Assembly (NCBI GenBank): GCA_013204445.1
Contig: JABMNS010000007.1
Coordinates: 1-40,286, forward strand
From: Sphingomonadales bacterium
GTDB lineage: Bacteria; Pseudomonadota; Alphaproteobacteria; Sphingomonadales; Sphingomonadaceae
Direction of reading: 5' to 3'
Length of the DNA: 40,286 bases
The number at the start of each line of letters is the position of its first letter. Within the stretch, counting starts at the first letter, position 1. A model generated the notes under the pieces. It was not told the origin of the DNA. It saw nothing but the letters and a program-made list of their open reading frames with translations, and made no database searches. This document shows, piece by piece, positions 1 to 40,286 of the stretch. Both the position numbers and the translations under genes were made by a program.

Positions 1-995
1 AAGATCACGTCGTCCATGCGGCTGCCGGTGTCAATCAGAGCGGTTGCAACGATGGTCAGCGAGCCACCCTCCTCGATGTTGCGGGCGGCGCCGAAGAAGC
101 GTTTGGGTTTCTGCAGGGCGGCCGCGTCCACGCCGCCTGAGAGGATCTTGCCACTGTGCGGCACCTCGGTGTTGTACGCGCGACCGAGACGGGTGATCGA
201 GTCGAGCAGGATGACCACGTCCGTGCCGAACTCGACCATGCGTCGCGCCTTCTCGATCACCATTTCAGCGACCTGGACATGACGGCTCGCCGGCTCGTCG
301 AACGTGCTGGAGATCACCTCCCCGCGCACGTTGCGCTCCATGTCGGTGACCTCTTCGGGACGCTCGTCGATCAGCAGCACCATCAGATAGACCTCAGGAT
401 GATTGTCGGTAATCGCCTTGGCAATATTTTGCAGCAGCACGGTTTTACCGGTCCGAGGCGGCGCCACAATCAAGGCCCGCTGGCCCTTGCCCTGCGGCGA
501 AATAATATCGATAACCCGGGCGGACTTGTCTTTTTCAGTCGGATCAAGACTGTCGAGCTTGAGCTTCTCATCCGGATAAAGCGGTGTCAAATTGTCAAAA
601 TTGACCCGGTGACGGACCGCATCGGGGTCATCGAAATTGATCGAGATCAGCTTGGTCAACGCAAAATAACGCTCGCCATCGCGTGGTGCCCGGATTTCGC
701 CTTCGACAGTATCGCCGGTGCGTAGACCGAATTTTCGAACCTGATTGGGAGAGACGTAAATATCATCGGGACCGGCAAGATAACTAGCATCGGCCGAGCG
801 TAGAAAACCAAATCCATCGGTCAACACTTCAATCGTGCCGAGGCCCATGATCTGTTCGTCATTGTCCGCTAGTTCCTTGAGGATGGCGAACATCAAATCC
901 TGTTTGCGCAGGGTGGAGGCACCCTCGACGCCTAGCTCTTCGGCCATCGAGACCAAATCAGCGGGCGATTTTTGTTTTAATTCTTTTAAATGCAT
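1..995 (-). CDS. rho: Transcription termination factor Rho (3' end outside window)
   Basis: Hexameric RNA-dependent ATPase that ends transcription on untranslated RNA. About 331 N-terminal codons are visible; the family is about 419 residues, so roughly the last 90 lie beyond position 1. The start [11 protein letters not shown] places the Walker A motif ([12 protein letters not shown]) with Lys184 and Thr185, the same numbering as E. coli Rho, which supports this ATG. The N-terminal helix bundle is followed by the RNA-binding OB fold (GFGFLRS near residue 60), then the ATPase core with Walker B ([16 protein letters not shown]). It lies downstream of hemE-hemJ on the same strand. The 146-bp gap at 996-1141 holds a small GC-rich inverted repeat but no convincing terminator, so rho may have its own promoter or be read through from hemE. 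Confidence 0.97.
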
Positions 996-1141
996 GGAGT
1001 TTTATCCAGATATTTCAGGAGGTTGTTTCTTAATTTCGTATGTGTGCAGCATATTGCTGTCAAATTTTCACATGAAATCTCGCCCGGACGGGCTTTGGCG
1101 GGTAATTACGCCTTTGTTATTTCACTGTCAACTAGGCCCGA

Positions 1142-1585
1142 TCAAAATGGTTTAACGATCACCAATATGACAATGATAGCAGCCGTGATTCCAGGAACTT
1201 CATTGACCAGTCGCAAAGCCTTATCAGTCATCGTTCGCTCTCCTCTGGCCAGCTTTTTCAGATAGGTAATCATCCAGCCATGGTAACCGGTCAGCAACAG
1301 CACCACGAGCAATTTTGCGTGGAACCAACCTTCGCTAAACGCGCCGATATTATAGGCCAGCAGCAGTCCCAAAACCCATGTGATGACCAGTGATGGATTG
1401 AGAATGATTTTACGGAGCTTGCCCTCGCGCTCGATCCATTTGCCATCCTCGTCTGAACCGACGGCGCATTCTTGATGATAGACAAAGAAACGCGGCATCA
1501 TAAACAGCCCCGCCATCCAGAAGATCACAAAGATGATATGGGCCGATTTTAACCAGAGATCGAGCATGGAAAGAATTTCATTCAT
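1142..1585 (-). CDS. hemJ: Protoporphyrinogen IX oxidase, HemJ family
   Basis: Small integral membrane enzyme of 147 residues that oxidises protoporphyrinogen IX to protoporphyrin IX, the penultimate step of heme synthesis in many alphaproteobacteria lacking HemG or HemY. Four hydrophobic helices are visible, at about residues 7-30, 60-82, 86-107 and 127-145. The family-typical stretch LKSAHIIFVIFWMAGLFMMPR near the N terminus carries the conserved His, and the YHGWMI region is also conserved. The ATG overlaps the hemE stop by the ATGA arrangement, so the two genes are translationally coupled and make consecutive late heme enzymes apart from ferrochelatase. Earlier annotations call the family UPF0093 or CopD-like. 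Confidence 0.93.
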   Translation of the reverse strand: MNEILSMLDLWLKSAHIIFVIFWMAGLFMMPRFFVYHQECAVGSDEDGKWIEREGKLRKIILNPSLVITWVLGLLLAYNIGAFSEGWFHAKLLVVLLLTGYHGWMITYLKKLARGERTMTDKALRLVNEVPGITAAIIVILVIVKPF

Positions 1586-2616
1586 TGCCTCACTAGTGTA
1601 AGCAGCTTTTCGACATGTTCAATAGGTGTGTCGGGCAAAATGCCGTGGCCGAGATTGAAAATATGCGGCCGGTCTTTAAAAACATCCAAAATATGACGCA
1701 CCGATGTTTCCAGCGCTTCGCCGCCAGAGATCAGCGCCAGCGGATCGAGATTGCCTTGCAGCGGAAGATCTGCTGGCAGATTTTCATGAGCCCAGACTGG
1801 ATCGACGGTTTCATCCAGACCAATCGCACTGGCTCCGGTTTCCCTAGCATAAGCGATCAATTTGGCGCCGGCACCCTTAGGAAATCCAATAATCGGAAGA
1901 TTCGGATGAACCGCCTTCAACCGTGATATGATTTTCGCATTGGGCGCAATTACCCATTTTTCAAATTGCTCAGGAGACAGGGATCCGGCCCAGCTATCGA
2001 ATAGCTGCACAGCATCAACACCCGCCTCGATCTGGCCGAGCAAATAAGTGACCGTATTTTGGACGATCGCATTGATCAATTCAGAAAAAGCCGCTTCATC
2101 CCGATAGGCTAACCGGCGCGTCGTCGCCTGGTCCTTACTACCCTGACCGTTGACCATGTACGTTGCGATTGTCCAAGGACTTCCTGCAAAGCCCATGAAT
2201 GTTGTTTTATCGTCAAGCTGTGCGGCGACGGAACGAACCGTCGCATATATGGCTTCAAAATGCTCAGGAGCACTCTCCAGAGACGCCAAAGACGCGTCCA
2301 GCAACCTAGGTGCTAGTCGAGGTCCTTCGCCCGCCTCAAACCAGAGTTTCTGGCCCATCGCATGCGGGACAATCAAAATGTCGGAAAACAGGATCGCGCC
2401 ATCAAAAGCAAAACGCTTAATCGGTTGCAAAGTGACTTCCGCCGCCGCCTCGGCATCATAACAAAGTTCCAAGAACCCGCCTTTTTGCGCGCGCAATTCC
2501 CGATATTCTGGCAAATAGCGGCCAGCCTGACGCATCAGCCAGACAGGCGTTTGTTCTGTCTTCTTGCCGAGCAGTGTTTGCAGTAAGATTTTCTGAGAAT
2601 CTATTTTGTTCGGCAT
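1582..2616 (-). CDS. hemE: Uroporphyrinogen decarboxylase
   Basis: Cytosolic enzyme of 344 residues that removes four acetate carboxyls from uroporphyrinogen III to give coproporphyrinogen III in heme synthesis. The signature (WLMRQAGRYLPEYRE, residues about 26-40) contains the substrate-binding Arg29. FSDILIVPHAMG follows around residue 80 and carries the catalytic Asp. Length matches the family. It is first in a hemE-hemJ unit (ATGA overlap), with rho beyond. Its upstream region is the probable replication origin, so its promoter, likely within the AT-rich block at 2634-2664, is embedded in origin DNA. In Caulobacter hemE also borders oriC, and transcription from this side is tied to origin control. 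Confidence 0.98.
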   Translation of the reverse strand: MPNKIDSQKILLQTLLGKKTEQTPVWLMRQAGRYLPEYRELRAQKGGFLELCYDAEAAAEVTLQPIKRFAFDGAILFSDILIVPHAMGQKLWFEAGEGPRLAPRLLDASLASLESAPEHFEAIYATVRSVAAQLDDKTTFMGFAGSPWTIATYMVNGQGSKDQATTRRLAYRDEAAFSELINAIVQNTVTYLLGQIEAGVDAVQLFDSWAGSLSPEQFEKWVIAPNAKIISRLKAVHPNLPIIGFPKGAGAKLIAYARETGASAIGLDETVDPVWAHENLPADLPLQGNLDPLALISGGEALETSVRHILDVFKDRPHIFNLGHGILPDTPIEHVEKLLTLVRQ

Positions 2617-2738
2617 CGAGAGACAGTGATCCCTTATATTATATATTTATAGATATTATAAATTGTTGTTGATGATAGAGCGTGGAAAACGCGGTAACCT
2701 CCCAGCACCGTAAATACAAACAGATTGACAGATGGAGG

Positions 2739-2753
2739 TTAAGGGAATTTTAA
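2739..2753. promoter_or_regulatory. CtrA-type binding site (TTAA-N7-TTAA)
   Basis: The sequence TTAA GGGAATT TTAA is an exact match to the alphaproteobacterial CtrA full site. It is also the centre of a dyad, with GGTTAA at 2737-2742 facing TTAACC at 2750-2755. It lies 24 bp before the first DnaA box. In Caulobacter CtrA represses initiation by binding such sites in oriC. Alternatively it could control hemE or ppsR transcription. Confidence 0.6.
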
Positions 2754-2776
2754 CCGATTCTGTAATTTACTTCCCG

Positions 2777-2872
2777 CTATCCACAGGCTGTGGATTGAAT
2801 CGATCAATGTTGGTGCGCTGTGGATGAATTTTCCGGTATCGGGGAAGAATATTGTAGGGCCACTTATCCACA
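2777..2872. promoter_or_regulatory. Cluster of DnaA boxes
   Basis: Four nonamers with the TCCACA core. CTATCCACA lies at 2777-2785 on the plus strand. Three bases on, its inverted partner at 2789-2797 reads CAATCCACA on the minus strand. At 2819-2827 the minus strand reads TCATCCACA. At 2864-2872 the plus strand carries the perfect consensus TTATCCACA. The inward-facing first pair, separated by 3 bp, is a likely nucleation point. DnaA binding is inferred from consensus only. Confidence 0.88.
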
Positions 2873-2918
2873 CTTTCATCCCTTGCTTTATCCCCTGTGA
2901 AATCACAAAGCTTAGTGC

Positions 2919-3764
2919 ATGAATCGGCTCCACCTCCATCTGCTCTCGGATTCAACCGGTGAGACCCTGGAAAACATAGCCAAAGCGGCGCTTGCCCAGT
3001 TTGACGGTGTCGAGATTATCAAGCACTTCTGGCCTATGGTCCGCTCGGAGAAGCATCTCAACCGGATCTTGACTGAAGTAGCGGATAATCCCGGCTTGGT
3101 CATATTCACCATCGTCAACCGTGATATCAGGGCGAAATTGGAACGTGAATGCAGACATTTGGGTCTGCCGTCGGTCCCGGCGCTAGATACTGTGACCGAT
3201 GCTTTGTCCAATATGCTCGGCCAAGAAGCCAAAGCCAGGCCAGGCCGCCAACATATTCTGGATGCGGCTTATTTTGCCAGGGTCGAAGCGATTCAATTCA
3301 CCATTGCCCATGATGACGGGATCGGATGGGAAAATTGGGAAGAGGCTGATATTGTGCTTGCCGGCGTGTCGCGAACCTCGAAAACACCAACGTCCATTTA
3401 TCTGGCCAATCGTGGATACAAGACCGCGAATATTCCGATCGTCCCGGAATCGCCGCCACCAGATTCGCTCTACCACCTTAAAAACCCGCTGGTGGTTGGC
3501 CTGATCACCGGTGCCTCGAGGCTGGTGCAGGTCAGGCGTAACCGATTGCTATCATTGAACCAGGCCCCGGAAACAGACTATGTTAATGAGGAGAAGGTCA
3601 AGGCCGAGACCCAATATGCCCACCGGATGTTCGCGGATAACGGCTGGCCAATGATCGATGTGACACGGCGCTCTATCGAGGAATCGGCAGCGGCAATAAT
3701 CAATCTCTATAACGAGCGCCACGTCCGCTTGGGCGATGTTCAGCAGGATAGTGGTGATGAGTGA
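2919..3764 (+). CDS. ppsR: Pyruvate,phosphate dikinase / PEP synthase regulatory protein (DUF299)
   Basis: Bifunctional kinase/pyrophosphorylase of 281 residues that inactivates PEP synthase or pyruvate phosphate dikinase by ADP-dependent Thr phosphorylation and reactivates it by phosphate-dependent removal. The family begins with the LHLLSDSTGETLE motif, seen at residues 5-18, and carries the P-loop-like ADP site GVSRTSKTPTS at 149-159. Both are intact and the length is normal. The target enzyme is not in the window, so PpsR versus PpdK-regulator naming cannot be settled here. It is the first gene to the right of oriC, and its promoter must lie within the origin region. Its stop overlaps the maf start by 8 bp. 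Confidence 0.93.
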   Translation: MNRLHLHLLSDSTGETLENIAKAALAQFDGVEIIKHFWPMVRSEKHLNRILTEVADNPGLVIFTIVNRDIRAKLERECRHLGLPSVPALDTVTDALSNMLGQEAKARPGRQHILDAAYFARVEAIQFTIAHDDGIGWENWEEADIVLAGVSRTSKTPTSIYLANRGYKTANIPIVPESPPPDSLYHLKNPLVVGLITGASRLVQVRRNRLLSLNQAPETDYVNEEKVKAETQYAHRMFADNGWPMIDVTRRSIEESAAAIINLYNERHVRLGDVQQDSGDE

Positions 3765-4362
3765 AGCGCGCCTGATACTGGCCTCAAAAAGTAAGGCGCG
3801 GCTTGCAATGCTGATAGCCGCCGGTGTTGTCGTTGAGGCTATTGCGCCCAATGTCGACGAAGAATCCCTTAAAGATGGGTTGAAGAGCGAGGGTGTGACC
3901 GCTCGCAATCTTGCTGATGCGTTGGCAGAGGCCAAGGCGGTTCGGCTTTCAGGGCGGATCGGAACCGGAATGATATTGGGTGCCGACCAGGTGCTGGCGC
4001 TCGAAGATGGCATGATGCTCGACAAGCCGTCCGATTCGGTCGATGCTATTGCGCAACTGAAATTGCTGTCGGGTAAGAAGCACAAGCTGTTCAGTGCGGC
4101 GGTTATTGCCGAACAAGGAATTCCAGTGTGGCGGCATATCGATATTGCAACACTTTCGGTGCGGGTGCTGAGCGATTCCTTCATCGAACAATATGTTGAA
4201 TCGGAATGGGACAATATCCGTCATTGCGTCGGTTGTTACGAAATTGAGGGCCACGGCGCTCAGCTATTCTCTGCCATAGCGGGCTGTCAGTTCACGATCA
4301 TGGGCCTGCCGCTTTTGCATTTGCTAGACTATCTTCGCATCCGGGGTATTTTACCATCATGA
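3757..4362 (+). CDS. maf: Maf-family nucleoside triphosphate pyrophosphatase
   Basis: Cytosolic house-cleaning pyrophosphatase of 201 residues that hydrolyses non-canonical or methylated nucleotides to monophosphates. The N-terminal Maf signature appears as LILASKSKARLAML, a mild variant of the usual LASxSPRR form. The catalytic-base region ILGADQVLAL and the KxHxLFSA segment (KHKLFSAAV) follow. An in-frame ATG lies 21 bp upstream at 3736, but MSEARLILAS at 3757 fits the family start and is preferred. It overlaps ppsR by 8 bp and aroE by an ATGA junction, in a tight run ppsR-maf-aroE-coaE. The exact substrate class (dTTP/UTP or m7GTP type) is not clear from the sequence. Confidence 0.92.
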   Translation: MSEARLILASKSKARLAMLIAAGVVVEAIAPNVDEESLKDGLKSEGVTARNLADALAEAKAVRLSGRIGTGMILGADQVLALEDGMMLDKPSDSVDAIAQLKLLSGKKHKLFSAAVIAEQGIPVWRHIDIATLSVRVLSDSFIEQYVESEWDNIRHCVGCYEIEGHGAQLFSAIAGCQFTIMGLPLLHLLDYLRIRGILPS

Positions 4363-5177
4363 CCACAGACATTCCTTATGCCGAGGTTATCGGTGATCCA
4401 ATAGCCCACAGCAAATCTCCGCTGATTCACAAATTCTGGCTCGAACGGCTGGCTATCAAGGCGGATTACCGCTCCTGCCATGTCACGCCTGCCGAATTGC
4501 GCGACTATGTTGAGCGGCGGCGCGCGGATCCGGCCTGGCGGGGCTGCAATGTTACGATACCGCATAAAATAGCCATGCTCGATCTGGTCGCCGATCCCGG
4601 CGGTGTGCGCGAGAAGATTGGAGCCATGAACACTATCGTCCGGCAACCCGATGGCAGCATGATCGGTACAAATACCGATGCCGCCGGTTTTCTGGCGCCT
4701 ATTGCCGACACCGATTGGTCGGGAAAACATGCCGTGGTTGTTGGGGCAGGGGGTGCGGCGCGGGCCGTATTATTCGCTCTGAAACAGGCTGGGATTGGCG
4801 AAATAACTATCGTCGCGCGCAGCGGATTGAAAGCAACGGGATTGCTCATGCAAGCGGCGATCAAGGGCGGCGTATTGCCGATGGACGCGCAATTGCCAAA
4901 GGCAGATCTATTGATTAACGCGAGCCCACTTGGGATGACGGGCAAGCCGCCGCTTGAGGTGAATCTCGATCCCTTGCCGGCCGATGCACTGGTTTATGAT
5001 CTGGTCTATGCGCCGCTGAAGACGGGTCTTTTGCGGGCTGCTAAACAGCGGAATTTGGCGGTGGTCGATGGTCTCGACATGTTGATTGGGCAGGCGGCGC
5101 TGGCTTTCGAGCTGTTCTTTGGCGCGACGCCGCCGATGGAAGATGATGCCGAGCTAAGAAAATTGTTGATCGCCTGA
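4359..5177 (+). CDS. aroE: Shikimate dehydrogenase (NADP+)
   Basis: Reduces 3-dehydroshikimate to shikimate with NADPH, step four of aromatic amino acid synthesis. The shikimate-binding loop GDPIAHSKSP (residues 12-21), the catalytic Lys70 in NVTIPHK and the NTDAAGF motif are present. VVGAGGAARA then forms the Rossmann dinucleotide-binding loop. The 272 residues match the family. The ATG overlaps the maf stop (ATGA) and the stop overlaps the coaE start by one base (TGATG), so the gene sits in a translationally coupled operon. Confidence 0.97.
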   Translation: MTTDIPYAEVIGDPIAHSKSPLIHKFWLERLAIKADYRSCHVTPAELRDYVERRRADPAWRGCNVTIPHKIAMLDLVADPGGVREKIGAMNTIVRQPDGSMIGTNTDAAGFLAPIADTDWSGKHAVVVGAGGAARAVLFALKQAGIGEITIVARSGLKATGLLMQAAIKGGVLPMDAQLPKADLLINASPLGMTGKPPLEVNLDPLPADALVYDLVYAPLKTGLLRAAKQRNLAVVDGLDMLIGQAALAFELFFGATPPMEDDAELRKLLIA

Positions 5178-5782
5178 TGGAACGGGATAGGCCCTACATC
5201 GTCGGTCTGACGGGTTCCATCGGCATGGGAAAATCCACGGTAGGAAAATTGTTCGTCGATGAAGGCGTTCCGCTATTCGATGCCGATGCCGCGGTCCATG
5301 AATTGCAGGGACCGGGCGGCGCTCTGGTTGATGCGATTGAAGCGTTGTTTCCGGGAAGTACGAACAGCGACGGGGTAGACAGGCAGAAGCTGGGGGCCGC
5401 GGTGCTCGGCGATCCGGCTGCCTTGAAACAGCTGGAAAAGCTGATTCACCCGGCGGTGGCAGAAATGCGGCAGTCATTTCTCGAAAAACATCGAGACCAG
5501 CCTTTAATCCTGTTCGACATTCCGCTGCTTTTTGAAAAAGGTGGTGCGGAGAGCGTCGACTATATCATTGTAGTATCCGCTGGTGCGGAAGACCAACGGG
5601 CCCGGGTTCTCGCCCGTCCCGGCATGAGTGATGAGCGGTTCGAACAGATAAAGGCGATACAAATGCCGGATGTGGAAAAGCGGCATAAGGCCGATTCAGT
5701 GATCGATACATCTCTGCCATTGCTGGAAACGCGTCAGCAGGTGCAGAAACTTGTTCAAAAACTGAGAGCATCCCTTGCGTAA
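5177..5782 (+). CDS. coaE: Dephospho-CoA kinase
   Basis: Phosphorylates the 3'-OH of dephospho-CoA in the last step of coenzyme A synthesis. A P-loop (GLTGSIGMGKST, residues 10-21) opens the protein, followed by the DADAAVHEL substrate motif and IPLLFEKGG around residue 115. The 201-residue length is typical. Its start overlaps the aroE stop by one base. The order aroE-coaE-dnaQ near oriC is the same as in Caulobacter. Confidence 0.97.
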   Translation: MERDRPYIVGLTGSIGMGKSTVGKLFVDEGVPLFDADAAVHELQGPGGALVDAIEALFPGSTNSDGVDRQKLGAAVLGDPAALKQLEKLIHPAVAEMRQSFLEKHRDQPLILFDIPLLFEKGGAESVDYIIVVSAGAEDQRARVLARPGMSDERFEQIKAIQMPDVEKRHKADSVIDTSLPLLETRQQVQKLVQKLRASLA

Positions 5783-5809
5783 CCCAATGATCAGTCCGAT
5801 AGTATGCTT

Positions 5810-6508
5810 ATGCGGGAAATAATTTTCGACACCGAAACCACCGGCTTTGATCCCCAAAATGGTGACCGAATGGTAGAAATCGGCTGTATTGAAATGATCG
5901 ACCGGATCGAAACCGGCCAGACCTTTCATTGCTATTATAATCCCGAACGGTCGATGCCAAATGCCGCCGAGAATGTGCATGGGCTCTCTGACATGTTTTT
6001 GTCTGACAAAAAGCTTTTCGCGACCGGTGCGGAAGAGCTGCTTGATTTTCTGGGAGACGCGAATCTTGTCGCCCACAATGCCCAGTTTGATTTCAAATTT
6101 CTCAATGCCGAATTGTTATTATGCGGCTACAAACCGATTTCCCAATTCCGTATGATCGACACACTGGCAATAGCCAAATCCAAACATCCTGGCGCAAAAT
6201 TGTCGCTTGATGCATTATGCTCGCGCTATGGTATCGATCGCAGCCATCGGGTGAAACATGGTGCGCTGCTCGATGCGGAGTTGCTAACCCAACTCTATAT
6301 CGAGTTAACGGGTGGACGCCAGATCGGTCTAGGCTTGGCAGAAAACACGAAGCGGCACGAATCTATTGCTAGCATGCAACCAACATTACAGCAGGTAGAA
6401 CGCAAACAATTCATGGCGCCGCGGGAGCATCATGCGGATGCCGATGAACTGGTTAGGCACAAGATTTTTATCGAGGGTATTGAAAACCCTCTCTGGACAG
6501 AGGTCTAA
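5810..6508 (+). CDS. dnaQ: DNA polymerase III subunit epsilon (3'-5' proofreading exonuclease)
   Basis: Proofreading subunit of the replicative polymerase. The three exonuclease motifs are intact: Exo I (IIFDTETTG, with Asp7 and Glu9), Exo II (HNAQFDFKFL) and Exo III (HGALLDAELL, the HxAxxD form). A C-terminal tail after about residue 175 should carry the link to the alpha subunit. The start MREIIFDTETTG at 5810 is preferred over an ATG two codons upstream at 5804. The gene follows coaE after a 27-bp gap. From the start chosen the protein is 232 residues, normal for alphaproteobacteria. Confidence 0.96.
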   Translation: MREIIFDTETTGFDPQNGDRMVEIGCIEMIDRIETGQTFHCYYNPERSMPNAAENVHGLSDMFLSDKKLFATGAEELLDFLGDANLVAHNAQFDFKFLNAELLLCGYKPISQFRMIDTLAIAKSKHPGAKLSLDALCSRYGIDRSHRVKHGALLDAELLTQLYIELTGGRQIGLGLAENTKRHESIASMQPTLQQVERKQFMAPREHHADADELVRHKIFIEGIENPLWTEV

Positions 6509-6514
6509 CTGTAC

Positions 6515-6533
6515 TGCCGTTTGCGTAACGGCA
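6515..6533 (+). other. Hairpin between dnaQ and hpf
   Basis: TGCCGTT (6515-6521) and AACGGCA (6527-6533) form a perfect 7-bp stem around a 5-base loop. No T run follows, so it is not a standard intrinsic terminator. It sits only 10 bp before the hpf Shine-Dalgarno sequence and could be an mRNA-stabilising or leader element. Confidence 0.5.
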
Positions 6534-6555
6534 CAGAATTAAAAGGAGAATGATT

Positions 6556-7128
6556 ATGGAAGTTCGTGTTTCGGGACATCAGGTCGATACTGGCGATGCG
6601 TTGCAAGCCCATGCTGAGGATCGGATGAAGGCGATCGCCAGCAAATATTTTGCCAAGGCCATTTCAGGAAATGTCACCTTGAGCAATGCGCCGCACGCCC
6701 ATTTCAAATGCGATATTGTTACTCATGTCATGCAGGGCCTTATGCTGAAAGCCGACGCTGTAGCGGGCGATGCTCATCAGGCTTTCGAGCAGGCCGCCGA
6801 CAAGATTGAAAAACAGCTGCGCCGCTACATGCGACGGCTGAATGATCATCATGTGCAGGCACAACACGCGGCGAAACAGGAAGAAGCGGCCTATCGCGTG
6901 TTTGAATCGTTCGAAGATGAAGAAGAAAGCGAACTGAATGGAGAATCTCCTCCAATCATTGCCGAAACCAGCACCGATATTCCAGAAGCCAGCGTGTCCA
7001 ATGCCGTGATGATGATGGATCTGCGCAATACCAGCGCGCTTTTGTTCAAAAACTCTGGCACTGGCGCCCATAATATGGTTTATCGCCGCTCCGATGGCAC
7101 AATTGGTTGGGTAGAGCCACATAGCTGA
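6556..7128 (+). CDS. hpf: Ribosome hibernation-promoting factor, long form
   Basis: Binds the 30S subunit and, in the long form, drives ribosome dimerisation into inactive 100S particles in stationary phase. The N-terminal S30AE domain (residues 1 to about 100) is followed by an acidic linker and a C-terminal dimerisation domain ending in VYRRSDGTIGWVEP. The 190-residue length marks the long type. Of two close ATGs, 6556 is chosen because AGGAG at 6544-6548 sits 7 bases upstream of it but too near the one at 6550. It precedes ptsN, a pairing also seen in other proteobacteria downstream of rpoN, but no rpoN is present in this stretch. Confidence 0.95.
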   Translation: MEVRVSGHQVDTGDALQAHAEDRMKAIASKYFAKAISGNVTLSNAPHAHFKCDIVTHVMQGLMLKADAVAGDAHQAFEQAADKIEKQLRRYMRRLNDHHVQAQHAAKQEEAAYRVFESFEDEEESELNGESPPIIAETSTDIPEASVSNAVMMMDLRNTSALLFKNSGTGAHNMVYRRSDGTIGWVEPHS

Positions 7129-7256
7129 TAGGGCCGAATCGCTTTAAACAGTCGGATAACCGGTTGTTATGCCGGCTGGCCCAACGCAAACCGACGTCCA
7201 AACTCTGGCATAGTTATGGAAGTGGCTGAGTTTTGCTGGGACAAAAGGAAAGATTC

Positions 7257-7724
7257 ATGACTGATTTGCCCGTAAGAATGGAACTCGCTGCCGTTCGGGA
7301 TAGTGCGGACGTCGGCGATAAGGACGATATTTTACGGACGATCGCTCGCATAGGGCACGAATGCTATCGACTGGACGCCGATGCGATTCTGGTAGGTTTA
7401 ACGGCCCGAGAAGCCCTTGGATCAACCGGTTTCGGGCGGAGGATTGCCATACCGCATGCAAAGTTGGCCAGCCTCGATCATTGTGTCGGTATTTTTCTGC
7501 GTCTTGCCGAACCAGCTTCGTTTGATGCACACGATGGCAAACCGGTCGATCTGATCTTTGCCCTGCTGTCCCCGCAAAAAGGTGGCGTTGAGCATTTGAA
7601 GGCCTTGGCCGCCGTTTCCCGCTTCTTGCGGGATGACCATATGGTTTCGAAGCTGCGGGGCGCATCTGGCCAGGATGCGCTTTATGCGCTGTTGAACAGG
7701 CAGCGCGAGCCACAGGCCGCCTGA
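7257..7724 (+). CDS. ptsN: Nitrogen-regulatory PTS enzyme IIA (EIIA-Ntr)
   Basis: Phosphorelay regulator of the nitrogen PTS that links phosphorylation state to potassium, carbon and nitrogen control. The 155-residue protein is one PTS EIIA type-2 domain with the phosphorylated His67 in GRRIAIPHAKL. ATG 7257 is preferred over an upstream in-frame start at 7233 because AAAGGAA lies just before it and the domain starts soon after. A 128-bp gap separates it from hpf. No other PTS component is seen here. Confidence 0.94.
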   Translation: MTDLPVRMELAAVRDSADVGDKDDILRTIARIGHECYRLDADAILVGLTAREALGSTGFGRRIAIPHAKLASLDHCVGIFLRLAEPASFDAHDGKPVDLIFALLSPQKGGVEHLKALAAVSRFLRDDHMVSKLRGASGQDALYALLNRQREPQAA

Positions 7725-7733
7725 TCCTTGGCC

Positions 7734-8213
7734 ATGATAGATGAACCGATAGATGATGCGCAGAGCGGCGGCGCGCAGGAGCATTTCCGGGCCCTGGAAC
7801 GACTCTATGCGGAAGCTCCGATAAACCGGCTGTTCAATTCCCGTCTCGAGATCGCGGAAGCCGGCATGGCGCGTATATTTTTTACTGTCGATGACCGATA
7901 TTATCACGCGGCCGGGGCGGTGCACGGCACGGCCTATTTTAAGATGCTCGACGATGCTGCCTTTTACGCTGCCAATAGTCTAGTTTCCGACCGGTTCATC
8001 TTGACGACCGCCTTCAATCTGCTCTTTACCAAGCCGCTCAAGTCCGGTCAGGTCACTGCCGAAGGTCGGTGGGTTAGTGGTAAACGACGGGTTTTTGTAG
8101 CGGATTCGCGGCTGATCGATAGCGATGGCGACGAAATAGCGCGCGGTACCGGTACTTTCATGCGTTCGCATATCCCGCTGGCATCCTTGCCTGGGTATAA
8201 AAAGGATGATTGA
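7734..8213 (+). CDS. PaaI-type hotdog-fold thioesterase
   Basis: Predicted acyl-CoA thioesterase of about 159 residues with one hotdog domain. The central helix region (AAGAVHGTAYFKMLDDAAFYAAN) has the family-typical HG followed by a DDAA segment, and the later strand region SGKRRVFVADSRLID fits the fold. The substrate is unknown. ATG 7734 is chosen; a TTG two codons earlier is also possible. The start follows ptsN by 9 bases, and the end overlaps the broken DUF1491 gene by 8 bp, so these probably form one transcript. Confidence 0.82.
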   Translation: MIDEPIDDAQSGGAQEHFRALERLYAEAPINRLFNSRLEIAEAGMARIFFTVDDRYYHAAGAVHGTAYFKMLDDAAFYAANSLVSDRFILTTAFNLLFTKPLKSGQVTAEGRWVSGKRRVFVADSRLIDSDGDEIARGTGTFMRSHIPLASLPGYKKDD

Positions 8214-8544
8214 ACCTCGGCTTTCTGCGGAAACGAAGGTCCAGACCCTTCTCAGACTGGTGAGCCAGAATGGTGGCTTCGGAGCTGTTCTGAAAAAAGG
8301 TGACCGGATATCTGGAGCGATCCTTATCCAATGTGTAGAAAAGGGCGAAAAACCTATGCTTCTAGAGAATATGCCGTCGCTGGATGGCCAGCCCAATTGG
8401 TAGAAAATATGGCCCCAAGATACTGATAACAATAAAGAATTGTCAGAATATGTCACCCAAAGATTCTGTTTTGACCCCGATATGTGGTTAATTGAACTGG
8501 ATATCCCGGATGCGGAACGGCTCATCGCCCAAATGGGTCAGTAA
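8206..8544 (+). pseudogene. DUF1491 family protein interrupted by an in-frame TAG
   Basis: The first 65 codons (MIEPRLSAETKVQTLLRL through LDGQPNW) read as the start of a DUF1491 protein of unknown function. A TAG at 8401-8403 stops the frame. The same frame then runs 46 more codons to TAA at 8542-8544, and this part carries the family-like C terminus (FDPDMWLIELDIPDAERLI). There is no frameshift: one base change separates it from a complete 112-residue protein, the normal family length. It overlaps the thioesterase end by 8 bp. Possible explanations are a nonsense mutation, a sequencing error or amber readthrough. The DUF1491 assignment rests on recalled family pattern. Confidence 0.8.
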
Positions 8545-8695
8545 ACTTGACTTTATTCCCCAGAACCATAATTGGCGCTCAACTTTGATGCGCAGGTTGC
8601 CGCTGGGGTGTCAGGAATGACAGGCGGTAAACACGCAGACGGGGAGAACAGGGATAGACCTTCGGTTTGATTTTTTGGTCTATTTTTGGCGGTTT

Positions 8696-8709
8696 TGACA
8701 AGAATGTCA
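8696..8709. promoter_or_regulatory. Short inverted repeat upstream of the cell-wall hydrolase
   Basis: TGACA-AGAA-TGTCA is a perfect dyad 39 bp before the hydrolase start, inside the 203-bp gap 8545-8747. A TTGACA hexamer at 8695-8700 overlaps it, but no matching -10 box sits at normal spacing. It could be an operator; no known factor is assigned. Confidence 0.35.
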
Positions 8710-8747
8710 TAATTTGCTCTGGTCTCACCGCATAATGTTATAGGTTT

Positions 8748-9455
8748 ATGAGCAAAATTTTTCGTCTAACAAGCGCCTTGTCGCTTGCCCTTACTACGGT
8801 CGCGGCTTTGTCCGTCACCGATGTGTCCTTCGCGTTGGAAGCAAGCGATGAGACACCTGAAACAGAGATTTTTATCGATCCGGCTCTGCTAGAAGATGAC
8901 CAGTCCAATCAAGCCATTATTTTTGGTGATCAACAGGAAGTTGTCGCTGAAATTCCCCGGGATGTTGTGCAATCAGACAAGATTGCCAATGGCGAGGCCG
9001 ATCAGAATTTTGACGAAATTTCCGGTTTCATCGATGATGGCGCACTGTCCTTGCGGCAGCTGGTCCGCCAACAATCGGTAGACGGTTCGCTCGATGCTGA
9101 AATGCAATGTCTTGCCGGGACCGTCTATTTTGAATCCAAGGGTGAATCGCTGCAGGGTCAGCTTGCTGTGGCCCGCGTTGTTCTGGCGCGCGTCGAATCC
9201 TCTCGATTTCCGGACAGCATCTGCGGCGTGGTTTTCCAGCGCAGCCAGTTTTCCTTTATTCGCGGTGGCAAAATGCCTCCGATCAAAACCGGGAACCGGC
9301 ATTGGCGCAATGCAGTGGCGATTGCCAAAATAGCGATGAACGATGGCTGGGAAAGCTCGGTGGAAGGCGCGCTATTCTTTCATGCACGCTATGTCTCTCC
9401 GGGCTGGAGCCTAAAGCGCCTGGCAACGATAGACAATCATATTTTCTATCAGTAG
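8748..9455 (+). CDS. Secreted cell-wall hydrolase, SleB family
   Basis: Predicted periplasmic peptidoglycan hydrolase of 235 residues. It starts with a signal peptide (about residues 1-29, cleaved after DVSFA). An acidic, low-complexity spacer follows to about residue 110, then a SleB/hydrolase_2 domain. CLAGTVYFES (121-130) contains the probable catalytic Glu129, and RSQFSFIRGG and EGALFFHARYVSPGW are conserved blocks of the domain. In alphaproteobacteria these enzymes act in cell-wall remodelling rather than spore germination. It is a single gene ended by a strong terminator. Confidence 0.88.
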   Translation: MSKIFRLTSALSLALTTVAALSVTDVSFALEASDETPETEIFIDPALLEDDQSNQAIIFGDQQEVVAEIPRDVVQSDKIANGEADQNFDEISGFIDDGALSLRQLVRQQSVDGSLDAEMQCLAGTVYFESKGESLQGQLAVARVVLARVESSRFPDSICGVVFQRSQFSFIRGGKMPPIKTGNRHWRNAVAIAKIAMNDGWESSVEGALFFHARYVSPGWSLKRLATIDNHIFYQ

Positions 9456-9481
9456 GCCGCTGGAAAATACCGAATTTATAG

Positions 9482-9517
9482 AGGCTCCCTCGTGGGGGCC
9501 TTTATTTTGTTCTTTTT
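9482..9517 (+). terminator. Rho-independent terminator after the cell-wall hydrolase
   Basis: Stem AGGCTCCC (9482-9489) pairs with GGGGGCCT (9494-9501) around a TCGT loop, with one G-T wobble, followed by a T-rich run TTTATTTTGTTCTTTTT. The stem can be extended by three more pairs at its base. The T run overlaps the LexA box of the next gene. Confidence 0.88.
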
Positions 9518-9523
9518 ATGTTC
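9509..9523 (+). promoter_or_regulatory. LexA/SOS box (GTTC-N7-GTTC) upstream of mmcB
   Basis: GTTC TTTTTAT GTTC matches exactly the alphaproteobacterial direct-repeat SOS operator GTTCN7GTTC. It ends 21 bp before the preferred mmcB ATG (9545). mmcB is a LexA-controlled gene in Caulobacter, so site and gene agree. Binding is inferred. Confidence 0.85.
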
Positions 9524-9544
9524 TAGCCATGTTTGATGATGATA

Positions 9545-10051
9545 ATGAATGATTTGCTTGGCTTGTTAACGACTCCGGCTGAGTTGACCGGCGCGCAGGC
9601 AGTCGCCCGCGGCGTGGCCAGAATGTTTCTGCGCCATGATATCATGGTGTTGTCCGAAGTCAGTTTGCGGAACAGGCGCCGAGCGGATCTGATGGGGATT
9701 GATGCCAAGGGGCAAATTGTCATTGTCGAGATCAAGGTGGCGCGGAGCGATTTGCTGGGCGACGCCAAATGGACCGAATATCTGGATTATTGTGACCGCT
9801 TCTACTGGGCCTTGCCGATCGGATTTGATGCCTCGCCGGTCGATGGACCAGATTTCCTGCCTGAACGCACCGGGGTGATCATTGCCGATGCCTATGATGC
9901 GGAAATGGTACGCTCGGCTGCGACCAATGCGCTTGCGCCAGCGCGGCGCAAGACAGAGACCATGCGGCTAGCCCGCCGTGCCATGCAGCGCGTCGCGATC
10001 TCTGATGGCTGGATCAGTCCCGCCTCCGGCCTGCACGAGCCCGGCGGTTAA
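9545..10051 (+). CDS. mmcB: MmcB-family DNA repair protein (restriction-endonuclease-like fold)
   Basis: Predicted DNA-repair nuclease of about 168 residues, named in Caulobacter for SOS-induced tolerance of mitomycin C damage. A PD-(D/E)xK core is visible: RRRADLMGID supplies the Asp and IVIVEIKVARSDLLGD supplies the ExK pair. WTEYLDYCDRFYWALP follows, as in the family. Several starts are close together (TTG 9533, ATG 9536, 9539, 9545); MNDLLGLL at 9545 is preferred. A perfect LexA box directly upstream supports both the name and its induction by DNA damage. No imuA, imuB or dnaE2 is nearby. Confidence 0.88.
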   Translation: MNDLLGLLTTPAELTGAQAVARGVARMFLRHDIMVLSEVSLRNRRRADLMGIDAKGQIVIVEIKVARSDLLGDAKWTEYLDYCDRFYWALPIGFDASPVDGPDFLPERTGVIIADAYDAEMVRSAATNALAPARRKTETMRLARRAMQRVAISDGWISPASGLHEPGG

Positions 10052-10061
10052 CAATCGACGA

Positions 10062-10715
10062 CTATCCTTCCGGTCCAAAGAACCGCCCTTCGGGTTTCGG
10101 TTTTTTGTCGGAGTCCGCTTTTTCAATTTCTGACAATATGGGGGCAGCTCGGCGATCTTCCTGTGCGTAATCGCGTGCTGACTTACCTGCGAGCGTGTCG
10201 GCCCGGTCTGGGTCGGCGCCGTTTGCAAGAAGCAGGCGGACCAGTTCGGTATCACGGATGTGGACCGAAAGAATGAGTGCGGTCTCGCCTTGTTTATTCG
10301 TATCATCCACCTTCGCTTGTTTCGCCAAAAGGGTTCTGACGCCATCGACAAACCGAAGCTGGGCCGCGAGCATGAGCGGCGTAACACCCTCTTTGTCCGA
10401 GAGATTGGGATTGGCACCTTTTTGCAGCAGGAAACCCAGCCAGGTATTATCGCGCCGTTCTACCACAATATGTAAGGCAGTCTCGCCAGTGGTGTAGTCA
10501 CGTGTATTGACGATTACGGTTCCTGGCTCGCTGAGAAACTTTGTTGCTTCTTCCCCATCGCGGTCCTTGACTGCTTTCAGAAAATTATAGCTGTCCGAAA
10601 ATTGAGCAGCGGCAGGAGCTGAAAAAGAAATCGCCACGGCAGCAAGCCATGCAAGCCGCAGGAAAATGAGGAACTGGCCGGACGAGTGTGCGACGGAAGG
10701 ATTTCTCTTGAACAT
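10062..10715 (-). CDS. Exported ankyrin-repeat protein
   Basis: A 217-residue protein with a probable signal peptide (hydrophobic stretch at about 17-35, cleaved near SAPAAAQ) and about four ankyrin repeats between residues 40 and 185. Typical repeat blocks are TTGETALHIVVERRD, EGVTPLMLAAQLRFVDGVRTL and QGETALILSVHIRDTELVRLLL. The last 30 residues are charged (DSDKKPKPEGRFFGPEG). Ankyrin repeats bind protein partners; the partner is unknown. It converges with mmcB, with 10 bp between the stops, and diverges from sco1 over a gap of about 110 bp that must hold both promoters. Confidence 0.85.
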   Translation of the reverse strand: MFKRNPSVAHSSGQFLIFLRLAWLAAVAISFSAPAAAQFSDSYNFLKAVKDRDGEEATKFLSEPGTVIVNTRDYTTGETALHIVVERRDNTWLGFLLQKGANPNLSDKEGVTPLMLAAQLRFVDGVRTLLAKQAKVDDTNKQGETALILSVHIRDTELVRLLLANGADPDRADTLAGKSARDYAQEDRRAAPILSEIEKADSDKKPKPEGRFFGPEG

Positions 10716-10825
10716 TTTTAGCCCCGTTATATTGACCCGTGTCTATTGGCACCGATCTACTGCAATTGCTGCCTATCAATTATCTGTTGAAATTGATCAA
10801 CTAGCAGACCATGTCTGGCACCGTA

Positions 10826-11437
10826 ATGAACAATATCACAAATGTCGCAAAAATGATCCTCGCTACAGGGTTACTGACACTCATGGCTGCCTGTAACGCT
10901 GGGTCTGACGGCGGCGCGGCAGAGGAGCCGTCGCTTGCTGGGGCGAATATCGGCGGCACTTTTACGCTGACGAACCAGGATGGAGGGAAAACCTCGGAAC
11001 AACAATTCAAGGGCCAATATCGCATCATCTATTTTGGCTACAGCTATTGCCCTGACGTTTGCCCCGTTGATCTTGCCAATATCATGCTGGGATTGAAGCA
11101 AGCGGAAAAAGCCAACCCGGCGCTGATACAGAAAATTCAGCCAATTTTCATATCGGTCGATCCAGGGCGCGATACACCCGCCGTGTTGAAACAATATGTT
11201 TCCGCCTTTCACCCGCGCCTTATTGGACTTACCGGAAGCGCGGAGGAAATTGCCGCAGTCGCGGAAAAATATCTGATTATCTATGATATCCGGAAAGACG
11301 AAGGATCGAGCGAATATCTCGTCGATCATAGCCGGCAGGCCTATTTGTTCGGACCAGAGGGAGAGCCGCTGGCGCTGCTGCCTTATGATGGCACGGCGCA
11401 AGATGTCGCTGACGAAATTACCCGATGGGTGCGCTAG
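10826..11437 (+). CDS. SCO1/SenC family lipoprotein (copper chaperone for cytochrome oxidase)
   Basis: Membrane-anchored thioredoxin-fold protein that delivers copper to the CuA site of cytochrome c oxidase. From ATG 10826 the N terminus is a lipoprotein signal with lipobox LMAAC (Cys23). The copper-binding residues are intact: Cys75 and Cys79 in CPDVCP, and His168 in VDHS. The ISVDPGRDTP block is characteristic. An upstream in-frame ATG at 10811 would add five residues. The end overlaps the ycgN-like gene, so the three genes sco1-ycgN-ygjP are coupled. Oxidase genes are not in the window. Confidence 0.93.
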   Translation: MNNITNVAKMILATGLLTLMAACNAGSDGGAAEEPSLAGANIGGTFTLTNQDGGKTSEQQFKGQYRIIYFGYSYCPDVCPVDLANIMLGLKQAEKANPALIQKIQPIFISVDPGRDTPAVLKQYVSAFHPRLIGLTGSAEEIAAVAEKYLIIYDIRKDEGSSEYLVDHSRQAYLFGPEGEPLALLPYDGTAQDVADEITRWVR

Positions 11438-11871
11438 GCTCCGATCAGCCGTTCTGGGAAGGGCCACTCGAATCGCTGGATCGCGGCCAGTGGGAAGCCT
11501 TGTGCGATGGCTGTGGTAAATGCTGTTTGCTCAAAGCCGAAGATGAGGATGACGGTCAGATATATATGACCAATATCGCCTGCAAATTGCTCGATCTCCA
11601 GGACGCGCGGTGTAGCGACTATCGCCACCGGAAATTTCATGTTCCCGATTGCGTCCGGCTGACTCGCAACAAGCTCGAGGAATTTGAATGGCTGCCAGAT
11701 AGCTGCGCCTATAAACTGCGCGCCCGCAACCTGCCGTTACCGGCATGGCATTATCTGGTCTCCGGCGACCGTGAAACGATCCATGCAGCTGGCCAGTCGA
11801 TTCGTGGCAAGGTAATACCGGAAAGCAAAGCAGGACCGCTTGAACAGCATATTCTCGATGCGCCTCTTTAG
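11425..11871 (+). CDS. YcgN-family cysteine-cluster protein (UPF0260)
   Basis: A 148-residue conserved protein of unknown biochemical role. The N-terminal cluster CDGCGKCC (Cys27, 30, 33 and 34) and later cysteines (AC, RC, DC and SC contexts) form the family pattern, which resembles a metal or iron-sulfur site. WxxLCDGCGKCCLLK and the C-terminal block LPAWHYLVSGD are diagnostic. It overlaps sco1 by 13 bp and the following metallohydrolase gene, so the three are probably made together. Confidence 0.9.
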   Translation: MGALGSDQPFWEGPLESLDRGQWEALCDGCGKCCLLKAEDEDDGQIYMTNIACKLLDLQDARCSDYRHRKFHVPDCVRLTRNKLEEFEWLPDSCAYKLRARNLPLPAWHYLVSGDRETIHAAGQSIRGKVIPESKAGPLEQHILDAPL

Positions 11872-12604
11872 CTCGACGCGTTCTGAAGCGCTCGCTATCA
11901 GCCTCGACGGGGTCAGCTATCCGCTCCATTTGCGACGATCCAAGCAGGCTCGGTCGATCATTGTATCGGCGGATACGGTCAAGGGCGTCGTCCGTCTGAC
12001 GGTGCCCACTTACGCGTCGGAACATCAGGCGCTGCGCTTTGCCCAGTCAAAATCCGATTGGCTCAACGCCCGCTTTGCCGAAGCCGTGCCTCCCGTTACG
12101 TTAGAGGATGGCAGCCAGATAGCCTTTTTGGGGGAGCCGTGTATCATAAGATGGTCGCCAGAATTTGCGCGTGCACCGCTGCTGGTGGAAGACGAAATCC
12201 TGCTGGGCGGCCCCGCTGAACATGTTGAGTCCCGCATCCTTCGCTGGCTCAAGGTCCAGGCTCGAACGATTTTTGCCGATGATCTGCAATTTTATTGCAC
12301 GAGAGCCGGAACAGATTTTCCGCGACTGGCGGTCGGCGATGCGCGACGACGCTGGGGCAGCTGTTCCGGTCGCCAGTCGATCAGATTGAGTTGGCGGCTG
12401 GTCATGGCACCACCCCATGTCCGCCGGTCGGTGGTGGCGCATGAAGTCGCCCATCTTACGCATATGGATCATAGTCGGCGATTTTATGCTTTGCTAGACC
12501 AGATATACGAATCGGATCGCCGGGCAGCTGATCGCTGGCTCAAGGATCATGGCCGTGGCCTGCATATGGTGGGAGCGGAACGGCAATCCCAACTGGTTGA
12601 CTGA
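11858..12604 (+). CDS. YgjP-like zinc metallohydrolase (M48-related, DUF45)
   Basis: Predicted cytosolic zinc-dependent hydrolase of about 248 residues. The N-terminal half is a beta-rich domain of the DUF45 type. The C-terminal half contains RRRWGSCS and the zinc motif HEVAHLTHMDHS (His195, Glu196, His199), with the typical downstream His-Ser pair. The substrate is not known. ATG 11858 (MRLFSST) is preferred over 11840; it overlaps the ycgN end. An uninterrupted run from sco1 suggests one operon. The 3' end converges with the class A PBP gene, with only 9 bp between them. Confidence 0.88.
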   Translation: MRLFSSTRSEALAISLDGVSYPLHLRRSKQARSIIVSADTVKGVVRLTVPTYASEHQALRFAQSKSDWLNARFAEAVPPVTLEDGSQIAFLGEPCIIRWSPEFARAPLLVEDEILLGGPAEHVESRILRWLKVQARTIFADDLQFYCTRAGTDFPRLAVGDARRRWGSCSGRQSIRLSWRLVMAPPHVRRSVVAHEVAHLTHMDHSRRFYALLDQIYESDRRAADRWLKDHGRGLHMVGAERQSQLVD

Positions 12605-12613
12605 ACCGGAGTG

Positions 12614-14722
12614 CTATTGCGGTTCTATACGGACCGCTTCGGGAAGCAAGGATTCTGGCTGGTTTTGGGGAGGTTGCGGTTTGGGTTTTTTGGCAGGTTC
12701 CGGTTTGCGGGGAGCAGGGTCTTCGCCGCGACCCAGGACCGAATCGATCCAATCCTGGTCGAGACGCGGGCCATCGGCGGCTTCGCCGCCTTCGAGATCA
12801 TATTCGACCCCACGACCTGTTTCGATCGGCATACCATTTTCGTCCACGTAAATACCGTCTTCCGGCGCTCCGAACAGTTCATCTGCATCGGGTTCCAATT
12901 GCCATTCTGGCAAGACCAGCTCGGTATCGAATTTCTCCACCTTTCGATTGGCCACGGCCACTTTCATGAACTGCGCGAAGGCCGCAGCCGGAGCCCGGCC
13001 TCCCTGCAATCCGCCAACCGGCTTCGCATCATCACGGCCCATCCAGACACCCGTCGTCAGCCCGCTGGAAAAGCCGAGAAACCAGCCATCCTTGTTGCTG
13101 CTCGTTGTCCCGGTCTTGCCCGCAACCGGCCTACCAATTTGTGCTGCCCGCCCGGTGCCGGTGGCTACGGCGGTCTGCATCAGGTCTGTGATCCCAGCAG
13201 CGACCCAGGGGTCCACGAGCACACGGCTGCCGTCAAATTTGCTCTGATAAAGAATATCACCCTTCATAGTTTGCACCTTGGTGATCCCGAATGGGGTGAT
13301 CGCGATGCCCTTGGCGCTGATCGATGCAAAGGCGCGGGTCATGTCGAGCAGCCGCACATCGGAGGTGCCCAGCACCATAGAGGGGTTGGAATTGATCTGG
13401 GTGGTTATACCGAAACGGCGCGCCATATTGGCAATGGACGAAGTGCCGATATCATTGCCGATCGCCGCCGCGACGGTATTTTTGGAAAAGGCGAACGCCG
13501 TGCGGACGTCAATGTCGCCGGCATAGCGATCGCCGCTGTTGCGGGGCGTCCAGTTGCCAATGGTAATCGGCTCATCGGTCACTGTATCATCAGGCGTATA
13601 GCCGGCTTCCAGCGCCGCCATATAAACAAAGACTTTCCAGGCCGACCCGGGTTGACGGACCGCCTGCGTTGCGCGGTTATAGTTGGACGTCACATAATCC
13701 GTTCCGCCGACCATCGCGCGGACCGCACCATCGCGGTCAATCGCCACCAGCGCGCCTTGTGCACCAGCCGGAACCTGAGACTGGATAGCCGCCGTAGCTG
13801 AGCGTTGCATGTCGAGATCTAAGGTTGTCCAGACTTCAAGCGGTTCCACGCTCTCATCGATCAGCATATCCAGTTGCGGCAGAGCCCAGTCGGTAAAATA
13901 GCGCACACTATTCTGTCGTGGTTCGGGAGCGAGCTTGACCGAAGATGGTGAGGCCTCCGCCGCTTCTGCTGCGGTGATCGCGCCAGCATCCTGCATCACC
14001 TCGAGAACCACGCCGGCCCGTCCGATCGCTGCCTTGGCATCGGCTGTGGGCGAATAGCGGGAAGGGGCCTTCACCAGTCCGGCGATGATCGCTGCCTCGG
14101 CCAGGTTGAGCTCTCTGGCGCTGTGCGCGAAGAACCGGCGAGATGCGGCGTCAATGCCATAGGCACCACCGCCATAATAAACCTTGTTCAGGTACAGCTC
14201 GAGGATCTGCTCTTTGGAAAATTTTCGTTCCATCGCCAGCGCGAGCAATATCTCTCGTCCTTTCCTGCCAAATGTCCGGTTATTGTTCAGAAACACGTTC
14301 CGGGCCAGCTGCTGGGTGATGGTCGATCCGCCCTGGGCCCAGTTGCCGCGCTGCACCCTTACCTGGAGCGAACGGGCGATGCCGATCGGGTCAACGCCCG
14401 GATGACTCTCGTAGCGCCGGTCTTCGACAGCGACCATTGCGGATTTCATCACGTCCGGGATATCTGCATATTGCAGCCACTCGCCGTAGCTCGGCCCCAT
14501 GGAAAACAGCTCCTTGCCGTTCACATCCAGCACCCGGATCATCTGGCCATTGGGAGAAGATTTCAGATCCTCGAAGCCGGGGAGAGAGGAGCGGACAACC
14601 AAGATGGCAACCACCAACGCAATCGCGGCGAGAAACCCGACCACTAGGCCGGCCTTGATCAGCCGCCAGAGCCATTTGCGCACTGGTCCCTGCTGTTTGC
14701 TGCGCTTTTTGCCCCGTGCCAT
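12614..14722 (-). CDS. Bifunctional class A penicillin-binding protein (PBP1A-like)
   Basis: Inner-membrane peptidoglycan synthase of 702 residues. A basic cytoplasmic tail precedes one transmembrane helix (about 22-45). The GT51 glycosyltransferase domain follows, with catalytic Glu100 in EDRRYESHPG and the GGSTITQQLARN motif. The transpeptidase domain has Ser360-xx-Lys363 (GSAWK), SKN (413-415) and KTG (536-538). The last 100 residues are acidic, then rich in Pro and Lys. All active-site motifs are intact. Whether it is PBP1a, PBP1b or a PbpC variant is not certain from motifs; the short linker suggests a PBP1A-type enzyme without an ODD domain. The next gene upstream on the same strand is msrB, 86 bp away. 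Confidence 0.93.
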   Translation of the reverse strand: MARGKKRSKQQGPVRKWLWRLIKAGLVVGFLAAIALVVAILVVRSSLPGFEDLKSSPNGQMIRVLDVNGKELFSMGPSYGEWLQYADIPDVMKSAMVAVEDRRYESHPGVDPIGIARSLQVRVQRGNWAQGGSTITQQLARNVFLNNNRTFGRKGREILLALAMERKFSKEQILELYLNKVYYGGGAYGIDAASRRFFAHSARELNLAEAAIIAGLVKAPSRYSPTADAKAAIGRAGVVLEVMQDAGAITAAEAAEASPSSVKLAPEPRQNSVRYFTDWALPQLDMLIDESVEPLEVWTTLDLDMQRSATAAIQSQVPAGAQGALVAIDRDGAVRAMVGGTDYVTSNYNRATQAVRQPGSAWKVFVYMAALEAGYTPDDTVTDEPITIGNWTPRNSGDRYAGDIDVRTAFAFSKNTVAAAIGNDIGTSSIANMARRFGITTQINSNPSMVLGTSDVRLLDMTRAFASISAKGIAITPFGITKVQTMKGDILYQSKFDGSRVLVDPWVAAGITDLMQTAVATGTGRAAQIGRPVAGKTGTTSSNKDGWFLGFSSGLTTGVWMGRDDAKPVGGLQGGRAPAAAFAQFMKVAVANRKVEKFDTELVLPEWQLEPDADELFGAPEDGIYVDENGMPIETGRGVEYDLEGGEAADGPRLDQDWIDSVLGRGEDPAPRKPEPAKKPKPQPPQNQPESLLPEAVRIEPQ

Positions 14723-14808
14723 ATTGATCCGTCCATTATCCGCTATATTTTAGATTTTCTAGCATGCTGGCGCCTTACTGCACGCTGAACGGGGAAGCAC
14801 AGAAAAAA

Positions 14809-15207
14809 TCATTCTGGCTTGGGTTCGAACGCCATCGCGGCGCTATTCATGCAATAACGGAGACCGGTTTCGACTGGTCCGTCGGGAAAAACATGACCAA
14901 GATGACCGTCACAGTTGGAACAGCGTATCTCGACCCGGCGCATACCGAGGCTATTGTCTTCTATCTCGGTGACTGCTTCTGGATCTGCGGGCGCGGAGAA
15001 GCTTGGCCAGCCGCAACCGCTGTCAAATTTGCTTTGTGATTCAAACAATTTGCTCCCGCAACCGGCACAGAAAAATTCACCGTCGCGATATTCAGCGTTC
15101 AACGATCCGGTAAAAGCCCGCTCGGTACCTGCTTCGCGAAGCACATGATATTGTTCCGGCGACAGCTGCTGCCGCCATTGTTCGTCGTTCAAGATTGTTT
15201 TTTCCAT
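14809..15207 (-). CDS. msrB: Peptide-methionine (R)-S-oxide reductase
   Basis: Repairs oxidised methionine (R-sulfoxide) in proteins using thioredoxin. One SelR domain of 132 residues. The zinc pairs Cys47/Cys50 and Cys96/Cys99 are present, along with GCGWPSF, HLGHVFPDGP and the catalytic Cys119 in RYCMNSAA. No secretion signal, so cytosolic. ATG 15207 is preferred over a TTG three codons upstream. A divergent promoter region of about 115 bp separates it from the DUF4402-like gene. Confidence 0.96.
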   Translation of the reverse strand: MEKTILNDEQWRQQLSPEQYHVLREAGTERAFTGSLNAEYRDGEFFCAGCGSKLFESQSKFDSGCGWPSFSAPADPEAVTEIEDNSLGMRRVEIRCSNCDGHLGHVFPDGPVETGLRYCMNSAAMAFEPKPE

Positions 15208-15322
15208 TTCTGTCAAATGGGCGTTCCATCGCAGGCGGTCAAGGCATCTGGCAAAGAGAATCGTCCCGGATAGACGCAGTAATTAATCGGACAGCAGGTA
15301 TATATGGGCAAAATAGACGACT

Positions 15323-15868
15323 ATGAAGATGGTCATAAAATCCATGCTGATCGGGGTAACCATGACTGCAGGTCTGGCATTCCTGCCTGGGGAATCGCAT
15401 GCTCAATGCCGCCTGTGTGCCGCCAGCTTCGAACCGCACAGTCTTTCCAAAGCGGCTGCCGGGAAGCCGGCAATTCCGTTGCAGATTGAAATTACGGCCG
15501 ATCTAGATTTTTCGCGCCTGACCTTGCTTAGCAGCAGTGGCGGAATAGTAAGCATCGATCCAATGTCTGGTGACCTGCGTATTCGCGGCAGCATCGCCAA
15601 TCTGGGCGGGATGGCGCTGCATGGCGAAGGTCGTTTGACCGGCGAACCGGGCCGGAGCGTGCGGATATTCCTCCTAAAGCCGATTCAGCTGAGCGGCCCC
15701 AATGGTTCGATGGCGGAACTGGAAAGGCTTGAAACCAATCTACCGAAACTCGCCAGACTGGATTAGGCCGGACGACAGTCCTTTTCTTTTGGAGGACAAT
15801 TGCGCGTTCGGAGTGACGCCAGCGGGCAGTTTCGCGGCCTGATTGCGATCACCGCTGACTATGAATGA
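15323..15868 (+). pseudogene. Secreted DUF4402-like protein split by an in-frame TAG
   Basis: The first 147 codons encode a signal peptide (cleaved near GESHA, residue 27) and most of a beta-rich secreted domain, with a CxxC right after the cleavage site (QCRLCA). TAG at 15764-15766 ends the frame. The same frame continues for 33 codons (AGRQSFSFGGQLRV, then GQFRGLIAITADYE) to TGA at 15866-15868. This tail resembles the last strands of DUF4402-type domains, where a GxFxGxIxIxxxY ending is common. One base change would restore a 181-residue protein. Function is unknown; DUF4402 proteins are often surface or adhesin-like. The family call is moderate; continuity of coding past the TAG is plainer. 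Confidence 0.68.
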
Positions 15869-15873
15869 GTGAA

Positions 15874-16902
15874 CTAACGACTGCTGGCCGCTTTCCGAGC
15901 AATCAGCAGCAATTCTTCCTCCAGTAGCACCTGGTCCGGTTGACCGCTGCTTTTCATCTTGATCTCCAGCTGTAAAACCCGCTCGATCAGCCGCGCGATA
16001 TTGGCGGACGACCAGATTCGCAGTTGTCGCTTGAAATGTTTTTGTTCTTTGAAAAAGACGCTGGGATGTCCGGCAATGGAATCGATATTGCCACCTTTGT
16101 CGACCTTGCTGCGTAGCTCGGCAAGTTTAGTCAGATGACGGAGCATGATCCGGATCAGGCCAATCTCGCTGATACCCTGCGCGCGCGCAGCGGCGATCTC
16201 CTTCGCCAACCGGGCCGCATCTCCATTGAGCGTAGCGTGAATCAGCAGGTTAATATCTTCTTCGTCATTTTCGGCGCCGAGCAAGAGCAGAATATTGGCT
16301 TCCGGTGCCAGCGGATTTTCGGGAGTCGCATCCAAATATAGCGCGATTTTTTCCACCTCCATCCGCGCCAGCACCAGATCATTGCTGGTTAGCGCGGCGA
16401 TCTCCTGGGACATTTCCCGCCTCAGCAGCAGGCCTTCCACCTTGGCCATGGTCAGGATGGCTGCCGTCGCCTGTTCTGGCGTCGTCTCATAGCAGGTAGC
16501 GATCAATGCATCCCGCGCGCTTATGATGGTCTTCGCGAGCGCGGTTTTATCGCCCATGCCGGGTGCAATGACGAACACGGGATCGCCAGCGGTCTTGCTC
16601 GCCAAAAGATTCTCGATCGCCGCAGTCGCCCGGACCGCTTCGCCGCTATTCAAGCGCAACACAAGATAACGTTTGTCGCCAAACAGCGAGGCGGAGTTGG
16701 CTTCATCGTTTAGCGTAGCGGCACTATCGCTGATATCGCCTATGGTCAGATCGACCCGTTCTGCGGATTGAACCAGCGGTTTGACCAGTTCCTCGACCAG
16801 CGCCTGACAGCGGGTGACATTGGGCCCGCACAAAAGAATTAGTCGAAATTGATCGGAGCCGGCATGATAGCGTCTGACAATGTCTTCCGGCTTTGCCTTC
16901 AT
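15874..16902 (-). CDS. holA: DNA polymerase III subunit delta
   Basis: Clamp-loader subunit that opens the beta clamp. The 342-residue protein shows an N-terminal AAA-like region without a working Walker A (FRLILLCGPN). SLFGDKRYLVLRL lies near residue 70, with the C-terminal helical domain (IRIMLRHLTKLAELR, then LIERVLQLEIKMKSSG) that is characteristic of HolA. The start overlaps the lptE stop (ATGA), the usual pairing in alphaproteobacteria. It is last in the run DUF3576-leuS-lptE-holA. Its 3' end converges with the DUF4402-like gene, with 5 bp between the stops. Confidence 0.93.
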   Translation of the reverse strand: MKAKPEDIVRRYHAGSDQFRLILLCGPNVTRCQALVEELVKPLVQSAERVDLTIGDISDSAATLNDEANSASLFGDKRYLVLRLNSGEAVRATAAIENLLASKTAGDPVFVIAPGMGDKTALAKTIISARDALIATCYETTPEQATAAILTMAKVEGLLLRREMSQEIAALTSNDLVLARMEVEKIALYLDATPENPLAPEANILLLLGAENDEEDINLLIHATLNGDAARLAKEIAAARAQGISEIGLIRIMLRHLTKLAELRSKVDKGGNIDSIAGHPSVFFKEQKHFKRQLRIWSSANIARLIERVLQLEIKMKSSGQPDQVLLEEELLLIARKAASSR

Positions 16903-17420
16903 GGCTGCGGCGACGCGTTTGCCTCGGCCCGGGCAAAGATTGAAAGCCGGATTACAATCTGATTGGCAACGCGGGCCGCCAGGTTTTCCAGCGCCGTATC
17001 TTCCGCGGCCAGAGTCGCATATTCCGAGGATACCACGTCGATACCGGCATCCGAACCCGCCGTTGCATCCAGCACGACGACCGAATCTGCCAGGCGGACC
17101 AGCTGATAGCGGGCGCGCAAGGTTCTGCGCTCGCGCGTGATCCGGTCGTCGCTGCGCACGCCAAATCCGGCAATCTTGTCTTCTAATACAACCGTCAGGC
17201 GGTATTTTGCCTGTTGCCCTTCAAACGCTTCGAGCTGATCCTTGAGCGCATTGCGCGTCAACCACCCGGCCTTGCCAGCAATCGGCTCAATCTCGACATT
17301 GCCTAGTTGCTGAGCGACAACGCCAGCAGTCCCGCCGGCATAGAGCGGCCGCAAATTGCAGCCAGCGAGTATCGCTGACAATGTCACCATCAGGGTGAGC
17401 CGGGCAAACATATCCCTCAT
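16899..17420 (-). CDS. lptE: LPS-assembly lipoprotein LptE
   Basis: Outer-membrane lipoprotein that plugs the LptD barrel and helps insert lipopolysaccharide into the outer leaflet. The N terminus is a lipoprotein signal with lipobox ILAGC (Cys21), followed by NLRPLYAGG as in alphaproteobacterial LptE. The rest is an alpha/beta domain of about 150 residues with the [10 protein letters not shown] strand. It is coupled on both sides: ATGA with leuS upstream and ATGA with holA downstream. This leuS-lptE-holA order is itself strong evidence, as sequence similarity in LptE is low. Confidence 0.92.
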
Positions 17421-19951
17421 ATTACGATATTGACCAGTCGGTCGGGCACGACAATCACCTTTTTAATTTCAGCCCCGTCGAGACTACGCTGCACCTTCTC
17501 GGATGCCAGGGCAAGCTCTTCAAGTTGCTCTTTGCTGCTGCCCTTGGCAACGGTAATTGTATCGCGTAGCTTGCCGCGCACCTGTATAGCAATCGTCACT
17601 TCATCCTCGACCAGCAGGCTGTCATCGACGTCCGGCCATGGTGCGTTGGCGATCAGATCCGTCTCGCCAAACAGCGACCAAGCTTCTTCGGCAATATGCG
17701 GGACCATCGGGGCCACGATCCGGGCAAGCGACTTGATTGCCAGAGTCCGGTCCGCAGAGGGTGGGGATTTCTCGATCAGATTGACCAGTTCGAAAATCTT
17801 GGCGACTGCCTTGTTGAACGACAATGCTTCGACGTCTCCGGCGACTCCAGCGATCGTCTGGTGGAGTTTGCGTCTCAGCGCCTTGTCCTCGCCAGCAAGT
17901 GCATTGGCGTTATCCGTCACAGTAATGAACAAGCGCCACAGCCGATTCATAAAGCGCCAGCTGCCTTCAATGCCGGCCTCTGACCAGGGTAGATCGCGCT
18001 CCGGCGGGCTGTCGGAGAGCATGAAGAAGCGCACCGCATCGGCCCCATATTGTTCGATGATTGGATCAGGGTCGACGACATTTTTCTTCGACTTCGACAT
18101 TTTTTCGACTCGACCAGCGGTTACAGCTGATCCGTCGACAATCAACATCCAGTCGGCGCCGTTTTTCTCCACCTCGTCCGGGGAGAGCCAGCTACCATCG
18201 CCATGCTTGTAGGTTTCGTGCGTCACCATGCCCTGGGTGAACAGGCTTTCGAACGGTTCGACAAAATCCAGCTTACCGATACTCGCCAGCGCCCGCGTCC
18301 AGAATCGCGCGTAGAGCAAATGCAGAATCGCATGTTCCACGCCGCCGATATATTGCGTCACCGGCAGCCATTTTTTCAACACATCCGGGTCAAAGGACCG
18401 GTCATTCGGCTGGCTGGCAAAGCGCAGGAAATACCAGCTGCTGTCGACAAAAGTATCAAGTGTATCGGTTTCGCGCCGCGCCGCCGCGCCGCATTTGGGG
18501 CAGTCGATCTGTTTCCAGCTGGCGTGGCGTTCCAGCGGATTGCCCGGTGTTTCAAAGTCGATATCTTCGGGAAGCACGACCGGCAACTGATCTTTCGGCA
18601 CAGGGACCGGACCGCAATCGTCGCAATGAATGATCGGAATCGGCGTGCCCCAATAGCGCTGGCGCGAAACACCCCAGTCGCGCAACCGCCAGGTGGTCTG
18701 GGCCTTTCCCCAGCCTTCTGAGTCAGCGCGCTCGATGATCATCTTCTGGGCAGCTTCAATGGTCATGCCATCGAGAAATGCGCTATTCACGATCGTGCCG
18801 GGTCCGGTATAGGCCTCGTCGCCGGTAAATAGTGCGCTTGTTTTCTCCCCATCAGAAACCACGCGTTTGACCGGCAGATCATATTTCCGGGCAAAGTCGA
18901 GATCTCGCTGGTCATGGGCGGGCACGCCGAATACGGCGCCAGTGCCATAATCCATCAGCACGAAATTGGCGACATAGACGGGTAATTGCCAGTCCGGATC
19001 GAGCGGATGGGTGACGATCAGGCCGGTATCAAAACCTCTCTTTTCCATCGTTTCCAGCTCGGCAGCCGTGGTTCCGCCGGCTTTGCAGTCTTCGGCAAAG
19101 GCCGCGAGCACCGTGTTCGTTTCTGCCAGTTGCCGGGTCAGCGGATGGTCGGCCGCCAGCGCGATAAAACTCGCGCCGAAGATCGTGTCCGGCCGCGTTG
19201 AAAAGACCTCGACCGTCGCGATCTCGTCCTGCGGTTCCGCCAAGGCAAAATGGAATTGCAGACCCTGCGACTTGCCGATCCAGTTTTCCTGCATCAGGCG
19301 CACTTTTTCGGGCCAGCCTTTGAGGTCACCCAGTCCAGCCAGCAAATCCTCGGCAAAATCGGTAATCTTTAGAAACCATTGGCTGAGCTTGCGTTTTTCG
19401 ACCTGAGCGCCCGAACGCCAGCCCTTGCCATCGATCACCTGCTCGTTGGCGAGCACGGTCATGTCGACGGGGTCCCAGTTGACCGGCGATTCCTTGCGAT
19501 AGACTAGACCTCCTTCGAACAGATCGATGAATAGCGCCTGCTCGTGGCCATAATAATCCGGGTCGCAGGTAGCCAGTTCACGGCTCCAGTCAAAGGCAAA
19601 ACCGAGCGTTTTCAGTTGGCTACGCATCGACGCGATATTGTCTCTTGTCCATTCGCCGGGATGGACCTTCTTTTCCATCGCGGCATTTTCCGCCGGCATG
19701 CCAAAGGCGTCCCAACCCATTGGGTGCAGTACTTCATAGCCTTGCATCCGCCGGAACCGGGCGAGTACGTCGCCCATGGTGTAGTTGCGGACATGGCCCA
19801 TGTGAATGCGGCCCGAAGGATAGGGAAACATTTCGAGCACATAGCTGCACGGCTTGCTGCTCGCGTCGTCCGCCTCGAACACGCGCGATTCCGCCCAGCG
19901 CGTTTGCCAGCGTTTGTCCGCCGCCAGTGGATTGAATCGCTGATCGGTCAT
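17417..19951 (-). CDS. leuS: Leucyl-tRNA synthetase
   Basis: Class I aminoacyl-tRNA synthetase that charges tRNA-Leu. All signatures are present in its 844 residues: HMGH at 50-53 within [15 protein letters not shown], a CP1 editing domain with [15 protein letters not shown], the zinc-knuckle region ([10 protein letters not shown] and CPKCG), and KMSKS at 617-621. The C-terminal anticodon-binding domain ends normally. It is preceded by the DUF3576 lipoprotein gene by 27 bp and followed by lptE with an ATGA overlap. Confidence 0.98.
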
Positions 19952-19978
19952 TGCGGCCCCATTATATGGCAGAAAAGA

Positions 19979-20428
19979 TTAGTTGGTGATCGCACTGCGC
20001 CGCAAGTCGCGGGCCTTGGTGAGGATGATCTGTTCCAGTTTCTGCGTTGTCGCTGCCTTGACCGGGGCATCCACCCAAGTGCCATTGGCGGCAACTTGTC
20101 GAGATGCCGCGACTCGCAAGGCATCTGCGCGTAAATCCTGATCGAGGATCGAGACATTGATTTTGATCCGCTCGCCAGGATTTTCAGGGTTCACATACCA
20201 GTCGGTCAGAATTACGCCGCCATTGCTGTCAGTCTGGGTTAGCGGCATGAATGACAGCGCATCAAGCGAGGCACGCCACAAATAGCTATTCACGCCTATG
20301 GTCGTAACCTGCGAGGCGGCAATATCGGCTTGCGGCCGCTCCTTGCCTCCACAGGCAGACAGCAGAGACAAAGCCAGCAGGCTAGCGGTTGCAGATCGCA
20401 GGAAGAGAGATGGTTTGAGGCGGGACAT
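19979..20428 (-). CDS. DUF3576 lipoprotein
   Basis: A 149-residue predicted lipoprotein conserved next to leuS in alphaproteobacteria. The lipobox is LLSAC (Cys26). The DUF3576 core follows: IGVNSYLWRASLDALSFMPL, then DSNGGVILTDWYVNPENPGERIKINV. Function is not known. The long upstream extension of the frame is rejected: ATG 20428 follows an AGGAGC ribosome site and starts a clean signal peptide. It probably heads the leuS-lptE-holA operon. Confidence 0.9.
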   Translation of the reverse strand: MSRLKPSLFLRSATASLLALSLLSACGGKERPQADIAASQVTTIGVNSYLWRASLDALSFMPLTQTDSNGGVILTDWYVNPENPGERIKINVSILDQDLRADALRVAASRQVAANGTWVDAPVKAATTQKLEQIILTKARDLRRSAITN

Positions 20429-20778
20429 GAAGCGCTCCTGGTTGCATTTTGCGCCGATACGAAATCTTTTTTGCAGGATTTGTTCCGGACATGATATTAT
20501 TTCTGCGCTCTCTATAAATGCTTTGCCGCAAGGGGCAAGCACAAGCGCATGTTTCACTCTTGTGCAGCATCGAGTGAACCCCAGTTGAATGGCCTCAAAA
20601 TCATGTTGGGTTCATCTTTTTCATGCTAGGCCGGGACGTGATGTACGGATAAAAGCGTATCCGAACTGCAACAGAAGGGCGCTAGTTTGAGAAAAGAGGA
20701 CAAAAACAATATGTTGACTCGTGCAGATGGGCAGATCTTGTTATACCCACAAGCATAAAAAGGGGAATCGGCTTCATT
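20429..20778. other. 350-bp divergent promoter region
   Basis: No gene is seen here. It separates the DUF3576 gene (minus) from the secreted unknown gene (plus) and must hold both promoters. A perfect dyad, TTCACTC at 20553-20559 and GAGTGAA at 20572-20578, lies near the middle. A smaller hairpin (TTGCC and GGCAA around a 6-base loop) lies at 20523-20538. TTGACT at 20714-20719 is a candidate -35 for the plus-strand gene, but the nearest TATA-like box (TTATAC at 20741-20746) is 21 bp away, so the promoter is unsure. Confidence 0.55.
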
Positions 20779-21516
20779 ATGACGAAAAAGGGCAGTCATT
20801 TCGGTTGGTTAGCGACGGGACTCGCGATATCTGGCCTTGCTATGACCCCTGCTCTGGCGAAAGTGCTTTCCAGCGATGACGGGATGGTATCCCTGAAAAC
20901 ATTGGGATCGATTGGTTCCTTTACCGTGGCGGGTGCCGACCCCGACCTTGTAGCGAAATATAATCTCAGCACCTTGCGCGGCAACGCCAGCTTCAAATTC
21001 ACGCCATCTGGCGGGACGCGGGACGGAGAACGTTCGGTCACCGTAGTGGTTCGCCAGAAGTCGGACGCCGTTTCCATTCGTGAAAATATCCTCGCTGCCG
21101 CACCCGGATCGGGTGTAATGACTGCAGCGAAAATTGCCCCCGTCTCTTATAGTCTCGGCTCTGCGAAAGGCCTGAAGAGCTTTGCGATTCCGGTCAAGAA
21201 ACTGGGTGGCAATCTGCCCGACCTTTCGGAAATTGGTACAGAAAGAATGCTGGGCGAGGAAGATTCGGGCAAGAAGAGCCGCTTCAACCCGCGTATGTCG
21301 ATTGATGCCAGCGCGCCGATCAACGCCGCGCCGCGCGCACTGGATGCCAGCCAAAAAGATTATACGCTTGATGTGGGGGGCAGCTATTCGCTGACCCGTA
21401 ATCTGGACGTGACCGCTGGTGTCCGGATCAACAATGAGCGCGACCGGATGGCTCCGCTGACCGATAATCGTCAGGACAGCCAAGCGGTCTATGTCGGAAC
21501 CCAGTTCCGTTTCTAA
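20779..21516 (+). CDS. Secreted protein of unknown function with a porin-like C terminus
   Basis: I do not recognise this 245-residue protein. A clear signal peptide is present (residues 1-27, cleaved after PALA). The middle has a basic, Ser/Gly-rich domain (TLRGNASFKFTPSGGTRDGERSVTVVV) and a linker of about 40 residues. The last 50 residues alternate polar and hydrophobic positions (YTLDVGGSYSLTRNLDVTAGVRIN, then SQAVYVGTQFRF) and end in Phe, as beta-barrel outer-membrane strands do. A short barrel or a pore-associated protein is possible but not shown. AAGGGGAAT upstream is a plausible ribosome site. It stands alone between divergent and convergent neighbours. Confidence 0.8.
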   Translation: MTKKGSHFGWLATGLAISGLAMTPALAKVLSSDDGMVSLKTLGSIGSFTVAGADPDLVAKYNLSTLRGNASFKFTPSGGTRDGERSVTVVVRQKSDAVSIRENILAAAPGSGVMTAAKIAPVSYSLGSAKGLKSFAIPVKKLGGNLPDLSEIGTERMLGEEDSGKKSRFNPRMSIDASAPINAAPRALDASQKDYTLDVGGSYSLTRNLDVTAGVRINNERDRMAPLTDNRQDSQAVYVGTQFRF

Positions 21517-21525
21517 TCATTAGAA

Positions 21526-22101
21526 TCAGCTGAAAGCATCGATCGCCGCCCAGCCATGGGTCAGGTGGTTCTTGCGTGCCCGATAGCGATGCTGGTCCAT
21601 GCCGCCCAGAAATACGACTGCGCCGTTGCACAATGCGGCCAGACGCCGGACCTGCGCGTGATTCAGCGGATGCTGACTAGGGTGCGACCGAGTAGAAAAA
21701 ACCGGCGACAGAAAAAAAACGTCAGTGCCAGAGCGGTTCGCTTGCTGGATTTCCCTGGCATCATGGACCGGCGCGCTGAGCAGCAGCCGACCCATATTAG
21801 ACCGCCGCCGTAAACGACCATGCACGCCGTTGGCTCGCCAGCGCTTGGCCAGTGCTGGTGATCCGGCCAGAAACAAAATATGTCCGCGGCGCTGGGCAAG
21901 CTTTTTGACCGCTTCAAACCGCGTCCGGCGCGATGCTTCCTGTAAATGATAGTGGCGAAAGACTATTCCGCTACAGCGCGGTAGGCGCTGGATGGCATGC
22001 TCGAGAAGCGCATCATTTCGCTCGTCGGTAAACAACCATATCCGGGGCAGCGCCGACCTTCTCGAGTTCGACAAAACGGGGCAGGGCTGGTCTTGCAACA
22101 T
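21526..22101 (-). CDS. Thiamine phosphate synthase-like protein (TMP-TENI superfamily)
   Basis: A TIM-barrel protein of about 191 residues. RIWLFTDERND opens the barrel, and SPVFSTRSHPSQHPL matches the family's phosphate-binding GPVFPTxSHP region in modified form. The usual HxGQ-D block is replaced by GVHGRLRRRSNMG, so real thiamine phosphate synthase activity is in doubt. It could be a TenI-like or a degenerate paralogue. ATG 22101 is preferred because the longer reading overlaps the divergent yggS start. The gap between the two starts is 35 bp, so promoters must overlap. Confidence 0.7.
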   Translation of the reverse strand: MLQDQPCPVLSNSRRSALPRIWLFTDERNDALLEHAIQRLPRCSGIVFRHYHLQEASRRTRFEAVKKLAQRRGHILFLAGSPALAKRWRANGVHGRLRRRSNMGRLLLSAPVHDAREIQQANRSGTDVFFLSPVFSTRSHPSQHPLNHAQVRRLAALCNGAVVFLGGMDQHRYRARKNHLTHGWAAIDAFS

Positions 22102-22136
22102 AAGCAAGCCTATAGACGCATGCTTGGCGAAAGAGA

Positions 22137-22826
22137 ATGATTGAGAGAGATTCACATTTGGCAAACCCACCACTCAAGGACATTCGCAGCAAGATCGAAA
22201 AGGCGGCCCGAATTGCAGACCGCAAACCATCCGATATCGCGCTTATCGCGGTGTCCAAAACCCGCAGCAGCGATGAAATCCGGCCGCTGCTAGAGGCTGG
22301 CCATTGCGTCTTCGGAGAAAATCGGGTGCAGGAAGCGATGGAGAAATGGCCCGCCTTGAAAGGGGACTATCCTGACATCCAGCTCCATATGATCGGCCAG
22401 TTGCAATCGAACAAGGCGGCAGAAGCAGTGGCTTTGTTTGACTATATCCATTCACTCGACCGGCTTTCTTTGGTCAAGGCACTGGCTAAGGAAATGGACC
22501 GGCAGGACCGCCGCATAGCTTGTTTTCTGCAGGTCAATATCGGCGAAGAATCCCAAAAAGGCGGCTGCGATATCAAGGCCGTTCCCGAGTTACTCGCGCA
22601 GGCCCGAACAGCCGGCATAGCAGTGGCTGGATTGATGGCAGTTCCTCCGGACAATGCGAACCCGGTTCCCTATTTCGCGTTGCTTGCCAAGCTCGCCCGA
22701 GACCGGGGTCTCGACGGACTCAGCATAGGAATGTCTGGAGATTTTGAAAGCGCGATAAAGCTCGGCGCTACCCATATCCGGGTCGGCACGGCTCTGTTCG
22801 GTGCCCGAGCGGTACGGGCTACATAG
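22137..22826 (+). CDS. YggS-family PLP homeostasis protein
   Basis: Pyridoxal-phosphate-binding protein of the COG0325 (YggS/PROSC) family that controls PLP supply and amino-acid balance. No enzymatic activity is known for it. The 229-residue TIM barrel has the PLP lysine in LIAVSKT, then FGENRVQEAMEKW, HMIGQLQSNK and SIGMSGDFESAIKLGATHIRVGTALFG. All are intact. The family is usually about 225-235 residues. It is convergent with the antiporter gene, with no base between the stops. Confidence 0.96.
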   Translation: MIERDSHLANPPLKDIRSKIEKAARIADRKPSDIALIAVSKTRSSDEIRPLLEAGHCVFGENRVQEAMEKWPALKGDYPDIQLHMIGQLQSNKAAEAVALFDYIHSLDRLSLVKALAKEMDRQDRRIACFLQVNIGEESQKGGCDIKAVPELLAQARTAGIAVAGLMAVPPDNANPVPYFALLAKLARDRGLDGLSIGMSGDFESAIKLGATHIRVGTALFGARAVRAT

Positions 22827-24665
22827 TCAGCTCTCGCCGTTCTTTTCATTCTCTTTGGCCGTTCGGTCGGCTTTGCGTTCTTCCGGTGTATCGGCCGCGA
22901 CATAGCTTACGACGACATCGCCATCTTCGATGACCGGCCCGGCATCGGTGGCAAAAAACAATAGCCGCCGATCGGGCTTGAAAACGGCCAGCGGTTCTTC
23001 GTCTTCTTCCAGATTTTTGCGATAATCTTCGGCGGTGAATTTCTCGGTGATATTGGTTTTGCTGAATCGCCAGCCAGCCAGATCGCGGTCAAGCAAAGTG
23101 CCAAAATCCACGCCGGATTCGAATAATAATCGGCCATGCCCAACCCGGCTTTTGCTCTGTCCGTCATTGGCCAGCCGACTGATTTGTTCATAGCCCATTT
23201 CCGGGCCGAGATCTGCGGTGATCAGTTGGTTCTGACTGTCATTGTCGGTGGCGGCGATAAGATGTTGAAACTCACCCATGTCGATATTGTCATTATGGGC
23301 CTCGTCAAGCACGTCACCATGGCGGATCGCCAGGCCTTCGCCGCGCGCCCGGCGCAAGGCAAATTTGCTATTGTCCGTGATCAGGACATCGATATCGAGA
23401 GATTTGAGCATTTTGCCCAGAGCGATCGACCAGCGATTGGCCCCGGCGATCAAAACGCCTTCGCCTTTCCCTTCCGAAATCCCTAGTCGCTCGGCGACCC
23501 ATGCGGCGGAAAAGCCGTGCGCAAAAATCGTCGCGATAACGACGGCAAAGCTGAGCGGAACAAGCGCTTCGGCTCCCGGAAAGCCGTGATCGACTAGGCG
23601 AATCGCAAACAGACCGGTGATCGCGACCGCGACGATACCGCGCGGCGCGATCCAGGCGATAAACAAGCGTTCGCGCCACGGCACCGAACTGAACAGCAGC
23701 GCGACCAGTACCGAGACGGGGCGCACCACGAACAGAAGCAATATCAGGAAAATGACAAATTGCGGCCGGAACTGCTGCACCGTTTCCCAGTCCAGCGTCG
23801 CGGAAAGAATGATGAATACGCCCGAAATCAGAAGTACCGCCAGATCTTCCTTGAACCGGTAGAGCGCCTGACTCGAATAGATTTGCCGGTTGGCCATGAC
23901 AATGCCCATCACCGTAACCGTGATCAAACCGGTTTCATGCTTGATCAGATCGGCGATGACGAAACCGGCGATCACCGTAACCAGCAGAAAGGGAGCCTTC
24001 AGATATTCCGGAACCAGCCCTCTGGGAAACAGCCAGGTGATGGCGAATCCAAGCCCTGCACCGATCAATCCGGCAACGAAGCTTGCGGCAAGCACGTCCA
24101 TGCTGATCACGGCAATATTGGCATTGGCTCCTTCGTAGGTAATATAGGCGTAGATGCCGACGGCGAGCAGCGCGCCAATCGGATCGTTCACAATGCCTTC
24201 CCATTTCAGGATGTTGCGAACCCGCGACGGCACGCGCAGCGTGCGCAGCATCGGACCAACCACGGTGGGACCGGTGACGATCATGATGCCGCCGAGCAAG
24301 GCTGATATTTCCCACGACAGGCCGGCCCCATAATGTGCCGCTGCGGTGCCCAGCACCCAGGCAATAGGTCCCGCAATTAGCACCATCGCCGATACTGCCC
24401 CGCCCGCCTGTCTCAGTTCGCGGAAGTTCAGACTGAGTCCGCCTTCAAACAGGATCACCGCGACCGCCAGTTTGATGATCGGCTCCTGCAGCGCGCCAAA
24501 ATCGCGTGCGGGATCAATGATGCCGAGCACCGGTCCAGCGATAATGCCGACAATCAGCATCAGGGCAATGGCGGGACGACCCGTCCGCCAGGCAATCCAT
24601 TGCGCGCCGATCCCGAGCAGGCCGATCAGCGCAATTTTTACCATTAGAGAGTCAACTATTTCCAT
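22827..24665 (-). CDS. CPA1-family sodium/proton antiporter with C-terminal TrkA-N-like domain
   Basis: Inner-membrane exchanger of 612 residues. About 12 hydrophobic segments fill the first 400 residues. The CPA1 signatures are VILFEGGLSLNFREL, GPTVVGPMLRTLRVP and WEGIVNDPIGALL, the last with the Asn-Asp pair of the ion site. The cytosolic part starts near residue 405 with a Rossmann-like GVLIAGANRWS and resembles a TrkA-N/RCK regulatory domain, and ends in a charged tail. The ion is not proven; NhaP-like Na+ or K+/H+ exchange is likely. It lies 57 bp downstream of bioA on the same strand. Confidence 0.92.
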   Translation of the reverse strand: MEIVDSLMVKIALIGLLGIGAQWIAWRTGRPAIALMLIVGIIAGPVLGIIDPARDFGALQEPIIKLAVAVILFEGGLSLNFRELRQAGGAVSAMVLIAGPIAWVLGTAAAHYGAGLSWEISALLGGIMIVTGPTVVGPMLRTLRVPSRVRNILKWEGIVNDPIGALLAVGIYAYITYEGANANIAVISMDVLAASFVAGLIGAGLGFAITWLFPRGLVPEYLKAPFLLVTVIAGFVIADLIKHETGLITVTVMGIVMANRQIYSSQALYRFKEDLAVLLISGVFIILSATLDWETVQQFRPQFVIFLILLLFVVRPVSVLVALLFSSVPWRERLFIAWIAPRGIVAVAITGLFAIRLVDHGFPGAEALVPLSFAVVIATIFAHGFSAAWVAERLGISEGKGEGVLIAGANRWSIALGKMLKSLDIDVLITDNSKFALRRARGEGLAIRHGDVLDEAHNDNIDMGEFQHLIAATDNDSQNQLITADLGPEMGYEQISRLANDGQSKSRVGHGRLLFESGVDFGTLLDRDLAGWRFSKTNITEKFTAEDYRKNLEEDEEPLAVFKPDRRLLFFATDAGPVIEDGDVVVSYVAADTPEERKADRTAKENEKNGES

Positions 24666-24722
24666 GATCTGTCCTTGGCCGCTTTTCCGGGCTTATGCAA
24701 AAAACTTTCTCAAGCTTGAGGT

Positions 24723-25988
24723 TCAGGAATTGCCGAAATAGTCGATAGCTTCTTCAATAACGCGATAAATGGATGCAAGTTCCTCGAGAGTGATGCAATA
24801 TGGCGGCATGACGTATATTGTATTGCCCAGGGGTCGAAGCAATATGTTGCGATCGCGAAAAAAGGCGAGCAACATCGGGCCCAGATCAGACATGTAGTCG
24901 CCCGCACCATCGTCGATTTCTAACGCCAAAATGGTTCCGCACTGGCGCAATCCGCTAATGTTTGATTTTTGCTTCAGCCTGTCGGAAAAGCCGCTATGGC
25001 AGGCAATGATGCCGTCGATCCGGTCCTGAACCGGCTCTTCGCGCCAGATAGCGAGATTGGCATTGGCTGCCGCACAGGCAATCGGATTGGCGGTAAAGCT
25101 GCTGGAGTGGAAAAACATCTGCGCGCGATCTTTGGAAAAATGTGCCTGATAAATGGCATTTGTGGCAGCGGTCACGGCTAGCGGGATGACGCCGCCGGTC
25201 AGACCCTTGGCCAAGCACAATATATCCGGTTCGACGTCCGCCTGTTCACAGGCAAAGACGGTGCCGGTTCGACCCCAGCCGGTCATCACTTCATCTGCGA
25301 TAAACAGCACATCATGCGCTCGGCAGATTGCCGCCATTTGCGTCAATATTGCGGGACTGTAGATTTTCATGCCGCCCGCACCGAGAATCAGCGGTTCGAC
25401 GATCAAAGCGGCCGGCGGATTCTGGCGGTCTTTGCAATAGGCCTCCAGCTGGTCGAGCGTTTTCTGTTCAGCGCCTGCTTCCGGGAAAGATATGGTGCCA
25501 ACATCAAAAAGCAGCGGTTCATAAGCCTGATTGAAAACACCGCGCGAACCGACCGACATCGCGCCGACCGTATCGCCATGATAGCTATGTTCCATGACTA
25601 GGATTTTCTGGCGCGCTTCGCCCCGATTATGCCAATAGCCAAGCGCCATTTTGAGTGCGACTTCGACCGCCGTGGAACCGCTGTCGGAAAAGAAAATATG
25701 CTCGAGTGAATCGGGCAGAAAATTCGACAGTCCCACAGCTAGCTCTCGGGCCGGTTCGTGCGTCCATCCGGCAAAGATCATCTGGTCGAGCCTGGCGCTT
25801 TGATCCTGAATCGCAGCGACGATTTTGGGATGGCAATGGCCATGGGTCTGCACCCACCAGCTCGATATCGCGTCTATGATCCTGGCGCCGTCTGCTTGAT
25901 AGAGGGACGCGCCCTCGGCGCGCGCGATCTCCGGGATCGGCTCGCCGAGACCGTGCTGCGTGAACGGGTGCCAGATATTGATGCTCAT
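24723..25988 (-). CDS. bioA: Adenosylmethionine-8-amino-7-oxononanoate aminotransferase
   Basis: PLP enzyme that transfers the amino group of S-adenosylmethionine to 8-amino-7-oxononanoate, giving 7,8-diaminopelargonate in biotin synthesis. The 421 residues contain the WHPFTQH opening, LISSWW-like ISSWWVQTHGH, HSYHGDTVGAMS, the aminotransferase class III block IADEVMTGWGRTG and the PLP lysine in LAKGLTGG. Coupled to bioD by an ATGA overlap. It is the last biosynthetic gene of the bioF-bioD-bioA run. Confidence 0.97.
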   Translation of the reverse strand: MSINIWHPFTQHGLGEPIPEIARAEGASLYQADGARIIDAISSWWVQTHGHCHPKIVAAIQDQSARLDQMIFAGWTHEPARELAVGLSNFLPDSLEHIFFSDSGSTAVEVALKMALGYWHNRGEARQKILVMEHSYHGDTVGAMSVGSRGVFNQAYEPLLFDVGTISFPEAGAEQKTLDQLEAYCKDRQNPPAALIVEPLILGAGGMKIYSPAILTQMAAICRAHDVLFIADEVMTGWGRTGTVFACEQADVEPDILCLAKGLTGGVIPLAVTAATNAIYQAHFSKDRAQMFFHSSSFTANPIACAAANANLAIWREEPVQDRIDGIIACHSGFSDRLKQKSNISGLRQCGTILALEIDDGAGDYMSDLGPMLLAFFRDRNILLRPLGNTIYVMPPYCITLEELASIYRVIEEAIDYFGNS

Positions 25989-26614
25989 GACGAAAAATCC
26001 GCAATGTTGAAATGCGCATCAAAGTCCGTTTTCAGGGACTCTGGTGAGAGATGGTCGATGATCGGCAATCGCCCAAGGTGGCGAGCGTTGCCAATCCGGC
26101 AAATGGTCTGCTCGCTATCGCTATTTTCCGGACCAATGAAAGCCATGCCGTGGATGATCACGCCGCGGCTGCGCAGAGCCTCAATGGTCAACAGACTGTG
26201 GTTGATCGTTCCAAGCTTGGTCGAGGCGACGATGATCACCGGCAGCGCCCAATCGGCAAAGAGATCAGCAAACAGCAGTTCCGGATTGACCGGAACCAGC
26301 GCTCCGCCCGCGCCCTCGATGATCAGCGGGCCATCGACCTGCGGGATGACAAAATCGCGCAGCTCAATAGCAATGCCTTCCTGCGCCGCCGAAAAATGCG
26401 GAGAGGCGGGAATTTGTAGCCGGAAGCGTTCCGACAATATCCGGGCAGGATCGACTCCGCCGATGCGCACGACCGTCTCGCTGTCGGTCCCGTCTGCGAG
26501 TCCCGCTTGGACCGGTTTCCAGTAGCTGGCGCCCAGGGCCGCTGTCAGCGCCGCGGCAAAAACGCTTTTGCCGATATCGGTATCGGTGCCGGTGATGACA
26601 AATGTCCCGCTCAT
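25985..26614 (-). CDS. bioD: Dethiobiotin synthase
   Basis: ATP-dependent enzyme that closes the ureido ring of dethiobiotin from 7,8-diaminopelargonate and CO2. The 209-residue protein opens with the P-loop GTDTDIGKS (Lys16), and EGAGGALVP supplies the Mg/ATP region. Length is normal. ATGA overlaps couple it to bioF upstream and bioA downstream. Confidence 0.96.
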   Translation of the reverse strand: MSGTFVITGTDTDIGKSVFAAALTAALGASYWKPVQAGLADGTDSETVVRIGGVDPARILSERFRLQIPASPHFSAAQEGIAIELRDFVIPQVDGPLIIEGAGGALVPVNPELLFADLFADWALPVIIVASTKLGTINHSLLTIEALRSRGVIIHGMAFIGPENSDSEQTICRIGNARHLGRLPIIDHLSPESLKTDFDAHFNIADFSS

Positions 26615-27753
26615 GCTGCTTCGGCCAGTGTCAGCGCTTCCCGCAATGCGGTCGAGAGATCCCGAATATCGTCCTGTGTCACATTCAGCGTCAGCGAAAT
26701 GCGCAGACGCGCGGTTCCGGCTGGCACCGTCGGCGGGCGAATGGCTCGGACATCAAACCCCTGGCCCTGCAGCCTTTGCGCCACGGCCACGGCCAGCCGG
26801 TCTTCGCCAATTATGACAGGGAATATATGGCTATCCTGTCCGTCGCTGAGACGCAGGTCGGACAAACAGCTGCGGGCAAGGGCGATATGATCCGCCATCT
26901 CGGTCTGTAGCCATTGATTGTCGGCGATATGGGCAATCGCCTGATGGGCTAGATGCGCGGTTAGCGGGCTGGGCGCCGTGGAAAAGATGAGGGGCCGGGC
27001 GCGATTTATAAAAAATTCGCGCAAGACTTTCGGCATAGTGAGTAGCCCGCCTTCGCCGCCCAGCGCCTTGCCGCAGGTACGCAATATGATAACATTTTCC
27101 TGTCTGCCAATATCGGCAGAAAGACCGATGCCGCCTTTGCCAAACACGCCGACGGCATGGGCCTCGTCGATCACCAGCATCGCATCATGTGCATCAGCAA
27201 TTTGCGCGAGATCGGTCAGCGGCGCCCGGTTGCCATCCATGCTGTACAGACTCTCCACCGCGATCCACACGGTTCCTGTGCCGCCGGATGCGCGCCACGC
27301 CCGAATTTCCTGTTCGACCGCGTTGCAATCATTGTGCGGGAAGGCCGTGAACCCGGCGCGGCCCAGCTTCATGCCGTCATGGACGCTGGCATGGATAAGC
27401 TCATCATAGAGAAGCAGATCGCCGGTCTGCGGCAGGGTCGCGAACAGCGCGCTATTGGCGGCAAATCCGGAGCCGAAGAACAGGCTAGCTTCTGCGCCGT
27501 AATGTTGCGCGGCAAAACTCTCGAGAGCCTCATGTTCCGGGTGATTGCCGCCGAGCAGTCTTGATCCGCCTGAGCCGTGGGCAACGCCATTGGCCATGGC
27601 GGTCTGTGCGGCCTCTTTCAGGAACGGACTGCGGGACAGTCCGAGATAATCATTCGAAGAAAAATCCTTGCCCGCTGGCACCGATAGCTGTCGCTTGCGT
27701 CCTGCTTTTTCCAGCGCAGCAAGCTGGTCACGATAGGGTTTGAATCGATCCAT
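26611..27753 (-). CDS. bioF: 8-amino-7-oxononanoate synthase
   Basis: PLP enzyme that condenses pimeloyl-thioester with alanine in the first committed step of biotin ring building. From ATG 27753 the protein has 380 residues: SSNDYLGLS at the start, GSGGSRLLGGNHPEHEALE, the DEAHAVGVFGKGG block and the PLP lysine in RTCGKALGGEGG. In the last motif Cys replaces the more usual Leu. A GTG seven codons upstream at 27774 overlaps the pdeM stop; the ATG is preferred. bioB and bioC are not in the window. Confidence 0.95.
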   Translation of the reverse strand: MDRFKPYRDQLAALEKAGRKRQLSVPAGKDFSSNDYLGLSRSPFLKEAAQTAMANGVAHGSGGSRLLGGNHPEHEALESFAAQHYGAEASLFFGSGFAANSALFATLPQTGDLLLYDELIHASVHDGMKLGRAGFTAFPHNDCNAVEQEIRAWRASGGTGTVWIAVESLYSMDGNRAPLTDLAQIADAHDAMLVIDEAHAVGVFGKGGIGLSADIGRQENVIILRTCGKALGGEGGLLTMPKVLREFFINRARPLIFSTAPSPLTAHLAHQAIAHIADNQWLQTEMADHIALARSCLSDLRLSDGQDSHIFPVIIGEDRLAVAVAQRLQGQGFDVRAIRPPTVPAGTARLRISLTLNVTQDDIRDLSTALREALTLAEAA

Positions 27754-27763
27754 CACCGGACCG

Positions 27764-28498
27764 TTAGCAGTCACTGGCCTGTGGGACCAGAGGCAATGCG
27801 AACTGCCTGTTATCGACCTTTTCTATCACCCTGTTGGCAAACGGCAGCGGGAAGCGCACCGGTTTGTCCTTGAGACCGATGATCGCCTCTGCCGGTCCGC
27901 CGACGCAGGCTTCAATCGCCGGATCATGGGCCGCCATGCCACCGGTCAGAGACCCGAAAGCAGGCAGGATCAGATGATGGTAGCCGCGAACGAAACAGCG
28001 CCGCAAAACATGGTGGCCGCGGACGGCAATGCGGATCTTGGGATGATAATGGCCCGATATTTCCGGCAGGTGGCTGCCCGCTGTGGCCTCATGGCGGAGT
28101 GCTAAGCCCTCGCCGGCCCACTCGTCGACCACCGAACCGCCCCAAAGCCCGGCAACATCGCGGTCATGATTGCCGGTGATCCAGATCCATTCCAGCGCGG
28201 TGGTCATAGCGGCGAGCCGTTTCGCCGCCTCCGGTTCCAGCCGCGCTTCACCGCCGCCATCATGATAATTGTCGCCGAGACAGAAAACCGTCGCCGCACC
28301 CGTTATGTCGATCAGATCGGCCAGTGCGGATAGCGTCGCCTGACTGTCATAGGGCGGCAGCATCTGGCCTTGTCGAGCATAAAAGCTCGCTTTTTCCAGA
28401 TGCAGATCAGCCACTAGCAGGGCATTTTTTGCCGGCCAGTAAAGCGCGGCGGGAGCCACGATATCAAAGTGATGTTTGGCGAACAGAAGGGGAACCAT
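27764..28498 (-). CDS. pdeM: Ligase-associated DNA damage response endonuclease PdeM
   Basis: Metallophosphoesterase of the ligase-associated DNA-damage set (with an Lhr helicase, an MBL exonuclease and an ATP-dependent ligase). Its 244 residues hold the calcineurin-like motifs in order: VADLHLEKASFYARQG, LGDNYHDGGG, ITGNHDRD and ISGHYHPKI. These match the PdeM family rather than general phosphatases. It lies directly before the bio genes on the same strand, and probably shares their transcript. The Lhr partner lies about 4.6 kb away on the same strand; no ligase or exonuclease partner is in the window. Confidence 0.9.
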   Translation of the reverse strand: MVPLLFAKHHFDIVAPAALYWPAKNALLVADLHLEKASFYARQGQMLPPYDSQATLSALADLIDITGAATVFCLGDNYHDGGGEARLEPEAAKRLAAMTTALEWIWITGNHDRDVAGLWGGSVVDEWAGEGLALRHEATAGSHLPEISGHYHPKIRIAVRGHHVLRRCFVRGYHHLILPAFGSLTGGMAAHDPAIEACVGGPAEAIIGLKDKPVRFPLPFANRVIEKVDNRQFALPLVPQASDC

Positions 28499-28579
28499 AG
28501 AGCCGCTATGCTATGAACATTCTCGCTATGCAAGCAGCTCTATTGGAATTTACCGCGCAACCATCCTATATGCGGTGCC

Positions 28580-29518
28580 ATGATAGAATCTGCATCTCCC
28601 GTAAAAGTCGCCGCGCTCTATCATTTTGCCGTGGTCGATGATCCTGCCGCCCTGCGTCTGCAAGTACTCGCTTTGTGCGAAGAGCATGACCTCAAGGGCA
28701 CGATTTTGTTAGCCTATGAAGGGATCAATGGCACCATTGCCGGTGCACCGGACGACATTGATGCGGTGCTTGACGGTCTGCGATTGCTGCCCCGTTTTGG
28801 CGATCTGGAGGTCAAATATTCCGAGGCCAGTGCGATGCCATTTCTGCGGATCAAAGTTCGACTGAAGAAAGAGATAGTGTCAATGGGCGTCGAGGGTGTC
28901 GACGCCGCCACCGAAAAGGGCGCTTATGTCGACCCAGCCGACTGGAACAATCTGATCGCCGATCCCAACACGATAGTGATCGACACGCGCAACGCCTATG
29001 AAGTGGCGATCGGCAGCTTTGACGGCGCGATCAATCCGAACACCGAATCCTTCCGCGACTTTCCGGCCTGGTTCGACGGTTTTGCCGATCAGCTCCGTCA
29101 GGATCCCGAGGCAAAACCGAAAATAGCTATGTTCTGCACCGGCGGTATCCGCTGCGAAAAAGCGACCGCTTATGTAAAGGCGCGGGGCTTTGATGATGTT
29201 CAGCATCTCAAAGGCGGCATATTGAAATATCTGGAACATGTGCCCGAAACGGAAAGCCTCTGGCAGGGCGACTGTTTCCTGTTCGACCAGCGGGTCGCCG
29301 TGGGCCACGGGCTGCGCGAAGCCGACTATGGTCAATGTTATGCCTGTCGGATGCCTCTGAATGTTGCCGATCGCGCCTCGCCCGATTATGTCCCCGGCGA
29401 AGCATGCTCGCATTGCATTCACGAGCGCAGTGACGAACAGCGCGCGCGCTATCGCGAACGCCAGCGCCAGGTCGAGAAAGCCGCCTCCGAGGGTAGGCAA
29501 CATCTCGGCACCGAATGA
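28580..29518 (+). CDS. trhO: tRNA uridine(34) hydroxylase TrhO (rhodanese-domain)
   Basis: Oxygen-dependent enzyme that forms 5-hydroxyuridine at tRNA position 34. The 312-residue protein has an N-terminal acylphosphatase-like fold (LLAYEGINGTIAG), then a rhodanese domain with the active loop CTGGIRCEK (Cys186 and Cys192), and a C-terminal Cys-rich tail (CYACRMPLN, CSHCI). This order is exactly that of TrhO (YceA). It diverges from pdeM across an 81-bp gap, and its stop overlaps the start of the GST gene (ATGA). Confidence 0.95.
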   Translation: MIESASPVKVAALYHFAVVDDPAALRLQVLALCEEHDLKGTILLAYEGINGTIAGAPDDIDAVLDGLRLLPRFGDLEVKYSEASAMPFLRIKVRLKKEIVSMGVEGVDAATEKGAYVDPADWNNLIADPNTIVIDTRNAYEVAIGSFDGAINPNTESFRDFPAWFDGFADQLRQDPEAKPKIAMFCTGGIRCEKATAYVKARGFDDVQHLKGGILKYLEHVPETESLWQGDCFLFDQRVAVGHGLREADYGQCYACRMPLNVADRASPDYVPGEACSHCIHERSDEQRARYRERQRQVEKAASEGRQHLGTE

Positions 29519-30165
29519 CCGATCTGCCGGTCCTCTTCAGTTTCCGGCGCTGTCCCTATGCGATGCGCGCGCGGATGGCACTGCTGATCAGCGAGACTCC
29601 GGTCCGCCTGCGCGAGGTCGTGCTGCGCGAGAAGCCCGGAGAGATGATCGCCGCCTCGCCCAAGGCAACCGTTCCGGTGCTGCTGTTGCCCGACGGACGA
29701 GTGATTGATCAAAGTCTAGCGATCATGCATTGGGCATTGGAAGCCAGCGACCCGGGAAACTGGCTGCTGAAAAATGCGGATGAAACGGCGCTGATCGCGG
29801 AAGCCGATGGCTCGTTCAAAGATGATCTCGACCGCTATAAATATCCGAGCCGTTACGAAAATGTCGATGTGATGGACCATCGTGCTGCCGGACTGGTCTT
29901 TCTCGAAAAGCTCGATAGCCTGATTCAGGTGTCAGGACAGCTGATGGGAGTTATACCCACCCTAGCCGATCACGCAATATTCCCCTTCGTCCGCCAGTTC
30001 GCCAACAATGACCGTGCCTGGTTCGACCAATTGCCGCTGCCAGCCTTGCAGCAATGGCTCGGCGGCCATCTCGCCTCGCCGCTATTTGTTGCCAGCATGC
30101 AAAAATATCCTCAGTGGAAAAGCGGAGATGGGGAACCGGTGTTCTGTCTGGAAGCGTCTACATAG
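29515..30165 (+). CDS. Glutathione S-transferase-like protein
   Basis: A 216-residue protein with an N-terminal thioredoxin-like domain (FSFRRCPYAMRARMALL, with Cys13 in the CPYA position) and an all-helical C-terminal domain. TVPVLLLPDGRVIDQSLAIMHW gives the cis-Pro and the Ser of the glutathione site. A Cys rather than Tyr or Ser at the active position suggests a thiol-transferase (omega or beta-like) reaction over conjugation. Overlaps trhO by 4 bp and ends before an intrinsic terminator. Substrate unknown. Confidence 0.88.
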   Translation: MTDLPVLFSFRRCPYAMRARMALLISETPVRLREVVLREKPGEMIAASPKATVPVLLLPDGRVIDQSLAIMHWALEASDPGNWLLKNADETALIAEADGSFKDDLDRYKYPSRYENVDVMDHRAAGLVFLEKLDSLIQVSGQLMGVIPTLADHAIFPFVRQFANNDRAWFDQLPLPALQQWLGGHLASPLFVASMQKYPQWKSGDGEPVFCLEAST

Positions 30166-30272
30166 CCAGCTGGTCAGCAATTGGTTCAGACAGCTGGGGA
30201 GCGTCATATGAGTGTCGCGATAATTACATCACCAATGAGATATGGCTCGGGTCATACCCCCTAAAGCAGAAA

Positions 30273-30304
30273 AGCCGGTAGCCGCTGAGACCGGCTATTT
30301 TGTT
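30273..30304 (+). terminator. Rho-independent terminator after the trhO-GST pair
   Basis: AGCCGGT (30273-30279) pairs with ACCGGCT (30290-30296) around a 10-base loop, followed by ATTTTGTT. It lies 108 bp after the GST stop. Confidence 0.8.
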
Positions 30305-30477
30305 ATAAGTTCAACCTCCTTCTTTTCGATAGAGAACGCATTCAGGGACATAAGAGCTGTCCAGCCCAACGCCGAGTTGTACACACTAGATTGAATATGA
30401 TGTCGCAGGGCCATGGTGCTAGTTTAAAAGAATAGGCAAGCTGCAGGAAAGCGAATTGCGCGCAAGGCCACGAGCAG

Positions 30478-30910
30478 GTCTCCACGTGAAGTTTGAGTCT
30501 TACACTCGCGTCCGGCGCGGCATCCGACAGGCCGACGGCGCCGTCAAAGCCGATAAGGACAGAGCGGGTAAGATTGGTCCCAAACCCATATTGATGCTTT
30601 GGCTCTCGCCAATGCTGGACCAAGCGGACTGTTGATGGGAATAAGAGGCGGTCAGCGAGCTTTGCTTACCCAGAAGCAGATGGCTGCTGGCGGTCCCTGA
30701 CAGGATATTGCGCGTTTCGAAATTATCCGGCTCTCCGATGATTGCGTGGCCCGCGCCGATAAAAGGTATGGTTGAACCTATTTTCGTGGAGAGCTGGCCA
30801 GAAACGCCAGAGTTGACCTTGCTGGTTCCCAGTCCTTTCTGCCGCGAGGCCTTGGGAAGCTTGACAGAGGTCCCGATGCGGGCGTTGACGCCAGAAACAG
30901 GCAGCTGCTA
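30478..30910 (-). pseudogene. Remnant of a secreted beta-barrel or transporter-like gene
   Basis: No intact gene lies in 30166-31008, but the minus strand here keeps protein-like text in two frames. One frame, open from a stop at 30908-30910, reads VNARIGTSVKLPKASRQ, then PFIGAGHAIIGEP and NFETRNILSG, to SSIGESQSINMGLG. Near 30576-30582 coding shifts by one base to TNLTRSVLIGFDGAVGLS, ending DAAPDASVRLKLHVE near 30478. The style is of sphingomonad outer-membrane barrels. The N terminus is missing, and a one-base deletion explains the shift. The rest of the stretch (30311-30470 and 30911-31008) shows nothing. Confidence 0.55.
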
Positions 30911-31008
30911 GGCGGCAGTTTAATCCATTTTATTTTAGAAAAGCTGTTTTTGGCCTAAGTTTTGGCAAACTTTGGGGCTGTCCGCCCTGATATCGCAGCG
31001 ACATCCGG

Positions 31009-31980
31009 TTAGGATCTGATTCGGGTGCCCGTCGGATTGTCGATGTGGAGCCGGGCATTTTCAGGGGTCAGGAAATGGATTTTCCGTTTGGGGAAGTCGA
31101 TTGCGACCTGATCGAATTTGCGCAGCACATCCATGCCCAGCAGCAAGGTCGGCTGGTCGGTCAGTCCGAACCGCTCGAACGGCGGCGCATCTGCGAAGGC
31201 TACCAAAAGGCTGGCAAAGCGGGCGCGGCCGATACGAAATTCGCGCAATCTGCCGAATTCCACCCCCAAAGTCTCGCCTGTGACAGCGATCAACAGATTG
31301 TCATCTCCCAACTCTTTCGCCCGGCGGAGCAATCGTTTTTGCAATATTTTATTGCCGATGGAAACCTGCGCACCGGTATCGACGATGACGTTGACCTTGA
31401 TTCCGGAAATCGTGGCGTCGGTGAAGATCAACTGGCCGGACCGCCGTTTGGCGGTGACCACAATTTCACGCGATTTTGGCCTGTTGCGGGCTTCGTCCGC
31501 ATCTTCGATAACAATCTGGTTCAGGACAAAATCAAACAGGATGCGCTGGTCCTGCAAGCCGTCGAGGCCCAATATGCCATCGGCGCCGATGTGCCGGGCG
31601 GCCAAGACTGGGGAAATTAGGCCATTATAGCTTTTCTGTCCCAGAGTCAGGCTGGGCACATAAACCATGTCAACCATGCTGGTGCCGGCAATGCTCATCA
31701 ATGCAGCCGGATCTTCGCGCTCCAGTGCCAGTCTGTCAGCGATCTTGCGCGAAATCACGGTCCGTTCTGCGCCGGTGTCGATGACGAAAGAAAACGGTCC
31801 CTTGCCTTCGATGCTGACCGGCACGGTCATCCGTTCGGCGCGGTCTTCGTCCAGGTCGACAATTTCGCCTTCGGGATTGATCCGGCTGCCCGGCTCAACC
31901 GGCTGGCCAAAAGGCACCGGATAAGCCATCGCTAGAACCGACGCCAGAACAGCGGGCATGCTAGTCAGAAATGCGGACAT
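31009..31980 (-). CDS. Secreted double-domain retropepsin-like aspartic protease (copy 1)
   Basis: A 323-residue protein with a signal peptide (about 1-22), then two retropepsin-like domains. Domain 1 has FVIDTGAERTVI (DTG 68-70) and the hydrophobic-Gly block ADGILGLDGL. Domain 2 has VIVDTGAQVSIG (DTG 201-203) and TLLLGMDVL. Each domain can supply one catalytic Asp, so the two halves may form one pepsin-like active site, unlike viral dimers. The linker (about 171-181) reads REIVVTAKRR. ATG 31980 after GGGAGAG is preferred over the longer reading from 32079. About half its residues match the neighbouring paralogue by eye. Substrate unknown; periplasmic location inferred. Confidence 0.85.
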   Translation of the reverse strand: MSAFLTSMPAVLASVLAMAYPVPFGQPVEPGSRINPEGEIVDLDEDRAERMTVPVSIEGKGPFSFVIDTGAERTVISRKIADRLALEREDPAALMSIAGTSMVDMVYVPSLTLGQKSYNGLISPVLAARHIGADGILGLDGLQDQRILFDFVLNQIVIEDADEARNRPKSREIVVTAKRRSGQLIFTDATISGIKVNVIVDTGAQVSIGNKILQKRLLRRAKELGDDNLLIAVTGETLGVEFGRLREFRIGRARFASLLVAFADAPPFERFGLTDQPTLLLGMDVLRKFDQVAIDFPKRKIHFLTPENARLHIDNPTGTRIRS

Positions 31981-32084
31981 GGTCTCTCCCGTGCGATTTT
32001 CGCGGACTCGTAAGCATAGTTTCGCGCCCGGCAATTGCCAGGCCGATATCATGGACGGACGTCCTGTCTCGACCAACAACCATA

Positions 32085-33035
32085 TTAGGCTTCCTTCGGG
32101 ATGAGAAAATAGATTTTTCGGTTGGCAAAATCGATCGCTACCCGGTCAAATTTGCGCAACGCATCCATGCCCAGAAACAGCGCCGGCTTCTCGTCCAGTT
32201 TCAAAGCTTTGAACGGCGCAATATTGGCGAAAGCGATCGGGATGACGCCAAAGCGGGCGCGGCCGATCAGCAATTCCTCGGCGATGCCATAATCGGCCTG
32301 CACCGAGCGGCCGGTAACGTCGACGAGACTGATCTGCGCCATCGCCGATGATTTCAACCGCAAGCGCCTTTGCAGCGCCTTGTTGCCGATGGAAAGTCCA
32401 CTGCCGGTGTCGATGATCACGCTGGTTTGAACCCCGGCAATCGTCGCATTGGTGAAGATCAATTGCCCCGAGCGGCGTCTTGCCGTCACCACGATTTCCC
32501 GACGCGACCGGCTTTTCAGCGGCTTGCTGGTGTCCTCGACGGAGATATGGTGCGCGAGAAAATCGAACAGGATCCGCTGCCCCTGCAGGCTGTCGAGACC
32601 GAGCACCCCGTCGGCGCCGATATTGGCGGAGCGGAATGTCGGTGAAATCAGGCTGTTATAGCTGCGCTTACCAAGGGTCAGGCTGGGGACAAAGACGGTC
32701 TGCACCTCGGTGCTGCCGGCCAGCGCCACGATTGTGACTTCATCCTCGATATCCAGCGCCAGCGCGCCGGCAATCTCCTGGGACAATATCGTCCGCTGCG
32801 ATGCCGTATCGATTATGAATTCATAGGGTCCGCCCTTGTCGATCCGGACCGAGACGGTCATCCGTTCGAGCCGATCCTGCGCCATCGCAATCTGTTCGGC
32901 ATCGGGCTGGAGAAACTGGTCCGGCAAGCTGTTGGCAATATGGGCTTCGGTCTCCGGTTCCATCGGAATGGACGTCGCAAGCTGGGTCGCGAACAGCGAC
33001 GTACAGGCAGCAAACAGCAGGATCGGACAGGCCAT
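32085..33035 (-). CDS. Secreted double-domain retropepsin-like aspartic protease (copy 2)
   Basis: A 316-residue paralogue of the neighbouring protease. The N terminus MACPILLFAAC looks like a very short lipoprotein signal (Cys11), unlike copy 1. Domain 1 has FIIDTASQRTIL, in which the usual DTG is DTA (76-78); domain 2 has VIIDTGSGLSIG (DTG 209-211) and the ILG/FLG blocks remain. DTA is tolerated in some aspartic proteases, so activity is not excluded. The linker carries REIVVTARRR. Copy 2 lies upstream of copy 1 on the minus strand, 104 bp before its start. They look like a tandem duplication. Confidence 0.85.
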   Translation of the reverse strand: MACPILLFAACTSLFATQLATSIPMEPETEAHIANSLPDQFLQPDAEQIAMAQDRLERMTVSVRIDKGGPYEFIIDTASQRTILSQEIAGALALDIEDEVTIVALAGSTEVQTVFVPSLTLGKRSYNSLISPTFRSANIGADGVLGLDSLQGQRILFDFLAHHISVEDTSKPLKSRSRREIVVTARRRSGQLIFTNATIAGVQTSVIIDTGSGLSIGNKALQRRLRLKSSAMAQISLVDVTGRSVQADYGIAEELLIGRARFGVIPIAFANIAPFKALKLDEKPALFLGMDALRKFDRVAIDFANRKIYFLIPKEA

Positions 33036-33095
33036 TTTGCCATCCTACGCCAAAAAGTGCTTCCCTCCAAATCCCGGGCGGCGATGCGCTTTGTC

Positions 33096-35531
33096 CTAAT
33101 CCATTTTCATCGCTTCGTTGATCAGGGATTCCGCCTCGATCAACAGCGCATCGTCGGTCGCGCGCCGGGCGACATGTTCGCGCCCGATCATCACCAGCAC
33201 CGGCACAGCAAGCGGGCTGACCCGCTCCAGGTCGACATGGATCAATGCTCCTGCGGCGCGGTCGAGAAGATCGCCCAGTCGCCCGACATCGGTCATCCGC
33301 GCCCTTGCATCGGCCCAGGCGGCCTGCATCAGCACATGGTCGGGTTCATATTTGCGCAGCACGTCGAAAATGAGATCGGTCGAGAAGGTTACCTGCTTGC
33401 CGGTCTTGCGCTGGCCCGGATGCTGTCGTTCGACCAGCCCGCTGATCACTGCCACCTCGCGGAAAGCGCGTTTGAGCAGATGCGATCCTTCGACCCAGTC
33501 GAAAAACTCGTCCTCCAATATGTCGGCGCTGAACAACGGCGCGGGATCGCTGACCGGCTCCACGCTGAAGCAGGCCAAAGCATAATCATTGGCGACAAAA
33601 CCAATCGGCTTGAGACCGCGATCCTCCATCCGCCGGGTCATCAGCATGCCGAGCGACTGGTGCGCATTCCAGCCTTCAAAGCTGTAGGCGACCATATAAT
33701 GCAGTTGTTTGTGTGGAAAGGTCTCGACCAGCAACTGCCCCGGCTCGGGCATCACCGAGCGATGGTCCTGCATCTCCAGCCATTCGCGGACATCATCGGG
33801 AAAGCGCGCCCAGCCGGTCCGGTCGGTCAGGAGGCCGCGGACCCGGTCCGACAAATGGGTGGTCAATGGCAGCCTGGAACCGGAATAGCTTGGGATCATC
33901 GCGGCTTTCTTGGACGCCCGGACGATGACGTCGCTGCTATCCATCTTGATCAGCTCGAGGCTCAGCCCGGCAAAGAAGAATGTGTCGCCGAGTGACAGCA
34001 TGGCGGCAAAGCCTTCTTCGACCTTGCCAAGGCTGCGGCCGTTCTTGAACCGCACGGTCACCATCGCCGCATCGACAATGATTCCGGCGTTGAGCCGGTG
34101 CTGGGCAGCAAATTTCGGGTGGGTCAGACTCCAGACGCCCGTCGCATCCCGGCGCAGGCGCTTGAACTTGTCATAGGCCTTGAGCGCATAGCCGCCATCG
34201 CGGGTGAAATTCAGGACCCGCTCAAACTGCTCTCTGGTCAATGCGCTATAGGGCAGGGCCGATTGTACCTCGTCGAGCAGATCGTCTTCTTGAAACGGCC
34301 CCGCGCAGGCGCAGGTTATGACATGCTGGGCCAGCACATCCAGCCCGCCGGGTCGAAAGGGCTCGCCGTCACGCCTGCCTTCATTCACCGCATCGAGCGC
34401 CGCCTGCGCCTCAAGATATTCAAAGCGGTTCCCCGGAACCAGCAGCGCTTTCGATGATACGTCAAGCCGGTGATTGGCGCGGCCAATGCGCTGCAGCAGG
34501 CGCGAGGATCCTTTGGGAGCGCCCATCTGGATGACGCAATCAATATCGCCCCAGTCGACGCCGAGATCGAGCGAGGCGGTGCAGACCAGCGCCCGCATCT
34601 GCCCTGACGCCATGGCGTTTTCGACCTTGCGCCGTGCTTCCTTTGACAGGCTGCCATGATGGATGCCGACGGCGAGAGTCTCGTCATTGATGTCCCACAG
34701 CTTCTGGAAGGTCAGTTCGGCCAGAAAGCGGGTGTTGCAGAAGATCAAAGTCATCCGGTTGCTGCGGATCTGCTCCATCACCTGCGGAATCGCATAAGCG
34801 CCAGCATGGCCGGACCAGGGAACGCGCACCGGATCGCCTTGCGGCGTTTCCGGCAGCATGATCGACAGATCGGCGGGCGCACCTTCTTCGCCGCGCACAT
34901 GAGTGACCGTGTCGATGTCCCCATAAGGCGCGAGCCAGGCGCGAAAATCATCCGGCTCGGCAACCGTCGCCGACAAGGCGACTCGTTGCATCTCCGGTGC
35001 AATTTTCTGAAGCCGCGCGAGGGATAGTGCGAGCAGGTCGCCGCGCTTGCCGGTGGCAAAGGCGTGTACTTCGTCGATCACCACGCGCCTGAGGCTGGCG
35101 AACAGGGTGAAGCTGTCGGCCTGGCTCAGCAATAGATTGAGCGATTCCGGCGTGGTCAGCAAAATTTGTGGCGGCTTCGCCCGCTGGCGCGCCTTGCGAT
35201 TGGCCGGCGTATCGCCGCTGCGGGTCTCGACCGTGATCGGCAGCCCCATTTCCTCAATTGGCGTCAGCAGATTGCGCTGGACGTCCACCGCGAGCGCCTT
35301 GAGCGGCGAGATGTAGAGCGTGTGGAGGCCGTCAAATTTGGTGCCCTGCACAAGATCATAAAGCGTCGGCAAAAATCCGGCCAGTGTCTTGCCTGCGCCC
35401 GTCGGTGCTGTCAGCAATGCGTGACGTCCTGCCCGGGCCGCCTCGAGCATCTCCAGCTGATGCTCACGCACCGCCCAGCCGCGCGCGGCGAACCAGTCGG
35501 CTAGGATCGGCGGAATTTTGTCATCGGCCAT
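33096..35531 (-). CDS. lhr: Ligase-associated DNA damage response DEXH-box helicase (Lhr)
   Basis: Superfamily 2 DNA helicase of 811 residues acting with PdeM, an exonuclease and a ligase in DNA repair. Walker A is APTGAGKTLAGF near residue 40, the DEVH box is VVIDEVHAFATGKRGD, SATVAEPDDF is motif III, and TASLDLGVDWGDID with QRIGRANHR forms motifs V-VI. The C-terminal half is the Lhr-specific extension. The 811 length fits the bacterial Lhr-core/ligase-associated type rather than the 1,500-residue Lhr-HR type. It follows the MBL gene on the minus strand by 23 bp, and the protease pair lies downstream. Confidence 0.94.
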   Translation of the reverse strand: MADDKIPPILADWFAARGWAVREHQLEMLEAARAGRHALLTAPTGAGKTLAGFLPTLYDLVQGTKFDGLHTLYISPLKALAVDVQRNLLTPIEEMGLPITVETRSGDTPANRKARQRAKPPQILLTTPESLNLLLSQADSFTLFASLRRVVIDEVHAFATGKRGDLLALSLARLQKIAPEMQRVALSATVAEPDDFRAWLAPYGDIDTVTHVRGEEGAPADLSIMLPETPQGDPVRVPWSGHAGAYAIPQVMEQIRSNRMTLIFCNTRFLAELTFQKLWDINDETLAVGIHHGSLSKEARRKVENAMASGQMRALVCTASLDLGVDWGDIDCVIQMGAPKGSSRLLQRIGRANHRLDVSSKALLVPGNRFEYLEAQAALDAVNEGRRDGEPFRPGGLDVLAQHVITCACAGPFQEDDLLDEVQSALPYSALTREQFERVLNFTRDGGYALKAYDKFKRLRRDATGVWSLTHPKFAAQHRLNAGIIVDAAMVTVRFKNGRSLGKVEEGFAAMLSLGDTFFFAGLSLELIKMDSSDVIVRASKKAAMIPSYSGSRLPLTTHLSDRVRGLLTDRTGWARFPDDVREWLEMQDHRSVMPEPGQLLVETFPHKQLHYMVAYSFEGWNAHQSLGMLMTRRMEDRGLKPIGFVANDYALACFSVEPVSDPAPLFSADILEDEFFDWVEGSHLLKRAFREVAVISGLVERQHPGQRKTGKQVTFSTDLIFDVLRKYEPDHVLMQAAWADARARMTDVGRLGDLLDRAAGALIHVDLERVSPLAVPVLVMIGREHVARRATDDALLIEAESLINEAMKMD

Positions 35532-35554
35532 TGCGCTCGAATGGCGCTTTATCG

Positions 35555-36502
35555 TTATTGCTTCAACTCCGCCATCAGCCCGAATAGCTGAACCACATCC
35601 GGCGCAGCGCTATCACCGCTATATTCCCGGTAAAGCGCAGAGACATTGACCGCGATCCGCTCGGCGTCGCCCCAACTGGAAAAATCGCCGAGCCTTATGT
35701 CATGCGCGGCATCGCGCACCGACAGCCCCGCGTCATAGCGCTTGCGCGCCTCTTGATCGATATAGCGCAGATAGTCCTGCACCCGCCGGACTCCGTGCAC
35801 ATCGGTAATCGGACCGTGGCCCGGGACGATGGTTTCAGCCTTGAGATCGATAATCAGGTTGCAAGCGGCAATCCAGTTGGCGACCGGCCCCGCCCACATG
35901 ATCGGCGTGCCTTCGATAAACAATATATCGCCCGTAAAAATGGTTTTGTCGTCCGGCACATGGACGAGAACGTCTCCCGCCGTATGCGCGGGACCGACTT
36001 CGATGAGATCGACCTTTATATCTCCGACCTTCAGGCTATACTCGCCGCTGAATGTTTGGGTTGGCAGTTTTTCTGCGACATCGGTGAAATCAAAGCTGCC
36101 AAAAATATCCACCAGATATTGCCCAGCCGGACCCATGGCCCTTGCCTGCGCCATGATCGCAGCGAGCTGGCTGGCCGGCAGTTCGGACATTTCCCGCGCG
36201 CTAGCTTCCGATGCAATCACTTCGGCCTTGTGACAGCAGCCATTGCCATGCGTATGATCGCCATTGGCATGGGTGTTGACGATGATGCCAATATCATCCG
36301 CGCCGACACCGGCTGCATCCGCCATGACGCCCAGCATCTCGCGAGTCAGGCGGGCGTCAAAAAGCGTATCGACGAGCAGGGATTCCCCGCCATCGGTGAT
36401 CAGACCGGCATTAGACCAGCCCCAGCCGCCATCCGGCTGGAGATAGGCGTAAAGACCGGCGCCGGTTTCAACCAGTCCTTTTTGAAAGGGAAATGCCGCC
36501 AT
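35555..36502 (-). CDS. MBL-fold metallohydrolase with HxNGDH motif
   Basis: A 315-residue metallo-beta-lactamase-fold hydrolase. The metal motif is NTHANGDHTHGN (His78, Asn80, Asp82, His83), where Asn takes the place of the second His of HxHxDH. Further ligand positions appear in GPAHTAGDVLVHVP, TGDILF and VPGHGPITD. This variant occurs in a known branch of uncharacterised MBL proteins, so it may be natural rather than damaged. No signal peptide. The upstream gap of 254 bp before the divergent AI-2E gene holds no visible element. It may share a transcript with lhr. Confidence 0.85.
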   Translation of the reverse strand: MAAFPFQKGLVETGAGLYAYLQPDGGWGWSNAGLITDGGESLLVDTLFDARLTREMLGVMADAAGVGADDIGIIVNTHANGDHTHGNGCCHKAEVIASEASAREMSELPASQLAAIMAQARAMGPAGQYLVDIFGSFDFTDVAEKLPTQTFSGEYSLKVGDIKVDLIEVGPAHTAGDVLVHVPDDKTIFTGDILFIEGTPIMWAGPVANWIAACNLIIDLKAETIVPGHGPITDVHGVRRVQDYLRYIDQEARKRYDAGLSVRDAAHDIRLGDFSSWGDAERIAVNVSALYREYSGDSAAPDVVQLFGLMAELKQ

Positions 36503-36756
36503 CTTTTCTCCAACCTCCTGCGTCGCTTACGATTCATTGTCGCAGCTTTGAAAAGATTTGAATAGAGCAGGCGTGCAAGAATATCCATAATTTGGCGGCG
36601 CCTGCGGTATGGGAAGCATCTGGCATCAACAGGGTGCAGGTGTTTAATGAGGAAGTGGTCAGGCCATCGCGGCTGATCCTTGCCCGGCCCGGAATATTGC
36701 CGTATCTGCCAGTCAGAGAGATTTCATCGCGGTATACCTAATAAGAGCGACAGCAA

Positions 36757-37848
36757 ATGGACAATCGAGCAACATCAAGAAAACGCGTCGAATGGGGCTT
36801 TCTGATCGCGCTTCTGGTGATTGTCACGCTGGCATTCGCCGTCCTGATCGAACCGTTTTTTGGTGCCATCGTCTGGGGTGTTGTCGTCGCCGTTCTTTTC
36901 CGCCCGGTCTACGAACGGCTGCTGGGCTATCTCCCGGGCCGGGCCAATCTGGTTGCCGGGATCACCCTGATCCTCATATTGCTGCTGGTCGTGGTACCAG
37001 CGATCCTGCTCGGCATGGCGCTGGCCCAGGAGGCAGCGAGCCTTTACGTGCGGATTGAGGACGGTGACATCGATTTTGGCGCGGTGTTTGAGACGTTTGA
37101 AAAATCCCTGCCCCAGCGGATGCAGGCTCAGCTGGCCGCTTATGGCTATGGTGATTTTGCGAGCATCAGGGCGGAGATTGAACAATCCATTGCCGCGATT
37201 CTCGAATTTCTGGTCACCCAGTTGCTGAGCGTCGGACAGGGCGCATTCCGGTTCATGCTGGGCCTTGGCGTGATGCTGTACCTGACCTTTTTCTTGCTGC
37301 GCGATGGCCGCGCGCTGACCGAGCGGATTGGCGAAATGATTCCGCTGGAGGAAAAAAAACGCGAAATCCTGATGGAAAAATTTCTGGTGGTGATCCGTGC
37401 GACGATCAAGGGCAGCCTGATTATCGCGATCATTCAGGGCAGTCTCGGCGGCCTGATATTCTGGGCCCTGGACATCCGCGGCGCTTTGCTATGGGCGGTG
37501 TTGATGGGCATATTTTCTCTGATTCCCGCAATTGGTACGGGATTCGTCTGGGTCCCGGTAGCGCTCTTTCTGCTGATCACCGGTAATGTCTTGCAGGGCA
37601 TTGTACTGATCCTCAGCGGCGTGTTCGTGATCAGCATGATCGACAATCTTGTGCGTCCGGTTCTGGTCGGGCGGGACACGCGGATGCCTGACTATGTTGT
37701 GCTCATCTCCACCCTCGGTGGGCTGCAACTGTTCGGGATCAATGGCATCGTGATTGGCCCGTTGGTGGCAGCCCTGTTCATCGCGATCTGGAGCATTTTT
37801 TCGGATATGCATCAGGATTCAGGGCCATTGGGTAAGGCTAGCGAATAG
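36757..37848 (+). CDS. AI-2E family transporter (PerM/YdbI-like permease)
   Basis: Inner-membrane permease of 363 residues with about seven or eight hydrophobic segments. A pair opens the protein (about 14-50 and 60-85), a soluble stretch follows (about 90-150), and a run of helices fills 160-350. The family motifs GSLGGLIFWALDIRGALLWAVLMGIFSLIPAIG and FGINGIVIGPLVAALFIAIW are represented (only key parts quoted as GSLGGL, FSLIPAIG and GIVIGPL). The name comes from autoinducer-2 export; many members export other small molecules or act in Na+/H+ exchange, so the substrate is open. Its 3' end overlaps the HDAC-like gene by 11 bp (convergent). Confidence 0.9.
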   Translation: MDNRATSRKRVEWGFLIALLVIVTLAFAVLIEPFFGAIVWGVVVAVLFRPVYERLLGYLPGRANLVAGITLILILLLVVVPAILLGMALAQEAASLYVRIEDGDIDFGAVFETFEKSLPQRMQAQLAAYGYGDFASIRAEIEQSIAAILEFLVTQLLSVGQGAFRFMLGLGVMLYLTFFLLRDGRALTERIGEMIPLEEKKREILMEKFLVVIRATIKGSLIIAIIQGSLGGLIFWALDIRGALLWAVLMGIFSLIPAIGTGFVWVPVALFLLITGNVLQGIVLILSGVFVISMIDNLVRPVLVGRDTRMPDYVVLISTLGGLQLFGINGIVIGPLVAALFIAIWSIFSDMHQDSGPLGKASE

Positions 37849-38752
37849 CCTCGCAGCGGCCCGCTTCATCCGCCATCGCGATCATTGAGCGGGCATGGCG
37901 CACGGCAGCAGCGCGATGGTCATGGCCATATCCGCCGCCCAGGACGCTGGCGACGGGGATGCCCCGGTCACGGGCCCGGCAGATCACTATCCGGTCGCGC
38001 CGTTCCAGACCGGTATCGCTCAATGCGAGACGCCCTAGCCGGTCGTCCGCATGGGAGTCGACGCCGGCCTGATAGAGCAGCATATCCGGCCGGAAACTTT
38101 CCAGAATTTCATTTAGAGACGCATCCAATATTGCCAGATAGGCATCATCGCCAACCGCATCGGGCAAGCCAATATCGCGACTGGAGCGCGCCTTGCGAGT
38201 CGGGAAATTTCGCTCGCTATGGATCGATAGGGTAAAAATATCTTGGCGTCCGGCTAGCAACAGCGCGGTCCCGTCGCCCTGATGCACGTCGAGATCGACG
38301 ATGAGAATTTTGCGTGCATCGCCCTCTGCCAATAGCCGGTTGGCGGCGATCGCCAGATCATTGAATACGCAATATCCGGCGCCTGTGTCGGCCATGGCAT
38401 GATGGCTGCCGCCCGCACTGTTCGCGGCATAGCCATGTTCCAAGGCAAGCTGGGCGGCCAACCAGGTGCCGCCCGACGTATATTGGACACGGCTGGCTAT
38501 TTCCGCAGACACCGGAAAACCGATCCGGCGCTCCTTTTGACGCGGCACAGCGGCCGTCAGCACTTCCTCGACATCGTCCGGGTCGTGCACTGCCTCGATC
38601 CACGCGCGCGCCATTGGCGCAGGCTGATAGACCAGATGCTGGGGCGCATGCACCCGGATCGCCTCCATCACCAATTGATATTTGTCGAAGACAAAGCTGC
38701 CGCTTGCCGGGCGCGGCGCGACATAATTCGGGTGGTGGACGATATGGAGCAT
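37838..38752 (-). CDS. Histone deacetylase-like amidohydrolase
   Basis: Zinc deacetylase of the HDAC/AcuC/acetylpolyamine amidohydrolase superfamily, 304 residues. The active-site pair His117-His118 is in GGSHHAMADTG. The zinc ligands are Asp155 and His157 in DLDVHQGDGT and Asp232 in AGVDSHADD, and GGGYGHD closes the pocket. There is no signal peptide. The substrate may be an acetyl-lysine, acetylpolyamine or other acetamide. It starts 11 bp after the upstream deacylase gene ends, on the same strand, so the two are probably co-transcribed. Confidence 0.9.
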   Translation of the reverse strand: MLHIVHHPNYVAPRPASGSFVFDKYQLVMEAIRVHAPQHLVYQPAPMARAWIEAVHDPDDVEEVLTAAVPRQKERRIGFPVSAEIASRVQYTSGGTWLAAQLALEHGYAANSAGGSHHAMADTGAGYCVFNDLAIAANRLLAEGDARKILIVDLDVHQGDGTALLLAGRQDIFTLSIHSERNFPTRKARSSRDIGLPDAVGDDAYLAILDASLNEILESFRPDMLLYQAGVDSHADDRLGRLALSDTGLERRDRIVICRARDRGIPVASVLGGGYGHDHRAAAVRHARSMIAMADEAGRCEAIR

Positions 38753-38763
38753 GATTGCGAGAC

Positions 38764-40286
38764 TTACGCCCCCCGGATTAGCTGTCCAGGCCGCGCTCCG
38801 GTTGACTGGTCAAACCGCCGGATAATTTCCCCCGAAACAATGGTGGCGTCATAGCCGGTCGCGCGCTGGTGCAGTCTTTGCCCGCCCGCTGGCAGATCCC
38901 GGACAATTTCCGGCAGATGCAATTCCAGGCGATCCATGTCGATGACATTGAGATCGGCTTTGGCACCAGGTTTCAACAGGCCGCGTTGATCCAGGCCGAC
39001 GGCGCACGCCGCCTTGTGCGACAGCATATGCACCGCTTCGGACAAGTCAAACCGGAAGCCATCGGCTTTTTGCACATATTGTTTGAGCAAATAGGTCGAA
39101 TAGCTGGCGTCGCATATCGCGCCATAATGGGCACCGCCGTCGCCGAGACCGGGGATGCAATGCGGATGGCTGAGCATTTCATGGGCACTGGCCAGCGTGC
39201 CATTCTCATAATTGCCAAGCGCGGCGAGGAACAGGCCCTTGCCGTCGGTTTCCAGCAACCGGTCATAGGCAATTTCCTGCGGGGTGCAGCCTTTGGCCGC
39301 GGCCTGACCGGCCATGCTCTTTTCTTTCGGCGGTGCATAGTCCGGTGGATTATCGAGCGGGAACAGCCAGTTCCAGTCGCGGGCTAGCGCGTTGAACGGA
39401 TGGCCATGTTCAAATTCCTCGCTTAGCAGGGCCGCGCGCAGCCCGGGATCGCGCATTGCCGCTACCTGCTGCTCTAAAGACAAATCGACGATCTTGGCCC
39501 AACTCGGGCAGAGAATGAAGGGGTGGACTGTCAGTTCTAGCCCGGCGATCAGCCCGATCGGACGCGGCATGATCTGGGCGGTGGCTTTGCCGCCGGAGGC
39601 GTTGGTGCGGTCGAGCATCTCCAGCACCCGGCGCCAGCGCGGCGGGCCGTCATTGCCGGATGCCAGCGTGAAGGTGGCGGGTCGGCCGGAGCTTTCCACG
39701 ACGCGCTCGATCACCTTATATTCCTTGTCCCAGCCGACAAAGGCATCAAGTACGACCTGAAAAGTGCCGGTTCCGGCATCCGCCATGCCGCCACAAATGG
39801 CTTCCAGCTCGGCGACATCCGCTTCGAACGTCGGGATGCTGCCGCCATCTGCGGTCTTGTGAATCGATAGCCGCGAGGTGGCAAAGCCCAGCGCGCCCGC
39901 TTCCATCGCTTCCCGGCAGAGTTTGCGCATCATCGCCAGATCATCGTCATTGGCCGGTTCGCGCGAGGCGCCGCGCGCACCCATGGCATAGACGCGCAGC
40001 GGCGAGTGCGGCAGATAGGCGGCGACATCGATATCGCGTTTTCCCTTGGCCACAACGTCGAGATATTCCGGAAATGTCTCCCAGTTCCATGGCAGGCCAT
40101 CGGCCATCACGACGCCGGGAATATCCTCGACGCCTTCCATCACGTTGATCAGCATATCTTGATCTGCCTTGCGGCAAGGCGCAAAGCCGACGCCGCAATT
40201 GCCCATGATCGCAGTGGTCACGCCGTGTGAAGACGAGGGGCTGAGCTCTTCCGCCCAGATGGACTGGCCGTCATAATGGGTGTGGA
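38764..40286 (-). CDS. N-acyl-D-amino-acid deacylase / D-aminoacylase-like amidohydrolase (5' end outside window)
   Basis: Metal-dependent amidohydrolase; about 507 codons are visible and the 5' end lies beyond 40286. The frame is open to the edge, so a GTG at 40221 is internal. Near the edge, HTHYDGQSIWAEEL carries the amidohydrolase HxH metal pair in the D-aminoacylase form HTHYDxQ, followed by GVTTAIMGNCGVGFAP. DGGAHYGAICD supplies a later His/Asp site, and LKPGAKADLNVID closes the fold. Full-length members are about 560-600 residues, so 50-90 residues are missing. The acyl substrate is unknown. Confidence 0.87.
   Translation of the reverse strand, partial: HTHYDGQSIWAEELSPSSSHGVTTAIMGNCGVGFAPCRKADQDMLINVMEGVEDIPGVVMADGLPWNWETFPEYLDVVAKGKRDIDVAAYLPHSPLRVYAMGARGASREPANDDDLAMMRKLCREAMEAGALGFATSRLSIHKTADGGSIPTFEADVAELEAICGGMADAGTGTFQVVLDAFVGWDKEYKVIERVVESSGRPATFTLASGNDGPPRWRRVLEMLDRTNASGGKATAQIMPRPIGLIAGLELTVHPFILCPSWAKIVDLSLEQQVAAMRDPGLRAALLSEEFEHGHPFNALARDWNWLFPLDNPPDYAPPKEKSMAGQAAAKGCTPQEIAYDRLLETDGKGLFLAALGNYENGTLASAHEMLSHPHCIPGLGDGGAHYGAICDASYSTYLLKQYVQKADGFRFDLSEAVHMLSHKAACAVGLDQRGLLKPGAKADLNVIDMDRLELHLPEIVRDLPAGGQRLHQRATGYDATIVSGEIIRRFDQSTGARPGQLIRGA

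Follow-up and report, generated by a model that had tools for sequence, protein, structure and literature searches.

The stretch of DNA analysed here (the window, 40,286 nucleotides of a single contig) raises the question of whether the intergenic gap between its divergent hemE and ppsR genes is the chromosomal origin of replication, and whether a TTAA-N7-TTAA motif within that gap places initiation under the control of the regulator CtrA. The original prediction had proposed a probable oriC at this position, together with a full CtrA site. We find that the first of these proposals is borne out: the gap is very probably (at roughly 0.94) a chromosomal oriC of the hemE/COG1806 alphaproteobacterial type, a call that is strongly supported by synteny, DnaA boxes, an A+T-rich block, the GC-skew switch of a close relative and published predictions for the family. 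The source assembly comprises 2,526,754 bases (2.53 Mb) in 401 contigs and is 82.86% complete, and the call provides a reliable origin for this incomplete genome and for its genus, which we infer to be Parasphingorhabdus-like. The second proposal stands in part, and the CtrA-type origin site was encountered in this sequence survey mainly in the bacterium's own genus. The features on which both answers depend are collected in Table 1.

Table 1. Observed and predicted features of the hemE-ppsR gap and its boundary genes (positions within the window).
Feature	Position	Strand	Remarks
hemE, uroporphyrinogen decarboxylase, left boundary	1582-2616	-	Pfam PF01208, E 3.2e-115
Intergenic gap between divergent hemE and ppsR, candidate oriC	2617-2918		302 bp
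A+T-rich block, candidate duplex unwinding element	2634-2664		97% A+T, maximum of the gap among 31-bp stretches
Conserved TTGTTGTTGATGATAG, three-base-periodic, adjoins A+T block	2663-2678	+	Alignment
Weak DnaA-like box TTTTCCACG (GTGGAAAA), adjoins periodic block	2681-2689	-	2 mismatches, read directly
TACAAACAGATTGACA, weakly IHF-like	2715-2730		Identical in the 22 nearest aligned origins; IHF likeness on the minus strand
CtrA-type TTAA-N7-TTAA	2739-2753		Starts 8 bp after the 2715-2730 element
GATTC, a GANTC (CcrM-type) site	2756-2760		Identical in 22 aligned origins
DnaA box CTATCCACA	2777-2785	+	1 mismatch to TTATCCACA
DnaA-like box CAATCCACA	2789-2797	-	2 mismatches, read directly; inverted pair with 2777-2785
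GAATC, second GANTC site	2797-2801		
DnaA box TCATCCACA	2819-2827	-	1 mismatch to TTATCCACA
Perfect DnaA box TTATCCACA	2864-2872	+	0 mismatches
TTCATCCCTTGCTTTATCCCC, nearly invariant, with box-like halves TTCATCCCT and TTTATCCCC	2875-2895	+	Candidate weak DnaA boxes
ppsR, kinase/pyrophosphorylase, right boundary	2919-3764	+	Pfam PF03618, E 1e-92

The right boundary gene, the PF03618 member ppsR, we take to be the COG1806/DUF299 gene of the Caulobacter origin. A search for ppsR relatives gave 346 encoding stretches, and retaining the best 80 of them yielded 81 gaps with the window included; hemE lies divergently beside ppsR in all of these best 80 loci, and the gap between the two measures 288-476 bp in 79 of them and 958 bp in one. 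Across the order, ppsR was matched in 136 of 147 genomes, from which 59 were picked by hand, mostly one per genus (28 gaps from the bacterium's own family and 31 from other families), and hemE adjoins ppsR in 59/59 of these genomes chosen among ppsR-positive ones. At least one DnaA box with no more than one mismatch was present in 81/81 near gaps and in 58/59 order gaps. The order set and the first set of 81 partly overlap, and the genus set described below largely repeats loci L002-L022, so that counts from different sets are not to be summed; one locus (L196), a duplicate of L141, was left out. The oriC of Caulobacter and that of Rickettsia are likewise located between hemE and COG1806 in the available text of PMC1914354. 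Similarly, the DoriC predictions summarized in the accessible part of PMC4741004 place oriC near hemE in most Sphingomonadaceae, with conserved DnaA boxes in Sphingopyxis origins; to these earlier hemE-side predictions the present gap adds another case.

Two observations concern the limits of this gene order. A ppsR match was absent from 11 of the 147 order genomes, synteny being assessable in the other 136, and in one genus of the same family all five sampled genomes (G110, G119, G128, G136 and G157, each at least 99% complete) gave no match, the right boundary gene there being lost, replaced or too diverged. Furthermore, one locus (L071) lies on a contig titled as a Brevundimonas MAG, yet its ppsR (77% identical) and its origin resemble those of sphingomonads, and the contig title is probably a binning or naming error.

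Within the gap, the four DnaA-like boxes that had been predicted at 2777-2872 are all present, three of them with at most one mismatch (one being perfect) and the fourth with two. Three boxes of the former quality were matched by only 1/5000 dinucleotide shuffles of the gap, a cluster beyond chance, while the six such boxes found across the whole window are not unusual (39/100 shuffles reach six); it is the clustering in the gap, not the window-wide count, that stands out. The perfect box has 12 copies in the assembly, on 12 different contigs, and the inverted pair TATCCACA-(0-20)-TGTGGAT occurs a single time in the 2.53-Mb assembly, at this gap. The A+T-rich block was also recovered where it had been placed, at 2634-2664: no other 31-bp stretch of the gap has a higher A+T content, and the composition of the block is that of a predicted unwinding element. 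It may be added that the nearly invariant TTCATCCCTTGCTTTATCCCC of the genus, situated just upstream of ppsR, resembles two degenerate tandem DnaA boxes. Searches of the window against Rfam (gathering thresholds) and for tRNA genes returned no matches. The genes parAB usually lie near the origin, as stated in the accessible portion of PMC8116508; a Pfam scan of 32 window proteins (of 41 frames of at least 120 aa) found neither ParA nor ParB, and on the hemE side the window reaches no further than 2.6 kb.

A further expectation of the original prediction was that GC skew should switch sign at the origin, and such a switch was found near the orthologous gap of Sphingorhabdus sp. 109 (L005), whose ppsR is 95% identical. 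Forty 10-kb samples taken along the 3.56-Mb contig of this relative gave a mean skew of +0.028 to the right of the gap (n = 20) and -0.016 to its left (n = 20; Mann-Whitney p 1e-4), with negative values in 16/20 samples on the left and positive values in 18/20 on the right; the sample 17 kb to the right has near-zero skew. The gap itself is at 2.598 Mb; the origin came out at 2.64-2.67 Mb in a free two-switch fit (terminus near 1.02-1.08 Mb) and at 2.70 Mb in a fit constrained to equal halves. These displacements of 42-100 kb could be taken to mean that the gap is merely a divergent promoter regulated by DnaA, which is known to regulate promoters too (PMC4468827, in the text available), and that the origin lies elsewhere. 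The offset is, however, about the size of the sampling step (up to 90 kb), to which precision the switch falls at the gap, and synteny, skew and published predictions concur, such that we regard an origin elsewhere as highly improbable. For the bacterium's own genome the skew was read across one contig of the 401, where it is negative at bases 1-3000, positive at 3001-13000 and afterwards fluctuates around zero; because of this later hovering around zero, the local change of sign is weak evidence when taken alone.

Accepting the gap as oriC, we examined what lies between its A+T-rich and DnaA-box sides. The 16-bp element TACAAACAGATTGACA is better conserved than the DnaA boxes, and ACAAACAGATTGACA was found in 28/29 genus origins. 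Its core, ACANN(A/T)TGAC, occurs in 81/81 near gaps, in 10/28 own-family order gaps and in 0/31 order gaps of other families, as compared with a chance expectation of about 0.7% per gap. Read by eye against the IHF consensus, the element has two mismatches on the minus strand; when 13 gaps were scanned with that consensus at no more than one mismatch, the window gave no match, and matches at the conserved element were seen in L029, L038, L042, L055, L058 and L080. A DnaA-trio reading was also considered for 2663-2689. Trios require a middle adenine and three or more consecutive trinucleotides adjoining a DnaA box (PMC8287927); at most two consecutive ones were found by eye, in that stretch only, and the reading was not convincing. 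GANTC sites are present in all 28 own-family and all 81 near gaps and are absent from 9/31 other-family origin gaps (L165, L167, L170, L175, L182 and L190-L193), in which lineages CcrM may be absent.

The TTAA-N7-TTAA motif proposed as a CtrA site is present and exact, and is the sole exact one in the window; when one mismatch is allowed, the number of CtrA-type sites in the window as a whole is not unusual. A scan of the gap for further CtrA sites found none with one mismatch besides it, leaving a single site rather than an array, which is separated by 23 bp from the nearest DnaA box and is therefore near it without overlap. The TTAA pair alone is only mildly surprising, since 82/5000 shuffles of the gap hold an exact one. 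At the scale of the assembly, seven exact motifs were counted as compared with 1.2 expected from the TTAA density of the window, a null that was used in place of a reversed-pattern control, rejected because TTAA is rare anyway. In addition to the origin, these seven lie 111 bp upstream of ctrA, just upstream of a POTRA-domain frame, just behind a TerC-like frame, between dehydrogenase and aldolase frames, inside a cytosine-methylase frame and in one further frame. The origin and the ctrA promoter are textbook CtrA targets, and the presence of both among the seven sites therefore favours function.

Several smaller observations accompany these counts. Other exact sites also recur in relatives, among the matches listed. 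The TTAA pattern with a following C gave 3-25 strand hits per genome in 16 related genomes, and such sites are thus not equally rare in all relatives. Sites of the form TTAATTTTACATTAAT in four relatives were considered as ctrA-promoter sites and rejected, as they are not beside ctrA.

How far the site is kept was assessed in 32 genomes of the genus, in 29 of which the gap was matched and in three of which it was not. The exact site is present in 8 of these 29 origins and a version with one mismatch in 16, 13 of them reading TTAA-N7-TTTA, for a total of 24/29 at no more than one mismatch; the five failures comprise three origins that differ at two positions, one whose spacer is six bases long and one in which the site is destroyed. 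Wherever the site is kept, it begins at exactly the same distance past the 2715-2730 element as it does here. Among the nearest 22 origins, the 8 exact sites compare with 0.23 expected, although shared ancestry means that the 8 are not independent; the remaining 59 of the first 81 gaps hold 0 (0.27 expected) and the order gaps 1/59 (1.56 expected), with no excess outside the genus. What had been called a full CtrA site is exact here and constrained within the genus, though its exact form is missing from 21/29 genus origins. The loss of site and boxes in close relatives, which had been named as an argument against the proposal, was half observed: the site is lost in 5/29 origins and carries one mismatch in 16/29, and the DnaA boxes are kept.

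Such a distribution would also be expected if the oriC assignment is right and the TTAA pair belongs to some other conserved element, GTTAA-N7-TTWACC, which happens to match the CtrA consensus in some species. The low share of exact sites (8/29) and the lack of excess elsewhere in the order agree with this explanation, as does column 2752, the third letter of the second TTAA, which shows four changes on the tree and often decides whether the consensus is matched. Three results speak against it. The first is the excess in the nearest 22 origins, subject to their shared ancestry, and the second is the set of seven exact sites in the assembly with two at oriC and the ctrA promoter. The third comes from the regions upstream of ctrA, obtained for 30 of the 32 genus loci: all 30 carry a site at -108 to -112, which is exact in 15 of them and has a single mismatch in the other 15, on which basis one mismatch seems normal for CtrA sites of this genus. 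An element unrelated to CtrA is a serious possibility, at somewhat under even odds.

Parsimony on a tree of the flanking genes from 22 genomes bears on the same issue. The eight TTAA columns changed 1.5 times on average, as compared with 3.37 in neighbouring unannotated columns, and less often than third codon positions (4.4-5.1 changes; P 2.5e-4). However, the whole gap averages 1.87 changes (TTAA columns against random gap columns, P 0.35), and the site is therefore not better conserved than the rest of the origin; columns 2662-2675, for example, show 0.71 changes per column. An offset test in the nearest 11 origins similarly found 21% of offsets to be equally or more conserved. Column conservation was accordingly set aside as proof of CtrA binding, as it fails against the other columns of the gap, and was retained only in the comparisons with neighbouring columns and third codon positions.

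The upstream regions of ctrA (L234-L263) also carry at least three GANTC sites further upstream in 29/30 cases, the remaining locus offering only 123 bp. As judged from these sequences, ctrA autoregulation and its control by methylation look conserved in the genus.

The genome encodes a CtrA-family regulator, a 242-aa frame that scores over the curated cut-off of its family; in 14 control genomes the same family gave weaker response-regulator matches in 12 and a match over the cut-off in one. The ChpT family is also encoded, and among the 14 controls only Caulobacter matches it. In Sphingomonas melonis, CtrA is described in the available text of PMC8116508 as dispensable, yet with an influence on replication. 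From these components and general knowledge of oriC, a possible mechanism can be outlined. DnaA would load on the boxes at 2777-2872 and melt the A+T-rich block at 2634-2664, perhaps by way of the weak box and the three-base-periodic block at 2663-2689. The single CtrA-type operator would separate the unwinding side from the DnaA boxes and lie near the 2715-2730 element and a GANTC site, an arrangement that is plausible at the level of the genus. Bound there, CtrA could keep the DnaA complex from growing toward the unwinding block, or alternatively could block a bend at the invariant, weakly IHF-like element. That phosphorylated CtrA at 2739-2753 would in this way hinder the spreading of DnaA or bending, and so delay initiation, we consider close to an even chance, and an additional effect on transcription would be compatible with it.

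A real CtrA site might instead serve transcription of ppsR or hemE and have no part in replication. It does lie within a divergent promoter region, and Caulobacter CtrA also acts on transcription at the origin (PMC4468827, in the text available). Against this, the region 2560-2960 contains two sigma-70-like promoter matches (1.2 expected), and neither of them, for that promoter type, covers the site; a role confined to transcription appears unlikely. For replication itself, one might tentatively picture a brake formed by one CtrA site in one genus, similar to the site of the ctrA promoter and gained separately from the Caulobacter sites, an evolutionary scenario that may well prove wrong.

Comparison with known systems places this arrangement among several related ones. 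The predicted oriC of Sphingopyxis granuli TFA and other Sphingomonadaceae likewise lies beside hemE in a conserved gene order and has multiple DnaA boxes together with a putative DNA-unwinding element, and its description in the accessible part of PMC4741004 mentions no CtrA site, unlike the present gap; among the first 81 gaps, no exact CtrA-type site was found outside the nearest 22 either, and the Sphingopyxis loci of our survey belong to those outside. Among the open-licence papers listed, we came across none that describes a CtrA site in the origin of a member of the Sphingomonadales. The origin of Caulobacter crescentus, Cori, shares with the gap its hemE and COG1806 boundaries, DnaA boxes, an A+T block and TTAA-N7-TTAA, and differs in having five CtrA sites, some near or over two moderate G-boxes, in addition to weak W-boxes (PMC4468827 and PMC1914354, as far as their available text goes), whereas the present gap has a perfect DnaA box and a single CtrA-type site, lying 23 bp from the closest box. 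Caulobacter CtrA is believed to keep DnaA off the origin, and eliminating its sites produced only mild effects in cultures grown in the laboratory; CtrA at origins is described for freshwater Caulobacter and, probably through independent evolution, for marine Caulobacter (PMC4468827, available portion). In Hyphomonas neptunium, a member of the Caulobacterales, CtrA occupies the ctrA promoter as well as the origin or its immediate neighbourhood, which parallels the pattern of sites seen here; that occupancy was determined by ChIP-seq, while the present genome is known from sequence alone (PMC7200025, accessible text). Predicted origins of the Rickettsiales, as given in the available part of PMC1914354, likewise have a hemE side and few CtrA-type sites, predicted in silico, and differ in another boundary gene in Wolbachia, Ehrlichia and Anaplasma and in being mostly more A+T-rich.

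If CtrA does bind the site, the genus provides strains in culture that already vary by one or a few of its bases against similar oriC backgrounds: it is exact in P. flavimaris (L010), has one mismatch in P. marina (L020) and is lost in others. Under that condition, such natural variants would allow a direct test of how, and for what reason, alphaproteobacteria gain and lose CtrA control of replication. A different configuration was seen in another genus of the same family, represented by one genome (G069), whose origin gap (L145) contains three TTAA at 11-bp steps that form two overlapping exact CtrA-type sites. The triple occurred in 0/5000 shuffles of that gap, where a single pair has a chance of 0.03, and judging by these motifs the overlapping sites may represent a second gain.
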